From Brevinematales bacterium (GTDB lineage: Bacteria > Spirochaetota > Brevinematia > Brevinematales > Thermospiraceae), in the NCBI GenBank assembly GCA_026417555.1, contig JAOADA010000001.1, forward strand, positions 22,195 to 86,194: a stretch of 64,000 nucleotides of DNA, written 5' to 3'. The notes under the pieces are model-generated. The model made no database searches and was not told the origin of the DNA. It worked only from the letters and a program-made list of their open reading frames with translations. Below, one piece after another: positions 1 to 64,000 of the stretch. The number at the start of each line of letters is the position of its first letter. The stretch's first letter is position 1. The translations under genes and the position numbers were made by a program.

Positions 1-27
1 TATGCGGATCACGTGTTGGTTTTGGGC

Positions 28-3000
28 TCAGAGGAACCAATACCCTTCTAAACAAGGGAGGTGCTTTATGGTAGTCATCAGGGAAGGGGAGAAGGTGAGG
101 CTATAGGTTTCGTGTGCCTGGAGGGTGGTAGTGCCTGTGTCGGTAGCTATGTGAAAAACTAGGCGGATAGTTCCGTGGTGCTCTGGTTTTTGGGTGAGTT
201 GATGGAGGGTGAGAAGTGAGTTTTTGAGTGTTGGGGCATGGTCTTTTCTTCCATTCCAGAAGAGGTGGAGCTCTCTCAAAACAAGACGCTTGGAGAGAAG
301 CGTTTCAAGGGGCACCATGTCCACGACATTGGCATATATCCCCCCTTCTTTGCCAGGGCTATAGCGTGCCTTGACAAAAACAAACTGGTTTTCTTTGATG
401 ATACTCTCAAAACGTTCATAATCTGGGGAGAAGACACTGAATTTCAGGTTTGTATTGCCATAAAAAAGTCGAAAACTAGCAAAGGGTTTTCCTTTTTGGG
501 TGGTGCGGATACTGACCTCACCAAGATACCCCCACAGCGAGAACGTAATCCCCAGTGGGATTGTAGAGAGGATATGTTCTGGAATCCAGAGAAGGTTCTC
601 CAGCCTTTCAGTATAGTGAGAAAGGAAACGGTGAGAGGGGGAAAAACCCATGACCTCTTTTTCCATTAAAAATTCTTCTTGAAGGGAGAGAGGGCGAATA
701 TGCTTCTTTGGAAGGGGTGGTGATATGTCAAGGGAGTCAAAGAGCCCACTAATGCCATGAGATTTGTCTTTGTTTTTTTGTTGGTAATGCTCAATGTACC
801 ATTCCAGTTGGTCGAGGTACCAGGCCTTTTTGGTTTGACGTTCCTCTTTCAAGAGCTCATCAAAAGCACCAGCTTTCAGAAGAATTTCTACCACGGGACG
901 GCGGAACTCAGGATGATGGTGCATCCGTTCAATAAAATTCTCAAAACTCTGAAAAGGTCCATGCTGTTTTCTTTCTTGCTCCATGGCTTTTGCAAAACCT
1001 TCTCCCATTCCCTTGATGGCTCCAAGGCCAAAACGTATAGCCCATGAACCGTCCTCTTGTCTGAGTTCCTGAAACTCGTAGATGCTGTGGTTGACATCTG
1101 GGGGGAGAATATTTATATGGGCTTTGGTACTTTCTTCACAATAGGCTTGGACGTCTTCGGTTTTGCTCATGTTGGCCGTGAGAAGACTAGCCATGAACTC
1201 AGCACGGTAATGTGTCTTGAGGTAAGCAATCTGATAAGCAAGGATAGCGTAGGCAGCAGAATGAGATTTATTGAAAGCGTAGAAAGAGAAGGGAACAAGG
1301 ATTTCAAAGATTTTTTCAGCAAGCTCTTTGGAGTAGCCATTGGCCATGGCTCCTTCAATCCACTCAGGTCGTATTTTGGCAAGGTCTTCGGGTTTCTTCT
1401 TGGCCATGATACGGCGAACGTTATCAGCTTTGCCGAGACTGAAACCGGCCAATACCTGGGCGATTTGCATCACCTGTTCTTGGTAAACAATAATCCCATA
1501 GGTGCTTTCGAGGATGGGGCGGAGGTTCTCATGAAAACAGTCAATAGGTTCTTCGCCTTTTTTTCGGCGAATATAGGCAGGAATTTGTTCCAGAGGACCG
1601 GGGCGATAAAGAGCGTTCATGGCAATAAGATCATCAATGCAGGTAGGTTGGAGTTGTTTGAGGTATTCTGTCATGCCTGCGGATTCAAATTGAAAGATGC
1701 CTTTGGTTTCTCCACGGGAAAAGGTAGCATAGACTTCGGGATCATCAAGGGGAATCTGTTGGATATCTATTTTTTTGTGATGGTTATGCCAGATGCGTTC
1801 CAGCGTATCTTTGATGATACTGAGGTTTGCAAGACCAAGGATATCCATTTTAAGCAAACCGTTTTTTTCTAAATAGATTCCCTCATATTGCGTAGAGATG
1901 GCACCAGAACTCATATCCTTGTAAAGAGGAACTACCTCAGTGAGATCAATATCAGAAATGATGATACCCGAGGCATGGGTCCCAAGGTTTCGCAGATTAC
2001 CGTCAAGCCTGATGGAGTACTCGATCCATTTTTTCTGAATCTCTGTTCCCTTCTGAAGGGCAGAGAGTTCGGGTACACTCTCAAGGGTTTTTGAGAGAGG
2101 CTCATTGGGATCTACAAGCTTTGCAATTTTATCGACTTCACTCAGGGAGATACCAAGGACTCGTCCTACGTCACGGATGGTGGAGCGGCTTTTGAGCATC
2201 CCGAAAGTGATGATATCTGCTGTTTTGTTGTAACCGTATTTGGCGCGGATGTATTCCTTGACCTCGTCACGTCTACTATCCTCAAAATCAATATCGATAT
2301 CTGGCATGCTCACACGCTCAGGATTGAGAAAACGCTCAAAGAGGAGTTGGTAACGGATGGGGTCCACCTGGGTGATTTCAAGACACCATGCTACGATAGC
2401 TCCAGCGGCAGATCCTCTTCCGGGGCCAACTCCAATACCATGCCGTTTCGCAAAATGGACAAAATCTTGAACAATAAGAAAATAGTTGGAGAATCCAATT
2501 CCTTTGGTTTTTTCCATGTAGTGGAGGAGCTCAAGTTCCTTTTCAAGCCTTTGGCGATAATTCTCGGGGATACTCTCGTAGTCTTGTGTATGAAAGCGTC
2601 TCATGAGACCTTCTTTGGCGAGTTTGGTGAGGTAACTATGGGCATCTTCTCCTTCGGGAAGGGGAAAGAGAGGGGTATGCATGTCACGGAAGGAAAAGGA
2701 GAGGTCACACATTTCGGCGATACGAAGGGTGTTAGAAAGACTCTCCGGAATCTCCTGAAAGAGAGAAGCCATTTCCTCAGAGCTTTTGAGATAGAACTGA
2801 TTGGTAGGATAGCGTTGAAGTTTGGGATCATCAATCGTTGTTTTATCTCGAATAGCAAAGATCACTTCTTGAAGTTCAGCATCATGGGGATAGAGATAAT
2901 GGGCATCGTTAGTGGCCACGAGGGGGAGGTCATACTGTTTAGAGAGTTTGATGAGTTCACGGTTGACAATTTTTTGTTCGGCTATACCATGGTCCTGAAG

Positions 3001-3534
3001 TTCAAGAAAGAAGCGGTCTTTGCCAAAGAGGTCTTTGTACCAGGTAAGGGTGTTATGGAGTTTTTTTTCTTGATTTGAGAGGAGGTAGGAGGGGATTTCT
3101 CCCCCGAGACAAGCAGAGAGGGCAATCAGGCCTTCGGCGTGGCGTTCGAGGAGTTCATGATCAATCCTCGGTTTAGAATAGAAACCTTCAAGATAGCCGG
3201 CGGAGGAGAGTTTCAAAAGATTTTTGTAACCGGTGAGGTTTTCAGCAAGAAGGACAAGGTGGTAGTATTTCTCGTCTTTGTCTTTGTCGAAACGGCTCTG
3301 TGGGGCTACATAAAACTCACAGCCAATGATAGGTTTGATGGGGGTTTCAGGATGGGATTGAGAGAATTCCTGACAGACGGTATAAAACTCCATGGCTCCA
3401 AAGAGGTTACCATGGTCGGTAAGGGCTATGGCCCTTTGTTTGTGGTGGGCTGTGCGTTTAATGAGGTCATCAATCTGGCTTACACCATCTAATAGGCTAT
3501 AATGAGAGTGTACATGGAGGTGGACAAAGTCCAT
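28..3534 (-). CDS. dnaE: DNA polymerase III subunit alpha
   Basis: This is the catalytic subunit of the replicative DNA polymerase, about 1,168 residues, close to the length of the E. coli DnaE class. The PHP domain starts at once (HLHVHSHYSLLDG, residues 4-16). A GVGPGRGSAAGA block lies near residue 366, and the catalytic aspartates are in PDIDIDF near residue 410. An OB-fold region is expected near residue 1000. I chose the ATG at 3534 because AAGGAG lies nine bases upstream; an in-frame TTG at 3561 would add nine residues but has no ribosome site. The 5' end lies next to the divergent tRNA-Thr promoter. Only 27 bases lie downstream in the window, and I see no terminator there. Confidence 0.97.
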   Translation of the reverse strand: MDFVHLHVHSHYSLLDGVSQIDDLIKRTAHHKQRAIALTDHGNLFGAMEFYTVCQEFSQSHPETPIKPIIGCEFYVAPQSRFDKDKDEKYYHLVLLAENLTGYKNLLKLSSAGYLEGFYSKPRIDHELLERHAEGLIALSACLGGEIPSYLLSNQEKKLHNTLTWYKDLFGKDRFFLELQDHGIAEQKIVNRELIKLSKQYDLPLVATNDAHYLYPHDAELQEVIFAIRDKTTIDDPKLQRYPTNQFYLKSSEEMASLFQEIPESLSNTLRIAEMCDLSFSFRDMHTPLFPLPEGEDAHSYLTKLAKEGLMRRFHTQDYESIPENYRQRLEKELELLHYMEKTKGIGFSNYFLIVQDFVHFAKRHGIGVGPGRGSAAGAIVAWCLEITQVDPIRYQLLFERFLNPERVSMPDIDIDFEDSRRDEVKEYIRAKYGYNKTADIITFGMLKSRSTIRDVGRVLGISLSEVDKIAKLVDPNEPLSKTLESVPELSALQKGTEIQKKWIEYSIRLDGNLRNLGTHASGIIISDIDLTEVVPLYKDMSSGAISTQYEGIYLEKNGLLKMDILGLANLSIIKDTLERIWHNHHKKIDIQQIPLDDPEVYATFSRGETKGIFQFESAGMTEYLKQLQPTCIDDLIAMNALYRPGPLEQIPAYIRRKKGEEPIDCFHENLRPILESTYGIIVYQEQVMQIAQVLAGFSLGKADNVRRIMAKKKPEDLAKIRPEWIEGAMANGYSKELAEKIFEILVPFSFYAFNKSHSAAYAILAYQIAYLKTHYRAEFMASLLTANMSKTEDVQAYCEESTKAHINILPPDVNHSIYEFQELRQEDGSWAIRFGLGAIKGMGEGFAKAMEQERKQHGPFQSFENFIERMHHHPEFRRPVVEILLKAGAFDELLKEERQTKKAWYLDQLEWYIEHYQQKNKDKSHGISGLFDSLDISPPLPKKHIRPLSLQEEFLMEKEVMGFSPSHRFLSHYTERLENLLWIPEHILSTIPLGITFSLWGYLGEVSIRTTQKGKPFASFRLFYGNTNLKFSVFSPDYERFESIIKENQFVFVKARYSPGKEGGIYANVVDMVPLETLLSKRLVLRELHLFWNGRKDHAPTLKNSLLTLHQLTQKPEHHGTIRLVFHIATDTGTTTLQAHETYSLTFSPSLMTTIKHLPCLEGYWFL

Positions 3535-3554
3535 AGGGGGTGTCTCCTTGGTAT

Positions 3555-3583
3555 TTGACAAACTGTCGATTTTGTGTTATACT
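3555..3583 (+). promoter_or_regulatory. Promoter of tRNA-Thr
   Basis: TTGACA at 3555-3560 and TATACT at 3578-3583 are separated by exactly 17 bases. Transcription would begin just before the tRNA at 3599. The element overlaps the upstream edge of dnaE on the other strand. Confidence 0.8.
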
Positions 3584-3598
3584 ATATGCCTCATGTGT

Positions 3599-3671
<73 letters not shown>

Positions 3672-3672
3672 A

Positions 3673-3702
3673 TCCCCTCCTGAAAAGGGAGGGGATTTTT
3701 TT
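3673..3702 (+). terminator. Terminator of tRNA-Thr
   Basis: TCCCCTCC and GGAGGGGA form an 8-bp GC-rich stem with a seven-base loop, followed by a run of T. The T run is only on the plus strand, so the hairpin serves the tRNA rather than nrdG. Confidence 0.85.
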
Positions 3703-4333
3703 ATGCAGGGGTCTCTCCAGTGAGGGAGAGATGTTCTTCCTTCCCGAGGGGATGAGGATCCCTGTAGGGCTGAAAAACAAGGTCTATATTCATCTCTTGC
3801 GCAAACGTAAGCATAGTCTTTCGGGAGAGTCCAGGTATGAGTGTCGTACGAAATTGGTGGGGCTTTCCGCTTTGAGTGATGAGTGAAATCGTTTTTTTGA
3901 GAAGGTGGATATCGTAGTCTCTTCCAATGGCATGATGATAGGTTTCCCAAGGGTGTTTGATGTCCATGGCAAAAAAATCCACAACATCCTCTTTCAGAGC
4001 TTCTTCTACCCATTCCGGGTGTGAACCATTGGTGTCTACTTTGGTCTCATACCCAATGGATTTTGCCCATGCGAGAAAGTTAAGAAGCCGTTCCCCCCAC
4101 AGGGTGGGTTCACCCCCGGTGATACAGATGCCTTCAAGGAGGTGTTTTCTCCGGATGAGAAAATGCTTGATCTCCTCTTCGTCAAGCTGAGGAAGCTGGG
4201 AGAGTCGGTGCGGGTAGACAAGATCCTGGTTGTGGCACCACGGGCAACGAAAGTTACACCCTCCAGTGAAGAGAGTGGCTGCTATTTTTCCTGGGAAATC
4301 AACGAAGGTGGTTCTCTGAATCCCGTACCACAT
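3701..4333 (-). CDS. nrdG: Anaerobic ribonucleotide reductase activating protein (radical SAM)
   Basis: This 210-residue radical-SAM activase installs the glycyl radical on class III ribonucleotide reductase. The [4Fe-4S] cluster motif is C26-x3-C30-x2-C33 in GCNFRCPWCHNQ. A GGEPTL motif, typical of the SAM-binding strand, lies near residue 79. The gene is the last of the minus-strand nrd cluster. It overlaps the glycyl-radical-tail frame upstream by 35 bases, which suggests translational coupling between the activase and its substrate domain. Confidence 0.92.
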   Translation of the reverse strand: MWYGIQRTTFVDFPGKIAATLFTGGCNFRCPWCHNQDLVYPHRLSQLPQLDEEEIKHFLIRRKHLLEGICITGGEPTLWGERLLNFLAWAKSIGYETKVDTNGSHPEWVEEALKEDVVDFFAMDIKHPWETYHHAIGRDYDIHLLKKTISLITQSGKPHQFRTTLIPGLSRKTMLTFAQEMNIDLVFQPYRDPHPLGKEEHLSLTGETPA

Positions 4334-4475
4334 TGCTCAAAGCCTTGTCGTAGGTGAGTCGTTCGGAAAACTCTTGCCGTTTTCCTACGTTCCAGTTTTG
4401 TACAGGGCGATAATAACCTACAACGCGAGAATACACCTCCGTTGGCATAACAAGTTTTTTGTTCTCGTTTTGCAT
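4299..4475 (-). CDS. Glycyl-radical tail of NrdD, in a separate frame
   Basis: This 58-residue frame contains the C-terminal glycyl-radical signature of class III ribonucleotide reductase: EVYSRVVGYYRPVQNWN, then GKRQEF, with the radical glycine at residue 20. The preceding nrdD frame stops at 4495 without this signature, so the two frames together make one complete enzyme. An AGGAGG ribosome site lies five bases before the ATG at 4475, supporting independent translation as a small subunit. However, nrdD ends CTT TAA, and a +1 slip there (CTT to TTT, then AAA) enters this frame with no further stop, so a fused product is equally possible. A sequencing indel cannot be excluded from sequence alone. 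Stand-alone glycyl-radical domains are known in another family (YfiD with pyruvate formate-lyase). Confidence 0.8.
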   Translation of the reverse strand: MQNENKKLVMPTEVYSRVVGYYRPVQNWNVGKRQEFSERLTYDKALSNVVRDSENHLR

Positions 4476-4494
4476 ACGTTCCTCCTTTTTCTTT

Positions 4495-6597
4495 TTAAAG
4501 ACACTCGAGGTATTTTCCATATCGTTTGAGATCTGCCTCTGTGTGAGGGAGGGGGCAAATCCAGTGCTCACCTGGAATATAACCATGCACAGGACAGATA
4601 GAAAAGGTAGGGGTGAGGGAGTAGTAGGGAAGATGATAAGTATGGGCAATCTTTTGTACAAGTTTTGCCACCATAAAGGGATCCGTGATTTTTTCTCCCA
4701 GAAAGATGTGGATAACGGTTCCACCCGTGAAACGAGATTGGAGGGGATCTTGATGATCGAGTACCTCAAAAATATCATCAGTGTAATTCACGGGGAGATG
4801 GACAGAATTGGTATAGTAGGGCGCTTCATCGGTACCGGAGGTGAGAATATCAGGGTATCTGGTTTTGTCAGCTTTTGCAAGTCGGTAGGAAGCCCCTTCA
4901 GCGGGGGAGGCTTCGAGATTGTAGAGATGTCCTGTCTCCTGTTTGAATGCCTCAAGATGGTCAAGCATAAAGTCGAGAACTCGGATAGCAAAATCCCGCC
5001 CTTCGGTGGTATGATAAGGAATCTTTTTAAGGTTCATCACAGCCTCGTTCATTCCAAGAATACCAATGGTGGAAAAATGGTTTGTCCAGTAATTGCCACT
5101 ACGTTTCTTGATATCTCCGAGGTATATCTTGGTATAGGGATAGAGGTTTCTTTCGGTGAGGTCTTCGACCACCTTGCGTTTCATTTCAAGGGAGTTTTTC
5201 GCGATCTGCATGACTTCTAATAGGCGGGAGAAAAACTCCTCCTCACTCTGGGAGAGATAGGCAATACGGGGGAGATTGATGGTGACGACACCAATAGATC
5301 CGGTGAGGGGATTGGCAGCGAAAAGTCCTCCTCGTCGGAGATGGTGTTCTTCTTCATGAGGAATTGTGGACTTTTTTGAGAGCTGATTTCTCACCTCTCG
5401 ATTATCAAGCCTCAATCGACAGCACATGGAGCGAGCATCCTCTTCACTCATATCAGAATTGACAAAGTTACTGAAATAGGGGGTTCCGTACTTGGCTGTC
5501 ATCTCCCAGATGGCTTTGTAACGGGGATTATCCCATGCGAAATCTTTGGTGATGTTGTACGTAGGAATAGGGAACGTAAAAGGTCTTCCCTTCCCATCAC
5601 CTTCTATCATGACTTCAGCAAATGCCTGGTTGATCATGTAGATCTCTTCTTGGAATTCTCCGTAGGTTTTGTCCTTGATCTCCCCCCCTACAATGGCATA
5701 TTGATGAGCGAAGTAGGAAGGCACACGAAGATCAAAAGTAATGTTGGTAAAGGGAGTTTGAAAACCCACACGAGTAGGAACATTGAGGTTAAAAACAAAC
5801 TCTTGCATAGCCTGTTTGACCTCTTGGTAAGAAAGGCCATCGTAAAAGATAAAGGGGGCTAAAAGGGTGTCAAAATTTGCAAAAGCTTGGGCTCCTGCTG
5901 CCTCCCCTTGCAGGGTATAAAAGAAATTCACAATCTGGCCAAGGGCTGTTCGAAAGTGTTTAGCTGGGCGACTTTCTACTTTGCCACTCACTCCCCCAAA
6001 TCCCCCAATGAGGAGCTGTTCCAAGTCCCATCCTACACAGTAAGCAGACAAAGCCCCGAGATCGTGGATATGGATAGCCCCTGAACGATGGGCTTCCCCA
6101 ATCTCAGGGGTATAAATTTTCGAGAGCCAATAGTTGGCAGTAATGGTTGAAGAGATATGAGCATTGAGCCCCTGAAGGGAAAAGGTCATATTACTATTCT
6201 CGTTGATGCGCCAATCACGAATGTTGACATAATCATCGATAACCTGGAGACTTTGAGCAAGGGTTTTGTTGATATTGCGAAGCTCTGCTCGCTTGGCGCG
6301 GTAGAGAATGTAGGCTTTCGCTGTTTTGCGGTATCCCGCATTCATGAGAGTGTCTTCTACAATGTCTTGGATGGTTTCAATCTCGACTACTTCTCCCTCG
6401 AGTTTGGAGATAACAAGAGCCGTTAGCTCCCACGCTTTGGTAGCATCCGCTTCTCCTGTACTCTCAAACGCCTTGGTAATGGCATTGGCAATCTTTGCTG
6501 GATCAAAGTCAACAATGTTTCCCTCTCGCTTCTTGACGAAAACAGCATGTTTTTGTGCCTTTTTTGATTCCGCAATCGTTGTTACAATATCTCGCAT
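4495..6597 (-). CDS. nrdD: Anaerobic ribonucleoside-triphosphate reductase, large part without the radical glycine
   Basis: Class III ribonucleotide reductase makes deoxynucleotides without oxygen. This 700-residue frame has an N-terminal ATP-cone (about residues 15-110, with the allosteric-site pattern), the barrel with HIHDLG and YCVGWDL near residue 188, and CCRLRLD near residue 390. It ends with the start of the zinc-binding tail: CPVHGY near residue 668 and a second CP motif. It stops at TAA just before the radical glycine motif would be expected; that motif is in the next frame at 4299-4475. A strong promoter and an inverted repeat lie upstream. The operon runs nrdD, radical tail, nrdG. 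Confidence 0.93.
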   Translation of the reverse strand: MRDIVTTIAESKKAQKHAVFVKKREGNIVDFDPAKIANAITKAFESTGEADATKAWELTALVISKLEGEVVEIETIQDIVEDTLMNAGYRKTAKAYILYRAKRAELRNINKTLAQSLQVIDDYVNIRDWRINENSNMTFSLQGLNAHISSTITANYWLSKIYTPEIGEAHRSGAIHIHDLGALSAYCVGWDLEQLLIGGFGGVSGKVESRPAKHFRTALGQIVNFFYTLQGEAAGAQAFANFDTLLAPFIFYDGLSYQEVKQAMQEFVFNLNVPTRVGFQTPFTNITFDLRVPSYFAHQYAIVGGEIKDKTYGEFQEEIYMINQAFAEVMIEGDGKGRPFTFPIPTYNITKDFAWDNPRYKAIWEMTAKYGTPYFSNFVNSDMSEEDARSMCCRLRLDNREVRNQLSKKSTIPHEEEHHLRRGGLFAANPLTGSIGVVTINLPRIAYLSQSEEEFFSRLLEVMQIAKNSLEMKRKVVEDLTERNLYPYTKIYLGDIKKRSGNYWTNHFSTIGILGMNEAVMNLKKIPYHTTEGRDFAIRVLDFMLDHLEAFKQETGHLYNLEASPAEGASYRLAKADKTRYPDILTSGTDEAPYYTNSVHLPVNYTDDIFEVLDHQDPLQSRFTGGTVIHIFLGEKITDPFMVAKLVQKIAHTYHLPYYSLTPTFSICPVHGYIPGEHWICPLPHTEADLKRYGKYLECL

Positions 6598-6617
6598 ATT
6601 CCCCTCCCATATGTACC

Positions 6618-6652
6618 AGTATAAGTATAGCGTAGGGAAAAATGGCTGTCAA
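6618..6652 (-). promoter_or_regulatory. Promoter of the nrd operon
   Basis: On the minus strand, TTGACA (6647-6652) and TATACT (6624-6629) are 17 bases apart. A second TATACT copy follows directly (6618-6623). The leader to the nrdD ATG at 6597 is very short. Confidence 0.8.
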
Positions 6653-6674
6653 AAAATTTTTTGTCTTTGTGTAT

Positions 6675-6703
6675 TTTCTTGTATAACAAAGAGTTACAAG
6701 AAA
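6675..6703. promoter_or_regulatory. Inverted repeat upstream of the nrd promoter
   Basis: TTTCTTGTA (6675-6683) and TACAAGAAA (6695-6703) are perfect 9-bp arms with an 11-base centre, about 25 bases upstream of the nrdD -35 box. The position suits a regulator site. It does not obviously match the NrdR box. The rest of the 460-base gap shows no gene. Confidence 0.45.
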
Positions 6704-6995
6704 TAGAGATATGATAATTTCTTGTCTTCCAAAGAGATGGAAAAAGAAAAAAGAGACAGGAAAATTTTTATGGTGGTACCATGGCGAAAAGAAAAGCTTG
6801 CGTGTGTCTTTGGGATGTTTTGTGTGAAGGAGATTTTTTAAGGGCGATGAGAGTATGGTTTTCTTATGAGACGTTTTCCCAGAGAAAAGATCTTGCCTCC
6901 CCGAAAAGAATTTCACAGAGAAAGGAATGTTGCTTGAGGAAATAGCGCCAACTCAACATTTACAAAGAGGGGATAGAGCGCTTCTGGAGGGGTTT

Positions 6996-7037
6996 TCAGG
7001 GATAGGGGCATGGGTAGAAAGACGGAGATATCCCTGA
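6996..7037. repeat. Inverted repeat with 9-bp arms
   Basis: TCAGGGATA (6996-7004) and TATCCCTGA (7029-7037) are perfect arms around 24 bases, just downstream of the minus-strand gene that ends at 7060. It may form a hairpin at the transcript end. It has no U tract, so it is not a typical intrinsic terminator. Confidence 0.4.
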
Positions 7038-7059
7038 TGAGGAAGGAGGGGGACAGGAA

Positions 7060-8811
7060 TTAGAGCAATGGTTTGAGCTGGGAAAGCAGAAGAGGGGTTT
7101 TGATTTCAAGGGAATACCCACCGATCTCTCCCTCAGCAATGAGAAAGTCAATAGCTGAAGCTACATAGTATGCCTGAGAAAAGAGGCTAATGATGGAGGT
7201 TTTTGTGGATACCTTTTTGCCAAAGATACGGTTGTCGAGGGTGAGTATTTCGTCGGGATTGTGGAGGATTTTTCTGTCCTTCTCATAGTCTTCGAGGACA
7301 ATCTTGAGATTGAGAGAGAAATCGTGCATCAAAGATTGAACCTTGTTCCGTATCTGGCGAGAGGTTTGGCTCCGAGCGAGTTCGAGTTGCTGTTGTTTGA
7401 TGTAACGTTCTTTAGAAGTGCCGGGAAGGGTGGTATCGAGTTTCTGGAGTTCAAGGTAGTTCTTTACGTATTCGTTCATGGCTTTGTAGATGTCGTCAAT
7501 ATGGAAGTACAAGTCTTTGAAAACCCCTCGATAATCGCGACGGCTTCCGGCGTCAAAAAAGATATTGAACTGGATTTGTCCGGAAATGAAAAGGAAGGAA
7601 AAATTTTTGTCAAAAAATTCCACGAGCAAAACCGCCAAAAAGGCTTTGTCATGAATAGGCAATTGGGCACGGGGATCTCGCATGGTTTTGTAGTTTTCCA
7701 TAATGTCGGAAAAATTGATACTTTCTCGAATAATACGTATCCCCATACGGACAGGTTCAGGGAGACCCTCAAGACCATCGCTTTGTGCCATAGCCTCTTC
7801 CATCTCTTTTGCCATTTGTTCCTCAAGGGCTTTTTGGCGAGCCTGTTCTTCTCGTCGGCGTCTTTCTTGCTCGTCTTCTTCTGCCCAACGCCGGGTGTAA
7901 TATCCTACTTCATCCGTTTCATTAAAGTTGAGGAATTCCCGAAAACTTTGGGTTTTTCCAAGATAAAGAAGATCTTTATAATAATAATCTACGAGATACA
8001 GGAGTCTTGGGAAAATCACATAAAATATACGGTAAATATTGTGGTTAATTGTCTGGATGTTTCTGTTTACAATGGTTTGGTTAAGGGATCGCATGTTTTT
8101 TTCTTCTCCCAGTACCTTCTCTACCACAAGGTTGAGGCTTGCTTTGTATTTGTCAAGAACTAAAAGGATCTTGAAGATACGAACAAGGCTGTTTCTGGCT
8201 ATAAGGAGGGGTTGAGGTGGACTCATGAGGAGTTGTCTGACCAACCGGAAGAAATCGACATCATAGAGCATGTCGATCCGATAGAGGAGTTCATAATAAT
8301 GCGACAGTCCCATCTCATGGAGACGTTGGCGGAGATCATAGGAAAAATTTTTGTCTTGATAAAAGAGAGAAGTGAGGATTTGATGGTTTTCTGTAGCGAG
8401 TTTTTCTATTTCTCCCAAAAGAGAGAGAAAATGGTGGGAGAACTTGTTTCCCCACAGGTTGAAAATACCATAAAGGATACCTATCCATTTGGCAACAAGT
8501 CTCTCCCAAAAAAGTTCCCAGCGAGAGGTTTTTTCTCTCTTGTGAGACGCCGTCGAAGAGGAAGAGAGGGTAGAATTCACGGGAGAGCTTTTTTTTGCCA
8601 TGTCAGCGTGTTTTTTTTGTGTTTCCAAGAGTTTAGCTTCTTTGGCTTCAACAAATTGGGAAAGTTTTTGGGAAAGCTGAAGACTGGGATCGGCCTGGAG
8701 ATCAATCACCTTGCCGCCAGCCCGTACAAATTCATCAAAAATTTCTTTTTGATCTCGAATATCCATTTGGTCAATGCCAAGTTTTTTCTTTTTTTCTTCT
8801 AAGATTGACAT
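7060..8811 (-). CDS. Conserved-looking protein of unknown function
   Basis: I do not recognise the family. The protein has 583 residues from the ATG at 8811, which has a GGAGAG ribosome site and lies 3' of a clear promoter. An upstream in-frame start would lie outside the transcript. The N-terminus is hydrophilic (SILEEKKKKLGID). A serine-rich linker near residue 80 is followed by a long helical region, and a charged run rich in E and R near residue 320 (EEDEQERRRREEQ) looks like a coiled coil. No signal peptide or membrane segment is evident, so it is probably cytoplasmic. It is transcribed alone, and codon use is like its neighbours. Confidence 0.85.
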   Translation of the reverse strand: MSILEEKKKKLGIDQMDIRDQKEIFDEFVRAGGKVIDLQADPSLQLSQKLSQFVEAKEAKLLETQKKHADMAKKSSPVNSTLSSSSTASHKREKTSRWELFWERLVAKWIGILYGIFNLWGNKFSHHFLSLLGEIEKLATENHQILTSLFYQDKNFSYDLRQRLHEMGLSHYYELLYRIDMLYDVDFFRLVRQLLMSPPQPLLIARNSLVRIFKILLVLDKYKASLNLVVEKVLGEEKNMRSLNQTIVNRNIQTINHNIYRIFYVIFPRLLYLVDYYYKDLLYLGKTQSFREFLNFNETDEVGYYTRRWAEEDEQERRRREEQARQKALEEQMAKEMEEAMAQSDGLEGLPEPVRMGIRIIRESINFSDIMENYKTMRDPRAQLPIHDKAFLAVLLVEFFDKNFSFLFISGQIQFNIFFDAGSRRDYRGVFKDLYFHIDDIYKAMNEYVKNYLELQKLDTTLPGTSKERYIKQQQLELARSQTSRQIRNKVQSLMHDFSLNLKIVLEDYEKDRKILHNPDEILTLDNRIFGKKVSTKTSIISLFSQAYYVASAIDFLIAEGEIGGYSLEIKTPLLLSQLKPLL

Positions 8812-8844
8812 GTACTCTCCTTGTTGATTGGGTATGGCTTGGTT

Positions 8845-8873
8845 ATTATACACGATTTGAAGAAAAAATGCAA
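8845..8873 (-). promoter_or_regulatory. Promoter of the 583-residue unknown gene
   Basis: On the minus strand, TTGCAT (8868-8873) and TATAAT (8845-8850) are 17 bases apart. This fixes the translation start at 8811. Confidence 0.75.
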
Positions 8874-8951
8874 AGGTTAGACAAAACTCTGAGCCAGACA
8901 TACCTTGCTGTCACAGAGGTTTTTCTTAGACGGTTGTGTGGGACGTTGGAG

Positions 8952-8982
8952 AAAAAAAGGGGCTATCTTGAACGATAGCCCC
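8952..8982 (-). terminator. Terminator of the parvulin lipoprotein gene
   Basis: Read on the minus strand, GGGGCTATC and GATAGCCCC form a 9-bp stem with a six-base loop, followed by seven T residues. It lies about 20 bases past the stop codon at 9002. Confidence 0.93.
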
Positions 8983-9001
8983 TTCAGTGTTCGAAAAGGT
9001 A

Positions 9002-10432
9002 CTACTGAGATTGTCCCTGGGATGGGGTCTTGCTTTCGGCCTTGGCACGGATCTTGTTTGCTTTCTTCAGAAGATCATTGAGGCCATTTTGGTTGAAGGT
9101 AACCTTGTATTCTGTTTTCTTTTGCTCAAGCCAGTTCTGATAGAAATACCACATACGGCTTTGGAGGAGCTGATTGCGGATCTGGTTTTTCAGGGTATTG
9201 TCGAGGGGCATAGGTTTGCCATCTTTGACTAGTCTTGCCTTGTTCTGTTCGTAGAAATCTGTGATGTCCTTGTCTGTGATCATACTGTTTGCCTGTTGAT
9301 AAAGAGCTTGCTCAAAGTTGTTCATCGCATATTGGATGAGGGCATCTTCTCGTACTTTTCGTTTGGAGGCAGAGGTATCTTTGCCTTGTTTTCTGCCAGC
9401 CTCAACATTGACAAGAAAGCCCTGGGCAGCATTCATAAGTGCCTCGAATTGACTGGGAAGCTCCTTCTCATACTCTGGGATAAAGAGGGTAAACAGATCC
9501 TTCACCTGACGCCAGGTGTAGTTTTTCCCCCACACGGAGAAAAGGATGGTATTGTCAGGAAGAGCGGAGATCTCGTATTCCTGGCCATTAATCTTGATTT
9601 TGCCGTTTTCAAAGGTGTATTTTCTCTTGACAGCAAGATCAAGGGTGCTCTTCTGAATATCCTGCTGGAGCTTCATCATCACATAGAAGCTCATCTTGCC
9701 ATCGTTCACCTGTTTTTCAACCCAGCTATAGGGTTTGCCATTTTTTGTTTCTGTGACGTTGATGATGTGGTAACCATATTCAGTTTCTACAAGCTCAGGG
9801 ATGAGGCCTTTTTTCTTGGCACCAAACACAGCCTGCTCAAATTGGGGAACCATCATACCCTCGATGAAGTAGCCAAGGTCACCACCTGTGTCCTTACTCC
9901 CTGGATCCTGGGAATACTGGACAGCCGCGTTACTGAAGTCTTGGGCAAAGTTTTTGGACTTCTTGAGAGAGTCCAGGGTATTTTGTGCCAAAAGACGGAC
10001 TTCTTCCTTGTTCTGGTTGGTACCGAAAGAAAAGAGGATATGTGATGCTTTGGCTACCTGGATAGGGATGTTTTTGGTCTTGCTATTCACATAGTTGGTA
10101 CCAGAAACAGCGAGGAAGGTGTAATATTGCTTTTCAACTTCTTTCTCAAAATTTCTGGCAAAGTCAGAGGAATTTGTGAGTCCTTTTTTCAGTTCTTCAT
10201 GAAGGATGATATCCTTGGAGGCTTGGCTTTCGGAGAAAAGCACATTTTTAAGCATTTCAATATCCTGAAGATATTGAGGGTAACTTGTTGCCATGTACTC
10301 CACAAGATCTTTGACGTCGGTGTAAGTGACGGTTTTCTTTTTGCCACCTAATTCATACGTGAGGATAGGTTGAGAGCACGCCGTTATGAAACCAACCATC
10401 ATGATAGCACTTAGCCATTTCTTTAGATTCAT
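9002..10432 (-). CDS. Peptidyl-prolyl isomerase lipoprotein (parvulin type)
   Basis: This is a probable envelope foldase of the PrsA/SurA kind, 476 residues. The signal peptide ends in a lipobox, with C19 as the lipidated residue (GFITAC). The parvulin domain begins at ASHILF (near residue 130) and contains SQDPGSKDTGGDLGYF and EYGYHIINVTE, the usual hallmark blocks. The C-terminal half is helical and resembles the SurA N-terminal chaperone region. It has its own promoter and terminator. Its place beside outer-membrane protein genes fits a role in folding exported proteins. Confidence 0.88.
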   Translation of the reverse strand: MNLKKWLSAIMMVGFITACSQPILTYELGGKKKTVTYTDVKDLVEYMATSYPQYLQDIEMLKNVLFSESQASKDIILHEELKKGLTNSSDFARNFEKEVEKQYYTFLAVSGTNYVNSKTKNIPIQVAKASHILFSFGTNQNKEEVRLLAQNTLDSLKKSKNFAQDFSNAAVQYSQDPGSKDTGGDLGYFIEGMMVPQFEQAVFGAKKKGLIPELVETEYGYHIINVTETKNGKPYSWVEKQVNDGKMSFYVMMKLQQDIQKSTLDLAVKRKYTFENGKIKINGQEYEISALPDNTILFSVWGKNYTWRQVKDLFTLFIPEYEKELPSQFEALMNAAQGFLVNVEAGRKQGKDTSASKRKVREDALIQYAMNNFEQALYQQANSMITDKDITDFYEQNKARLVKDGKPMPLDNTLKNQIRNQLLQSRMWYFYQNWLEQKKTEYKVTFNQNGLNDLLKKANKIRAKAESKTPSQGQSQ

Positions 10433-10465
10433 AGAGTTCTCCTTTTATGGTTTTATAGAGGATTT

Positions 10466-10494
10466 ATTATAGAAGAAACAAGAAAAATACGCAA
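10466..10494 (-). promoter_or_regulatory. Promoter of the parvulin lipoprotein gene
   Basis: On the minus strand, TTGCGT (10489-10494) and TATAAT (10466-10471) are 17 bases apart. The rest of the 10,433-10,750 gap contains no gene that I can support. Confidence 0.75.
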
Positions 10495-10750
10495 GTTTTC
10501 TTGTGGGAAATCCTTGCCAAATGAAAAAGATCGTGGTTGGTGTGGGCAAATCTCATGACGAGTCACGAGGCTCTTGAAACTCCCTATTCTCATCTTTTCT
10601 CAAAGAAAGGCGATTTTGTAGGAGGCAAAAATTTTGAGCACATGAGAAAACGACTTCCCTGATTGGATTTTTTCTTTGTGGGACCGGCGCAAAGCTTACT
10701 TTCGGAAAAAGTAAAAAACCCGTTTCTTGTGTATATTATGTCCTTAAAAT

Positions 10751-10779
10751 TTGATTTTTTTTCCTTGGTGATTTATACT
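10751..10779 (+). promoter_or_regulatory. Promoter of duplicated unit, copy 1
   Basis: TTGATT (10751-10756) and TATACT (10774-10779) are 17 bases apart, 21 bases before the ATG at 10801. The copy 2 promoter at 13548 has the same -35 box and a consensus -10 box. Confidence 0.75.
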
Positions 10780-10800
10780 CGAGTGGGCGTGGAGGTGTGT

Positions 10801-11955
10801 ATGAAAAAGAGCGTGTTTTTTGTCTTGGTGGGGATAACGAGTTGTCTCTATGCTGTAACAACCAATCTTGTTGTTCAACAGGTCGGGATAGAGGTGATGA
10901 CCTCTCCTGGTTTGGAAAGTCTGGGGCTTTTTCTGGGAGAGGATATCATTGGAAAGTCGGATAGGCAAAGGCTTCGTCTTGTGAGTGCCAAAGAGGATGA
11001 TTTATCTCTTTTGAAAGTGAATCGACTCTCGGCTGTTGTGAAGCTTGTTCTCTTTCAGACAAACCAGCGAATTGGTATGGATGTGATTTTCATGGATTCG
11101 ACTGGGACAAACTTGTTATCTTTGTGGGGAGATTTTTCGCTAACAAATTGGATGAAAGAGATAGGAGTGGTGAGTGCAAAACTTCATAGCGAACTTGTGA
11201 GGCGTTATCCCCCAAAACTTGTTTCTGAGATCAGGACAGTTGAGGTGAGGAAAACCTATTCTCCCTATGAGGTGAGGGGGCATGAGGTTACTTTGGGAGG
11301 AGCTATTGGATACTGTGGTCGGCGGGTACATGGTCATGGTTTTTGGATAAGTGCGGGAAATACAAATGGTCAGGATACGAGGGATGTGATTTCAGGTGGA
11401 GCTCTGGAGGTGGTGGGGCTTTGGCGGTATGGTTTGTGGTATACAGAGATGCAAGTTCATGGTTTTTTTGCTGATGATGTTAATCTTGTCTTTGAGACTC
11501 AAGGAGGGTATGGTTTTTTTGGGGGAGTGGTGAGTCTTTTGGGTGGGGTGCTTCTAAGCTATAATGAACACTATTGGCTTATCACTAATACTGGCGGAGG
11601 AAATAAGGTTTTTGAGTTCTCCACGGTACGGGTTTTGCCCCTTCTTGGGGTGCGGGTGGCTTTCCAGCCTTCGTTCTGGTTTACCGTGGTGGGAGGAGGA
11701 TTGCCGTCGTCAGTTCCCCATACTCTTTGGGCAGAGGGAAAACCGGAGAGTTTTGTTCTTGACTCGATGTTTATACGGGTCCAAACGTATGTACGGTATG
11801 GGAGAAATTGGCTTGTTTTTCTTTCTTGGAAGATGTGGAATAGTGTGCTTCCGTGGAGGGAGGAGGGGTATTTTTCTGGTGATCCTAACTGGTGGGTGCG
11901 GAGTTTTGAAGAGGTTCTTGGTTCGGTCACGATAGGAGGGGCATATGTGTTTTAA
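10801..11955 (+). CDS. Secreted, probable outer-membrane protein A, copy 1
   Basis: I do not recognise a named family. The protein has 384 residues from the ATG at 10801, preceded by GGAGGTG. A signal peptide (MKKSVFFVLVGITSCLYA) is followed by a globular domain to about residue 165. The rest is rich in alternating aromatic and small residues, and the chain ends in phenylalanine (GGAYVF), as outer-membrane barrels do. The paralogue at 13597 is clearly related but has diverged over the first 260 residues, whereas the last 125 are nearly identical. The stop overlaps the next gene by 11 bases. Confidence 0.85.
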   Translation: MKKSVFFVLVGITSCLYAVTTNLVVQQVGIEVMTSPGLESLGLFLGEDIIGKSDRQRLRLVSAKEDDLSLLKVNRLSAVVKLVLFQTNQRIGMDVIFMDSTGTNLLSLWGDFSLTNWMKEIGVVSAKLHSELVRRYPPKLVSEIRTVEVRKTYSPYEVRGHEVTLGGAIGYCGRRVHGHGFWISAGNTNGQDTRDVISGGALEVVGLWRYGLWYTEMQVHGFFADDVNLVFETQGGYGFFGGVVSLLGGVLLSYNEHYWLITNTGGGNKVFEFSTVRVLPLLGVRVAFQPSFWFTVVGGGLPSSVPHTLWAEGKPESFVLDSMFIRVQTYVRYGRNWLVFLSWKMWNSVLPWREEGYFSGDPNWWVRSFEEVLGSVTIGGAYVF

Positions 11956-13225
11956 ATATGTTTTTTTTCTTTGGTTGTGTTTTTGTGGGGTGGCTTTGTG
12001 GGGGGAAGAAAAACAGCGCGTAGGGATAGCAGGTTTTTTAGATATTTCACCCCAGACTGATGAAATTGTTGGGACCATTTTGCAGAATTCTTTGGCGAGT
12101 GTTCTTCAGAAGGATTCAAGGTTTTCTGTGGTGTTTGTTTCTAATGCGGTGACCAATCTTTCCCATGCTCGAGAGAAAGGGATGGAATCCACGCTTGATG
12201 TCATCATCTATGGAACGTATCGCCGAGAAGGGCGAGAGTTTGTAGTGTTAGTGCAGATCTATGATATTCTTGAGAATGAGCTTCGCATGTCTCGTTTGTA
12301 TCGGGGAGAGTATTCGAGAAATATTTTTGATACGGTGGATGCTATAGCGGCGTCGGCGAGTGAGGAAATCAAGCGGGTTCTTCCTGTTTTGGTGACGGAA
12401 GAGGATATTGCGAAAGCCCAGGCCAAACGCAAAGAGATCTATAAATCTCAAGAAGTGAGTCTTAGGCGTGAGATGAGGATAGGGCTTGGGGTCATGAATA
12501 CGAAGAGGGATTTTATGTATGAACAGAGAAGAATTGCACAACAATGGCAGGGAATTTCTCGGGTTTCTGTGCCTTTCTTCTCTTTGAGTATCCGTTTTGA
12601 GATGTTTCGTTTCACATTAGAGAAGATATCACTTCTTTGGCTGCCAATGTGGTATGAGACTCAGGGCAATGGGACATGGTATCAATCGGATGGAAAAAAC
12701 CTTCCTTCTTTAAAAAGTGGAATAATGTTTCATGATGAGATCCGAGGAAGATTTTTTCTCTATGGTGACGTTTTTTGGGGAAGAGTGGGTGGAATTCAAC
12801 CCTTTTTCTCGATTGGGGGATTTGGTGCCGATGGAAAACCTCTTCCCGACATGGAAGAGAATCTTTCTGTTTGGGGTGTGGTGGGGGGAGGAGGGGTGTT
12901 TGCGAAGAATTGGGAGATTGCGTGTCTTGTGCAGGTATGGCCTTTGAGTCAGGGATGGAGAAGTATTCTTAAGGGTTTTGATCCAGATTTCAAAGAGTAT
13001 GACACAAAGAGTACTAATATTTATCAATGGAATATGCCTTTTGTGGGGGTAAAGGGGAGTTATTTCTTGACGCCGAATTTTGGGATAACGCTGAGAACGT
13101 CTTTTATGGAGGTACAAAGAGTTCATCGCTGGTATGATACGGGGGGGGTGGAAGAGCATCTTCTGAAAATGGCCACGACAGATATTTCACTTGAGGTGGT
13201 ATATCGGTTCCAATTTGGGTTTTAG
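11945..13225 (+). CDS. Secreted, probable outer-membrane protein B, copy 1
   Basis: This is a 426-residue exported protein with a signal peptide ending near ALWGEE. Residues 25-150 resemble the TolB/CsgG N-terminal fold: VGIAGF, then a two-residue-spaced strand pattern, then VIIYGTYRREG. The C-terminal 240 residues look like a beta-barrel and end in FQFGF. It is translationally coupled to gene A (11-base overlap). The copy at 14741 differs in only a handful of residues. I infer an envelope complex of A and B, function unknown. The start codon overlaps gene A and is preceded by GGAGG. Confidence 0.85.
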   Translation: MCFKYVFFLWLCFCGVALWGEEKQRVGIAGFLDISPQTDEIVGTILQNSLASVLQKDSRFSVVFVSNAVTNLSHAREKGMESTLDVIIYGTYRREGREFVVLVQIYDILENELRMSRLYRGEYSRNIFDTVDAIAASASEEIKRVLPVLVTEEDIAKAQAKRKEIYKSQEVSLRREMRIGLGVMNTKRDFMYEQRRIAQQWQGISRVSVPFFSLSIRFEMFRFTLEKISLLWLPMWYETQGNGTWYQSDGKNLPSLKSGIMFHDEIRGRFFLYGDVFWGRVGGIQPFFSIGGFGADGKPLPDMEENLSVWGVVGGGGVFAKNWEIACLVQVWPLSQGWRSILKGFDPDFKEYDTKSTNIYQWNMPFVGVKGSYFLTPNFGITLRTSFMEVQRVHRWYDTGGVEEHLLKMATTDISLEVVYRFQFGF

Positions 13226-13277
13226 CCTACCAGTTCTCGGATAGTGGCCTGCAAAACTTCGTTTTTGAAGGGTTTGA
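13222..13277 (-). pseudogene. Remnant of the cheY 3' end
   Basis: The 50 or so bases after copy 1 match the end of the intact cheY (16018 onward) almost exactly, coding KPFKNEVLQATIRELVG and stop. The match ends abruptly near 13277. It is a by-product of the tandem duplication, whose right end lay inside cheY. No start or receiver domain remains. Confidence 0.85.
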
Positions 13278-13547
13278 AGTCCTTATACAGAGAGGGAAAT
13301 ATGCTTTTTCCATGGTGGAGGAAAATTTAACGGACATCACAAAACTTTTTTCATTCTCTGAGGGGATTTTTCCTTTAGAGGCTATTTTTTACTTTTCCTC
13401 TTATGATTATCAAAATTGTCATCGTGAGATTATACACCATGATTTTTAGGGTGTTTTCTTTATGCTTAAAGAAGAAAACATTGGAGGAATGAATGGTTTT
13501 TTCTTAGGAAAAAGTTTATTGGTGGTATGATGCCATGTCTTTAAAAC

Positions 13548-13576
13548 TTGATTTTTTTTCTTTTCTTGTTTATAAT
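13548..13576 (+). promoter_or_regulatory. Promoter of duplicated unit, copy 2
   Basis: TTGATT (13548-13553) and TATAAT (13571-13576) are 17 bases apart. The remainder of the 13,278-13,547 gap is AT-rich, and I see no gene in it. Confidence 0.8.
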
Positions 13577-13596
13577 GCGCATGGAGGGAGGTGTTT

Positions 13597-14751
13597 ATGA
13601 AAAAGAGTGTCTTTTTTTTGTTGGTTGGTGTAGTAAGTAGTGTGTATGCTCTCCAAACAAATCTCGTCGTTCAACAGGTCGGGGTGATGGTGAGGACGTC
13701 TCCAGGTCTGGAAAGTGTTGGACTTTTTTTGGGGGAAGAGATCATTGGAAAATCCGAGAGACAGAGGCTTCGTCTTGTGAGTGCCAGACAGGATGATCTT
13801 TCTCTTTTGAAGATTGACCGACTCTCAGCAGTAGTTATCCTGTCTCTTTTTCAGACGAACCAACGTATTGTGGTAGACGTGGGTTATGTAGATTCTGGAG
13901 GGACCAATGAATTTCCTATGTTTGCTACTTTTTCAGCGACGAATTGGATGAGGGAACTACCCGAGGTGAGTGTGAGGATTCATGCAGAGCTTTTGCGTCG
14001 TTATCCCCCTAAGCAGGTTTCTGAGATCAGGACAGTTGAGGTGAGGAGAGATTATGCTTCCTTTGCTAACAGAGAGAATGAAGGTGTTTTGGTTGGGGCG
14101 ATTGGTTACTCTGGTCGGAGAGTAAAGGGGTATTCTAAGTGGTACAATGCGGGTACTACCAGTTTTCGGGATACGTTGAAGGTAATTTCGGGTGGGGCTT
14201 TTGATGTATTTGGTTTTTTGCGATATGGTATGTGGCGTACGGAGATACACTTCCATGGTTTTTTTGCTCATGGCAATACCCTTCTTCTGGAGCCTCAGGT
14301 GGGATATGATTTTTTTGGAGGAATGGTGAGTCCTTTGGGTGGAGTGCTTTTGTCGTATGATGAGCATTTTTGGTCTATCACTAATACTGGTGGAGAAAAT
14401 AAGGTTTTTGAGTTCTCTACGGTACGGGTTTTGCCCCTTCTTGGGGTGCGGGTGGCTTTCCAGCCTTCGTTCTGGTTTACCGTGGTGGGAGGAGGATTGC
14501 CGTCGTCAGTTTCCCATACTCTTTGGGCAGAGAGAAAACCAGAGACTTTTGTTCTTGACTCGATGTTTATACGGGTCCAAACGTATGTACGGTATGGGAG
14601 AAATTGGCTTGTTTTTCTTTCGTGGAAGATGTGGAATAGTGTGCTTCCGTGGAGGGAAGAGGGGTATTTTTCTGGTGATCCTAACTGGTGGGTGCAGAGT
14701 TTTGAAGAGATTCTTGGTTCGGTCACGATAGGAGGGGCATATGTCTTTTAA
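13597..14751 (+). CDS. Secreted, probable outer-membrane protein A, copy 2
   Basis: This is the paralogue of the gene at 10801, also 384 residues, with signal peptide MKKSVFFLLVGVVSSVYA and a final phenylalanine. The ATG at 13597 follows GGGAGGTG; a GTG two codons earlier is less likely. It differs from copy 1 mainly between residues 20 and 260. From about 14374 the DNA is nearly identical to copy 1. It overlaps the second B gene by 11 bases. I infer surface exposure from the barrel-like C-terminus, and I do not know its function. Confidence 0.85.
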   Translation: MKKSVFFLLVGVVSSVYALQTNLVVQQVGVMVRTSPGLESVGLFLGEEIIGKSERQRLRLVSARQDDLSLLKIDRLSAVVILSLFQTNQRIVVDVGYVDSGGTNEFPMFATFSATNWMRELPEVSVRIHAELLRRYPPKQVSEIRTVEVRRDYASFANRENEGVLVGAIGYSGRRVKGYSKWYNAGTTSFRDTLKVISGGAFDVFGFLRYGMWRTEIHFHGFFAHGNTLLLEPQVGYDFFGGMVSPLGGVLLSYDEHFWSITNTGGENKVFEFSTVRVLPLLGVRVAFQPSFWFTVVGGGLPSSVSHTLWAERKPETFVLDSMFIRVQTYVRYGRNWLVFLSWKMWNSVLPWREEGYFSGDPNWWVQSFEEILGSVTIGGAYVF

Positions 14752-16021
14752 ATATGTTTTTTTTCTTTGGTTGTGTTTTTGTGGGGTGGCTTTGTGGGGG
14801 GAAGAAAAACAGCGCGTAGGGATAGCAGGTTTTTTAGATATTTCACCCCAGACTGATGAAATTGTTGGGACCATTTTGCAGAATTCTTTGGCGAGTGTTC
14901 TTCAGAAGGATTCAAGGTTTTCTGTGGTGTTTGTTTCTAATGCGGTGACCAATCTTTCCCATGCTCGAGAGAAAGGGATGGAATCCACGCTTGATGTCAT
15001 CATCTATGGAACGTATCGCCGAGAAGGGCGAGAGTTTGTAGTGTTAGTGCAGATCTATGATATTCTTGAGAATGAGCTTCGCATGTCTCGTTTGTATCGG
15101 GGAGAGTATTCGAGAAATATTTTTGATACGGTGGATGCTATAGCGGCGTCGGCGAGTGAGGAAATCAAGCGGGTTCTTCCTGTTTTGGTGACGGAAGAGG
15201 ATATTGCGAAAGCCCAGGCCAAACGCAAAGAGATCTATAAATCTCAAGAAGTGAGTCTTAGGCGTGAGATGAGGATAGGGCTTGGGGTCATGAATACGAA
15301 GAGGGATTTTATGTATGAACAGAGAAGAATTGCACAACAATGGCAGGGAATTTCTCGGGTTTCTGTGCCTTTCCTCTCTTTGAGTATCCGTTTTGAGATG
15401 TTTCGTTTCACATTAGAGAAGATATCACTTCTTTGGCTGCCAATGTGGTATGAGACTCAGGGCAATGGGACATGGTATCAATCGGATGGAAAAAACCTTC
15501 CTTCTTTAAAAAGTGGAATAATGTTTCATGATGAGATCCGAGGAAGATTTTTTCTCTATGGTGACGTTTTTTGGGGAAGAGTGGGTGGAATTCAACCCTT
15601 TTTCTCGATTGGGGGATTTGGTGCCGATGGAAAACCTCTTCCCGACATGGAAGAGAATCTTTCTGTTTGGGGTGTGGTGGGGGGAGGAGGGGTATTTGCG
15701 AAGAATTGGGAGATTGCGTGTCTTGTGCAGGTATGGCCTTTGAGTCAGGGATGGAGAAGTATTCTTAAGGGTTTTGATCCAGATTTCAAAGAGTACGCAA
15801 CAAAGAGTACTAATATTTATCAATGGAATACGCCTTTTGTGGGGGTAAAGGGGAGTTATTTCTTGACGCCGAATTTTGGGATAACGCTGAGAACGTCTTT
15901 TATGGAGGTACAAAGAGTTCATCGCTGGTATGATACGTGGGGGTTGGGAGAGCATCTTCTGAAAATGGCCACGACAGATATTTCACTTGAGGTGGTATAT
16001 CGGTTCCAATTTGGGTTTTAG
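14741..16021 (+). CDS. Secreted, probable outer-membrane protein B, copy 2
   Basis: This is a near-perfect copy of the gene at 11945, 426 residues. Visible differences include C2 to S, one F to L in PFFSL, D to A in EYDTKS, M to T in NMPF, and a changed GGVEEH segment near the end. The same signal peptide, TolB/CsgG-like N-terminal region and barrel-like C-terminus are present. Its stop codon overlaps the stop of the convergent cheY by four bases. The close identity points to recent duplication or conversion. Confidence 0.85.
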   Translation: MSFKYVFFLWLCFCGVALWGEEKQRVGIAGFLDISPQTDEIVGTILQNSLASVLQKDSRFSVVFVSNAVTNLSHAREKGMESTLDVIIYGTYRREGREFVVLVQIYDILENELRMSRLYRGEYSRNIFDTVDAIAASASEEIKRVLPVLVTEEDIAKAQAKRKEIYKSQEVSLRREMRIGLGVMNTKRDFMYEQRRIAQQWQGISRVSVPFLSLSIRFEMFRFTLEKISLLWLPMWYETQGNGTWYQSDGKNLPSLKSGIMFHDEIRGRFFLYGDVFWGRVGGIQPFFSIGGFGADGKPLPDMEENLSVWGVVGGGGVFAKNWEIACLVQVWPLSQGWRSILKGFDPDFKEYATKSTNIYQWNTPFVGVKGSYFLTPNFGITLRTSFMEVQRVHRWYDTWGLGEHLLKMATTDISLEVVYRFQFGF

Positions 16022-16377
16022 CCTACCAGTTCTCGGATAGTGGCCTGCAAAACCTCGTTTTTGAAGGGTTTGACAATCCAGCGATTGGCGCCTGCCTGTT
16101 TGCCTTCTTCCTGTTTGTCTTGCTCACTCTCTGTGGTGAGCATAATAATGGGGGTTTTTTGGTACTCTGGCATCTGTCTTACGGCTTTGATGAAGGCAAT
16201 CCCATTCATTTCTGGCATGTTATAATCCACAATAAAACAATCAAAGTGGTTTTCCTTGAGTTTTTCAAGGCCGTCTTTTCCGTTTTCTGCCTCAATGACC
16301 TCGTATTTCTCTGCTCTGAGGACCAAGGCAACAATTTTTCGCATGGTGACAGAATCATCAACGACAAGAAATCTCAT
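16018..16377 (-). CDS. cheY: Chemotaxis response regulator CheY
   Basis: This single receiver domain of 119 residues carries the chemotaxis signal to the flagellar motor switch. The acidic pocket is D7 and D8, the phosphorylation site is D51 (IVDYNMP), and the conserved lysine is in WIVKPF near residue 101. No output domain is present. It is the last gene of the chemotaxis operon, with a GGAGG site before the ATG. The 3' end has been copied to 13222-13277 by the neighbouring duplication. Confidence 0.94.
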   Translation of the reverse strand: MRFLVVDDSVTMRKIVALVLRAEKYEVIEAENGKDGLEKLKENHFDCFIVDYNMPEMNGIAFIKAVRQMPEYQKTPIIMLTTESEQDKQEEGKQAGANRWIVKPFKNEVLQATIRELVG

Positions 16378-16397
16378 ACCAACCTCCTTTTTTAGGT

Positions 16398-17675
16398 TTA
16401 CTTGAGGAGAAAGCGCTCACTTGATACCTTGGCTTCTCGGATCATATCGTTTTTGGCCTCATCCATTTTTTCTATATCCCATTCGTCGAGGGTGATACCT
16501 AAGTGTGTGAGAGCTGCACTTCCTTTTTTGATATCATCCTGAATTTGTCCGAGATAGCTCATTACGTTTTCTATCTGTTGTCGAGTGATATCTTGAAACT
16601 GCAAGGATTCTACAATGGCGTCGAGGTCTTTTTGAATGTCACTGGCATTTTGTTGAAGGAGAAGAGAAATATCGTTCATATGTTGAGAGGCACTTCTCAG
16701 TTTTTCCATAAGGGCAGAGGCATTTTCTGAAGCCGTTTGAAATTTGGTTACAGACTCTTCCATATGGTGGAGCCAGTTGTTCCAGAGTTCTTTGTTGAAG
16801 AGTTCAAACTGTTCCAGACGGTGGCTCACTTCGGCGGTAAACTGATCAATCTTTTGGTTGAGTTTCTGGATTTCCTTGACGATGACCTTGATAGCTCTTC
16901 CCTTTTCTCCAAATTTCACCCCTTCAATAGAGAGATTGACAGCAATAATTTTGTTTTGACTTAGGATATCGTTGATATTTTTGAGTTGGTCAAACATGGT
17001 ATGAAGGTGGTGGGAAAAATCGGTAATCTGTTTCTCATTTTGAGAGATAAGGTGTTCATACTCTTCTTTCATAAGCTGGTAGTTTTGAGTAATCTCACGA
17101 GATTGATCGATGAGGTAGGAAAGGGAATCTCCCTGATGATTGCCTATACGTTTCTGGACTTCTTCAAGAGTGTGTCGGTTTTTTTCAGAAACGGAGATAA
17201 ACCTTTCAATGAGAGTATTGGTGGCTTCTTCGGTTTTTTCAATGACGTTGAGAAGGAGAATACGGAGGTAAGGGAGTTTATAAAAGGCTTTTTGGATTGG
17301 AGAAAAGGTGTCACTCTCCTCGAGAGGAGGTGATGTTTCAAAGAGAGTCTTGGCCTGGGAAAGGAGAGATACCATTGCTTTTATGTCATTGTTTGAGAGA
17401 CGGTGCCATGCCTCAAAAAAGGCTTTTTTCTGTTCTTCGTTGGGGTTTATGTGCTGGGCTAGTGAGAGAAAAAGCTCTTCTAGTGCCTTCTGAAGGACAA
17501 AAAAGTCTTGGTCTAAAGAGGAAGGAGGGGAAGAGATAGCATGTTGAGTGGGCCATCCCCCAAAAATACAGAGTACAAGCCCCGGGATCCCTATCCAAGG
17601 CACGGAGAGAACAAATGATACGAGCATGAGAAGGCATCCTCCCAAGAAAATACCTTGTCGCCACCGTGTATTCAC
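16398..17675 (-). CDS. Membrane receptor-like protein with a CheZ-type phosphatase motif
   Basis: The protein has 425 residues. Two membrane segments lie in the first 40 residues, followed by a long helical cytoplasmic part. Near residue 240 there is a degenerate chemoreceptor hairpin tip (SQNKIIAVNLSIEGVKFGEK), aligned to the normal QTNLLALNAxIEAARAGE. Near residue 360 is LQFQDITRQQIENVM, which matches the CheZ catalytic helix with aspartate at 362 and glutamine at 366 (DxxxQ). It sits between cheX-like and cheY genes and overlaps the former by four bases. I infer a membrane-anchored CheY phosphatase or regulator derived from a receptor. The function is not proven. Confidence 0.75.
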   Translation of the reverse strand: MNTRWRQGIFLGGCLLMLVSFVLSVPWIGIPGLVLCIFGGWPTQHAISSPPSSLDQDFFVLQKALEELFLSLAQHINPNEEQKKAFFEAWHRLSNNDIKAMVSLLSQAKTLFETSPPLEESDTFSPIQKAFYKLPYLRILLLNVIEKTEEATNTLIERFISVSEKNRHTLEEVQKRIGNHQGDSLSYLIDQSREITQNYQLMKEEYEHLISQNEKQITDFSHHLHTMFDQLKNINDILSQNKIIAVNLSIEGVKFGEKGRAIKVIVKEIQKLNQKIDQFTAEVSHRLEQFELFNKELWNNWLHHMEESVTKFQTASENASALMEKLRSASQHMNDISLLLQQNASDIQKDLDAIVESLQFQDITRQQIENVMSYLGQIQDDIKKGSAALTHLGITLDEWDIEKMDEAKNDMIREAKVSSERFLLK

Positions 17676-18115
17676 AGAACCTCCCTGATAGCATAAAATC
17701 TTCCTTCATAATTTTCTATATAAAGGGAAATATCAGCAACCTTTTCAGTTAGTTGGGGTTTTTCATATTCGAAGCGAGGGAATTCCATCTCGTAGTCTTT
17801 GTTGCTTGTGAGAGTGGAAAGAAATCGCCCTGAGATGACATTGAGAACCTCCAAAATAGCATCTTGAGCCTCTTTTTCGGCTACGACCTCTTTGCCATAG
17901 AGGTTTCTGACGATTTCGTACTTCATCTCTGGGGCAAAGTAGAAATAAAGACGGCCAAGAAAAGGCTTAATGACCTGAATACTCACACATTCTAATGTAG
18001 AGGTGTTGATTTCTTTGGGGGATTTTTCTACCTCAAGGAACCCCATTTCTTCGATGGTGCTTTTAATGGACTCAAAGAGATTCTCTTGAAAGGTTTGTAG
18101 GCTTGTCATAGGCAC
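17672..18115 (-). CDS. CheX/CheC-family protein, putative CheY phosphatase
   Basis: This 147-residue cytoplasmic protein has the CheC/CheX/FliY-type helix AILEVLNVISGRFL, in which E89 and N92 form the ExxN phosphatase pair. One such helix is visible, as in CheX. In spirochaetes CheX dephosphorylates CheY. It is followed, with a four-base overlap, by the CheZ-motif gene. I am fairly sure of the superfamily and less sure of the exact subgroup. Confidence 0.78.
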   Translation of the reverse strand: MPMTSLQTFQENLFESIKSTIEEMGFLEVEKSPKEINTSTLECVSIQVIKPFLGRLYFYFAPEMKYEIVRNLYGKEVVAEKEAQDAILEVLNVISGRFLSTLTSNKDYEMEFPRFEYEKPQLTEKVADISLYIENYEGRFYAIREVL

Positions 18116-18118
18116 CTC

Positions 18119-18487
18119 CTATCCTTTAAGAACCTTGTAGAGTTCTTGGGGATTGATGGGCTTCTTTATCATCCCTTTTACTTTGAGTTCTTGAAGGGCA
18201 TCAATCAAGGGGCCAGAAAGAACGCTCGAGACAACTACAACATCTTTCTGAGAGAGGAGAGGGTCAGCCTTCATTCGACGGATGAAATTTGCCCCATCCA
18301 TTTTTGGCATATTGATATCGGTAACAATGAGATCTATCTCTGGGTGGCGTTGAAGGATATCCAGGGCTTCAATACCATCTCCTGCCTCGTAAAAGATCGA
18401 CTCTGAAAAGCCAACGATCTGGAGACAACGCTGGATGATCATTCGGGAGGTAGAAGAGTCATCGGCAATGAGGATATGTGTGTACAT
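18119..18487 (-). CDS. CheY-like receiver protein
   Basis: This is a second stand-alone receiver, 122 residues. The acidic pair is D9 and D10, the phosphoacceptor is D57 (IVTDINMP), and the lysine is in MIKKPINP near residue 109. It differs in detail from the CheY at 16018 (VVSSVLSG instead of a TTES switch segment), so it may act as a phosphate sink or talk to the adjacent CheX-like protein. It lies between cheD and the cheX-like gene. Confidence 0.9.
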   Translation of the reverse strand: MYTHILIADDSSTSRMIIQRCLQIVGFSESIFYEAGDGIEALDILQRHPEIDLIVTDINMPKMDGANFIRRMKADPLLSQKDVVVVSSVLSGPLIDALQELKVKGMIKKPINPQELYKVLKG

Positions 18488-18496
18488 AGCAACCTC

Positions 18497-18973
18497 CTAG
18501 AGTTCGTATTTTTTACTCTGCGAAGAGACTACCACCGTCCCCTCACCGACAAAAAGTGACACCGTTCGGCTTACATGACCACCAACATCCTCAGCTACAG
18601 GAGCAAGCATGTTTTGCCACAAGAGTTTCTTGATTTCGAGGATATTGCGTCTTCCTATATCAAAGATGCCTTGGGGGTCAAGCATTTGAGCTCCTCCGAC
18701 AAGTTTGATTTCTATCTCTTTGAGGGTTATGCCCTGCTTTTGAAACTCTTTCAAAATAAGGGGGACAGCCAGGTCAGCAAAGTAGGCTGGTTGGTTTTTG
18801 GCTTTTTCTGGATCGACTCTTGAGTCGGGGAGGGCAATATGAGCCATGGCTCCCTTATGGTACTTTCTGGCAATGACAATGAGTGCCACACAGGAACCAA
18901 GGGCATAGGTAGTGATGACATCCTCGGGGTGATCAGTGGCTATCCATTCGCCGATACCAATCACATGATTCAT
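18497..18973 (-). CDS. cheD: Chemoreceptor glutamine deamidase
   Basis: CheD deamidates receptor glutamines and can bind CheC-type phosphatases. The protein has 158 residues. The catalytic triad is visible as C28 (LGSCV), H45 (MAHIALP) and T22. The LVGGAQML and IGRRNI motifs are also family marks. The start overlaps the end of cheB by four bases, so the adaptation enzymes are coupled. Confidence 0.93.
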   Translation of the reverse strand: MNHVIGIGEWIATDHPEDVITTYALGSCVALIVIARKYHKGAMAHIALPDSRVDPEKAKNQPAYFADLAVPLILKEFQKQGITLKEIEIKLVGGAQMLDPQGIFDIGRRNILEIKKLLWQNMLAPVAEDVGGHVSRTVSLFVGEGTVVVSSQSKKYEL

Positions 18974-20001
18974 GGTTTCTCCTGACGACGTTGTTTGACA
19001 CTTTTGATGAGGACTTGGGGGATACGTGGAAGGGGGAGAAGCATATCCACGGCCCCCAGTTTGTAGGCTTCATAGGGCATTCCAAAAACCACACTGGTAC
19101 TCTCGTCTTGGGCGATGGTAAGAGCACCATGCTGTTTCATAAGAAGGAGTCCCTGCGCACCATCTTTTCCCATACCTGTGAGAAGAACACCAATGGCTTG
19201 TGGTCCTGCGGCCATCGCTACAGACATAAAAAGGACATCCACCGACGGGATGTGGCCACTCACCCGTTCTCCCGAAGAGAGTTCGATCGTCCAATCCTTT
19301 CGGAGCCTCATATGGTAATCCCCGGGGGCTATATAGGCATGGCCTATCTCTATTTTTTCTCCATCTTTGGCTTCGTGGATTGTGATGGCGGTTTCTTTTT
19401 GGAGGCTCTCCGCAAACATTCTCGTGAAGGTGGGGGGCATATGCTGAACAATAAGCAGGGGAGGCATGGTAGCAGGAAGTTGCCTGAAAAGAGCAGAGAG
19501 GGCTGCCGTTCCCCCCAATGACGCCCCAATGGCAATAACCTGTCCGGTAACGTCTTCACGAGAGGGATGGCTTTCAAACTCCTTATCTTTCTGGGGAATC
19601 TTAATCTGTGATGCCCACTTGATTTTAGCACTTAACTCTTGGAGGAAAGAGAGGAGGGCTTCTTGTCCTTCTGCTTTGGGTTTAGGCACTACTTCAACCG
19701 CTCCTGCTTGAAGGGCAGCCCAGGCGAGGGTTCCTCCCCTGTCAGTGAGTGAGGTTACGACAATCACCGGGAGTGGGTATTGTGGGAGAAGCTGTTTGAG
19801 AAAGATAAGACCATTCATTCTCGGCATCTCGAGATCCAGTGTCATCACATCAACATCGATGGTAGAAAGTTTTTCACTCGCCTCATAGGCATCAGAGGCC
19901 ACCCCTACTATTTCTATCTCTGGATCCTGGGAGAGTCCTTTTTGGAGGATGTCTTGGACAATCTTTGAATCATCCACAATAAAAACACGGATTTTCTTCA
20001 T
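18970..20001 (-). CDS. cheB: Chemotaxis methylesterase/response regulator CheB
   Basis: CheB removes methyl groups from receptors and is activated by phosphorylation. The protein has 343 residues. The receiver domain has D10, D11 and D56 (TLDLEMP). After a linker, the methylesterase domain begins near residue 150 with the catalytic serine in IGASLGGT, the histidine in QHMPPTFT, and the aspartate in GMGKDGAQG. It overlaps cheR by four bases and cheD by four bases. Confidence 0.96.
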   Translation of the reverse strand: MKKIRVFIVDDSKIVQDILQKGLSQDPEIEIVGVASDAYEASEKLSTIDVDVMTLDLEMPRMNGLIFLKQLLPQYPLPVIVVTSLTDRGGTLAWAALQAGAVEVVPKPKAEGQEALLSFLQELSAKIKWASQIKIPQKDKEFESHPSREDVTGQVIAIGASLGGTAALSALFRQLPATMPPLLIVQHMPPTFTRMFAESLQKETAITIHEAKDGEKIEIGHAYIAPGDYHMRLRKDWTIELSSGERVSGHIPSVDVLFMSVAMAAGPQAIGVLLTGMGKDGAQGLLLMKQHGALTIAQDESTSVVFGMPYEAYKLGAVDMLLPLPRIPQVLIKSVKQRRQEKP

Positions 20002-20834
20002 GCGGCCTCCTTCTGATAGATAGCGGGTTGGATAAACCTGAGGTGGTATTTTTCTCGTTCAATGGTTTCGGAGTGACCGATGAAAAGGTATCCCCCCGGT
20101 TTGAGAACCTCAACAAGATGAGAGAGAATATTCTCCTTGTGGGATTGATCAAAGTAAATAAGGACGTTTCGGCACCAAATAATATCAAATTTGCCTTTGA
20201 AAGGGTAGGTTTCCCGCATGAGGTTAAACCTTTTAAAAAGAACCATATCTTTGATTTCGTTTTTGACTTGATAGGTTGTGGCGTCGAGTTGGACAAAATA
20301 TTTTTGGATGAGGAAGGGTTCAAGGTTTTCAAGCCTATCAGCCGAATAGACACCCTCCTGAGCTTGTTCAAGAACCCGCAGAGAGATATCAGTGCCCAAA
20401 AGCCCCCATTCTTCAGGGCGATAAGGAAAAAAATGCTCTCTAATGAGAATAGCCACAGTATAAATTTCTTCCCCAGAGGAGCACCCTGCACTCCAGATAC
20501 GGATATCACGATAAGAAAGATTTTTCCATAGGGGAAAGATATGATGGACCAGAAAGTCGTAATGGGCACTCTCTCGCATAAAGTAGGTATGATTGGTGGT
20601 GATACGGTTAATCATTTCTGACAGGAGAAGCCCGCTTTCGTCTTGCACAATCCGTTGGTAGAGGGTTTCAAAATTTGGGAGGTTTTCTTGTTTGAGAAGG
20701 TGTTGAAGACGGCTCTCAACGAGAATACGTTTCTCAGGTGGGAGATGGATTCCCACAGTTTCATAGACAAGATTGGCGATGAGAGCAAATTCCCGATCTG
20801 TGAGTCGAAAAAGGCTGAATATTTCTTTTTCCAT
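19998..20834 (-). CDS. cheR: Chemoreceptor methyltransferase CheR
   Basis: CheR methylates receptor glutamates with S-adenosylmethionine. The protein has 278 residues, the usual length. An N-terminal helical domain contains GIHLPPEKR. The SAM-binding region has IWSAGCSSGEEIYTVA near residue 110, and the IIWCRNVLIYF motif lies near residue 225. No pentapeptide-binding or TPR extension is present. Coupled to cheB. Confidence 0.96.
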   Translation of the reverse strand: MEKEIFSLFRLTDREFALIANLVYETVGIHLPPEKRILVESRLQHLLKQENLPNFETLYQRIVQDESGLLLSEMINRITTNHTYFMRESAHYDFLVHHIFPLWKNLSYRDIRIWSAGCSSGEEIYTVAILIREHFFPYRPEEWGLLGTDISLRVLEQAQEGVYSADRLENLEPFLIQKYFVQLDATTYQVKNEIKDMVLFKRFNLMRETYPFKGKFDIIWCRNVLIYFDQSHKENILSHLVEVLKPGGYLFIGHSETIEREKYHLRFIQPAIYQKEAA

Positions 20835-20835
20835 A

Positions 20836-21348
20836 TTAAGGTTTCCCTGCCTTTTGAAGGGTTTCTATATCTTCTTCGTAGATAACCCGTTCTACGTCAA
20901 GCAAAATCTTGAGTTTGTCTCCTACTTTTCCTATGCCTTTGAGGTATCGTTCTTGGGCCTCGACTCCACGAAAATGAGGAGCTGGTTCAATAGCGTTGGG
21001 CAAAATCTCGAGGACTTCCTCGACAAGATCTACAATAAGTCCAATGAGGGTGTTTTTGAGTTCAATCACTATGATACACGTTCGGTTATCGTATTCCCTG
21101 AAGGGCATGCCAAGTCGGAGACGCATATCGACAACGGGAATGATTTTTCCTCGAAGGTTGATCACACCCTTGACGTAGGGAGGCATATCAGGAACGACAG
21201 CAATCTTTTGCATTTCAATAATATCTCGTACGTGGGCAATGGGGATACCATAGGAATTTTCTCCGAGGGTAAAGGTGAGGTACTTGTTGCTGATGGTATC
21301 TTCCTCTTCTCCCATCTCAAGGAGTTCATCATCGTAGGTCTGGTTCAT
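20836..21348 (-). CDS. cheW: Chemotaxis coupling protein CheW
   Basis: CheW links receptors to the kinase CheA. The protein has 170 residues with a full CheW domain starting at YLTFTLGENSYGIPI. The typical VKGVINLRGKIIPVVDMRLR block lies near residue 65, and IVIELKN and LIVDLV follow. It has a short acidic N-terminal extension (ELLEMGEEED). It lies between the receptor and cheR genes. Confidence 0.95.
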   Translation of the reverse strand: MNQTYDDELLEMGEEEDTISNKYLTFTLGENSYGIPIAHVRDIIEMQKIAVVPDMPPYVKGVINLRGKIIPVVDMRLRLGMPFREYDNRTCIIVIELKNTLIGLIVDLVEEVLEILPNAIEPAPHFRGVEAQERYLKGIGKVGDKLKILLDVERVIYEEDIETLQKAGKP

Positions 21349-21360
21349 GATCTCCTCCTT

Positions 21361-23322
21361 TTATTTAGTTTTGAAGACCTGGACCATGTTCTGCAAGCTT
21401 TGAGTTTGACCCGCAAGTTCGTTGGCTGCACTTGCGGTTTCTTCAGCACTTGCTGCGGCGGATTGGACAGCGGCACTGATCTGAGTGAGTCCTTGTGAAA
21501 TTTGGTCGAGTCCAAGGGATTGAGCCTGGCTCAGTTTGCCGATTTCAAGCATTTTTCCAGACATTTCTTGGCTCCGTTTTTCAATCTGATCGAATTTCGT
21601 TAGTGTCTGTTTCAGCACATTGTCACTGGTAAGAAGATTCTGGACAGTTTCTTCCACAATGTGGGCCGTATCTTTCGCAGCCTGGGCACTCTTGACAGCG
21701 AGGTTTCTCACCTCATCAGCGACAACGGCAAAGCCCTTGCCATACTTGCCGGCTCGTGCTGCTTCTACATTGGCATTGAGGGCCAAAAGATTGATCTGAA
21801 AGGCGATATCATCAATGGTTTTTACAACTGCCTTGATCTGTTCCGAGGCCTCAGTGTTTTTCTTCATTGCCTGGGAGAGTTGATTGAGTTGTATGCGGTT
21901 CTCCTCCACCACGGAAAGAAGGTGTTTCATGATCTCAATAGATTCGGTAGCGTAGGCCAGGTTTTGCTTTGCTTGAGATTGAATTTCTTTGACTGAGGAG
22001 GTGATTTCCTCAACCGCAGCGGCTTGTTCTGTGGATCCTTGAGAAAGGTGTTGGGTGGCTTTTTTGAGTTGTTCTACACTGATCATCGTTTGGTGGATAG
22101 ACTCTTTGACGGCTCTGATGAGTTCACTGAGGCGCTCGGTCATGGTTTTGAGGGCAAGACCGACGGTGTCTTCATTACTTGAGATAGGTATTTCACGAGT
22201 GAAATCCCCTTCTTTCAGGGCAAGGAGAAAACCTTCCTTTGCCTTGAGAGAAGACACTATATTGGAAAACGAAGAGAGGAGGGTGGCAATCTCATCCTGA
22301 TAGGTATAGGCAATGTCTGGAGTGACAAACTTGCCTCGGGCAATATCCTCAGCGAGGAGACGGATCTTCATGAGGGGAGAAAGCCATCTTCCCGAGACGA
22401 AAAGGGAAGCGATCACAAGGATGAGCATGATGACAGCAAGAGAAAGAATGACCTTTAAAGAAGAATACAAAGGGGCAAGGATATCTTCTGCTTTGCCACG
22501 GACAATCATCTTCCACTGCACATTGTAAAAACGAAACGGAAGGATGGCTACAAACCAGTTGTTTTTGAGCGCAAGGGCAAATGAATTTGTTGCCTTGAGC
22601 GAAGAGAAAGGAGAGAATTCTTGAGATTCCCAAATGACATCTTTAAGGATGCGGTTGGTGTCCTCATGCGTAAGGTATCTTCCCTGTTCATCCACAAGAT
22701 ACACCTCAGACGAAGGGGTGATCTTGAGTCGTTGGATAACCTGCTGGACCACAGAGATACCGAGGTCAAGGGCTATAATACCAGGGATAACCTCTTTTTT
22801 TGAGGTAGGCCGTGCAATGGAAATAATAAGATCACCTTGGATAGCATCAATATAGGGGGCGGTAAAGCTTATTCCCTGGGCAGAGTGTGCTGTCAAAAAC
22901 CATGGTCTTTTTGTCCAGTCATAGTCAGCTCCTGGTACCCATCCGTCAGAAGAGTAGAAAATTCCCCCTTCTTTTGGACCTTTCTTGGGGCCAAGGTAGA
23001 TGCTTCTTGCCTCGGCATTGGTGTAGAGAGCCATGGTTGTGATATATTTCTGATAGAGTTGTTTGTCCGTGAGGGAATAAAGGGAGATGGCCCCTTCAGC
23101 TGCATCAAGCAAAGGAATTTTGGCTGCAAACCATCCTTCTATCTCTTTTGCGGCAGAAAGGAGTTTGGCTTCTATGTAGTTTTTGGCACTTTCGGTGAAC
23201 GTTTTGCTCATCATCACTATGTAGGTTGTTGCCATAATGGTGAGCATCACCACAATGATTGCCCCTACCATACTGATGAGCCGCCACCGGAGGGAGAAAA
23301 ATCTCTTGTTTTTTTCTTTCAT
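21361..23322 (-). CDS. Methyl-accepting chemotaxis protein, double-Cache type
   Basis: This receptor has 653 residues. A membrane segment at about residues 12-32 is followed by a periplasmic region of about 250 residues with the dCache pattern ([36 protein letters not shown]). A second membrane segment lies near residue 290. HAMP follows, then the signalling hairpin with the tip [20 protein letters not shown]. The ligand is unknown. The hairpin-tip DNA is identical over 119 bases to that of the next receptor gene. It sits between the second receptor gene and cheW. Confidence 0.94.
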
Positions 23323-23331
23323 ACCAACCTC

Positions 23332-25209
23332 CTAAAACTTCCCAAAATCATCATCATCCAAGCGGATCACCCGTTTTTTTGGTTCTGGTGGGGTGGAAAA
23401 TTCTTGAGAGGATTTTTGGGAGGCGAAAGCTGTCGTTTGTGAGGAGGAAAGCGAGGTGGGTGTCAGGGATTCATGCCCTTGAGAGAGTTTGAACTGGGTG
23501 ACAAGTTTTTTCAGGACAGTAGCTTGGCTGGCAAGCTCTTCAGCCGCACTCGCTGTTTCCTCAGCACTGCTTGCCGTCGTTTGGGTGACCTGATTGATCT
23601 GATGGATGCCTTGGTTAATCTGTTCCATAGAGAGGAGTTGTTCCTGGCTGCTGGCAGCCACTTCCTCGGCCACCTCAATGGTCTGGTGCATATTGGTGTA
23701 CATCCTCTCAATATGGGAAGCCACTTCACTTGTGACTTCATGCCCACGGGTGATAAACCCTACAATATCTCTCACCTTGTTGGTGGTTTCCTTGACAGAA
23801 TTGGCACTTTTGACGGCGAGGTTTCTCACCTCATCAGCGACAACGGCAAAGCCCTTGCCATACTTGCCGGCTCGTGCTGCTTCTACATTGGCATTGAGGG
23901 CCAAAAGATTGATCTGAAAGGCGATATCATCAATAGTACGGACAATGTTGTTGATCTCTGTGGCCGAACTGTTGAGGTGTTTCATTACCTCCACAAGATT
24001 TTGCATACTGTGTTGGCTATTTTCGGCCATGGAAAGGACTTCTTGAGAAAGATCCCGTGCTTTGGAGGCTTTGTCGGCGTTTTGTTTTACTTGAGCGTTA
24101 ATTTCTGTGAGAGCGGAGGTGATTTCTTCAATAGAACTTGCCTGTTCACTGGATCCTTGGGAGAGGGTTTGGGAGGCACGAGAGAGTTGCTCAGCACCAA
24201 TGGTGAACTGTTCCACCGTGTTTCTGACTTCCTGGATGAGTCGAGAGAGGTTTTGGTGAAGTGTTTTGAGAGCAAGACCTAACCTGTCTGCTTCAGATAC
24301 AGGCGTAATGTCAAGGGTAAAATCCGCCTCACTCATGGCAATAATCTCTTTTTCTCTTTGGGAGATGTACGTATACAGCGTATGGAAGGCCTCTGAGAGT
24401 TTTTCAATCTCACCGCCTAATTTCTGCCATTGGGGATCAATGGTGACGTCAAAGTTGCCGTTCCCAATCTTTTTGGCCTCGTTGGACATCGCGATGAGGG
24501 GGGAGGTTATCTGAGAGTGGATGAGGCGCTGAATAACAATGACCAGAAGCAGAATAAGTACTCCAAAGATGGTGAGCTGGACAAGAAGGTTTTTTTGCGT
24601 TGAGAGGCTATGTTGGGAGGCTTCGGCGATTGATGCCTCGATGTCATCTACATAGAGTCCTGTTCCCAGTACCCAGCCATAGGGTTCAAAGAGTTTGCTG
24701 TATCCCCGTTTGGGGAGGGGGTTGGTTTCTCCTTGGCGAGGGAAGTAATAGTCAAGATACCCCCCTCCCTGGAGAGCCAGTTTTCGGAGTTCCTGGATAA
24801 TATAGGTGCCTCTTGCATCGCGAAGGTTGTTCCGGTTTGATCCCTCGACATCTTTTCTTCCGTACAAAACCACGTTGTTACCCTGGAGGTCATCAGCCCA
24901 AAAGTACTCTCTGCCATTGTCTCCATATCGGAGATCTCGGAGGAGATCGGCAGCAAGCTTTCTTCCCTGGGCTTCTGTCAGTTCTCCGGAAAGAACGCGG
25001 GTGTGGATGGCATTGAGGAGGCTATGGGCGGTTTGGACCTGATAACGGATCATCTGATCGTATTTCTCGTAGAGGTTTTTTTTGGTTTCTTGGACATCGC
25101 GATTGAGATCGTACCAGTATTGGCCAATTACCACAATGATCAAGATGGCTGTGAGAAAGAAATAAGCTCCTGAAAATATCCAGAGTTTCTTTTTGATGGA
25201 CGCTTTCAT
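23332..25209 (-). CDS. Methyl-accepting chemotaxis protein, single-Cache type
   Basis: This receptor has 625 residues. After an N-terminal membrane segment, the periplasmic part is a single-Cache domain of the Cache_2 kind (DGREYFWADD-like block, GGGYLDYYFPR, GWVLGTGLYVDDIE). Then come a membrane segment near residue 205, HAMP, and the signalling hairpin. The C-terminus is longer than in the neighbour and ends in an acidic-basic tail (RVIRLDDDDFGKF), possibly a tether for adaptation enzymes. The ligand cannot be predicted. Confidence 0.94.
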   Translation of the reverse strand: MKASIKKKLWIFSGAYFFLTAILIIVVIGQYWYDLNRDVQETKKNLYEKYDQMIRYQVQTAHSLLNAIHTRVLSGELTEAQGRKLAADLLRDLRYGDNGREYFWADDLQGNNVVLYGRKDVEGSNRNNLRDARGTYIIQELRKLALQGGGYLDYYFPRQGETNPLPKRGYSKLFEPYGWVLGTGLYVDDIEASIAEASQHSLSTQKNLLVQLTIFGVLILLLVIVIQRLIHSQITSPLIAMSNEAKKIGNGNFDVTIDPQWQKLGGEIEKLSEAFHTLYTYISQREKEIIAMSEADFTLDITPVSEADRLGLALKTLHQNLSRLIQEVRNTVEQFTIGAEQLSRASQTLSQGSSEQASSIEEITSALTEINAQVKQNADKASKARDLSQEVLSMAENSQHSMQNLVEVMKHLNSSATEINNIVRTIDDIAFQINLLALNANVEAARAGKYGKGFAVVADEVRNLAVKSANSVKETTNKVRDIVGFITRGHEVTSEVASHIERMYTNMHQTIEVAEEVAASSQEQLLSMEQINQGIHQINQVTQTTASSAEETASAAEELASQATVLKKLVTQFKLSQGHESLTPTSLSSSQTTAFASQKSSQEFSTPPEPKKRVIRLDDDDFGKF

Positions 25210-25218
25210 GCCGACCTC

Positions 25219-27882
25219 CTATTCAAACATTCTTCTGGCCAAGCCTTTGACGTCTACAATGAAACCTATCTGGCCTTCGTTGAGTATGGAACACCCTATC
25301 ATGCCTTCAATTCTCCCGATAAAATCTGAGAGAGATTTCACCACAACCTGTTGGGAGGAGACAATCTCATCTACCGCAATGGTCATTTTGCGCTCCTGAG
25401 TGGTGACCACAATGAGGATCCTCTCGGGAAGAGGGGTAGGATTGGGTTGACGGTAAAAAACGTCTTCCAAATCCAAGACAGGGAGAATTTCCCCTCTCAG
25501 GTTGATGAGAAGAGAACTACCCTCTCCTCGTGTTATCTGATTTTGCTGAGGTTTGAAGAACTCTACAATATCGGCTAAAGGAACAATGAAAAGAGCCTGT
25601 CCAATTCGGCATACTACGCCGTCGAGGATGGCCATGGTGAGAGGTATCTTCATCGTGATGGTTGTGCCCTCGTGAGGACGAGTAGTAATATCCACCTGCC
25701 CTCGAAGTTTTTCTATATTTTTGAGGACAACATCCATGCCGACTCCTCGTCCAGAGATATCAGTTACCTCATCTTTCGTAGAAAAACCGGGGAGAAAGAT
25801 GAGTTTCCAGATTTCATTGTCTGTCATGTCTTCGGGTTTTTTGTGGAGGAGACCTTTGTGGGCAGCTTTGGCAAGGATCTTGTCCCTATCTAGACCTCGA
25901 CCATCGTCACGAACAGAGATCCAGATTTCGTTTCCCTGGTATTGGGCGGAGAGTTCTACAAGCCCCCGTTCTGGTTTGCCTTTTTCTCTCCTTTCTGAAG
26001 ATGGTTCTATTCCATGGTCGATAGCATTTCGCAAAAGATGGACCAACGGATCGGCAATTTGATCAATGAGGTTTTTGTCGATCTCGTTTTCCTGCCCTAT
26101 GATACGGAGCTCTATTATCTTGTCAAACTTGCGAGAGAGGTCTCTCACCAACCGATGCATCCGGACAAAGAGCCCCTCCAGGGGTACCATCCGAACCTCC
26201 ATCGTGACCTCTTGAAGTTCACGGGAGATTTTGGTGAGATGGGAGATGGCTTTTTGGAGATGGTCATCCTGGATATTACGGATAAGGGGATGATGGAGAA
26301 CCATGGCTTCAGCGTTGATGAGTTCACCCATCAAGTCAAAAAGACGATCAAGTCGAGAGGCATCGACACGAATTTCGCGTTTTTGAATGCCCATGGAGGA
26401 TCCTTCCACCATGTAAGATTGTTTTTTGAGGGCTTCATGGATCACATCCTCACTCACTACGCCCTTTTCTACCAGGATTTCCCCGAGGGGTTTTTCTTTT
26501 TCAAGGAGGGCTTCTTCGACAGTTTCTTTGTCTGTAACCCCCATTTCGACAAGGATTTCTCCCAGGGGTTTGTAGGTTTCTTCTGGGATGTCGTGTGCTT
26601 CTTTGGTGAGACTTTGTAAGTCACGACGGATATAATCAATCCCGCGCAAAAGGAGGTTGGTTACCGCTGCTGTAAAGGGAATGCTGTTATTACGAAGACT
26701 CTCGAGAATATTTTCAAGGGTCTCGGCTTGTTTGGCAATACGCTCAAGAGAGAGGAAGCTGGCGTTGCCCTTGATGGTATGGATAGAGCGAAAGATAGCC
26801 TGGATCAAATCTTCTCTGTTTTCTGTTTTCTCCAAGGAAAGAACATGTTGTTCGGCATCATCGAGGAGTTCTGACGTTTCTCCCCGGAACCGATCAAGCA
26901 TTTCTGGAGTGATAAGGTTATCAAGACGGAAAGAATTGGGGACGTCTTTGCTTGGTTTTTCTTCTTGCTCTGGAAGAGAAAAAGAAGGGGCAAGAGCTTC
27001 TGATTTTTTCTCAACGAGAGAGGTTTCCGGAAGAGCTTCCTCAGAAAAGGAGAGGGGAGACTCTTTGGGAGGTGGCAGGATTTCCTCTATCCCCTCACTG
27101 AGGGCACTCACTTCTTCTTCTATGAGAGAGGATCCTGGTTCTTCTGAAGGGTGGTCGGGTACTTCAGGAGAGGATGTGGGAAGATGGTTGTGAAGAGGAG
27201 AAGCGGTGAGGTTAGCTTCTTCCGAAGAGGCTTGTTGAGAAGTATCGAGAGGGTGATGTTCTTGTGACAAAGAGAGAGATTCGGGGGAAACTAAACTCTC
27301 TTGTGGGGATACCTCACGACTTTCGAGGAGGGGTTCTTCTTCGATAGGGATTTCCTCTTCAATAGGGATCTCCTCTTCTCTAAAAGAGGTTTCTTCTCTC
27401 TCAGCCTGCTGGGGTGGGGTGAGAGGGGGGTGAGAGGGGGGTGTATCCTCTTCTTTGGGAGTGGGTGAGATGTGTTCTTTGAGGTGTCGTGTGCTTGCCG
27501 AGGCTATCTCCTCAATCATCAGATGAACCTGTCCCTCAAACCCCTCATCGGTGAGATTCGTGGCCACATTGTCAAGAAGCTGTCGTAAGAAATCCATAGC
27601 TTTGTAGATAAGATCTACGTCCTCAGGAGAGGGTTTGAGACCAGTTTTTCGGAAGATGTCAAGAAGATTTTCTGCCTCATGAGTGAGATTTTTGATGTTT
27701 TCAAAATTGAGATAACCAGCCGATCCCTTGAGAGAGTGGAAAAGACGAAAGAGTGTTTGCACGATCTGTTCGTGATATGCCTCTTGAATATGGGGGAGTT
27801 GACTCTCAGCTTGTTCCAAGCGCTCATAGCCTTCTGAGACAAAGGCATCGATAATTTCTTTCATCTCCGGATCGTAGGGCAT
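25219..27882 (-). CDS. cheA: Chemotaxis histidine kinase CheA with two phosphotransfer domains
   Basis: CheA phosphorylates CheY and CheB in response to receptors. The protein has 887 residues, longer than usual. The first HPt has the phospho-histidine at H49 (RLFHSLKGSAGY). A long acidic, proline- and serine-rich linker follows to about residue 315. A second HPt has RSIHTIKGNASF near residue 375. Then two copies of a LGEILVExGV motif lie near residues 450-490, followed by dimerisation, ATPase (NAIDHGIEP, DDGRGLD, GRGVGMDVV) and CheW-like domains. It lies second in the operon. Confidence 0.95.
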   Translation of the reverse strand: MPYDPEMKEIIDAFVSEGYERLEQAESQLPHIQEAYHEQIVQTLFRLFHSLKGSAGYLNFENIKNLTHEAENLLDIFRKTGLKPSPEDVDLIYKAMDFLRQLLDNVATNLTDEGFEGQVHLMIEEIASASTRHLKEHISPTPKEEDTPPSHPPLTPPQQAEREETSFREEEIPIEEEIPIEEEPLLESREVSPQESLVSPESLSLSQEHHPLDTSQQASSEEANLTASPLHNHLPTSSPEVPDHPSEEPGSSLIEEEVSALSEGIEEILPPPKESPLSFSEEALPETSLVEKKSEALAPSFSLPEQEEKPSKDVPNSFRLDNLITPEMLDRFRGETSELLDDAEQHVLSLEKTENREDLIQAIFRSIHTIKGNASFLSLERIAKQAETLENILESLRNNSIPFTAAVTNLLLRGIDYIRRDLQSLTKEAHDIPEETYKPLGEILVEMGVTDKETVEEALLEKEKPLGEILVEKGVVSEDVIHEALKKQSYMVEGSSMGIQKREIRVDASRLDRLFDLMGELINAEAMVLHHPLIRNIQDDHLQKAISHLTKISRELQEVTMEVRMVPLEGLFVRMHRLVRDLSRKFDKIIELRIIGQENEIDKNLIDQIADPLVHLLRNAIDHGIEPSSERREKGKPERGLVELSAQYQGNEIWISVRDDGRGLDRDKILAKAAHKGLLHKKPEDMTDNEIWKLIFLPGFSTKDEVTDISGRGVGMDVVLKNIEKLRGQVDITTRPHEGTTITMKIPLTMAILDGVVCRIGQALFIVPLADIVEFFKPQQNQITRGEGSSLLINLRGEILPVLDLEDVFYRQPNPTPLPERILIVVTTQERKMTIAVDEIVSSQQVVVKSLSDFIGRIEGMIGCSILNEGQIGFIVDVKGLARRMFE

Positions 27883-27901
27883 ATACCCCCCTTTTGGGCT
27901 T

Positions 27902-28369
27902 CTACCCCTGTTTTTCGAGTGCTTTCATCATTTCGTAGAGGTTATCGTATGCTTTCTTGAGGTCTTGGTAGGCTTCTTTGAGTTTCTTGTAGTCTATATG
28001 GGTTTCTCCACGGTTTTCCTTTTCTATTTGGGTGATCATGGCAAGGAGTTCTGGGAAGTTGAGGGGTTTGGGGAGAAATCCATAAGCATGATGGTTAATA
28101 CATGCAATAGCCGTTTCTACATCCCCATAGGCTGTCATAATGATGACGGGACAGTGTGGGTTTTGCTCTCGAACTTTTTTCAGCACCTCAATGCCGCTCA
28201 TCTCTGGCATCCGGATATCACTGATGACCACATCAAATGGTTCAGAGAAAAACCTCTCGAGTGCCATCACAGGATTGGTTTCTGTGACTACATCATACCC
28301 ACCTGGAAGAAGAGCCTCTCGGATATCCTCAAGGATTCCCTCATCGTCATCGATGACAAGAAGCCGCAT
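27902..28369 (-). CDS. Receiver protein with a C-terminal coiled coil
   Basis: This is a receiver domain of about 120 residues with D7, D8 and D51 (ISDIRMP), T at MTAYGD and the lysine in LPKPLN. A 35-residue helical tail (KKLKEAYQDLKKAYDNLYEM) follows and probably dimerises. No DNA-binding or enzymatic domain is present. The start at 28369 has a purine-rich GGGGGGAGAG site. It is the first gene of the chemotaxis operon. I found no firm promoter: GTCGATAC near 28410 is sigma-28-like, but its -35 spacing is wrong. Confidence 0.9.
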   Translation of the reverse strand: MRLLVIDDDEGILEDIREALLPGGYDVVTETNPVMALERFFSEPFDVVISDIRMPEMSGIEVLKKVREQNPHCPVIIMTAYGDVETAIACINHHAYGFLPKPLNFPELLAMITQIEKENRGETHIDYKKLKEAYQDLKKAYDNLYEMMKALEKQG

Positions 28370-28610
28370 ACTCTCCCCCCCTTTCTCTGTTTTAGCATAT
28401 ATGTATCGACAACGGAAAAGAAAAAACTTGATAGAAAAAAGAAAAAATACCATACGTCCTGGGCATGCTTCGATGAAGAAATGACAAGACTCAGACACAC
28501 ATGAGGCCTATCCCTTTCCTTGGGTCTTTTTTGTGCAAAAAGGGCAAAGAGAGACTTCTTGGGGGAGAAAATCCTGGAAACATTTTGAACACATTCTTTG
28601 TGGGGGATCT

Positions 28611-28636
28611 TAAGCTTTTTTCTTTTTTTCCGATAT
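28611..28636 (+). promoter_or_regulatory. Possible sigma-28 promoter of the flagellar operon
   Basis: TAAG (28611-28614) and TCCGATAT (28629-28636) resemble the sigma-28 pair, but the spacing is one base short of the usual 15. This is weaker than the flaB promoter. The 28,370-28,674 gap holds nothing else that I can identify. Confidence 0.4.
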
Positions 28637-28674
28637 GTCAAGATGAGGAAACAAAGAAGGGAGAGGAGGATACC

Positions 28675-29097
28675 ATGCTTTTTGGAACACAGAGTGACTT
28701 TGGCAAGAAGATGGAAATCTTCCGCATGAGTTTGCAGGCAACGTCGCTTCGTCGACAGGTGATTGCTGATAATATAGCCAATGCTGATACCCCTTTTTTT
28801 AAACGGGCAGAGGTAACGTTTGAGTCTCAGCTTAAACGGGCGCTTGATTCGGAACGTAAGGAGGAATTTCCCGCCCTTTTGACAGACAAGCGCCATATGG
28901 CTTTTGAAGAGTATATTGATTATCGGACAGTGAGGCCACAGGTACGTATAGAATATGATTCAAATTATCGAAATGACAAAAACAATGTAGACATTGACAA
29001 AGAGATGACAGATGCCACCAAAAATGCTATGCAGTACAATGCTCTCCTTGAGGCATATTCTCGCAACATAAAAATCCTTGATACAGTGATGAGGTAA
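28675..29097 (+). CDS. flgB: Flagellar rod protein FlgB
   Basis: FlgB is a proximal rod component of the flagellar basal body. The protein has 140 residues from the ATG at 28675, which follows GGAGAGGAGGA. The N-terminal rod motif ADNIANADTPFFKR is at about residues 31-44, and the C-terminal helix has YNALLEAYSRNIKILDTVMR-like spacing, typical of the family. It is the first gene of the plus-strand motility operon, 13 bases before flgC. Confidence 0.95.
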   Translation: MLFGTQSDFGKKMEIFRMSLQATSLRRQVIADNIANADTPFFKRAEVTFESQLKRALDSERKEEFPALLTDKRHMAFEEYIDYRTVRPQVRIEYDSNYRNDKNNVDIDKEMTDATKNAMQYNALLEAYSRNIKILDTVMR

Positions 29098-29110
29098 CGA
29101 AGGAGGTTGT

Positions 29111-29566
29111 ATGGGAATGTTTGATGTTCTCAATATCAGTGGAAGTGGACTCACAGCCCAGCGGCTCAGGCTTGATGTTATAGCCAACAATATTGCCAAT
29201 GCCACCTCAACTCGGACAACCGAAGGGGGGCCTTTTCAACGCTCTCGTGTCGTTCTCCGGCCCATCAATGACCGTTTAACCTTCAAGTCCCATCTTCTTC
29301 CTGATGCCCTTGAGCCGGGTCCAGGTCAAGGAGTACGTGTGCTGAAAATCGAAAAAGATGAGAAACCCCCACGGATGGTGTATGATCCTACCCATCCAGA
29401 TGCTATAAAGTCAGGCAAATGGAAAGGTTATGTGATGTATCCCAATGTGAATATTGTAGAAGAGATGGTGGATATGATCTCAGCGAACCGGAGTTATGAG
29501 GCCAATGTCACGATGATCAATTCAGCAAGACAAATGTTCGAGAAAGCCCTTTCGCTGGGTAAATAA
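29111..29566 (+). CDS. flgC: Flagellar rod protein FlgC
   Basis: FlgC is a proximal rod protein. The protein has 151 residues. The N-terminal region has the VIANNIANATSTRT motif near residue 22. The C-terminal part has YPNVNIVEEMVDMISANRSY, the family signature. A GGAGG site precedes the start at 29111. The 140-base gap after it carries a separate promoter for fliE. Confidence 0.96.
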   Translation: MGMFDVLNISGSGLTAQRLRLDVIANNIANATSTRTTEGGPFQRSRVVLRPINDRLTFKSHLLPDALEPGPGQGVRVLKIEKDEKPPRMVYDPTHPDAIKSGKWKGYVMYPNVNIVEEMVDMISANRSYEANVTMINSARQMFEKALSLGK

Positions 29567-29632
29567 CATGGCTAAGTGAATAAGGAAAAGAGAAAAATAA
29601 AAAAAATTTTTTTAAAAAAATGCCCAAAACAC

Positions 29633-29660
29633 TTGCAAAATCTAAAATTTGTGTCATAAT
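29633..29660 (+). promoter_or_regulatory. Possible internal promoter before fliE
   Basis: TTGCAA (29633-29638) and CATAAT (29655-29660) are 16 bases apart, downstream of an A/T run (29600-29620) that could act as an upstream element. Confidence 0.5.
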
Positions 29661-29666
29661 AAAGGT

Positions 29667-29690
29667 AGTAGTAGTTTTTTGTCTACTACT
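29667..29690 (+). other. Leader hairpin before the fliE ribosome site
   Basis: AGTAGTAG and CTACTACT are perfect 8-bp arms around an eight-base loop. If the promoter at 29633 is used, this hairpin forms the very 5' end of the mRNA and ends a few bases before GGGAGGAGG. Confidence 0.55.
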
Positions 29691-29706
29691 CTGGGAGGAG
29701 GTTTCT

Positions 29707-30039
29707 ATGCAGATATATTCGAGACTTGATGTGGCAGGCAATCAGGTAAGTATGGTGCGTACCAGCAAGCAACATTTTGATGACCGTGGGCGGATTACCC
29801 AACCGAGCGATGATCCCGTAGCCCCCTTTGCTCAGGTACTTTTTAATGCTGTGGAAAATGTCAATGCGCTCCAACAGAACGCAGATGAACTTGAGGAAAA
29901 AATGGCTGTTTCGCCCGAGGAAGTTGATGTGCATGAGGTGATGATTGCCTCTGAGAAGGCGAGGTTAGGGATTACCTTTATGAAAACGATTATCGACAAG
30001 GCTATTCGTGCCTACAATGATCTTGTGACTATGAGATAA
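29707..30039 (+). CDS. fliE: Flagellar hook-basal body protein FliE
   Basis: FliE connects the MS ring to the rod. The protein has 110 residues from the ATG at 29707, after GGGAGGAGG. The C-terminal helix has VDVHEVMIASEKARLGITFM and NDLVTMR, close to the family consensus. The N-terminus is not a signal peptide, as expected for an export substrate. It is followed by fliF after 28 bases. Confidence 0.93.
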   Translation: MQIYSRLDVAGNQVSMVRTSKQHFDDRGRITQPSDDPVAPFAQVLFNAVENVNALQQNADELEEKMAVSPEEVDVHEVMIASEKARLGITFMKTIIDKAIRAYNDLVTMR

Positions 30040-30067
30040 AAAAGCCTAGAAGGGCAGGGAGGGGAAG

Positions 30068-31771
30068 ATGCCAAACTTTGCGGAGATTTTTAAAAAGCTT
30101 TTGGAAATTTTCAAGAAACTCACGATGGTTCAAAAGATTATTGTTGGGGCTGTGGCAGTTGGACTTATTGGTGGGTTGATAGCAATCTCATCTTTTTCTA
30201 CGCAGACCACGTACTCTCTTTTGTATAAATCACCGCTTTCACCAGAAGAATATGCACGAGTCACCAAAAAACTTGCCGAATGGAATGTCAAATTTGAAAC
30301 CAAAGATGACAAGTACATTCTTGTGGCTGATGAAAAAGAGAGTCGTACCCTTCGGATGCGTCTTGGCCAAGAGGGAATTATTCCCCAGAATGTGAAGGGG
30401 TGGGAACTCTTTGATGTTCAGAGTTTTACTACGACAGATTTTGAAAGAAATGTGAATCTTCAACGGGCCCTTATTGGGGAGATGGTGAAACACCTCAAGA
30501 CCCTCTCTGATATTGAGGACGTGAGCATCCAGATTTCCTTTCCCAAAGAGACGCTTTATACCGAAAACGACGTGCCGGTTACAGCGTCGGTAACTATTAC
30601 CCCGTCGGCGTATTCTGATATTGCAGAAAACAAGGCAAAAGTCAATGGGATTGTCCAATTGATTGCCAAGGGTATCCCAGGGCTTAAGCCTGAGAATATT
30701 GTTGTTGTGGACAATCGTGGAAATGTGCTTTCTGATCTTTTGGTGCCCAATGATCTTTCTGATAGCGTCCGGTTGGCACGAGAACAAATGAAAATCAAAG
30801 AGAGAGAAAGAGCTCTTCTTGTATCTCGGGTACTTAATGCGTTGAAGCGCTCAATTCCTGAGGAGCGGCTTCTCATCAATGCAGATATAGAGTTTGATTG
30901 GACCAAGATGAAGAAACAGGCTGAAAAAATCATCCCCATTGAGGTGAGACCAGATAATCCAGAAACTCCCTATGATGAATCCGAAGTGATGGTGAATGTT
31001 CCCATCAGTGAGAAAAAGACGACAGAAGATTTTAAGGGGCCTGCCTATATCCCCGAGGGACCAGCGGGAGTAGAAAACAATGTGCCTCCTGGTCTGAAAG
31101 ACAAAATTGATCGTTTTACCCACTACCAGAAAAATGAGAATATTGTGAACTACCAAAATAGCAAGGAAAACGTTCAACAAGAGAAAGCCCCCTATGAAAT
31201 CAAGCGCATCTCTGTGGCTGTGGCTATTGACGGGGTATGGCGTATTATCCGCACGGATGCTGGGGATGAGGTGATTACCAATGGGGGACGGATTGCGCGA
31301 GAGTACATTCCTGTTTCAGAAGAGGAGATACGAAGTTATGAAGCCTGGGTAAAGGCAGCAGTAGGGTATGATGCCCGTCGCCGAGATGAGGTTGTGGTAC
31401 GTCATATTCCTTTTGATCATACCAAGGAGTTTGAAGCGGAGGATGCCAAGATTCGGAATCGTGTGAGACTCCGCCGAACACTTATTGCATCAATTATTGT
31501 GCTTTTTGTTCTCTTTATCGGGACACTTATTTATCGGGCTATTGCCCGGGAACTGGAGAGACGACGTCGTCTCAGAGAGGAAGAATTGGCTCGTCAGCAA
31601 CAAGCCATGCGTGAAGCGGCTCTCCGGGCAGCCGAGGAGGAAGCAGCAACGGTGGAACTTTCCATCGAAGAGAAAGCCAGGATGGAACTTTTGGAGAATG
31701 CTATCAATGTGGCACGGGAACGGCCTGAGGATGTGGCTCGTCTCATTCGAACCTGGCTGGCTGAAGAATAG
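30068..31771 (+). CDS. fliF: Flagellar MS-ring protein FliF
   Basis: FliF forms the MS ring in the inner membrane. The protein has 567 residues. A membrane segment at about residues 22-42 and a second near 470 (IASIIVLFVLFIGTLIYR) flank the periplasmic ring-building domains (RBM with YSLLYKSPLSPEEYARV, GVKGWELFD region). The cytoplasmic C-terminus, which binds FliG, is rich in arginine and glutamate and ends LIRTWLAEE. The order fliE-fliF-fliG is standard. Confidence 0.96.
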   Translation: MPNFAEIFKKLLEIFKKLTMVQKIIVGAVAVGLIGGLIAISSFSTQTTYSLLYKSPLSPEEYARVTKKLAEWNVKFETKDDKYILVADEKESRTLRMRLGQEGIIPQNVKGWELFDVQSFTTTDFERNVNLQRALIGEMVKHLKTLSDIEDVSIQISFPKETLYTENDVPVTASVTITPSAYSDIAENKAKVNGIVQLIAKGIPGLKPENIVVVDNRGNVLSDLLVPNDLSDSVRLAREQMKIKERERALLVSRVLNALKRSIPEERLLINADIEFDWTKMKKQAEKIIPIEVRPDNPETPYDESEVMVNVPISEKKTTEDFKGPAYIPEGPAGVENNVPPGLKDKIDRFTHYQKNENIVNYQNSKENVQQEKAPYEIKRISVAVAIDGVWRIIRTDAGDEVITNGGRIAREYIPVSEEEIRSYEAWVKAAVGYDARRRDEVVVRHIPFDHTKEFEAEDAKIRNRVRLRRTLIASIIVLFVLFIGTLIYRAIARELERRRRLREEELARQQQAMREAALRAAEEEAATVELSIEEKARMELLENAINVARERPEDVARLIRTWLAEE

Positions 31772-31790
31772 GTAACAAGGGGAGGGGACT

Positions 31791-32885
31791 ATGGCAGAAG
31801 AAAAGACTCTTGCAACAAAGAAGGATGAGGGAAAGAAAACAGCCTCTCTAGGCAAGACATCTACGCCTGGGAAGCGGGATAAAAAGAAACCTCTCACCGG
31901 TCGTGAGAAGGCGGCTATCTTTCTTGTTTCTATTGGTCCTGAGGTATCCGCTGAGATTTTCAAGCACCTCAAGGAGGATGAGGTAGAGGAATTGACTTTT
32001 GAAATTGCCAGGATAGACAAGGTGGATCCTGAGGATAGAGACGCTGTGCTCATGGAATTCCAAGAGCTCATGATGGCTCAAGACTTCATTATCAACGGTG
32101 GTGTAGACTATGCTCGAGAGGTGCTTGAGAGGGCTCTTGGTACCCAGAAAGCGGTGGATATTATTAACCGATTGACGTCTTCGCTTCAGACGAAACCATT
32201 TGACTTTATTCGTCGTGCTGATCCAGCCCATCTGATCAACTTCATCCAAAACGAACACCCTCAAACAATAGCCCTTATTCTCTCTTATCTTGATCCTCAG
32301 AAAGCCGCGAGTATTCTCAGCGCTCTTCCTCACGAGATACAGGCTGACGTAGCCAAACGTATTGCGACAATGGATAGAACCTCCCCTGAAATCCTTCGGG
32401 AGGTGGAACGAGTTCTTGAACGGAGACTCTCTACCCTTGCAAGTGAGGACTTCACCCAAGCTGGTGGTATTGATGCGGTAGTTGCTATTCTCAACAGTTC
32501 TGACAGAACCACAGAGAGAAATATTATCGAAGCCCTTGAGGAAGACGACCCTGATCTTGCTGAAGAGATCAAAAAGAAGATGTTTGTCTTTGAGGATATT
32601 GTTACCCTTGATGATCGTTCTATTCAGAAAGTACTCCGTCATGTGGAGAATAACGACCTTGCCAAGGCCCTGAAAGCTGTGGATGCTGAAGTTCAGGACA
32701 AGGTTTTCCGAAATATGTCTAAGAGAGCCGCCCAAATGCTCAAAGAGGATATGGAGTATATGGGGCCTATTCGTTTGAAAGATGTGGAAGAAGCCCAGCA
32801 GAAGATAGTAAACATTATCCGCAAACTCGAAGAGCAGGGTGAGGTAGTGCTCTCCAGAAATGCTGAAGACGAGATTATCGTCTAA
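31791..32885 (+). CDS. fliG: Flagellar motor switch protein FliG
   Basis: FliG transmits CheY control to rotation and torque. The protein has 364 residues, with a lysine-rich N-terminal extension of about 35 residues before LTGREKAAIFLVSIGPEV. The EHPQTIALIL motif, at about residues 144-155, belongs to the middle domain. The C-terminal domain has the charged torque helix with MSKRAAQMLKEDMEYMGP. It follows fliF by 19 bases, and CheY from the neighbouring operon would act on the switch that includes it. Confidence 0.97.
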   Translation: MAEEKTLATKKDEGKKTASLGKTSTPGKRDKKKPLTGREKAAIFLVSIGPEVSAEIFKHLKEDEVEELTFEIARIDKVDPEDRDAVLMEFQELMMAQDFIINGGVDYAREVLERALGTQKAVDIINRLTSSLQTKPFDFIRRADPAHLINFIQNEHPQTIALILSYLDPQKAASILSALPHEIQADVAKRIATMDRTSPEILREVERVLERRLSTLASEDFTQAGGIDAVVAILNSSDRTTERNIIEALEEDDPDLAEEIKKKMFVFEDIVTLDDRSIQKVLRHVENNDLAKALKAVDAEVQDKVFRNMSKRAAQMLKEDMEYMGPIRLKDVEEAQQKIVNIIRKLEEQGEVVLSRNAEDEIIV

Positions 32886-32900
32886 GGGGAAGGAGAAGGT

Positions 32901-33911
32901 ATGAAGGATTCCTCTCTTGAGTATAGGCTTCGGGTACTTCGTGAAGGCCAATACCGTCTTGAATCAAACCGGTATATTCTTGAAGCTCCGAGGGTATTCA
33001 AAAGGACAAAAGAGCAAGAAATAGATGAATCTCTTCAGCGTATAGAAAGCCTCAAAGAGGAAATCCGTTCCCTTGAAAATGAGATTAACACCAAGATAGA
33101 AAAAAGTGAAAGGACGGCAGAGGAGATTGTCGAGAAGGCGGAACTCGAGGCCGAACGTATTGTGAAAGAAGCAGAAAAGGCTGCCTTTGATCGTGTTCAG
33201 AAGTCCCTGGAAGATCAAGAGAAAATTATCGAGGAAAAAAGGCGTGAAGCAGAAGAGATTATTGTTCAGGCACGGCAGCAAGCAGAAAAGATTTTGATGG
33301 AGGCTCAGGAGGAGGCAGGACGTATCCGTCAAGAGGCTCAGAAAGAAGGATTTGCTCGAGGTCATGAGGAAGGTTTTGCAGAAGGGAGACAAGAACTCCG
33401 AACGATGGTAGATCGTCTCAAACAAGTGATTTACGCAACCATTCAAGAAAGAGAAAAAATCCTTGTCCACAGTGAACAGCAAATTCTCAATCTTATTCTC
33501 ACGATGGTGAAAAAAGTGGTCAAACGACTCACGGTGGAAGAGCAGAATGTTGTGCTCAATAATGCCAAAGAGGCGCTTGCCCTTGTTCGTGGAGCTATGC
33601 GAGTGTATATACACGTCAATCCTGAGGATTACAATTTCACTGTCCAGCATAAGGAAGAACTCATCCGTATGATTGAGGGTATGCCGGAAGTCAAGTTTTT
33701 TGAAAATCCGGCCGTGGACAGGGGGGGTGTACTTATTGAGACAGATATTGGAGAAGTGGATGCGACGATTGCTACGCAGCTTGAGGAACTGGAAAACAAG
33801 ATTCAATTTTATGTGCCGGCACGTGTGAAAACCAAGGGGCTGGAAGAGGTTATTCGGACAGAACAACCCTCTTCGGAGCCCAAGGAAGAAAAAGAGATTA
33901 TGCTTCAATAA
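32901..33911 (+). CDS. fliH: Flagellar export apparatus regulator FliH
   Basis: FliH is the stator-like partner of the export ATPase FliI. The protein has 336 residues. The first two-thirds form a long coiled coil with many glutamate and lysine residues (KEEIRSLENEINTKIEKSE). A glycine-repeat segment (GFARGHEEGFAEGRQ) near residue 150 and the conserved C-terminal domain (VDRGGVLIETDIGEVDA near residue 275) identify the family. The gap to fliI is 155 bases, larger than usual. Confidence 0.9.
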   Translation: MKDSSLEYRLRVLREGQYRLESNRYILEAPRVFKRTKEQEIDESLQRIESLKEEIRSLENEINTKIEKSERTAEEIVEKAELEAERIVKEAEKAAFDRVQKSLEDQEKIIEEKRREAEEIIVQARQQAEKILMEAQEEAGRIRQEAQKEGFARGHEEGFAEGRQELRTMVDRLKQVIYATIQEREKILVHSEQQILNLILTMVKKVVKRLTVEEQNVVLNNAKEALALVRGAMRVYIHVNPEDYNFTVQHKEELIRMIEGMPEVKFFENPAVDRGGVLIETDIGEVDATIATQLEELENKIQFYVPARVKTKGLEEVIRTEQPSSEPKEEKEIMLQ

Positions 33912-34066
33912 AGTTTTTCAAGATCCCTGTGTGTAAAAAAAATGGGCAAGACAGGGAAAAGGTGCCAGAATCTGAAAGAGACAAAACTTTTTCCAAGAGT
34001 ATCGATGATGGGGAAAGAGTTTTCTTTCGAACAGTGGTGAAGGGTTGAGAAAAGGAGGGGGAAATC

Positions 34067-35482
34067 GTGCAAGGGATATATACCGATCAGTCTTTTCCAG
34101 CGTCTCTTTTTGACGAAGAGATTGTACTTCAGAGGGAGGATATTTATTTTAAGTATGAACAGGCTGTCGAGAGGGTGGTGCCTATCAAGACAGTGGGGCG
34201 TGTGACGAATGTTGTAGGACTCACTCTTGAGGCAACTGGTCCCTTTGGGGCGATTGGTGATGTATGTTGGGTAGAAACTGGCGATGGAGCAAAGGTAAGG
34301 GCTGAGATTGCAGGCTTTCGAGAGAAGCGAACGCTGATCATGCCGCTTGGTGAAATACGAGGGATTTCCCCAGGTATGCGAGTGGTGAACACCCGTCGAA
34401 AACTCGAGGTGGCAGTAGGACAAGAGGTTTTGGGGAGGATCCTTGGGGGAGATGGAGAGCCCATTGATGGTAAGGGAGGGATCCAAGCCCCCCTCATGTA
34501 TCCTGTGGATCGTCATCCGCCCAGTGCGTATGAAAGGCGACGGATTCGTGACATCATGGTAACAGGGGTTCGTGCCATAGATGGGCTCCTTACCGTAGGG
34601 AAAGGTCAGCGTATAGGGATATTTTCAGGAAGTGGGGTAGGCAAGTCTACTCTTTTGGGTATGATTGCAAGAAATACGCTAGCAGATGTGAATGTGATTG
34701 CCTTGATTGGAGAACGAGGCCGTGAGGTGAGGGAGTTTATTGAGCGTGATCTCGGGGAAGAGGGATTGAAAAGATCAGTGGTTGTTGTAGTGACTTCTGA
34801 TGAACCACCCATGCTTCGTATTCGTGGGGCATATGTAGCAACGGCAATTGCAGAATATTTTCGTGACCAGGGATGTGATGTGATGTTTATGATGGATTCA
34901 GTCACCCGTTTTGCTATGGCACAGCGAGAGGTAGGACTTGCTGTGGGGGAGGTTCCGGCCACCAAAGGGTATACCCCAAGCGTGTTTTCTACTCTCCCAA
35001 AACTGTTGGAGAGAACAGGTACATCAGAGAAGGGCTCTATCACGGCCTTTTATACGGTTCTTGTGGAGGGGGATGATGTGAATGAGCCTATCTCTGATAC
35101 GGTACGGGGGATTTTGGATGGACATATAGTACTTTCTCGTCAGTTGGCCCAGAAGAATCATTATCCGGCCATTGATATTTTGGCCAGTGTAAGTCGACTC
35201 ATGGTAGATATTGCCTCAGAGGAACATAAACTCTTGGCTGCTAAGATCAAAGAGCTTCTTGCCATCTATCGAGAAGCCGAAGACCTCATCCGAATTGGGG
35301 CCTATGTGAGGGGAAGTGATCCGAAAATCGATGAGGCACTTCTCCGGATCTCAGCTATTGAGGCCTTCTTGAAACAAGGGATTTTTGAGAAGGTTTCTTT
35401 TGAAGAGATGATGGCTCAACTGCAGCGTCTCCTTGTTGAAGGACGCCGAAATCGGAGTGCTTTTCGTCCCTCGTTACCCTAA
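34067..35482 (+). CDS. fliI: Flagellar export ATPase FliI
   Basis: FliI powers flagellar protein export. The protein has 471 residues and starts at GTG 34067 after AAAGGAGGGGG. The Walker A motif (GSGVGKSTLL) lies near residue 188. The Walker B region has DVMFMMDSVTRFAMAQRE. The flagellar type is shown by VPATKGYTPSVFSTLPKLLE. It is the last gene of the operon. The convergent gene begins within its last bases, and no fliJ follows. Confidence 0.96.
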   Translation: MQGIYTDQSFPASLFDEEIVLQREDIYFKYEQAVERVVPIKTVGRVTNVVGLTLEATGPFGAIGDVCWVETGDGAKVRAEIAGFREKRTLIMPLGEIRGISPGMRVVNTRRKLEVAVGQEVLGRILGGDGEPIDGKGGIQAPLMYPVDRHPPSAYERRRIRDIMVTGVRAIDGLLTVGKGQRIGIFSGSGVGKSTLLGMIARNTLADVNVIALIGERGREVREFIERDLGEEGLKRSVVVVVTSDEPPMLRIRGAYVATAIAEYFRDQGCDVMFMMDSVTRFAMAQREVGLAVGEVPATKGYTPSVFSTLPKLLERTGTSEKGSITAFYTVLVEGDDVNEPISDTVRGILDGHIVLSRQLAQKNHYPAIDILASVSRLMVDIASEEHKLLAAKIKELLAIYREAEDLIRIGAYVRGSDPKIDEALLRISAIEAFLKQGIFEKVSFEEMMAQLQRLLVEGRRNRSAFRPSLP

Positions 35483-35770
35483 AGCCACTCGAATGAGAAA
35501 TCCGATATACGTAAGAAGAAGAATCCCACCAGTGATTTGTGTAAGGAAAATGAGTCGATGTTTTTGTTCTTTGCGGAGGGTTTCTTGATCATAAATTTTC
35601 TGCTTTTCTCTCCAGGAGGTGTAGCGCCACCAGAAAAGAAGAAAAAGACTGAGAAGAATCACAAGTATGGTGTACAAAAGGGATGTTTGTGTGGCCAAGA
35701 ACCACAAGATGGCAATCACAAGAGTTTCCAGGGCCACAATGGCCCCAAAAAGCCAGAGTTTTTGTATCAT
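35474..35770 (-). CDS. Small membrane protein
   Basis: I do not recognise the family. The protein has 98 residues, with hydrophobic segments at about residues 5-25 and 29-47 and a third at about 75-95. A charged loop (WREKQKIYDQETLRKEQKHR) lies between the second and third. Its ATG overlaps the stop of pncC by four bases, which supports expression by coupling. Its 3' end overlaps fliI on the other strand by nine bases. Confidence 0.7.
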   Translation of the reverse strand: MIQKLWLFGAIVALETLVIAILWFLATQTSLLYTILVILLSLFLLFWWRYTSWREKQKIYDQETLRKEQKHRLIFLTQITGGILLLTYIGFLIRVALG

Positions 35771-36321
35771 ATCTTCTCCTCATGCGGTAGGTGTCTGGTT
35801 TCGATGAGAAAGGTGTGAGGGTAGGAGGTTTCTTTTTTGAGAGACGCAAATACTACCCACCCGACAAATGCTATCGTATGTTCTCTGATAGCCCATCTCT
35901 CACCTTGAAAAAGGCAATGGAACAGAACCGTCTCAGTGGAGGTGCGGATGCCACAAAAAACGGTTCCTACAGGTTTGTGAGGGGTTCCACCTTCAGGTCC
36001 AGCGATTCCCGTGACGGCAATGGCATATGAGGGGTGAAATAGACGGGCAATCCCCTTGAGCATAGCTTCACATGTTTCAAAGCTTACCGCCCCACACCGC
36101 GAGAGAGTTTCTTGAGGGACACCAAGAAGATTTGTTTTCACCTCATTGGCATAGGCAATCACTCCCCCTAAAAATACATGCGAGCTTCCAGGGATATCTG
36201 TGATAGCCTTGCCAATTCCTCCCCCTGTGCAGGATTCGGCAACAGCGAGAGTTTTCTGTTGTTGGGAGGCAAGGAGGAGAATGTGTTGCCATGGGGCGGA
36301 TGGGATAGGTGTCTCTCTCAT
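35767..36321 (-). CDS. pncC: Nicotinamide-nucleotide amidase, CinA C-terminal family
   Basis: This enzyme converts nicotinamide mononucleotide to nicotinic acid mononucleotide and ammonia, in NAD salvage. The protein has 184 residues, equal to the C-terminal domain of CinA alone. The motifs AESCTGGGIG (residues 28-37), VTGIAGPEGGT and VGTVFCGI are family marks. It has its own promoter and is coupled to the downstream small membrane protein. Confidence 0.93.
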   Translation of the reverse strand: MRETPIPSAPWQHILLLASQQQKTLAVAESCTGGGIGKAITDIPGSSHVFLGGVIAYANEVKTNLLGVPQETLSRCGAVSFETCEAMLKGIARLFHPSYAIAVTGIAGPEGGTPHKPVGTVFCGIRTSTETVLFHCLFQGERWAIREHTIAFVGWVVFASLKKETSYPHTFLIETRHLPHEEKI

Positions 36322-36340
36322 AGATCCTCTCTTTTCTCAT

Positions 36341-36369
36341 AGTGTAGTGAAAAAAAGGGAAAAAATCAA
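36341..36369 (-). promoter_or_regulatory. Promoter of pncC
   Basis: On the minus strand, TTGATT (36364-36369) and TACACT (36341-36346) are 17 bases apart, about 20 bases before the ATG at 36321. Confidence 0.7.
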
Positions 36370-36456
36370 CTTTTCAAGAAAGTGTGAGAGGGAACAGAGA
36401 GGCTTGCCTGTGTGTCTTCTTTGATTCCCGTTACAGGTAGAAGGATTTCAGGTAAC

Positions 36457-36485
36457 AAAAAAGGCTGTCCCTAAAGGACAGCCTT
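36457..36485 (-). terminator. Terminator of flaB
   Basis: On the minus strand, AAGGCTGTCC and GGACAGCCTT form a 10-bp stem with a small loop, followed by T residues. It lies just past the flaB stop codon at 36501. Confidence 0.92.
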
Positions 36486-36500
36486 TGTGATTGTGGGAAT

Positions 36501-37373
36501 TTACCTGAGGAGTTGCAACACCATCTGGGGTTTCTGATTGGCTTGAGCGAGCATCGCGTTGGCAGCCTGGGTGAGGATCTGGTTCTTGACAAAGAGGGAC
36601 ATTTGCTCTGCCATGTCTGTGTCACGGATTCTGGATTCAGCCGCCTGAAGGTTCTCAAATCCAATCATGAGCCCAACCGAGGTTTTTTCCAGACGGTTTT
36701 GGTAAGCACCGAGGTCAGCACGCTGTTTGTTCACCTTGAGAAGAGCCACGTCGATCATACCGATGGCCATATTGGCCTTGTCGGGTGTACTGAGACTGAT
36801 AAACGAGGCAGTGGCTGCGTTACCGACGGGAGACTTCAGGCCAAGACCTTGAGAGTTCATGGTACCGATGTATGCCCGGATACGCTGGTCCATATTGGGG
36901 CCTACATGGAACCACATAGAAGCCACCACGGTGTTTTCCCCTGTGAAGCGAGCAAACCGACCAGTCAAAAGGTTGAGCCCATTGAATTGGGCGTGGGAAG
37001 CAATACGGTCGATTTCTGCAATCATTTGGGAGACTTCCACCTGGATCATCATACGGTCCTGGGCATCATAGATACCGTTAGCCGCCTGAACTGCTAATTC
37101 TCTGAGACGCTGCAAAATAGCTGCTGTCTCTTCGAGGTAGCCCTCGGCTGTTTGGATCATGGAGATAGCGTCGAGGGTGTTCTGGTTAGCCCGGCGAAGA
37201 CCGCGAATCTGAGAGCGCATCTTCTCGGATACAGCAAGACCAGAAGCATCATCCCCTGCCCGGTTGATTTTCATACCGGACGACAGCTTCTCGATATCCT
37301 TGTCAGCCTCGAGGTTGTTTAGGGTGAGCTGACGGTGAGAGAAAATGGAACTGATGTTGTGGTTGATGATCAT
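36501..37373 (-). CDS. flaB: Flagellin core protein FlaB
   Basis: FlaB is the periplasmic flagellar filament core protein of spirochaetes. The protein has 290 residues from the ATG at 37373, after AAGGAGGATGG. It starts [15 protein letters not shown] and has [21 protein letters not shown] near residue 34, both typical. The C-terminal helix has [19 protein letters not shown] and [20 protein letters not shown]-like ends. There is no variable outer domain, as usual in spirochaetes. Expression is probably controlled by sigma-28 and by CsrA through the leader. Confidence 0.97.
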
Positions 37374-37394
37374 ACCATCCTCCTTGATATGTTC

Positions 37395-37414
37395 TGAAGA
37401 CATCCGTGTCTTCA
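37395..37414 (-). promoter_or_regulatory. CsrA-type hairpin in the flaB leader
   Basis: On the minus strand, TGAAGACA and TGTCTTCA are perfect 8-bp arms closing a CGGA loop. The loop and its flanks read ACACGGATGT, a full match to the CsrA consensus ACANGGANGT. The hairpin lies about 20 bases from the promoter and 20 bases from the ribosome site, which itself has AGGAGGA. Confidence 0.7.
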
Positions 37415-37421
37415 CTGTTAT

Positions 37422-37448
37422 GTTTCGACACAAAAGGGAAAGAGTTTA
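37422..37448 (-). promoter_or_regulatory. Sigma-28 (FliA-type) promoter of flaB
   Basis: On the minus strand, TAAA (37445-37448), a 15-base spacer and GTCGAAAC (37422-37429) match the sigma-28 layout (TAAA-15-GCCGATAA) at the key positions. Confidence 0.72.
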
Positions 37449-37603
37449 GGAAAATAGGGGGAGTTTTGTTTCGTGAGGAAAAGGGGCGTCTTGGTATACA
37501 GGGGAGAGGAATTTTTTCTTTCATTTAGGCAATTTTAGGATGACGAGGCAAAAAACATTCGAGACAAATGCTTTTGGTGTTCATAAAAAAATGTAATGAG
37601 GCT

Positions 37604-37630
37604 TAATTTTTATGGTAAGACTGCCGATAA
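37604..37630 (+). promoter_or_regulatory. Second sigma-28-type promoter, pointing to tmRNA
   Basis: TAATTTTT (37604-37611), an 11-base spacer, and a perfect GCCGATAA (37623-37630) match the sigma-28 consensus at 14 of 16 positions with the correct spacing. It lies 40 bases upstream of the housekeeping tmRNA promoter and points the same way. Confidence 0.6.
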
Positions 37631-37645
37631 GAAGATAGGGATTTT

Positions 37646-37674
37646 TTGACTTTTTTGGGGAAGTATGGTATAGT
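37646..37674 (+). promoter_or_regulatory. Housekeeping promoter of tmRNA
   Basis: TTGACT (37646-37651) and TATAGT (37669-37674) are 17 bases apart, and the mature tmRNA begins 10 bases later. Confidence 0.8.
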
Positions 37675-37683
37675 AATAGGTGA

Positions 37684-38026
37684 GGGGGCGAATGGTTTTC
37701 GATTGGAAATGGGAGGTTATAGACTTCAGGCAGGGCTGAAGCAACCCTCAAAACTGCTTCACACAAATAGACGCAGACAATTCTGCTCTCCTGGCTGCGT
37801 AAGTCGGCCAGCCTTCTTAGCTATGGCTCCTCTGCATAGCTAACGGAGGTCAGACACAGGGGATAGGACAGGAAAAGCCGGGGTTCCTGTCTGAGAATAT
37901 CCGGCTCTTTCTAGAAAGGGTGTGTCCTGTTTCCCTTTTTAGAAGAACCTGAAAGCAGGACCAAGCCTGTGGATAAGGTCTATATCATCTCTTTCCAGGA
38001 CGTGGGTTCGATTCCCACCGCCTCCA
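37684..38026 (+). ncRNA. ssrA: Transfer-messenger RNA
   Basis: tmRNA rescues stalled ribosomes. The acceptor stem pairs GGGGGCG (37684-37690) with CGCCTCC (38019-38025), with one G-U pair, and the T-loop is GGTTCGATTCC. The resume codon GCA (37773) follows AAATAGAC, as in other tmRNAs. The reading frame GCA GAC AAT TCT GCT CTC CTG GCT ... codes the tag ADNSALLAA and ends with TAA at 37802. The 3' half has pseudoknot-forming repeats. CCA is not encoded. Length is 343 bases. Confidence 0.93.
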
Positions 38027-38047
38027 TATTGAAAACAGGAGGAGACT

Positions 38048-38356
38048 ATGCAGATACAAAAACTGCAGCCTTCTGATTTCCCCCCTGCTCGTGAGACAAC
38101 CCAACAGCGAGTATCTTCTCAGGTTCCCCCTCTTCTCCCTATGCGAGAGAAGACAACAGAGATTCAACCAATGGTGATGCACCGGGAGATGATTGAGAAG
38201 TTTTCTGAATGGTATCTGAGGATGGGAAAAGCGTATGAAAGTACCAAGAGCTACCGGCAAGCTATCTCAGCCTATGAGAAGTCCTATGCGGTATCACCAG
38301 CCTTTAGCAAGGCGGCTTCGATTGAAAGCCTCAGGGGAAAGATAATAGAAAAATAA
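38048..38356 (+). CDS. Small TPR-like protein
   Basis: This 102-residue soluble protein starts 21 bases after the tmRNA and has a strong AGGAGGAG site. The N-terminal 45 residues are proline- and glutamine-rich and look unstructured. The C-terminal half has one tetratricopeptide-like repeat (AYESTKSYRQAISAYEKSYA). It may be transcribed by read-through from the tmRNA promoters. I do not know its partner. Confidence 0.7.
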   Translation: MQIQKLQPSDFPPARETTQQRVSSQVPPLLPMREKTTEIQPMVMHREMIEKFSEWYLRMGKAYESTKSYRQAISAYEKSYAVSPAFSKAASIESLRGKIIEK

Positions 38357-38366
38357 GGGAGGGTAT

Positions 38367-38864
38367 ATGAGGTTTTTTCTCCTCATGATGGGAATGGTGG
38401 TGGCAAGTGTGTGCTTTGCTGAAGGTATTGAGGCCAATGGTATAAAACTTCAGTGGGAAGTAGTATCGAATGAGGTTGTTTTTGCTCTGGAGGCTCCTAC
38501 GACTGGATGGGTTTCTCTTGGGTGGGGGGCAACAGCAAAAATGAAAGATGCTGATTATCTTATTGGTTATGTGACCAATGGGAATAGAGGGGTGATAGAA
38601 GATCATTTTGGGGTGAGTGTTACGGGCCATCGACGGGATACGGACCTTGGGGGTATAGAGAATTTTCGAATGATCGAAGCACAAGAAGGGAATGGTATCA
38701 CACGCCTTGTGTTTGCCCGTTCTCTTGTTACGAAGGACACCTATGATGTTCCACTTGTGCTTGACAAACCCCTCGAGGTGATTCTCGCCTATGGAAGATT
38801 TGACAACACCACAAGTAAACATGCTGTGATTGCCAAGGTCAAGATAACGCTCAAAAGGAAGTAG
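38367..38864 (+). CDS. Secreted DOMON-domain protein
   Basis: This 165-residue exported protein has a signal peptide ending VCFAEG. The mature part reads as one DOMON domain: WEVVSNEVVFALEAPTTGWVSLGWG, then MKDADYLIGYV, then a C-terminal strand with VILAYGRFDN. DOMON domains bind haem or sugars and often act in electron transfer. No haem-ligand assignment is safe here. The gene lies between the TPR-like gene and an outer-membrane protein gene, each 10 bases or less away. Confidence 0.82.
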   Translation: MRFFLLMMGMVVASVCFAEGIEANGIKLQWEVVSNEVVFALEAPTTGWVSLGWGATAKMKDADYLIGYVTNGNRGVIEDHFGVSVTGHRRDTDLGGIENFRMIEAQEGNGITRLVFARSLVTKDTYDVPLVLDKPLEVILAYGRFDNTTSKHAVIAKVKITLKRK

Positions 38865-38867
38865 TGG

Positions 38868-39905
38868 ATGAGGTATGGTCTTTCGGTTGGTGGGATCCTT
38901 TTTATCGTAGGGAGCTTGTGGGCTCAAATGCTGAGGCTTCCTGTGCTTGATGTTTATTCTGAGATAAACACGAATGGTGTGGCGATGACCCGCCACAACG
39001 TTGTGTTTTCTCTTGATGGGGGAACAAAGTATGGTTTTCGGGTGGATTTTTCCCTGACTGGGGTTTTTACCAATGTTCCTTTGCCAGGGACAAATAGCGT
39101 ACCAGTGTTGGATACCTTTTTTCTTCACACTGAGCCCTTTGGTCTCTTTGAAATGGACTATTTTGTTGGGAATTGGAGAACACTGGCCAAAAAAGAGTAT
39201 GGGTACCGAGGACTTCAGTTTTTTTCTGATCCTTTTTTGAATTATGAAGGGGCCTATGATCTGAGAGGGACGGGTGTGGCGTTTGGGAAGAGTTTTCTTA
39301 CGGGGATGGTGTATCCTCATCTTCTTATTTATCAGCCTGTAGGGGAGGACAAGATAGGGTTTGACATTGTGGTAGATAGTCGGATAGGCAATACTGTCCT
39401 TGAGTTCTCGGTAGGTTTTTCTGATATCAATCTCTATCAAGCTGTTGTTGATAATTCCCTACGGAAGCGCTATAGTATGCTGATACGATCGGTTTATGGC
39501 AAGTTAGACTTTGAGGTTGGGATAGGGTTTCCTTATACTCTCTTGACAAATCTTCCTCTTTTTGAAGAGGCCTATGTCCATCTTGCTGAACATCTCGTGG
39601 TGGGATACTTTGAACAGAATCTTGCTATTTTTGCCCGTCCGACGGTGTACAATGGGCTTTCTGAACCTCTCAGACAGGATATTGATTTCTATTTCTCTGG
39701 GGGGGTAAAATACCTTTCCTATGGGGCGGGGTTTGAAAACACATTTTTGATGTCTACCAATTATGCTCTTTCCGATAGAATGGGGATGTATCTCTACAGT
39801 GATCTCAGTACGGTGCGTTTCAAGATAGGCGTTTTTTATAATGTCCTTGATGGGATGTGGCATAATCCTTTCGGGATGTATGTTCATGTTCTTGGAAGGA
39901 TATAA
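38868..39905 (+). CDS. Probable outer-membrane beta-barrel protein
   Basis: I do not recognise the family. The protein has 345 residues with a signal peptide ending SLWAQ. The mature part is rich in alternating hydrophobic strands with aromatic ends (DFSLTGVF, FEMDYFVGNW, IGVFYNVLDG). The start is three bases after the DOMON gene stop, so the two are one transcript and probably one envelope function. Confidence 0.72.
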   Translation: MRYGLSVGGILFIVGSLWAQMLRLPVLDVYSEINTNGVAMTRHNVVFSLDGGTKYGFRVDFSLTGVFTNVPLPGTNSVPVLDTFFLHTEPFGLFEMDYFVGNWRTLAKKEYGYRGLQFFSDPFLNYEGAYDLRGTGVAFGKSFLTGMVYPHLLIYQPVGEDKIGFDIVVDSRIGNTVLEFSVGFSDINLYQAVVDNSLRKRYSMLIRSVYGKLDFEVGIGFPYTLLTNLPLFEEAYVHLAEHLVVGYFEQNLAIFARPTVYNGLSEPLRQDIDFYFSGGVKYLSYGAGFENTFLMSTNYALSDRMGMYLYSDLSTVRFKIGVFYNVLDGMWHNPFGMYVHVLGRI

Positions 39906-39925
39906 AACCTTGGTGGGAGGTATCG

Positions 39926-40129
39926 ATGAAGCATCTGGTTCTTCGGTGTAATCTTATGCGTTGTAATATTGATGGGAGTGAAGAGATGAGCCTTGAGAAA
40001 TGTGTTCTTCGCAATGGCTCTCCCTGTTATTATCTGCTGTATCAAAGTCGGGAAGAGGGGCATCCTGATCAAGTATGGCAACGGTTTGGGAGTTTTGTGA
40101 ATAGCCAGGGAAAAAGTGGCGGAAGGTGA
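39926..40129 (+). CDS. Small cysteine-containing protein, uncertain
   Basis: This 67-residue frame starts at ATG 39926 after GGGAGGTATCG. It has four cysteines (two in RCNLMRCN, then KCVL and SPCYY) and no signal peptide. Its end overlaps the next frame by 14 bases. Its length and frame make it plausible, but I have no homologue in mind. Confidence 0.45.
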   Translation: MKHLVLRCNLMRCNIDGSEEMSLEKCVLRNGSPCYYLLYQSREEGHPDQVWQRFGSFVNSQGKSGGR

Positions 40130-40730
40130 GGGTTCGGAAAAAGAGGAATATCTTCGGCGAGTGTACCCCTTTGTGAGGGAAAAGGTGGGAGAGAAAAAGA
40201 TTTTTGAGGGGGAGGCTAGGCACAAAGGTTGGCTGAGGGTTGTTCTTCTTTTGGGGATAGTTCCTTTTTTGTTTGCTCAGGAAGTGAGGGAGGCAGAACC
40301 CTCGCGAAAAAAAGACATTTCTTCTCGTACGTTTGCTTTGGGGATTGATGTGGGAACAGCCATTATTTCTCTTGTCTTTGGAAGTGTTGTGTATCCTTTT
40401 GTGGGTGAGTATGCGATCACGAAGCATGTGGCTCTTCAGGCTGAGATGGCAGTAAGTGATGGTGAGAGTTTTCAGGGAGGGGGTGGAGCGAGGTATTATT
40501 TTGACGGGAGAGGTTTGTCTGGATTCTGGTTAGGAGGGAGTGTTGATTATGTGAGGATACGGTATTTTTTTGGTATGGATAGTGGCTGGGAAGCCACATG
40601 CCTTGGTGGGATCAAGGCTGTTTTTGGGTATGTTTTTGTAGACGGAGCTGTGGGATGGCGGTATATAAAAACAGAGTACCAAAGTGTGGGAGGGAACCGA
40701 CTTTTTGTCAGTATGGGGGTATGTTTCTGA
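40116..40730 (+). CDS. Probable outer-membrane protein, start uncertain
   Basis: This frame codes 204 residues from a GTG at 40116. A signal-like segment (LRVVLLLGIVPFLFAQE) begins only at residue 40, so translation may start later, for example at CTG or TTG codons near 40230. The mature part is glycine-rich with barrel-like strands (GGGARYYF, VDYVRIRYFF, VDGAVGWRYI) and ends in phenylalanine (GVCF). I infer an 8-stranded or similar barrel. The family is unknown. Confidence 0.65.
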   Translation: MAEGEGSEKEEYLRRVYPFVREKVGEKKIFEGEARHKGWLRVVLLLGIVPFLFAQEVREAEPSRKKDISSRTFALGIDVGTAIISLVFGSVVYPFVGEYAITKHVALQAEMAVSDGESFQGGGGARYYFDGRGLSGFWLGGSVDYVRIRYFFGMDSGWEATCLGGIKAVFGYVFVDGAVGWRYIKTEYQSVGGNRLFVSMGVCF

Positions 40731-40735
40731 GGGGA

Positions 40736-41506
40736 TTATTCCCATGTAAGGGTCAATCCATCATAGGCAAAAAAAACTTTTTCGGGGAGTTCGCGTGAAG
40801 CCCTTTCATGAAGAAAAGCATCTGTCATATGGATGAGGTAGGCGCGTGAGGGTTTCACATGGGTTATAAAATCAAGGGCTTGTTCAAGGTTGAAATGGGT
40901 AGCGTGTGGTTTGTAGCGGAGGGCGTTGATTACCAAGGTATCAATTCCGTGAATCATCTCGATGGTTGAGGAAGGGACGGAGCTGGCATCTGTGATGTAG
41001 GCAAGATTTTCTATTCGGTATCCTACAATAGGTAGCATCCCATGGAAAATGGGGAGGGGAGTAATGGGGGTGTGGTTTATCAAGAAAGGAGAACTCCCAA
41101 TCTGATGGAGTTCTATCTGGGGAATTCCTCCTCCAATCTGTGTAGGGTGAAAAATGTAACCAAAACGGTTTCGGATGTCTTTGAGAGCATCTTCGGTTCC
41201 ATAGACGTCAATGGCTTTCTTCATCAGAAAATTGATCTGTCGTACCTCATCCAACCCCCCAATGTGATCATAGTGAGAGTGGGTGATCAAAATACCATCA
41301 ATGTGGGTTATACGATGTTGGAGAGCTTGCTGGCGAAAATCCGGCCCAATATCAATGAGAATTTTGGTTCCATCATGTGTGAGGTAGTAACCACTACATC
41401 GGAGACGTTTGTCCCTCGGATCAGAAGAACAGCATACCTCACATTCGCATCCAATAACAGGAACACCATTCGAGGTACCTGTGCCTAAGAAAATAAAACG
41501 GCTCAT
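40736..41506 (-). CDS. MBL-fold metallo-hydrolase, PhnP-like
   Basis: This 256-residue cytoplasmic hydrolase has the metal-binding motif THSHYDHIGG near residue 76, a GTGTSNGVP start and a cysteine cluster (GCECEVC) as in the PhnP and related phosphodiesterase family. A C-terminal HMTDAFLHE histidine completes the metal site. It overlaps rarA by four bases. The substrate is not clear; cyclic phosphodiesters are the known choice of the family. Confidence 0.85.
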   Translation of the reverse strand: MSRFIFLGTGTSNGVPVIGCECEVCCSSDPRDKRLRCSGYYLTHDGTKILIDIGPDFRQQALQHRITHIDGILITHSHYDHIGGLDEVRQINFLMKKAIDVYGTEDALKDIRNRFGYIFHPTQIGGGIPQIELHQIGSSPFLINHTPITPLPIFHGMLPIVGYRIENLAYITDASSVPSSTIEMIHGIDTLVINALRYKPHATHFNLEQALDFITHVKPSRAYLIHMTDAFLHERASRELPEKVFFAYDGLTLTWE

Positions 41507-42774
41507 TTTTCCTCCGGAGGATTTTTGAGGTTTTCAAGCCATATCTTGAGTTTATGCTCAAAACCAAGATGTCCTGGTTCGTAGAAATGGACAGGGGTGG
41601 GAGTGTAGGATTGTTTGACATAATGTTTGGGGTAATCATGAGGATATTTGTAGCCTTTCCCTCGTCCAAGGGAAGAGGCCCCCACAAAATGGGATTCTTG
41701 AAGATGGGAGGGAACACGCTGGGGTTTGTGGGTGCGGATGTACTCCAAAGCCTTGTCAATGGCTGTGTACGAGGAGTTGCTTTTGGGAACACACGCGAGG
41801 AGGACAGTCGTTTCGGCTAGAATAATCCTGGCTTCGGGCATTCCTATGGTATTGACCGCCTCATAACACGCGACGGCATGAGGAAGAGCCTCCGGATAAG
41901 CAAGTCCAACATCCTCAGCGGCAAGGATGATGAGACGGCGGGCAATAAAAAGGGGGTCTTCTCCGGATTCAATCATCCAGGCGAGATAGTAGAGAGCGGC
42001 ATCAGGGTCGCTCCCCCGTACGGATTTTATAAAGGCTGAGATCACATCGTAATGCATATCTTCACTGTAGGAAGTGTCCGGTTTTTTGGCAAGGTTCTCC
42101 AGATGTTCTTTGGTGATCATTGGGTTTGCTTGAAGGGGAAGCGTGAGTACAGCCATCTCAAGGGTGTTGAGCATGATACGGGCATCTGTCGAGACAGAAA
42201 GAAGATATTCTTTTGCTTCAAAAGTAAGGGTGACTTCGCTTTTTTTGAGGAATTCGTCTCGTTCAAAAGCACGAAGAAGAATCGTGTGAAGTTCTTCGCG
42301 ACTATGGGGATGAAACTCGTAGATAAAAAGACGTGAACGAATGGCAGGTTGAAGAACAAAATAGGGGTTTTCTGTTGTGGCCCCAATGAGAATGATATCT
42401 CCTTCTTCCATACTTGCGAGGAAGAGGTCTTGTTTGGGTTTCACAAGTCGATGGATTTCGTCCACAAAGACAAGGGTGGGGGTGGTTGAGAGAGTGTTTC
42501 GTGCCTCGTCCAGGATGTTTTTTATTTCTTCGTTTGAGATAGTAGCAGCGTGTGTTCGGACATATCGGTAGTGAAAATGCTTGGCTAAAAGTTCAGCAAG
42601 GCTGGTTTTTCCACACGCTGGTGGTCCATAAAAAACCATGGAGTGAAGCCGTCCCTGCTCAATCATCGCCCTGATAGGGCCTTTGGGTCCTAAAAGATGA
42701 CTTTGCCCGATAAATTCGTCTAAAGAAGTGGGCATCATTCGACGGGAGAGGGGCTGGTTTGAGGGAAATGGCAT
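41503..42774 (-). CDS. rarA: Replication-associated recombination protein A (AAA ATPase)
   Basis: RarA (MgsA) acts at stalled replication forks. The protein has 423 residues, the usual size. The Walker A motif is GPPACGKT at residues 50-57, and Walker B is LVFVDEIHRL near residue 103. The sensor region GATTENPYF is present. The C-terminal tetramerisation domain has RGSDPDAALYYLAWMIESGEDP. The start codon overlaps the carA stop (TAATG). Confidence 0.96.
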   Translation of the reverse strand: MPFPSNQPLSRRMMPTSLDEFIGQSHLLGPKGPIRAMIEQGRLHSMVFYGPPACGKTSLAELLAKHFHYRYVRTHAATISNEEIKNILDEARNTLSTTPTLVFVDEIHRLVKPKQDLFLASMEEGDIILIGATTENPYFVLQPAIRSRLFIYEFHPHSREELHTILLRAFERDEFLKKSEVTLTFEAKEYLLSVSTDARIMLNTLEMAVLTLPLQANPMITKEHLENLAKKPDTSYSEDMHYDVISAFIKSVRGSDPDAALYYLAWMIESGEDPLFIARRLIILAAEDVGLAYPEALPHAVACYEAVNTIGMPEARIILAETTVLLACVPKSNSSYTAIDKALEYIRTHKPQRVPSHLQESHFVGASSLGRGKGYKYPHDYPKHYVKQSYTPTPVHFYEPGHLGFEHKLKIWLENLKNPPEEK

Positions 42775-43853
42775 TACCGCCTCAAAAGACGGACAAAATC
42801 ATCAAAAAGATAGTGAGAGTCATGAGGCCCTGGAGAGGCTTCAGGATGGTATTGCACAGAAAAAACGGGGTATTTTTTGTGTTTGATTCCCTCGATGGTG
42901 TGATCATTGAGATTGATGTGAGTCACTTCAACCTCTGGCGGAAGAGTATTTTCCACAATCGAAAAGCCATGGTTCTGGGCAGAGATTTCCACACGGCCGG
43001 TCAACAGGTTCTTGACGGGTTGGTTTCCTCCATGGTGACCAAACTTCAGTTTGTAGGTTTTTGCCCCCAGGGCAAGTCCAAGCATCTGGTGTCCTAAACA
43101 GATGCCAAACATGGGAACTCTTCCCATAAGTTCTTTGATGGTCTCGATCACATAAGTGACGGCCGCAGGATCCCCGGGGCCATTGGAAATAAAAACGCCA
43201 TCGGGTTGCAAATCAAGGATTTGTTTGGCATTCCAGGTGGCTGGGACCAGAGTGATATTCACTTTTCGTGCGGAAAGCAGCCGGAGGATGTTTTCTTTGA
43301 TACCTGCATGGATGGCGACAACGTGAGGTTGTCCCTTTGCAAAGGGTTGATAGGGTTGAGGGGTATCAATGGTAACCCCAGGGACTAAATCCAGCCCTTC
43401 CATTGAGGGAAGCCTGGAGAGTTTTTTCTTCAGACTTTCTTTGTCAAAGTCGATCGTCGAAATGATGCCGTTCATAGCCCCTTTGATACGCAGAATGCGG
43501 GTGAGTTTTCTTGTGTCTATGCCCTCGATGGCCACAATCTGGTGTTTGACAAGATACTCTTGAAGGGTCATCTCACTTGACCAGTTTGAGGCTATCTTGG
43601 AGGCTTGTCTGACCACAAATCCACAAGCCTGTATTTTTTCAGATTCTGTGGCATGACGATTGATCCCATAATTGCCTATCTCTGGGTAGGTCATGGTCAC
43701 AATCTGACCACGGTACGAGGGATCAGTGAGAATCTCTTGATACCCTGTCATTGAGGTATTAAATACCACTTCACCCATAGTTTCTCCCTCACAGCCGAGG
43801 GATTTCCCCAGAAAGTATTCTCCATTTTCAAGGAGAAGAATTGCCCTTGCCAT
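42774..43853 (-). CDS. carA: Carbamoyl-phosphate synthase small subunit
   Basis: CarA supplies ammonia from glutamine for pyrimidine and arginine synthesis. The protein has 359 residues from the ATG at 43853, after AGGAGG. The N-terminal domain has GCEGETMGEVVFNTSMTGY. The glutaminase domain has the nucleophile cysteine in GICLGHQ near residue 250, and YHPEASPGPHD. carB does not follow and must lie elsewhere. Confidence 0.96.
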   Translation of the reverse strand: MARAILLLENGEYFLGKSLGCEGETMGEVVFNTSMTGYQEILTDPSYRGQIVTMTYPEIGNYGINRHATESEKIQACGFVVRQASKIASNWSSEMTLQEYLVKHQIVAIEGIDTRKLTRILRIKGAMNGIISTIDFDKESLKKKLSRLPSMEGLDLVPGVTIDTPQPYQPFAKGQPHVVAIHAGIKENILRLLSARKVNITLVPATWNAKQILDLQPDGVFISNGPGDPAAVTYVIETIKELMGRVPMFGICLGHQMLGLALGAKTYKLKFGHHGGNQPVKNLLTGRVEISAQNHGFSIVENTLPPEVEVTHINLNDHTIEGIKHKKYPVFSVQYHPEASPGPHDSHYLFDDFVRLLRR

Positions 43854-43872
43854 GTATGCCTCCTGAGAAAAT

Positions 43873-43901
43873 AGTATACAGAAAAACCAGAGAAAAAGCA
43901 A
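43873..43901 (-). promoter_or_regulatory. Promoter of carA-rarA
   Basis: On the minus strand, TTGCTT (43896-43901) and TATACT (43873-43878) are 17 bases apart. The gap to 44075 holds nothing else clear. Confidence 0.72.
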
Positions 43902-44075
43902 TTTTTTCTCATATGCCAAGGGAAAAGGACTTTTTCACCTTTTCATGTATGGGTATGTTGGTCTGAAGGAAGCCTATTTTTTCGGAGCGAATATAACAAG
44001 GGCCTTTCTCTGTCAGGAAAAAAGAGGTACTATGTTTTCCTTATGAAGGGGAGACAAGAGAGAAAATGGCATGGG

Positions 44076-44636
44076 TTATTCTTGGACCTTCCATGTAACC
44101 AGGTACCCCTTCGAGAGGGGATAAACGCAAGCATCTAGAAGATTGGCCTGGGCAAGCTCCTCTGTGACAGATGTTCCTTTGAGTAGATAGTAGTGTTTGG
44201 CGTGGGGGGCGTGCTGGTGGGTCCAGGAGAGCACCCGGCTTATGGGTCCATAGGCACGGGAGACAATATCACAGGGCATATCAAAGAGAGTCGAAGGGAG
44301 GATGTTTACCACATGGGTATTGGAAAGTTTCAACTTGGCAGTAATATACTGAAGAAAGGCAAGCTTTTTTTTGTCTATCTCGGTAAGGAAGATCTCTCTT
44401 TGGGGAAGGGCAATAGCCAAGGGTATGCCTGGCAATCCTCCCCCTGTCCCGATATCAATGAGAGGGAGGTTTCCTTCAAGGTAGGGGAGGATTTCAAGAC
44501 TATTGAGGAGATGTTCTCTCTCAAACGATGATGCCGTAGAGCGGCCTATGAGGTTGGTTGTGGTATTCCAATGCAGGATCTCTTGCTGGTAAAGGACAAG
44601 TTTGTTTTGCTGGTCTGGTGAGAGATTAGACATCAT
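44076..44636 (-). CDS. rsmG: 16S rRNA (guanine-N7) methyltransferase
   Basis: RsmG methylates G527 of 16S rRNA. The protein has 186 residues. The SAM-binding motif IDIGTGGGLPGIPLA is near residue 63, and NLIGRSTA near residue 27 is a family mark. The start is ATG 44636 (or the next codon, 44633); it overlaps the dxr stop by 11 bases, so it is coupled. It is the last gene of the gltX-dxr-rsmG operon. Confidence 0.94.
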   Translation of the reverse strand: MMSNLSPDQQNKLVLYQQEILHWNTTTNLIGRSTASSFEREHLLNSLEILPYLEGNLPLIDIGTGGGLPGIPLAIALPQREIFLTEIDKKKLAFLQYITAKLKLSNTHVVNILPSTLFDMPCDIVSRAYGPISRVLSWTHQHAPHAKHYYLLKGTSVTEELAQANLLDACVYPLSKGYLVTWKVQE

Positions 44637-45783
44637 GAGAGTGTTCTCCCAACAGTTCAAAGGCAATACCACGGGCTTTTGCCTCAGCGGGAGCAAGAGA
44701 CTCAAACGAGAGGGGAAGACGGGATTCTTCGGTGCTTGCAAAGCGTTCGATACCAGTGATGATGAGGCGTTCAATATCAAGAAAATGGATTTTTCCTTTC
44801 AAAAATGCGGAGACAATCTCTTCATTTAAAGCGTTAAGAGCAAGTGGAAACAATCCTCCTAACCTTCCTGTTTCGTAGGCAAGGGAGAGGAGAGGAAACC
44901 TCTCATGAGGTACGGGATGAAACTCAAGACTTTTGCCAGGAAGGGTAAACGAAGAGTCTCCTGAGGGAGGAAGAGAGGGATAAAACATGGCCATGGCGAT
45001 AGGATAACGCATATCACTGGGTGAGGCCACCATGATATGGGTATTGTCAGTAAGTTCTACCATACCGTGGACGATAGATTGGGGATGAATCAAGACTTCA
45101 ATCTGTTCAAAAGGAAGACGAAAAAGGTAGTGTGCCTCGATGACCTCAAAACCCTTGTTGAGCATAGTTGCACTGTTGACAGTGATGTAACTTCCCATGG
45201 ACCAGGTTGGATGTGTGAGTACCTCTTGGACTGTTGTTTGAGCGGTAGGCGCACGTCTAAAGAAGGGGCCTCCGGAAGCAGTAAGAATAATCTTTTTTAT
45301 ATGTGGTGTGGGGAAGCGGCAGATGAGGGTAAAAATGGCATTGTGTTCACTATCCAGAGGAATAATCTGTTGGGTATTTTCGTCCAGGAGATGGTTAATG
45401 AGGGGACCAGCAGCGACAATAGCTTCTTTGTTGGCAGAGAGAAGGTGTTTTTTGGCTTTGATGGCCTCTATGGTAGGAAGGAGGCCAGCAAGTCCAGCAA
45501 CACCAATCACCACCATATCAGCATCGGGAAGAGAGGCAAGCTGAGAGAGCCCCCTTTCTCCAGAGAGGAAGGTCGTGCGGGGATACTCATGGGCCCAAGA
45601 AGGTACCTCTGGCAGACACACCACAGGAGGAGAAAACTCATCCACAAGGTTTTTGATCTTTTCTGTTTGGCTATGGCCACTCAGCCCTATGAGAACAAAC
45701 TCTTCAGGAAAACGTCTGATTACATCAAGGGTAGAAGAGCCAATAGATCCCGTGGCCCCTAAGAGAACAACCTTCTTTGGCAT
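44626..45783 (-). CDS. dxr: 1-deoxy-D-xylulose 5-phosphate reductoisomerase
   Basis: This enzyme makes methylerythritol phosphate for isoprenoids. The protein has 385 residues. The NADPH-binding motif GATGSIGSSTLDVI is at residues 9-22. SANKEAIVAAG and LDSEHNAIF, with the metal and substrate ligands, are near residues 116 and 144. TASGGPF is present, and the LNALNEEIV C-terminal block is standard. It lies three bases after gltX. Confidence 0.97.
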   Translation of the reverse strand: MPKKVVLLGATGSIGSSTLDVIRRFPEEFVLIGLSGHSQTEKIKNLVDEFSPPVVCLPEVPSWAHEYPRTTFLSGERGLSQLASLPDADMVVIGVAGLAGLLPTIEAIKAKKHLLSANKEAIVAAGPLINHLLDENTQQIIPLDSEHNAIFTLICRFPTPHIKKIILTASGGPFFRRAPTAQTTVQEVLTHPTWSMGSYITVNSATMLNKGFEVIEAHYLFRLPFEQIEVLIHPQSIVHGMVELTDNTHIMVASPSDMRYPIAMAMFYPSLPPSGDSSFTLPGKSLEFHPVPHERFPLLSLAYETGRLGGLFPLALNALNEEIVSAFLKGKIHFLDIERLIITGIERFASTEESRLPLSFESLAPAEAKARGIAFELLGEHSHDV

Positions 45784-45786
45784 ACG

Positions 45787-47250
45787 TTACCTTTGAGAGA
45801 GTTTCATCATGAGGTGAGAGATCCGTTGAAGGGCTTTCTCTTTGCCTATGAGAGGCAGGATAAAATAAATCTCTGGCCCTGAAACGCGTCCTGTAATGGC
45901 AATTCGGAGGGGAAGAAAGAAATTTTTTCCCTTCACCCCTGTTTCCTTCATCATATTCATGGCCATTTCCCGAAATACTAGTTCATCAATCTCACGGTTT
46001 TCTTTTTGAAGATTCTCGTAAAATGTATGGAGAACCTTTGGGGTGGTCTCGAGGGCAAGAAAGGGTTCGGCTTCTGGTTCGATGGGAAAGTTTTCTTGCA
46101 GAAAGTACACAAGATGATCTTTGATATCAGCCAATCGATGGCAGTATCCACGAATGAGATCAAGTACCCCGAGATAAAAGGTCTTTTTTTCTGGGTCACG
46201 GAGATCATTTTCCGTTACCCAGCCGGTTTCTACAAAAAAGGGTATGGCCATTTCATAAAGCCTTTCGAGAGGCATTTGGATGATATAATGCTTGGAGATC
46301 CAGTCAAGTTTGTCATAGTCAAATACAGCGGGACTTGAGGAAAGCCTATCAAGATCAAAAAGATGAATAAGTTCTTCCATTGAGAGGATTTCTCTTCCAT
46401 CTGGGCTTGACCATCCAAGAAGGGAGAGGTAGTTCAATAGGGCTTCGGGGGGATATCCTAGTCGACGAAACTCTTCGATGCTTGTTACCCCATGGCGTTT
46501 GGAGAGTTTTTGCTTGTCTGGTCCAAGGACAAGGGCCATGTGCCCAAACACGGGAACAGGAGCTCCCAATGCCTGATAGATCATGAGCTGTCTCACGGTA
46601 TTGGAGAGATGGTCATCCCCACGAAGGACATGGGTGATTTTCATGAGATAATCATCAATCACAACAGCATAGTTATACACAGGGAGGCCATTGGAACGGA
46701 TGATCACAAAATCCCCTACCATACCTCGAGGAAAATGTACCTCTCCTTTGACCACATCCTGCAAACGATATTCCTGGTCATAGGCCACGAATCGTATGGC
46801 AGGTTTTCGCCCCTCTTTTTCAAAGGCCTCTCTCTGGGAACGGCTGAGGTGGCGACAACGACCATCATAATGGGGAGGTTTTCCCTCAGCAAGCATTTTT
46901 TGTTTTGAGGCTTCAACCTCTTCTGGGGTACAGTAGCAATAGTAGGCACGTCCTTCATCGATGAGTTTTTTGGCATACTCGTGGTAGAGAGAGAGCCTTT
47001 CACTCTGGGCATAGGGCCCATATGGCCCCCCTTTGTCTGGCCCCTCATCCCAGGTGAGGCCAAGCCACCGCAGATCGTCCATGAGTTTTTCCGTGTAGAT
47101 AGCCTCGGAACGTTCACTATCCGTATCTTCTATGCGGAGAAGAAACTGACCATGGTGTTTCCTGGCATAGAGGTAGGCAAAAAGAGCTGTTCTGACATTT
47201 CCTACATGGAGTTGTCCTGTAGGGGATGGGGCAAAACGTGTCCTGACCAT
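45787..47250 (-). CDS. gltX: Glutamyl-tRNA synthetase
   Basis: The protein has 487 residues from the ATG at 47250, after AAAGGAG. The class I signatures are FAPSPTGQLHVGN (residues 6-18) and KLSKR near residue 245. The zinc site is YCYCTPEEV with GRCRHL. A C-terminal anticodon-binding domain with several helices completes the usual form. It is the first gene of the operon with dxr and rsmG. Confidence 0.97.
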   Translation of the reverse strand: MVRTRFAPSPTGQLHVGNVRTALFAYLYARKHHGQFLLRIEDTDSERSEAIYTEKLMDDLRWLGLTWDEGPDKGGPYGPYAQSERLSLYHEYAKKLIDEGRAYYCYCTPEEVEASKQKMLAEGKPPHYDGRCRHLSRSQREAFEKEGRKPAIRFVAYDQEYRLQDVVKGEVHFPRGMVGDFVIIRSNGLPVYNYAVVIDDYLMKITHVLRGDDHLSNTVRQLMIYQALGAPVPVFGHMALVLGPDKQKLSKRHGVTSIEEFRRLGYPPEALLNYLSLLGWSSPDGREILSMEELIHLFDLDRLSSSPAVFDYDKLDWISKHYIIQMPLERLYEMAIPFFVETGWVTENDLRDPEKKTFYLGVLDLIRGYCHRLADIKDHLVYFLQENFPIEPEAEPFLALETTPKVLHTFYENLQKENREIDELVFREMAMNMMKETGVKGKNFFLPLRIAITGRVSGPEIYFILPLIGKEKALQRISHLMMKLSQR

Positions 47251-47286
47251 GAAAACTCCTTTCCTCAAGATAAAAAAATCACACGT

Positions 47287-47315
47287 ATTATAAGGGGAAA
47301 AAACAAAAAAGGCAA
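47287..47315 (-). promoter_or_regulatory. Promoter of gltX-dxr-rsmG
   Basis: On the minus strand, TTGCCT (47310-47315) and TATAAT (47287-47292) are 17 bases apart. The 47,316-47,758 region holds no gene that I can support; it is purine-rich on the plus strand, so several frames stay open by composition. Confidence 0.75.
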
Positions 47316-47758
47316 ATGCAATGTTTCCCTCTCCCACCTGCCAATCCCCTGTGAACGAGAACAAGAAACGGGAAAAAGTCAAAAGACAAGCCCTTTCCTC
47401 TTAGAAAATGCTTCTTTTCTCAAAATGTTTGTGTGTATCTCTTTTCTTTAAGTTAAAGCACTTTTCTTTGACCAAAGCCGAGAGCAAGTCCCTCACCGAA
47501 GCCTCCATCTCCCTTGACAATGTGCCAGGGTGGGAGATAAAGGGGAGGTGAAGGGAGTGGGTGATCTACGCAAGCGCCTCGAGGGAGAGAAACTACCAGG
47601 GTGAGGGGGAGGGAGCTTCCGAGAGTGCCTATCATCTCTTTTCTGACGTTTGGTTTTTTCGTGGTGTGGATGTGAAAGAAACCAAGAGAGAGTAGGGTCT
47701 TTGGACGGGAAACTCATGGGGGGAGAAAAGATTTTTCTTGAAAAAAATTTTTAGAATA

Positions 47759-47787
47759 TTGCTTAAAATCCCTATTTATGTTACAAT
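47759..47787 (+). promoter_or_regulatory. Promoter of purS
   Basis: TTGCTT (47759-47764) and TACAAT (47782-47787) are 17 bases apart, 35 bases before the purS ATG. Confidence 0.75.
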
Positions 47788-47821
47788 ACATCACTGGCAA
47801 GTTTTGGAAAAAGGATAGGAT

Positions 47822-48064
47822 ATGAAGGTCAAGGTAGAGGTCTTTTTGCGAAAAGATGTGTTTGATCCCCAGGGCAAGGCGATTGTGAACGCTATCCATC
47901 ACCTTGGGTATGAGGGGGTCGCCTCAGTTCAGGTAGGCAAGGTGTTTCTTCTCGAGATAAACGGTGATCGAGAGACTGTTGAAAAACAAGCACGAGAGAT
48001 AGCAGACAAACTTTTGGCTAATCCAGTGATTGAGAATTTTACACTCAGTATTCTCTCAGACTGA
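47822..48064 (+). CDS. purS: Phosphoribosylformylglycinamidine synthase subunit PurS
   Basis: PurS is the small subunit of the three-part enzyme (with PurL and PurQ) of purine synthesis. The protein has 80 residues, the usual size, with VEVFLRKDVFDPQGKAI and a C-terminal LLANPVIENF. PurL is encoded at 56767-58953; purQ is not in this window. It is followed by a histidine-kinase-type ATPase gene in the same direction. Confidence 0.93.
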   Translation: MKVKVEVFLRKDVFDPQGKAIVNAIHHLGYEGVASVQVGKVFLLEINGDRETVEKQAREIADKLLANPVIENFTLSILSD

Positions 48065-48088
48065 AAAACGCGAAGACAAGGGGGTCCT

Positions 48089-48883
48089 ATGTCTCATATT
48101 CTTATACCTGTTGAGGAGATTGTTGAAGAATGGGAGAAGCACAGTTATTCCCAGGATTCTCTTGGGATTATGTTTAATAATATTGGGCTTTTGAAGTTTT
48201 CTGAAAAGCTTAATGGTCAGCATGAAGGGGGTGTGCCTTTGTTTGTACTTCCTCTTCAAAAACACAATGTCGCCAATGTGCTTCTCAATATTGAGAAGCT
48301 TTTTCCGTATACGAAGGGGATTACTTTGCGGCTTGTTGCGCCACAAAGTAAGCGAAAACTCGTAGGTTTTTTGCATGAAAAGATTCTCACGTATGTGAAT
48401 CGCCGCGAAATAGAAAGTAGTATCAATATTCTTCACGAGTTGACAGCCAACGCAGAGAAGGCGAATCTCGAGTATGTGGTCAAAAAACATGGCCTCATCC
48501 AGGAAAGAAAAGAACTTCCTCACCTTGTGAGGAAGGAGAGGGATACATTACTGGATGTGTGTCACAAAGAGGACAAATGGGTGAAAATTGGGTGGAAGTT
48601 TACCCACTCTATCTTCAAGCTTGAGGTGAAAAACAATGTCCCTATTCCTGAAGAGGGGATTTTTGGTATCAAGCAAAAAATAGGAACAAAGTTGGATACT
48701 CTGGCAGATGGGTTTATTGGTGAGAGAGAGGACCAGATAGGGGCAGGGCTTGGGTTGTACTTTGTCAATTTTTTTCGAGAGGAAATGAAAAGCCAGTATG
48801 ATTTTGAGAGTATTTTTCGTATCTACGAAAATGACTTTGGGGAAACTATTGCTTCACTTACGGTTCTTTTTGAGAAAGAGTAA
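48089..48883 (+). CDS. Histidine-kinase-type ATPase without dimerisation domain, paralogue 1
   Basis: This 264-residue protein has the ATP-binding boxes of the histidine kinase family: an N-box with HELTANAEKANLEYVVK near residue 117 and a glycine box GAGLGLYFVNFF near residue 220. No H-box dimerisation domain is visible. The first 90 residues have no clear domain. It shares with the gene at 52332 the N-box pattern and the G-box. It may be a kinase or an ATP-binding regulator. It lies 24 bases after purS. Confidence 0.75.
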   Translation: MSHILIPVEEIVEEWEKHSYSQDSLGIMFNNIGLLKFSEKLNGQHEGGVPLFVLPLQKHNVANVLLNIEKLFPYTKGITLRLVAPQSKRKLVGFLHEKILTYVNRREIESSINILHELTANAEKANLEYVVKKHGLIQERKELPHLVRKERDTLLDVCHKEDKWVKIGWKFTHSIFKLEVKNNVPIPEEGIFGIKQKIGTKLDTLADGFIGEREDQIGAGLGLYFVNFFREEMKSQYDFESIFRIYENDFGETIASLTVLFEKE

Positions 48884-50480
48884 AAGGTTTGTAGGACTGT
48901 GTTGTCTTTTCCTTGTGGGGTGTACAAGCGCCTTGAAGGAAGAAATCCACATGGAGAAGGAAAAGGTACGTAAACTCCTTTTTGATTTTTATGCGAGGGA
49001 GTATCCTATTCTTATTTTTCCCTTTACGAACCAGAGTCGAGGGAGCAATTTTGCTTATCTTGAAGAGGCTCTTCCTGAAACAGTGGGGATCGTTCTTCAG
49101 TCTTTGGAGAAGGAATATACCCCTGTGGATGGATGGGAGTATGTGAGGCTTCGAGGATTTCCTGTAGCTCTTGAAGAGAAGATCCTCTCAGCCAGAGTTT
49201 CTTCCTGGCAATCATATAAGACTCTTCAGCCACAGATGGTAACGCAGGTCGTCATGAGGGTGGAAACCAATGCCCGCCTTGTTTTCACCAATAGGGTGAC
49301 CAATGTGTATCAAACAAATGTGTTTCGTTTTGCTACCAATAGGTATGAGAAATTCTTGCATGCAGAATTTCCCTCGTTTGTTGAAGAGGTTGGGCGTTTT
49401 CCCTTTTCCTGGCGTATAGAAAAGCCTCAAGGGAGACCAACCAATACCAATGTTTTTCTCGGAGTTCCTTCAGCACCGCAGGTGTCTCCGGAATGGGTGT
49501 ATGAGGGGCGGATCTATGGGAGATTCACTGTTCGAGAGAATAAGATTGGGCCCTCTGAGGTGGAGATTTTCCTGGTACTTTTTATGATCAAGGCTTCGAC
49601 GACGAATCGGATGGAGATGGTTCTTCGGACGTCAGAGGATAGGGTGTATGAAGAGATTCTTAAACGGCGGGGGGAGATCAGGCGTTTCTATCTTGGAGGA
49701 GACCTCGTGGATGTGGAGATCCAATCTTCTCCCGAGGGTGCCAATGTCTATTTTGATACCGTGTATGTTGGAAGAACACCTTTGGTCTATGAAGGAGTAA
49801 GGACGGGGAATCACCGTATCACGTTTGTGAAGGAGGGTTTTGATACCGTTTCGTATACCGTGGATGTCCAAAAGGGAGGAACCAATCTGGTGAAGGGGGT
49901 GCTTCGGCCACGAGAGATGGTGGGACGAGTGCTTCTCTCAGGAGAGAGCAACCGTTTGGTCTTTTTAGATTCTTTGTATGTAGGGAAAACCCCTCTTGTG
50001 GTGAGTAATATCTCTCTGTATGAATCCCATGTCCTTCTTGTTCGATCAGATGATCCTGCGTATGAGGATGTGTATATGACGTTTGCCCTTACGACGGAAA
50101 AGCCAGAACTCTCGTTTTCGGTAGGCAAAGGGAGATCAGTAGCCTCTCGACAGGGAAAGAAAAACCTCGCATGGGGAATCTGTTATGGAAGTTGGGGCAT
50201 AACTCTTGGTTTTGTGGGGGCACATTTCTATACCTCAGTTCTTAAACGATACTATGAAGATCAGACGTATAATCCCTCTCTCACTGATGCCCAAAAGGTG
50301 GCGTATGCTTCTCAGGTTGCCATGTATGCTGAGTGGCAGCAGCGGTTGTTTACGTATGGGATACTTTCTTCCCTTGTTTCTATGGGGCTAACGGCATATG
50401 CCCTCTCTCAGGAGGAGGTGTACCTCTCGTATGATCCGGTGACCCAACGTTGGGGATTGGTGTATACCGGATATTTTTAG
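48870..50480 (+). CDS. PEGA-domain lipoprotein
   Basis: This exported lipoprotein has a lipobox LFLVGC with C18 if translation starts at TTG 48870 (MRKSKRFVGLCC), which gives a normal basic n-region. ATG 48831 is an alternative. The first 280 residues resemble a stress or peptidase-like region of unknown fold. A PEGA domain lies near residues 285-350 (VEIQSSPEGANVYFDTVYVGRTP), with a second, poorer copy after it (RLVFLDSLYVGKTPL). A membrane segment lies near residue 435. PEGA domains are found in surface proteins. It overlaps the ATPase gene. Confidence 0.78.
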   Translation: MRKSKRFVGLCCLFLVGCTSALKEEIHMEKEKVRKLLFDFYAREYPILIFPFTNQSRGSNFAYLEEALPETVGIVLQSLEKEYTPVDGWEYVRLRGFPVALEEKILSARVSSWQSYKTLQPQMVTQVVMRVETNARLVFTNRVTNVYQTNVFRFATNRYEKFLHAEFPSFVEEVGRFPFSWRIEKPQGRPTNTNVFLGVPSAPQVSPEWVYEGRIYGRFTVRENKIGPSEVEIFLVLFMIKASTTNRMEMVLRTSEDRVYEEILKRRGEIRRFYLGGDLVDVEIQSSPEGANVYFDTVYVGRTPLVYEGVRTGNHRITFVKEGFDTVSYTVDVQKGGTNLVKGVLRPREMVGRVLLSGESNRLVFLDSLYVGKTPLVVSNISLYESHVLLVRSDDPAYEDVYMTFALTTEKPELSFSVGKGRSVASRQGKKNLAWGICYGSWGITLGFVGAHFYTSVLKRYYEDQTYNPSLTDAQKVAYASQVAMYAEWQQRLFTYGILSSLVSMGLTAYALSQEEVYLSYDPVTQRWGLVYTGYF

Positions 50481-51196
50481 GGAATATGAAGCAGGGGATG
50501 GATTTGGGGGAGAATGCGAAGACTTCCATCTGGGGTTGCCAGGACTTTTTCATATGCCCAGAAAAACGCTTTTCCCGTGAGGACGTGAGTGTTGTGCGTC
50601 ATGGGTTGGAAGACGAGAGTTATATCGGGTCGCTGTGCTTTCCATTCCTGAAAAATCTGCCAAAGGGTTTCCATTTCCTCAATCGGGGTGGTGGGAGTAA
50701 GTACGACCTTGAGAATGATAGTTTTTGCCTTGAGAAGAGAAGAAAAAAAATGCTGGTGAGATTCCCAAAGATTCTTGGTGGTGGCGGAGGGAAGCTTGAT
50801 GTCCATAGACCACACCTCTATGTTTTCTAAAAGAAAAGAAGAGATGTGGTGGGAAAGGGTACCATTGGTTTCCATCCAGAATCGGAAGTGAGGAAAGAGG
50901 GTCATAAATGTTTCTATCTCTTTTGCCTGAAGGAGGGGTTCGCCCCCTGTAAAACTGAGCCAATACCCAGCAAATGGCTGGAGGAAAGGCCTGAGACTCT
51001 CAAGAGGGATGGGATTGGGAAGGGTAGTTTCCCCGTCGGGGAAATGAAGACGGCAGAGAGGGGATTCATGAAGAGCGGCAGGGGTGTCACAGTATTGACA
51101 TCGAAGGTTACACCCAGACAACCTGACAAAAACAAAGGGGATTCCAGCAAAAGGAGTTTCTCCTTGGAGGGAAACAAAAATCTCCTCTATCCTCAT
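50477..51196 (-). CDS. queE: 7-carboxy-7-deazaguanine synthase (radical SAM)
   Basis: QueE makes the precursor of queuosine in tRNA. The protein has 239 residues from the ATG at 51196. EIFVSLQGE near residue 5 and the radical SAM motif CNLRCQYC near residue 29 are family marks. SFTGGEPLL and METNGT complete the active site. It starts two bases after the SanA-like gene stops, so the two form an operon. Confidence 0.92.
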   Translation of the reverse strand: MRIEEIFVSLQGETPFAGIPFVFVRLSGCNLRCQYCDTPAALHESPLCRLHFPDGETTLPNPIPLESLRPFLQPFAGYWLSFTGGEPLLQAKEIETFMTLFPHFRFWMETNGTLSHHISSFLLENIEVWSMDIKLPSATTKNLWESHQHFFSSLLKAKTIILKVVLTPTTPIEEMETLWQIFQEWKAQRPDITLVFQPMTHNTHVLTGKAFFWAYEKVLATPDGSLRILPQIHPLLHIP

Positions 51197-51198
51197 GG

Positions 51199-51756
51199 TC
51201 AATCCCACAAAAAGGCTTTGTAAAGGGCAAAGGCCTCTCGGATGAGAAGCAGGTAGTGATGGTCGATTGGTCGATGGTCCGTGGCTACAAACCATGTAGA
51301 GAGGAGATGGTATTTCCGGCAGAGAAGGGCAATGCGTCTCAGGTGATACTGCTGACTGACAAGGATCAGATTGGTGGCGGTGTAACGGTGAGCCAGGTTT
51401 CGGATGGTGTGGGCTGTCGTTTTCCCAAGAGGGTCTTCGAGAATGCACTCTCGGGGAATACCATGTTTCACAAGATACTGTTTCATAATAGCAACCTCAG
51501 ATCGGGTTCCGCTGAGGTAGAGTGTGGCTTTTTTCATGGAAGAGAAAAGTTCTCTTCCCCTGTCAAGACGCATCTGAAGGGTAAGGGAGGGTCGTGAGGA
51601 GTAGATACCAGCGCCAAAAATGACAACAATTCCCTCATCGGGGAGATTCTGAGATGGTGAGAATTGGATCACCAAGATAAGCATAGCCACGAACGAGAGG
51701 AGAAAAAGGGCTACACCTCCGCTGAGAAGCATGATAGGTGTGGTGTGTTTTGTCAT
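51199..51756 (-). CDS. SanA/YdcF-like membrane protein (DUF218)
   Basis: This 185-residue protein has an N-terminal membrane anchor at about residues 8-30. The DUF218 domain shows VVIFGAGI near residue 42, LYLSGT near residue 77, and SQQYHLRRI near residue 137, a family signature. Members act in envelope integrity in other bacteria; the reaction is unknown. It lies between the tRNA cluster terminator and queE. Confidence 0.85.
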   Translation of the reverse strand: MTKHTTPIMLLSGGVALFLLSFVAMLILVIQFSPSQNLPDEGIVVIFGAGIYSSRPSLTLQMRLDRGRELFSSMKKATLYLSGTRSEVAIMKQYLVKHGIPRECILEDPLGKTTAHTIRNLAHRYTATNLILVSQQYHLRRIALLCRKYHLLSTWFVATDHRPIDHHYLLLIREAFALYKAFLWD

Positions 51757-51855
51757 GGTAAAAATAGGCTCCTTTGTTACAAGAGAGCTTTTTATACGTA
51801 CTGGGGATACCATTCTGCCCGTTGTTTGAGGCAAAGTCACACGCTTTCTCTGCTG

Positions 51856-51890
51856 AAAAATAAAAGGGACTGCTCTGCAGTCCCTTTTAT
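51856..51890 (-). terminator. Terminator of the tRNA cluster
   Basis: On the minus strand, a perfect 14-bp inverted repeat (51860-51873 with 51877-51890) has a three-base loop and is followed by five T residues. Confidence 0.9.
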
Positions 51891-51894
51891 AGCT

Positions 51895-51968
51895 CGGGGT
51901 TGACGGGACTTGAACCCGCGGCCCCAGGCGTGACAGGCCTGTGCTCTGACCAGCTGAGCTACAACCCC
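51895..51968 (-). tRNA. tRNA-Asp (GTC)
   Basis: The minus-strand cloverleaf starts GGGGTTG and ends CAACCCC plus G. The anticodon loop CTGTCAC holds GTC. It is the last of the three tRNAs and has the terminator eight bases later. Confidence 0.96.
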
Positions 51969-51986
51969 TTGTCATTTTCTTTATCT

Positions 51987-52060
51987 TAGCGGGGGGGGGA
52001 CTCGAACCCTCGACCACCGGATTATGATTCCGCTGCTCTAACCAGCTGAGCTACCCCGCC
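51987..52060 (-). tRNA. tRNA-Met (CAT), elongator type
   Basis: The minus-strand cloverleaf starts GGCGGGGTAGCTC. The anticodon loop ATCATAA holds CAT. It resembles elongator methionine tRNA, but two stem positions are not paired (27-43 G-G and 50-64 A-C), and 1-72 is a G-U pair. An Ile2 (lysidine) assignment is possible but less likely. Confidence 0.85.
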
Positions 52061-52064
52061 GTCT

Positions 52065-52138
<74 letters not shown>

Positions 52139-52163
52139 TCGTATTCTCTCCATTGAGGTTATT

Positions 52164-52192
52164 ATTATAAGGCAAGATTGGAGGAAAGTCAA
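52164..52192 (-). promoter_or_regulatory. Promoter of the tRNA cluster
   Basis: On the minus strand, TTGACT (52187-52192) and TATAAT (52164-52169) are 17 bases apart. Confidence 0.88.
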
Positions 52193-52275
52193 GAGGGGGA
52201 AGGGGGATTTTTGAGAAAGCTTTCTTTAAGAGGGAAGAACACAAGGGATTTTTTTCTTTTTTTGGGAAAAACTAT

Positions 52276-52302
52276 AGATTTTTTCAAAAAAATCTGTATA
52301 AT
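52276..52302 (+). promoter_or_regulatory. -10 box with a palindrome before the second ATPase gene
   Basis: TATAAT at 52297-52302 has no clear -35 box. Instead a 9-bp palindrome (52276-52284 with 52287-52295, AGATTTTTT and AAAAAATCT) lies at the -35 position, so activation or repression at this site is possible. Confidence 0.4.
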
Positions 52303-52331
52303 ATAGATACTGTATATAAAAGGGGCATGGT

Positions 52332-52982
52332 ATGGGGTGGTTTGACCAGTTTAAGAAACAGACACGTTTCCACGTACGTTTTTTTTACCATAATGAAGAG
52401 GTAAATGAGAATATTTTGGAGTTTATCACCCAGATTTTTCTAGAAACAGGGAAAGAGGAGTATATTGATCCTCTGTATTCCTGTGTCAAGGAACTTGTGG
52501 TGAATGCAACAAAGGCTAATCTCAAGCGAGTCTTTTTCTTGAAGAACCATTTGGATATCAATAATATGGGAGAGTATGTTAACGGGCTGATTCTCTTCAA
52601 GGAAATGCTCGAAAAATCCCAATATACTGAATATGAGCATCTTCTCAAAGAGCACGATCTTTGGGTAGAGTTTCGGGCAAACTGGCACAAAGAGGCTATT
52701 GTGTTTGAGGTGATCAATAATTCTGAGATTATCCCTATTGAGGAATATCGGGTTCGTATGAAATTGAAACTCGCTATGGAGTACACGGATCTTGCCCAAT
52801 ACTATGCCGAGCAGGTGGATACGACAGAGGGAGCAGGATTGGGGATTGCCCTTGTGGTACTCCTTCTTCGGGGGATGGGGCTTGACCCGGCCTTATTCCG
52901 GATTGGTTCTAAGCATGGAGTAACGATTGCCAGGATTGAGATTCCGTTGGTGGAGGGATATGTTTCCTCTCGTCGTAAATAG
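52332..52982 (+). CDS. Histidine-kinase-type ATPase without dimerisation domain, paralogue 2
   Basis: This 216-residue protein is a shorter relative of the gene at 48089. It has KELVVNATKANLKRVFF (N-box) near residue 57 and EGAGLGIALVVLLL near residue 175. A conserved VINNSEIIPIEE segment lies between them, matching VKNNVPIPEE in paralogue 1. No membrane or dimerisation domain is seen. Start ATG 52332 after AAAAGGGG. Confidence 0.75.
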   Translation: MGWFDQFKKQTRFHVRFFYHNEEVNENILEFITQIFLETGKEEYIDPLYSCVKELVVNATKANLKRVFFLKNHLDINNMGEYVNGLILFKEMLEKSQYTEYEHLLKEHDLWVEFRANWHKEAIVFEVINNSEIIPIEEYRVRMKLKLAMEYTDLAQYYAEQVDTTEGAGLGIALVVLLLRGMGLDPALFRIGSKHGVTIARIEIPLVEGYVSSRRK

Positions 52983-53078
52983 TGGGGAGGGGTGTACCAA
53001 GAAGAAAGGCATACCTCTTTCTATATGAGAAAAGAAACAAAGAAAGGGAAAACGTTTCATGTTTGAAAGGAAGAGAAG

Positions 53079-53624
53079 ATGAAGAAGATGGTGATGATGG
53101 TTGTCTTGGTCTTGGTGGGAGGTGTTTTTGCCCAGATCAATGTGAATGCAGATGCTTTACAAAAGCAAGCCGCTCAGGCAACAGGAAATGCAGAGCAGCA
53201 GGCTTATCAGAAGGTGCGGGAGGAATTCAAGAAAAGGATTGCTGACATTCCCTTTGCTTACAATTCAGCGGAAATTCCTCTGAAGGATCCCAAGTATACG
53301 GTGCTGGGGTATGATGTTGATACGTTTATGAAGCAGGTTCTTATTCCTGCTTTGTCTCAAGCTGTGAATGCTTTGCCTACTGGTCGGAAAGTGGTGATTG
53401 AAGGACATGCGAATGCGGTAGGTCCTGAGGAGCCACAGGATGGCAAACAGGGCAATATTGCTCTCTCCAAGGCACGCGCAGAGGCTGTACTTGCTTATAT
53501 TCTCAAAAACTCTCAGCTTGATAAAGGCAAGTTTGTTATTCGTGCCGCAGGATCCTCAAAACCACTTTCTGGGGTTGATCCTACGAGTCTGAAAAATTGT
53601 CGAGTGAGTCTTGATATTGAATGA
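53079..53624 (+). CDS. OmpA-family periplasmic protein
   Basis: This 181-residue exported protein has a signal peptide ending GGVFAQ. The C-terminal domain is of the OmpA peptidoglycan-binding type: VVIEGHANAVG, then SKARAEAVLAYILKN, then FVIRAAGSSKPL. A helical linker (residues 25-55) separates it from the signal peptide. No barrel is present. It may tie the cell wall to the periplasmic flagellar space. The gene at 53650 follows 25 bases later. Confidence 0.84.
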   Translation: MKKMVMMVVLVLVGGVFAQINVNADALQKQAAQATGNAEQQAYQKVREEFKKRIADIPFAYNSAEIPLKDPKYTVLGYDVDTFMKQVLIPALSQAVNALPTGRKVVIEGHANAVGPEEPQDGKQGNIALSKARAEAVLAYILKNSQLDKGKFVIRAAGSSKPLSGVDPTSLKNCRVSLDIE

Positions 53625-53649
53625 CGTTTTCACTATCTAGGAGAGGAGG

Positions 53650-54177
53650 ATGAAGGAAAACCTTCGTTATGAGTTTGTTCTTCATGCGTATGAAGCTATA
53701 ACAAAGCAGATTCATCAGTTTGATGTCAAGGTTTCCGTTCTCCTCTCCTGGAATGGCGTGATTGCCGTTCTCTTAGGAAGAGAGGTTGTGTTGCTTTTTT
53801 CTGCGGCCAAGCCGACACTTTTTCTCCTTCTTCTTCTCTTTTTGAGTGCCTTTTTTCTTCTCGTCTCGAGTGTGTTTTGTTATCGTCTCTTGCGTCCTCA
53901 AATCAAGGTCAATGAAGAGGGGAATGGGATTTTTTGGGCAGGGGATATTCTTCGACTTGGCAAGGATCATAAGGAGAGAGTAGAACAGTATATGAAGATT
54001 CTTCTTCAGCTGCATAGCCCAGAGGACTACGCCAGACAAGTGGTTCACTCTGTGGTAGGGATCTCTGAGATTTTTATGCGCAAAAACACCTATTTCTTTT
54101 ATGCTCTTTTTGCTACGATTACCTCATTTTTGTTTCTTATTCTCTTCATTGTGAGGATAGGCTTATGGAACCGATGA
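53650..54177 (+). CDS. PycTM-like membrane protein
   Basis: This 175-residue protein matches the layout of the Pycsar effector membrane domain. An N-terminal helix (YEAITKQIHQFDVKVSVLLSW) leads into a membrane segment near residue 33; a second lies near residue 60 and the third at the end (YALFATITSFLFLILFI). The family marks LRPQ, GIFWAGDI and EDYARQVVHSVVGI are visible. In known Pycsar systems such proteins respond to cyclic pyrimidine nucleotides made by a cyclase, but no cyclase is in this window. It overlaps the macrodomain gene by 13 bases. Confidence 0.62.
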   Translation: MKENLRYEFVLHAYEAITKQIHQFDVKVSVLLSWNGVIAVLLGREVVLLFSAAKPTLFLLLLLFLSAFFLLVSSVFCYRLLRPQIKVNEEGNGIFWAGDILRLGKDHKERVEQYMKILLQLHSPEDYARQVVHSVVGISEIFMRKNTYFFYALFATITSFLFLILFIVRIGLWNR

Positions 54178-54716
54178 GGGCCTTTTTTGAGGGACGTGTA
54201 GTGGTGAGGCAGGGGGATATTACAACCGTGAAAGCAGATGCTCTCGTCAATGCAGCCAATTCTAGTCTTATGGGGGGTGGTGGGGTGGATGGGGCTATCC
54301 ATCGGGCAGGGGGACCAGCCATTCTTGAAGCGTGCCGGGAGATCCGAAAAACAGTATGGCCTGAGGGGCTTCCTACGGGCAAGGCAGTGGCCACAACAGC
54401 AGGGCGACTGAATGCACGATATGTGATCCATACGGTGGGGCCTATATGGCGGGGAGGAGAATCAGGAGAGGATGAGCTCTTGATGTCGGCGTATCGAGAA
54501 TCGTTTCGGCTTGCTCATGAATTAGGGTGCAAGAGTATTGCTTTTCCGGCTATCTCAACAGGGGTGTATGGATTTCCCTTTGAGCGTTCTGTGCCTCTTG
54601 TGTGTCATGTCGTGACAGAATATGTCACTCTTTTTGAGTGTATCTTTTTGGTTTTTTTCTCTTCTCGTGATTATGAGAGTTTTCTTTCTCTTGAGACATG
54701 GACAAAGCAAGGGTAG
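54165..54716 (+). CDS. Macrodomain protein, ADP-ribose-type hydrolase
   Basis: This 183-residue cytoplasmic protein has a full macrodomain of the YmdB/MacroD kind: QGDITTVKADALVNAANSSL at residues 16-35, GGGGVDGAIHRAGG near residue 37, and AFPAISTGVYGFP near residue 130. Such enzymes remove ADP-ribose or hydrolyse O-acetyl-ADP-ribose. The C-terminal 40 residues are hydrophobic and not typical. It is translationally coupled to the PycTM-like gene (ATG at 54165, or 54174 inside the stop codon). Confidence 0.88.
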   Translation: MEPMRAFFEGRVVVRQGDITTVKADALVNAANSSLMGGGGVDGAIHRAGGPAILEACREIRKTVWPEGLPTGKAVATTAGRLNARYVIHTVGPIWRGGESGEDELLMSAYRESFRLAHELGCKSIAFPAISTGVYGFPFERSVPLVCHVVTEYVTLFECIFLVFFSSRDYESFLSLETWTKQG

Positions 54717-54730
54717 AGTGTATGAGACCT

Positions 54731-56746
54731 CTACTTCTCGTGGTTTTTTAAAGGAAGGAGAGAGGCACGCAAATCCAAGATACGGCATATCTCTTCACCA
54801 AAGGGTTCAAGCCACTCCAATTCATTAAACGTGTAGCCTTTTTTGATTATCACCACGAGGAGGGCATAGAGGGTTTCTCCATTGCTGATACCTACGGCAT
54901 AGATATCTCCTACTCCCACCATGTGTTCAAGAATCATCGTAATCATCGGGTTGATCGAGTAGAAGAAAAGCTCTTGGAGTCCTCCTGTTATTTTGTTGAG
55001 TTTTCCTGAGAGCATGATGTTTTTTTCTATTGAAAAATGGGGGGGGATACGGAGTGGGAGAGAAACAAGTGAGCTTCCCAGAAGGTTTTCTACTTTTTCT
55101 ATGAGGGAGGTGTCGAGACCACGGAGGGCCCTGGGGATAACAAGTTCATTGTTTTGTACCTCTGAGAGCGAGACGATATACCCATGCGAAGGGAATATCT
55201 CCACAAAGGTGTCCAGAATTTTTCCCCAGTCAAGAGCCTCTGGGGAACGGAGCATATCCATGGTGAGTTGGTGTACGTGACGATAAAAACGGCTTTCAAA
55301 ATGGAAGCGTTCTTCCTGAGGATGAAGAAAAGCGTTGTCACGTAAAAGAAAGAGAAAGGACTGACCAATCCTTGTGACCGTGATCTCTAACATCAGACTA
55401 TCTCTTCGTTGGCAATGAAGCCGTTGCCATTCTCTTCCTCCAAAGTCTACTTCAAATAGAAATTTTTGCTGAGAGAGGTTTTGCATCTGCTCTTTGATAA
55501 TCCGAGGGAATGGGAGAGAGATTCCGAGAAGGGGGGTATGTTCGGGATTAAAACCAAGGAGTTTGTAGGCAGCGGGATTGATCTCTGTGATTTCCCACGA
55601 GGTATCAGTGAGAAAAAGAGGGATCTCAAGCGTCTGAAGGACATGGTGGTAGGTATGAGAGATCTCTTCAAGTTTTTTGTGAAGCCGTACATGTTTTTCT
55701 GCAAGCTGGGTGATTTTTTCTGACTCCAAAGGACTAAAGGTGAAAATGTATCCTGCTATAGTTTTTCGAGAAAGGACAATGATTTCCGCATGCGTATAAA
55801 AAGTGAAATCACGATCCTGTCCCTTGAAGGTGAGGACACGATAGGAAGAGGGATGATCATAAGAAAGCGTCTGAAGCATCTCGAAAAACTCGTCGCTCTG
55901 AGAAAAAAAAGAACTGTATTCTTCAATAGGGGTACCAGGGGAGAAGCTTTTGGAGGGGGAGAGGAATTCTTTCATGGCCTCATTGAGATACCAGATGTGG
56001 TGGTTTTTCTTGATAATCAGGAGAGGAACCGAAAAATCCTTGAGAAGTTTTTGAAGGCTGGAGAAAGAAAAACTTTCTTCAAGCCAAAAGTTTTTGCGAT
56101 AAAGAAGCCAGAGAGAGAGATACGAGAGGAAAGCAAGGAAGGGTTGCCAGAAAAACCACCCTTGCCAGAAGGTGGCCATATCAAAAACCAGAAGAAAAGT
56201 CCTCAAAAAGAAAGTAAAGAAAGCCCCCAGCATAAGGAACATATCACCAAGAGAGGATCCTGAAACCCTCATGAGAGCAAGGGTGGCTATCAGGTATATC
56301 CCAACAAAAATGAGGTGAAATACCATAAGAGGGGGTGAGAAAAAACCGTCCCATATCCATTGCCCGATGGAGAGATATTTGGTGGGCAAGAAGGAAGGAA
56401 TCAGAAACAGACAGAGGGATATGACAATGGGGATGGCGTAGGTGAGGATAATCCCTGTGAGATAGTAGAGTTTTCCTGGCTGGGTTCGTCTGATTTCAAT
56501 AGCAAGATGAAGAAATGTGGCAGGGAGAAACCAAGAAACAGCGGTCATAAGCTGAAGCCAGAATCGTGTACTTTCCCACCCAATGCCTGAAACTAACATG
56601 AGTTTTGCAAAAATCCAGACAAGAAAAAGAAAGGCATTGGCTGATAGTACTCTTGCGGCAAAAAGTTTATAATTGGTGAGGTTTGCCCAGAAAAAAAGAA
56701 AGAGAACCCCGAAAAGAACAAAAAAATACAACCCCGCCAACCCCAT
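54731..56746 (-). CDS. 7TM-PAS-PAS-GAF sensor protein without an output domain
   Basis: This 671-residue protein has seven membrane segments in the first 220 residues, of the histidine-kinase 7TM type. A PAS domain (FSVPLLIIKKNHHIWYLNEAM) starts near residue 240, a second PAS (LEIPLFLTDTSWEITEINPAA) near 390, and a GAF-like domain after residue 520. The chain ends in KNHEK, with no kinase, cyclase or phosphodiesterase. It follows purL by 20 bases in the same operon. It may act by protein contact. Confidence 0.78.
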   Translation of the reverse strand: MGLAGLYFFVLFGVLFLFFWANLTNYKLFAARVLSANAFLFLVWIFAKLMLVSGIGWESTRFWLQLMTAVSWFLPATFLHLAIEIRRTQPGKLYYLTGIILTYAIPIVISLCLFLIPSFLPTKYLSIGQWIWDGFFSPPLMVFHLIFVGIYLIATLALMRVSGSSLGDMFLMLGAFFTFFLRTFLLVFDMATFWQGWFFWQPFLAFLSYLSLWLLYRKNFWLEESFSFSSLQKLLKDFSVPLLIIKKNHHIWYLNEAMKEFLSPSKSFSPGTPIEEYSSFFSQSDEFFEMLQTLSYDHPSSYRVLTFKGQDRDFTFYTHAEIIVLSRKTIAGYIFTFSPLESEKITQLAEKHVRLHKKLEEISHTYHHVLQTLEIPLFLTDTSWEITEINPAAYKLLGFNPEHTPLLGISLPFPRIIKEQMQNLSQQKFLFEVDFGGREWQRLHCQRRDSLMLEITVTRIGQSFLFLLRDNAFLHPQEERFHFESRFYRHVHQLTMDMLRSPEALDWGKILDTFVEIFPSHGYIVSLSEVQNNELVIPRALRGLDTSLIEKVENLLGSSLVSLPLRIPPHFSIEKNIMLSGKLNKITGGLQELFFYSINPMITMILEHMVGVGDIYAVGISNGETLYALLVVIIKKGYTFNELEWLEPFGEEICRILDLRASLLPLKNHEK

Positions 56747-56766
56747 ATTTTGCCTCCTCAGTCTCT

Positions 56767-58953
56767 TTATGAGAGGTATTCGGTCATATAAAGCTCTCTC
56801 GCCTCTTGCGTGGAGAGGGAGATCTTTTGTCTTTGGTAGAGGAGGGTGATGGTTTTCTCTTCTGTGGTTACTCCTAACTTGGTGACAGGAATGTGGTAGT
56901 GCTTGCAGAGGGCATGGAAAGCCTCTTCATGTTCTACAGGAATCGAAACAATGATGCGAGATTGAGACTCACCAAAAAAGAAGCTCTCAGGGGAAATATC
57001 TCCATCTGCTTCTATGTGAACCCCCATATTTCCGAGAAGGGCACATTCGGTGATGGCTACCGCGAGTCCCCCGTCAGAAATATCCTGGGCTGACCTTACA
57101 AGCCCTTGGAGGATAAGTTCTCTTATAGCCTGTTGGAGGCGTTTTTCTTCTTCTATGTCGAGAAAAGGGCATTCTCCAGCGATTTTGCCTGTAAGGAGTT
57201 TGAGTGCCATGCTCCCCCCGAGTCCTTCCCGAGGTGTTCCGAGGAGATAGACAAGGTCTTTTCCTTTTTTGAATGGAGCAAAGACGGCTTTGCGGTAATC
57301 TTCAATCACCCCTACGGCTCCTACAATCAGGGTGGGAAGGATGGCCTCTCCATCGGTTTCATTGTAGAGAGAGGCGTTTCCCCCAGTGACAGGAACCTCG
57401 AGGACTTCACACGCTTTGCCCATGCCTTCCATGGCTTTGGCAATCTGATAGTATACCTCGAGTTTTTCTGGGTTTCCAAAGTTGAGACAATTGGTGATCC
57501 CGTAGGGTTCAGCCCCCATACAACTGATGTTTCTGGTGGCTTCAGCCACCGCCTGCATGCCTCCGAGGTAGGGATCAAGGTAGGTATAGCGTCCATTCCC
57601 ATCGGTACTCATAGCAAGTCCGAGAGAACTTCCCTTTATACGGAGTATGGCCCCTCCTGCCTCCATGGGTTCCGCAAGAAGGTTGGTCTGAACCATGTGA
57701 TCATATCGTTTGTATACCCACCGCTTCGAGGCAATCGAGGGATGTTTCAAAAGATCTTTGAGAAGAGGGGTTTTGTCTTGTGGGATATGAAAAGCAGGGA
57801 GGGCTGTGGCCTCTTTCAGGTAGGCTGGTTTTGTGATTTCTCGGGTATAGGTAGGAACATCGTCTACTAAATAACGGATGGGGATATCAGCCACTTTTTT
57901 CCCTTTTTCGTAGACGATAACCCTCCCCGTAGAGGTTACCTTGCCAATGACGGCATAGTCAAGTTCCCATTTTTGCATGATTTTTTCTACTTCGGGGAGT
58001 TTTGAGGGTTCAATACAGGCAAGCATTCTTTCCTGGCTTTCAGAAAGGAGGAAATCATACGCTGTCATCTGAGAAGCCCTAGCTGGAACCTTGTCAATGT
58101 CTATCTCTATCCCGCTTTTCCCCCTGGCGGCCATTTCCACGCTTGAACTTGTCAGACCAGCAGCCCCCATATCCTGAATACCGATGACAAGGTTTTTCTC
58201 GATGAGTTCAAGGGTGGCCTCGAGGATAAGCTTCTCTGTAAAAGCATCTCCTACCTGAACAGAAGGGCGCTGATCTTCCCCCTCACTGGAGAGTTCAGCA
58301 GAGGCGAATGTTGCCCCTCCAAGGCCATCTCGTCCGGTTTTGGAGCCGTAGTAGAAAAGAAGGTTTCCTTCTCCTTTGGCCACAGCTTTGATAATATGCT
58401 CTGGTTTGGCGATACCTACACACATCACATTCACAAGAGGGTTGCCTTCATAACTCTCCTCAAAAACTACCTCTCCTCCTACCGTAGGGACACCTACTCG
58501 GTTTCCATAGTCACTGATCCCCTTGATAACCCCTCCCACAAGATAACGGGTACGGGGGGACTCTGGTTTTCCAAAGCGTAGGCTATCAAGGACAGCAATA
58601 GGGCGTGCTCCCATAGCAAAGACATCCCGGAGGATGCCTCCTACCCCTGTGGCTGCTCCCTGGTAAGGTTCGACAGCAGAGGGATGATTGTGGCTTTCTA
58701 TTTTAAAGGCAACAGCATAGTCACCCACTTTGATAACCCCTGCATTTTCTCCAGGTCCTTGAAGAAGATGTTTGCCTTTGGTGGGAAGTTTCTTGATGAG
58801 GGGCTTGGTATTTTTGTATCCGCAGTGTTCGCTCCACAGAGCACCAAACATACCAATTTCTTCAACAGTTGGGGTTCTGCCGAGATAGGTCTCAATGAGG
58901 GCAAGTTCAGAGGCTGAGAGTTTTGAACGTTTGATCGCTGTCTCTCTATCCAT
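56767..58953 (-). CDS. purL: Phosphoribosylformylglycinamidine synthase subunit PurL
   Basis: PurL is the synthetase subunit of the purine enzyme. The protein has 728 residues, the small type that works with separate PurS and PurQ. Early motifs are GMFGALWSEHCGYKNTK and GPGENAGVIKVGD; later ones are VGGVIKGISDYGNRVGVPTVGG, GIQDMGAAGLTSSSVEMA and QDISDGGLAVAI. purS is at 47822. The gene has its own promoter and is followed by the sensor gene. Confidence 0.97.
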   Translation of the reverse strand: MDRETAIKRSKLSASELALIETYLGRTPTVEEIGMFGALWSEHCGYKNTKPLIKKLPTKGKHLLQGPGENAGVIKVGDYAVAFKIESHNHPSAVEPYQGAATGVGGILRDVFAMGARPIAVLDSLRFGKPESPRTRYLVGGVIKGISDYGNRVGVPTVGGEVVFEESYEGNPLVNVMCVGIAKPEHIIKAVAKGEGNLLFYYGSKTGRDGLGGATFASAELSSEGEDQRPSVQVGDAFTEKLILEATLELIEKNLVIGIQDMGAAGLTSSSVEMAARGKSGIEIDIDKVPARASQMTAYDFLLSESQERMLACIEPSKLPEVEKIMQKWELDYAVIGKVTSTGRVIVYEKGKKVADIPIRYLVDDVPTYTREITKPAYLKEATALPAFHIPQDKTPLLKDLLKHPSIASKRWVYKRYDHMVQTNLLAEPMEAGGAILRIKGSSLGLAMSTDGNGRYTYLDPYLGGMQAVAEATRNISCMGAEPYGITNCLNFGNPEKLEVYYQIAKAMEGMGKACEVLEVPVTGGNASLYNETDGEAILPTLIVGAVGVIEDYRKAVFAPFKKGKDLVYLLGTPREGLGGSMALKLLTGKIAGECPFLDIEEEKRLQQAIRELILQGLVRSAQDISDGGLAVAITECALLGNMGVHIEADGDISPESFFFGESQSRIIVSIPVEHEEAFHALCKHYHIPVTKLGVTTEEKTITLLYQRQKISLSTQEARELYMTEYLS

Positions 58954-58990
58954 AGCGAAGTCTCCTTTGCTTTGCGTTTCCTTGACTTAT

Positions 58991-59019
58991 ATTATGGCAT
59001 AAAAGGGGAAGAAATGCAA
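58991..59019 (-). promoter_or_regulatory. Promoter of purL
   Basis: On the minus strand, TTGCAT (59014-59019) and CATAAT (58991-58996) are 17 bases apart. Confidence 0.68.
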
Positions 59020-59059
59020 AAAAGTCTTTTGTTGCTCTTTGGTATAAAATCGTTCTCTT

Positions 59060-59088
59060 TTGACTTTTCTTGCTGGATGCGTTATAAT
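59060..59088 (+). promoter_or_regulatory. Promoter of the PpiD-like gene
   Basis: TTGACT (59060-59065) and TATAAT (59083-59088) are 17 bases apart, 38 bases before the ATG. Confidence 0.85.
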
Positions 59089-59126
59089 ACAATCCTCAGT
59101 CTCTGAAAACAAAACAGGAGTCATAT

Positions 59127-60545
59127 ATGCCATCAGCATCTGAAAAGAGAAAACTCTTGGTCCAACGTATTCGTTATGGAGCACTTGTACTTTTCACCTC
59201 ACTGATCATTATTTCTTTTGTGGTGAGCCTAGCGTATAATCCTTTTTCCTCTCAGGAACGTATGCGCTCGAAGTTGGTCAAAGTAAATGGGAAATGGTTT
59301 TACGAGGGTGTAGATACAGGTTTTGGGTACTGGTATGATGAACAGAAAAACCGTCTCCAGCAACAAGGGGTGAGCTTTTCAGACAAAGAAATCGAACAGC
59401 TCTTTTATGAAGAATCTATAAAAAACTATGCCAAGACCCTGAGTGTGGTGGCGTATACCAAGGGACTTGGGATTAGACCATCAGATTTCTTTTATAAACA
59501 ACTTGCACAGGCCCTGTATCGTACAGAGAAACCAACCTTTGGGGAGAGGGAGTATCTGGATATTTTTTATATACGAGATATCTTTTTGGGAAATTGGGGA
59601 GATATTCAGAACACCCTTCTTTTGTCTCCTTCTTCTCTTGCCCTTTTGTATCAGGATAGCCAGAATCTTGCCTATGATGTGGAAATTGTCTATACCGAAA
59701 AGACAAATTTTGTGGCCCGTTTTGTTGAGAAGGCTGACCTAGAGACGTATTATCAGCAGAATGTGACCAATTTCTTGGATACGGTGATTGTAGATAGGAT
59801 TAGCCTCACGAATAAAAATGTTGTCTCAAACCGTGTGCTGGCGGAGCATATCCTTTCAAATGTCCAGAGTATGGGATGGGAAAAAGCCGTGGCCACTCTT
59901 CCTCCCGAGGCAGTAGTGACAAAGGACGTGACCATCACTCGAGAGAGATACCCACGAGTTTTTGAATCTCTTCAGATGGTGACCTCTTCGATGGTGCTTC
60001 CTCGACCCCTGTTTGAGAATAAGCAGTATCATGTGATTCGGATTCAGAAGACTCCTTCGTTTGAGGGGCTTTCAGCTTTTGCTCAACAGAGGCTTTTGAA
60101 GTCTTACCTTGCTCTTCACTTTGATGCCTTGTGGGCCAAATATGCTTCTCAGCTTACTCAAACGCTTGCCTCTCTTCAGGCCAACCCTTCTGGGGATTGG
60201 AAAACCATGGTTTCCAATAAGCCTTTTGGATATGTTCGTCTTCCAAAGCTTTCGTTGGTAGATGTGTATGCCCAGGATAGTGAGGGCAGTGTATTTCCTT
60301 ATCAACTCTCTCAGCATCCTGAGGTGCTCTCTTTTCTTGTGTCTTCAGCGGCTTCTGTGAAACAGTTTGAGTTTGGAGGGGTATACCTTCTGCTGCGCAA
60401 AAACGGCATTTCCCGAACCCAGGTAAAACCCCAGACAGCTATGACCTCAGAGGCATATTACTACATTATGAATGCGTGGAACCAAGACTGGCAAAAAATG
60501 GTAGAGACCAAGACCAAAATTGCCTATAGAAAGGACAAAAAATAA
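59127..60545 (+). CDS. Membrane-anchored SurA/PpiD-like chaperone
   Basis: This 472-residue protein has one N-terminal membrane segment (residues 18-37) and a large periplasmic part. The region near residues 45-130 (KVNGKWFYEGV, SDKEIEQLFYEESI) resembles the SurA N-terminal fold, as in PpiD. I do not see a parvulin domain with the usual GG-DLG and F-G-YH marks. It may be a chaperone without isomerase activity. The next gene starts about 120 bases later. Confidence 0.72.
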   Translation: MPSASEKRKLLVQRIRYGALVLFTSLIIISFVVSLAYNPFSSQERMRSKLVKVNGKWFYEGVDTGFGYWYDEQKNRLQQQGVSFSDKEIEQLFYEESIKNYAKTLSVVAYTKGLGIRPSDFFYKQLAQALYRTEKPTFGEREYLDIFYIRDIFLGNWGDIQNTLLLSPSSLALLYQDSQNLAYDVEIVYTEKTNFVARFVEKADLETYYQQNVTNFLDTVIVDRISLTNKNVVSNRVLAEHILSNVQSMGWEKAVATLPPEAVVTKDVTITRERYPRVFESLQMVTSSMVLPRPLFENKQYHVIRIQKTPSFEGLSAFAQQRLLKSYLALHFDALWAKYASQLTQTLASLQANPSGDWKTMVSNKPFGYVRLPKLSLVDVYAQDSEGSVFPYQLSQHPEVLSFLVSSAASVKQFEFGGVYLLLRKNGISRTQVKPQTAMTSEAYYYIMNAWNQDWQKMVETKTKIAYRKDKK

Positions 60546-60663
60546 CCTCTTGCTGAAAAAGAAATACAGCCCGGAGAAAAAAGACTCTCGCCATTTCTTG
60601 TGGAAGGAGAGGAAGGGCTCTCTCTCAAAAGAGATGGGAGTGAGTAGGGGTGAACGAAAGGGT

Positions 60664-62046
60664 ATGGCAAGAACACACTATGATGTGATTATCGTTGGGG
60701 CAGGGCCGGCGGGCATTTTTACAGCTCTTCGGTACCGAGAACGGTGGCCCAATCGTTCTCTTCTTCTTTTGGAAAAGGGACGTCCTATTGAGAAACGACT
60801 GTGCTTCAAGCGAGAAGGAAAGTCTTGCCAACACTGTGTGCCGTGTAATATTACTACGGGATTCTCTGGTGCGGGGGCGTACAGCGATGGGAAACTCTCA
60901 CTTTCTCCGTTCATTGGTGGAGATCTGGTTGAATTATGTGATGTTTCTGTAGTCCAAGAGGCCATACGACGTGTTGATGAGATCTATGTGCGTTATGGGG
61001 CAGATACCCGTATTTACGGGATAGATTTTCCTGACCGGATTGAAAAGATCCGAGCCCGAGCTATCCGTAGCCATATTCAATTGGTTGAGAATCCTCTTCG
61101 TCATTTGGGAACAGAAAAAAGTGCAGAAATCTATGCACGACTTCAAAACCAACTCCTTCATGAAGGGGTGGAAATTCGTTTTGAATGTCCGGTCAAAGAC
61201 TTGGTAGTTGTTGATGGCCGAGTGGCAGGTGTGGTGGCTGACCAGGTGTACTCTTCTGAGACAGTGGTTCTGGCAGTAGGACGAGAGGGGTCTGCATGGC
61301 TGAGCAGCATGATTCGTCAGTATCAGATTGCTTATGAGGTGGGTCCCGTCGATATTGGGGTACGAGTGGAAGTGCGCAACGAAATCATGAAAGAGATCAA
61401 TGATACCATGTATGAGGGTAAGTTTATCTATTATACCCCTACTTTTGACGACAAAGTTCGGACTTTTTGCCAAAATCCTGGGGGAGTTGTGGCTACCGAG
61501 TCCTATGAAGGCAACATAGCTGTGGTCAATGGACATAGTTACAAATCCGAGGGTCTCAAAACAGACAATACCAACTTTGCTATTCTTGTTTCTCATGCTT
61601 TTACTCGCCCCTTTAACCAACCTGTAGAGTATGGGAAATACCTTGCTGGTCTTGGCAATATGCTTTCTGGAAACCGTATCATTGTTCAGCGTTTTGGAGA
61701 CCTGAGGCGCGGGAGACGGACAACACCAGAGAGACTCTCTCGAGGAAATCTCAAACCTACCCTTTTGGATGCGTTGCCTGGAGATTTGAGTCTTGTTCTT
61801 CCTTACCGAACAATGACAGATATTATTGAAATGCTTTTGGCTTTGGATCATGTGGCCCCTGGGGTGGCGAGTTCAGAAACGCTTCTCTATGGAGTCGAAG
61901 TCAAGTTTTATTCTCAGCGTATTTTGGTGCAGAATTTCCAGACCTCTCTCCCTGGGCTGTATGCTATTGGGGATGGAGCAGGATGGACACGTGGGCTTAT
62001 GCAGGCAAGTGTGAGTGGCTATCTGTTAGGAGGACTCCTTGAGTGA
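60664..62046 (+). CDS. FAD-dependent oxidoreductase (COG2509-like)
   Basis: This 460-residue flavoprotein has the dinucleotide-binding motif VIIVGAGPAGIFTAL at residues 8-22. A cysteine pair (CQHCVPC) near residue 60 and the SGAGAYSDGKL block near residue 73 follow. GLYAIGDGAGWTRGLMQA near the end is the second FAD-binding site. The family is widespread, with no fixed substrate. I chose ATG 60664 because the VIIVG fold begins six residues later; upstream in-frame codons only add a basic tail. Confidence 0.88.
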   Translation: MARTHYDVIIVGAGPAGIFTALRYRERWPNRSLLLLEKGRPIEKRLCFKREGKSCQHCVPCNITTGFSGAGAYSDGKLSLSPFIGGDLVELCDVSVVQEAIRRVDEIYVRYGADTRIYGIDFPDRIEKIRARAIRSHIQLVENPLRHLGTEKSAEIYARLQNQLLHEGVEIRFECPVKDLVVVDGRVAGVVADQVYSSETVVLAVGREGSAWLSSMIRQYQIAYEVGPVDIGVRVEVRNEIMKEINDTMYEGKFIYYTPTFDDKVRTFCQNPGGVVATESYEGNIAVVNGHSYKSEGLKTDNTNFAILVSHAFTRPFNQPVEYGKYLAGLGNMLSGNRIIVQRFGDLRRGRRTTPERLSRGNLKPTLLDALPGDLSLVLPYRTMTDIIEMLLALDHVAPGVASSETLLYGVEVKFYSQRILVQNFQTSLPGLYAIGDGAGWTRGLMQASVSGYLLGGLLE

Positions 62047-62071
62047 AGGGCTAAAGGCAAAGAAGAGTTTT

Positions 62072-62100
62072 TTGCTGTTTTTTTGGTTTTGTCCTATAAT
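62072..62100 (+). promoter_or_regulatory. Promoter of gatB
   Basis: TTGCTG (62072-62077) and TATAAT (62095-62100) are 17 bases apart, 35 bases before the gatB ATG. Confidence 0.78.
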
Positions 62101-62135
62101 AACAGGGAAATTTCTCGTGAAGCATGGAGGAACCC

Positions 62136-63581
62136 ATGAAAAGTTATGAGGCAGTGATAGGCCTTGAGGTACATGTCCAACTCAATACGAAAACCAAGAT
62201 TTTTTGTGGTTGTTCCACAGAGTTTGGCGCTCCAGCCAATACGCATGTGTGTCCTATTTGTATGGGACAACCCGGGGTGCTTCCTGTCTTGAACGAAGAG
62301 GTTCTTCATAAAGCGATCCTCGCAGGGCTTGCTATCCAGGCCAATATTGCGGAGTTCTCAAAATTTGATAGAAAGAATTATTTCTATCCTGATCTTCCCA
62401 AGGGGTATCAAATTTCTCAGTATGATTATCCTATTTGCCAGAAAGGGGTTATCGAAATAGTCCTTTCTGATGGATCTACCAAGAAGATTGGGGTGACTCG
62501 TATCCATATGGAAGAGGATGCGGGGAAATCTCTGCATCTTGAGGGACAGCCCTTCTCTGCTGTCGATCTGAACCGTGCGGGTGTTCCTCTTCTTGAGATT
62601 GTTTCTGAACCAGATATGCGTTCTAGTGAGGAAGCCTATCTCTATCTCAAGGAACTTCGTAGTATCATGAAATATCTTGGGGTTTCCGATGTAAACATGG
62701 AAGAGGGGAGTCTCCGTTGTGATGTGAATGTCTCTGTACGACCTGTTGGCCAGAAGGAATTTGGCACCAAGGTGGAGGTAAAAAACCTCAATTCCTTCAA
62801 TGGAGTGAAAAAGGCCATAGAGTATGAGATAGAACGACAGATAGCATTGTTGGAAAACGGGGAAAAAGTTATCCAAGAAACCCGCCTCTATGATGCCAAG
62901 CAGAACAAGACTTTTCCCATGCGAGACAAAGAGGAAGCAAATGATTATCGCTATTTCCCTGAACCGGATCTTCCCCCTCTTCGTATTGCTCGGGAAGAGG
63001 TGGCAAAGATACAAAAGGAACTTCCAGAGCTTCCCCAGCAGAAACGAGAGCGGTTTGTGAGAGAGTATGGGATTACCCTCGCTGATGCTGAGGTACTCAC
63101 AGAGGAAAGGGAAATGGCAGATTATTTTGAGGATGTTTTGAGGCATACCACGATTGAACCGAAAAAAGTCGCCAACTGGATCCAGAGTGAATTAATGGCG
63201 GTATTAAATGAACTTGGATGGGATATTACTCGGCTGGCCAAAGAGCGTATTTCTAGTACTAAACTTGCGGAGCTTATGAATCTTATTCAGGAAAATGTTA
63301 TCAGTGGCAAGATGGCCAAGGATGTTTTTGCCGAAATGGTGGATACGGGTGAGGCTCCCTCTGTCATTGTGGAGAAGAAGGGACTCAAACAGATTACCGA
63401 TACCTCAGCCCTGGAAACCCTCATTGATGATATCCTTGCTAAAAATCCCAATGAGGTTCAGCGTTACAAAGAGGGCAAGAAAAACCTGATGGGATTCTTT
63501 GTGGGTGAGGTGATGAAGGCAACAAAAGGACAGGCTAACCCTAAACTTGTGAATGAGATCCTTCAGAAGAAACTGGGGTAG
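62136..63581 (+). CDS. gatB: Aspartyl/glutamyl-tRNA amidotransferase subunit B
   Basis: GatB works with GatA and GatC to amidate mischarged tRNA. The protein has 481 residues from the ATG at 62136, after GGAGG; an earlier ATG (62124) would overlap the ribosome site. The family marks IGLEVHVQLNTKTKIFCGC, KNYFYPDLPKGYQISQYD and DLNRAGVPLLEIVSEPD are present. The C-terminal part with helical tail is normal. gatA and gatC are not in the window. gpsA follows by three bases. Confidence 0.97.
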   Translation: MKSYEAVIGLEVHVQLNTKTKIFCGCSTEFGAPANTHVCPICMGQPGVLPVLNEEVLHKAILAGLAIQANIAEFSKFDRKNYFYPDLPKGYQISQYDYPICQKGVIEIVLSDGSTKKIGVTRIHMEEDAGKSLHLEGQPFSAVDLNRAGVPLLEIVSEPDMRSSEEAYLYLKELRSIMKYLGVSDVNMEEGSLRCDVNVSVRPVGQKEFGTKVEVKNLNSFNGVKKAIEYEIERQIALLENGEKVIQETRLYDAKQNKTFPMRDKEEANDYRYFPEPDLPPLRIAREEVAKIQKELPELPQQKRERFVREYGITLADAEVLTEEREMADYFEDVLRHTTIEPKKVANWIQSELMAVLNELGWDITRLAKERISSTKLAELMNLIQENVISGKMAKDVFAEMVDTGEAPSVIVEKKGLKQITDTSALETLIDDILAKNPNEVQRYKEGKKNLMGFFVGEVMKATKGQANPKLVNEILQKKLG

Positions 63582-63584
63582 TGT

Positions 63585-64000
63585 ATGAGGGTAGCCATTC
63601 TTGGTGGTGGAGGGTGGGGAACGGCACTTGCCCTTCAGATTCGAAGAAACCATGAGGTGCATATCTGGTCCTATGATGCCAAAGAGGCGGAACTTTTCAA
63701 TACCCAACGGGAGAATGTGTACTATCTTCCTGGTGTTAAGCTTCCTGAGGATATTGTGTTTACAACGGACGAGGCAATTGTCGAGGGGGCAGAGATTGTT
63801 GTTTTTGTGACCCCCTCAAAATTTTTTCGATCGGTGGTCAAACGGTTTGCCCCCAGAATAACCCCTTCTCAGGTGGTGGTGAGTGCAACAAAGGGGCTTG
63901 AGTTTCCCTCAGAGAAACGGATGACGGAAATCCTGGAAGAAGAACTCCCTGGTTGCAAGAAAATTGTGGCTCTTTCTGGGCCTACGCATGCTGAAGAGGT
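63585..64000 (+). CDS. gpsA: Glycerol-3-phosphate dehydrogenase, 5' part
   Basis: The gene runs off the window. The 138 codons present start at ATG 63585 (MRVAILGGGGWGTALA), with the NAD-binding glycine motif. WSYDAKEAELF, NVYYLPGVKLP, VVFVTPSKFF and SATKGLE are the family blocks, and LSGPTHAEEV closes the visible part. The enzyme makes glycerol-3-phosphate for phospholipids. It is in the same transcript as gatB. Confidence 0.95.
   Translation, partial: MRVAILGGGGWGTALALQIRRNHEVHIWSYDAKEAELFNTQRENVYYLPGVKLPEDIVFTTDEAIVEGAEIVVFVTPSKFFRSVVKRFAPRITPSQVVVSATKGLEFPSEKRMTEILEEELPGCKKIVALSGPTHAEE

Follow-up and report, generated by a model that had tools for sequence, protein, structure and literature searches.

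The flagellin gene at the centre of this analysis raises a question of control: is the short leader in front of it, in which a hairpin precedes the ribosome-binding site, a target of the RNA-binding protein CsrA? The gene lies in a 64,000-nucleotide stretch of contig C11 (the whole stretch analysed, here called the window) from a Brevinematales-type spirochaete assembly of 2.04 Mb that is 98% complete. Its product is of the flaB type, shares 99-58% identity with 80 spirochaete loci, and starts at an ATG at 37373. The gene and the leader elements that may regulate it are given below in window coordinates.

36501..37373, minus strand: flagellin gene, flaB type, 290 aa (Pfam Flagellin_N 4.9e-39, Flagellin_C 6.7e-25)
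37372..37391, minus strand: hairpin 2 (H2), CATATC[AAGGAG]GATGGTAT, with the Shine-Dalgarno sequence (SD) in its loop and the 3' arm reaching into the start codon (fold; covariation)
37378..37387, minus strand: TCAAGGAGGA, SD and putative CsrA site 2 (flaB SD conservation; spacing)
37395..37414, minus strand: hairpin 1 (H1), TGAAGACA-CGGA-TGTCTTCA, 8-bp stem (fold; covariation over 89 leaders)
37400..37409, minus strand: ACACGGATGT, putative CsrA site 1 by consensus (pattern match; CA-N-GGA-N-G kept in strict hairpins)
37422..37429, minus strand: GTCGAAAC, -10-like box 15 nt 3' of TAAA (sequence; near relatives)
37445..37448, minus strand: TAAA, -35-like box of a sigma-28-type promoter (sequence; near relatives with equal spacing; FliA encoded)

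Read 5' to 3' on the minus strand, the leader is TAAA-N15-GTCGAAAC-ATAACAG-TGAAGACA[CGGA]TGTCTTCA-GAACATA-TCAAGGAGGA-TGGT-ATG, and the start of transcription is inferred from the promoter-like boxes. The earlier note had placed a hairpin between a sigma-28 promoter and the SD, and the 10-mer, the promoter-like boxes and the SD are all found where it put them. Its assignment of the promoter to sigma-28 agrees with the position of the boxes, with their retention in near relatives (where the -10-like box reads xTCGAAAC or TCCGAAA) and with a FliA encoded in the genome at a score above the curated cut-off. The -10-like box itself matches the sigma-28 consensus GCCGATAA only partially, at 5 of 8 bases. 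At the Rfam gathering score the leader has no match in the window, where the only matches are a tmRNA gene and tRNAs. The tmRNA gene (37684-38026, plus strand, tag ADNSALLAA) is arranged head to head with flagellin, and roughly 250 bp separate it from the flagellin promoter. Elsewhere in the window (10663-16021, plus strand), a two-gene unit without any Pfam family is duplicated in tandem; its 426-aa proteins are identical at 419 of 426 positions, and each is preceded by a more diverged partner of 430 or 386 aa.

The first hairpin has the 8-bp stem and consensus-matching CGGA loop that the earlier note had described, running from 37414 to 37395 with zero mismatches in the stem, and its GGA can be drawn in a tetraloop or in an NNGGAN hexaloop. 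The site ACACGGATGT fits the CsrA pattern ACANGGANGT without a mismatch, and the hairpin-loop GGA, 5' of the SD, fits ACANGGANGU. The 50-nt leader with the start folds at -14.2 kcal/mol (z -3.2; 1 of 200 shuffles equally stable), and a 101-nt segment that includes promoter sequence is unremarkable in stability (z -0.4). We dropped the bare 10-mer as evidence, as the genome shows no enrichment of ACANGGANGT, with 47 occurrences against 56 of the reversed control pattern; two of the 47 places (C11:59594 and C11:19593) sit about 30 nt 5' of flagellin starts.

Both hairpins are conserved and covary across the spirochaetes, many of the compared loci being from metagenome assemblies. For H1, 89 raw flaB leaders were each trimmed to one set distance from the start codon and then aligned, structure playing no part in their choice or alignment. 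Over these leaders 81% of the cells of the 8-bp stem are paired, against 28-47% for slid partners, and there are 193 two-sided changes, against 16-61 in the slid controls. Relatives have stems such as GAAGACA/TGTCTTC, AGAAC/GTTCT, CCGGAC/GTCCGG, GCTATC/GATAGC and TGCTAGGC/GCCTAGTA, all of which close loops of the form xGGA or xxGGAx. A strict GGA-loop hairpin occurs in 48 of 78 named spirochaete flaB leaders, in 26 of 3900 shuffles (0.7%) and in none of 112 other genes at the same loci. Since shuffles ignore relatedness, we place the main weight on the slid, re-dealt and other-gene controls. In a wider set of 78 strict hairpins the flanks of the GGA are C (95%), A (99%), N, GGA, N and G (95%), a pattern that in sequence is the published CsrA preference. 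The stem thus varies by compensatory substitution while CA-N-GGA-N-G stays fixed, and the conservation of the loop in relatives, on which the earlier note had made its reading depend, is borne out. Some 40% of named flaB leaders are without a strict H1, including most of the Leptospira type, though csrA is near-universal in the phylum. In one family, two second flagellin paralogues (L059 and L061) have long near-perfect palindromes in place of the GGA hairpin upstream of the start, with loops that hold no GGA (for example CAGTTTCAGACTTAAGTCTGAAACTG).

The same design recurs in the genome under study. Its second flagellin gene (C11:19631) is preceded by TCCCACA[AGGA]TGTGGGA at an equal distance from the start. 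The third (leader at C11:20747, L037) has only a partial site, ACAAGGATGG, in which the GGA lies inside the stem and not in the loop; its SD context is AACAAGGAGGGA, and from these sequences the gene may be under weak control.

The second hairpin encloses the SD. In folds of the short leader the SD lies in a loop of the form xxTC[AAGGAG]GAxx, and H2 is weak, with G-U pairs in the window, as it is in many other leaders. A stem of at least 4 bp is nevertheless found in 52% of 150 distinct flagellin leaders, against 15.9% (maximum 24%) when the 3' flanks are re-dealt among the leaders; among 175 other genes whose SD is GGAG the figure is 6.9%. The third pair of H2 is mostly A-U in Brevinematales and mostly U-A in other spirochaetes, and H2 scores 0.33 for covariation when the leaders are aligned without gaps, compared with 0.04-0.16 for slid versions. 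TCA-N-GGAGGA is present at 96% of flaB SDs and at 0% of other GGAGG SDs; we attribute the retention of TC and GA around the flaB SDs to H2 pairing. The second GGA site overlaps the SD (TCAAGGAGGA) and lies 22 nt from the GGA of H1, a spacing also typical of other leaders (median 22, quartiles 22-24, n=78) and within the range of 10-63 nt bridgeable by a CsrA dimer (PMC7652899). The two-site arrangement with the SD as second site, as earlier proposed, is therefore real, and the SD itself sits in the loop of a second conserved, covarying hairpin.

The genome encodes the proteins that such a leader would call for. The csrA gene (C28:176775) adjoins fliW (C28:176978), 3' of flgN, flgK and flgL, in the order flgN-flgK-flgL-fliW-csrA; the earlier note had named these two genes as a check on its reading, and they stand side by side. 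CsrA retains the RNA-binding residues R6 and R44 and has as its best solved match the CsrA chain of the FliW-CsrA complex entry 5dmb, and the FliW product matches solved FliW. Among 198 Spirochaetota genomes, csrA occurs in 189 and fliW in 189, in a shared cluster, and eight genomes are without both. One of the eight (G148; 1.7 Mb, 99% complete) also has no flagellin match, a loss of all three together. The others retain flaB hairpins, so their missing csrA and fliW are probably gaps in assembly. A coevolution test by csrA loss was uninformative because csrA is near-universal, and only that one 99% complete genome without csrA and fliW also is without flagellin.

We consider it very probable, on sequence and by analogy, that CsrA targets the leader through its two hairpins, with the SD blocked by a bridging dimer and FliW acting as antagonist. 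Transcription from the FliA (sigma-28) promoter would give a leader of about 45 nt that carries H1 and then the weaker H2. A single CsrA dimer could hold both loops, 22 nt apart, anchored at H1 and covering the SD, and ribosomes would then be blocked from starting flagellin translation. FliW, whose gene lies beside csrA, would bind CsrA and lift the repression, and unexported flagellin would bind FliW and bring the repression back. That CsrA binds and represses this leader, and that FliW is the switch, we infer from work in Borrelia, Leptospira, B. subtilis and C. jejuni.

Three other explanations have to be weighed against this one. Highly expressed mRNAs often carry stable 5' hairpins and SD loops, and both hairpins might act alone, H1 by shielding an abundant mRNA from decay at its 5' end and H2 by tuning access to the SD as a structural or temperature-sensitive element, with CsrA uninvolved. 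The position of H1, no more than about 10 nt from the likely start of the transcript, would suit this, yet the stem varies freely while CA-N-GGA-N-G is retained at 95-100% across the loop and closing pair of the strict hairpins, a constancy that stability does not need. The TC and GA beside the SD are likewise kept without better pairing to the 16S tail, and nearly the whole phylum has csrA and fliW; we regard action of the hairpins alone as improbable.

The inverted repeat could instead be a DNA element, either a terminator or attenuator or the operator of a dimeric repressor. A perfect 8-bp repeat directly 3' of a promoter fits either role, as do the palindromes without GGA at the same place in L059 and L061. 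However, no T run follows the stem, ruling out an intrinsic terminator, and operators conserve sequence, while the arms of this repeat change in compensating ways and the loop alone is fixed, making a DNA element very unlikely. Least likely of all, and close to negligible, is a chance resemblance to the CsrA consensus. It would be in keeping with the genomic count of the 10-mer, which is no higher than that of its reversed control, but the site recurs at the same place 5' of flagellin genes in most spirochaetes and almost never elsewhere, and its position and conservation put it far beyond chance.

Taken as a CsrA target, the leader is a further case of an already known design of CsrA-controlled flagellin leader. 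The earlier note had likened it to the hag leader of B. subtilis; the two sites, one of them at the SD, hold in that comparison, but the closest published match is flaA of C. jejuni. The leader of that gene has two stem-loops with GGA, 21 nt from each other, which were footprinted with CsrA (PMC4894983, Dugar et al. 2016), and CsrA represses flaA while FliW relieves the repression (PMC4894983). Both are leaders of about 45 nt with two GGA-loop stem-loops, the second over the ribosome site, and about 21-22 nt between the GGAs; both belong to sigma-28 genes and show compensatory changes among relatives. They differ in that Campylobacter is of another phylum and has fliW apart from csrA, and in that binding is proven there and predicted here. 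The spirochaete H1 also often has a longer stem, and the arrangement stands on several flagellin paralogues and, in Brevinematales, on flgN. The hag leader, compared by its published description, has a pair of CsrA sites, of which one covers the SD (Yakhnin 2007, Mukherjee 2011, as cited in PMC7652899), and B. subtilis likewise has fliW adjoining csrA.

Within the spirochaetes, repression of flaB by CsrA is reported from Borrelia (Sze 2011, as cited in PMC3757020). Borrelia burgdorferi offers the same gene in the same phylum, and in the accounts given in PMC3757020 and PMC8668096 its CsrA-Bb blocks translation at a site that covers the SD; it differs in that sigma-28 is absent there (PMC11607428). 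Gel shifts in Leptospira show CsrA bound to the leader RNA of flaB3 and flaB4, and these leaders have a predicted GGA hexaloop 6-7 nt 5' of the start codon (PMC8668096). In L. interrogans several flaB transcripts rise on csrA overexpression (PMC8668096), and thus the sign of CsrA control can differ. CsrA sites have been predicted near the SD of flaB1 and flaB2 in T. denticola (PMC9481697). Both Leptospira and T. denticola share the flgN-flgK-flgL-fliW-csrA cluster (PMC8668096, PMC9481697); Leptospira differs in that one site per leader was considered there, and many Leptospira-type leaders in our set are without H1 near the SD.

The leader design with two CsrA-type hairpins that is proven in Campylobacter thus occurs, with covariation, in most of the sampled flagellin leaders of spirochaetes, a distant phylum whose biology is defined by periplasmic flagella. 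This supports flagellin homeostasis as an old role of CsrA and FliW. The leader model may also be used to find CsrA targets in spirochaetes, and the specific new prediction is the csrA operon itself in Brevinematales. We built the structure model from flaB leaders of the phylum, and its three best places in this genome are flaB1, flaB2 and the flgN leader. The top ranks of flaB1 and flaB2 are expected because both were training sequences; the flgN leader was not in the training set.

C28:181150-181204, minus strand: leader of flgN (L038), first gene of the csrA cluster, with the H1 and SD arrangement behind a CCGATA -10 box

In this genome the flgN leader reads CCGATAG...GACA[AGGA]TGTC...AACC[AAGGAG]GGTT...ATG. 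In all nine genomes of three Brevinematales families it has a GGA-loop hairpin of 4-7 bp, and in the same nine leaders the GGAG SD is flanked by 2-5 pairs, 18-20 nt separate the GGAs, and the -10 box reads CCGAT. The upstream GGA hairpin is absent in four of four genomes of a fourth family. When flgN starts were scanned with the model in clusters from 40 genomes of the phylum, a clear match appeared only within Brevinematales; outside the order the scan covered clusters with an identified flgK, with start codons assigned by script, and almost none had an H1. Because the flgN leader carries the arrangement of H1 and SD, we predict autorepression of flgN-flgK-flgL-fliW-csrA by CsrA, and judge such control of its own cluster in the three families to be somewhat better than an even bet. 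The E. coli CsrA represses its own translation (PMC7652899), and in a literature search of incomplete coverage we found no report of CsrA autorepression in a FliW-type system. The flgN leader as a CsrA target is possibly the one point here that is new. If the prediction is true, CsrA represses both flagellin and the operon that encodes CsrA and its antagonist FliW, an added autoregulatory loop.

Within the order, the model's other matches, scoring under about 28 bits, are mostly without a GGA loop and were judged to be chance matches driven by the SD. A further conserved leader is that of a protein of 97-98 aa (MRIESVGSPPYQQ...) for which we found no Pfam family, at C11:255424-255480 on the plus strand in this genome and at loci L266 and L268. 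In three of three genomes of the genus it carries AGCAAGGATGCG (AGCAAGGACGCA in one) 5' of TTCAAGGAGGA, a sequence arrangement that makes this gene a possible additional CsrA target.
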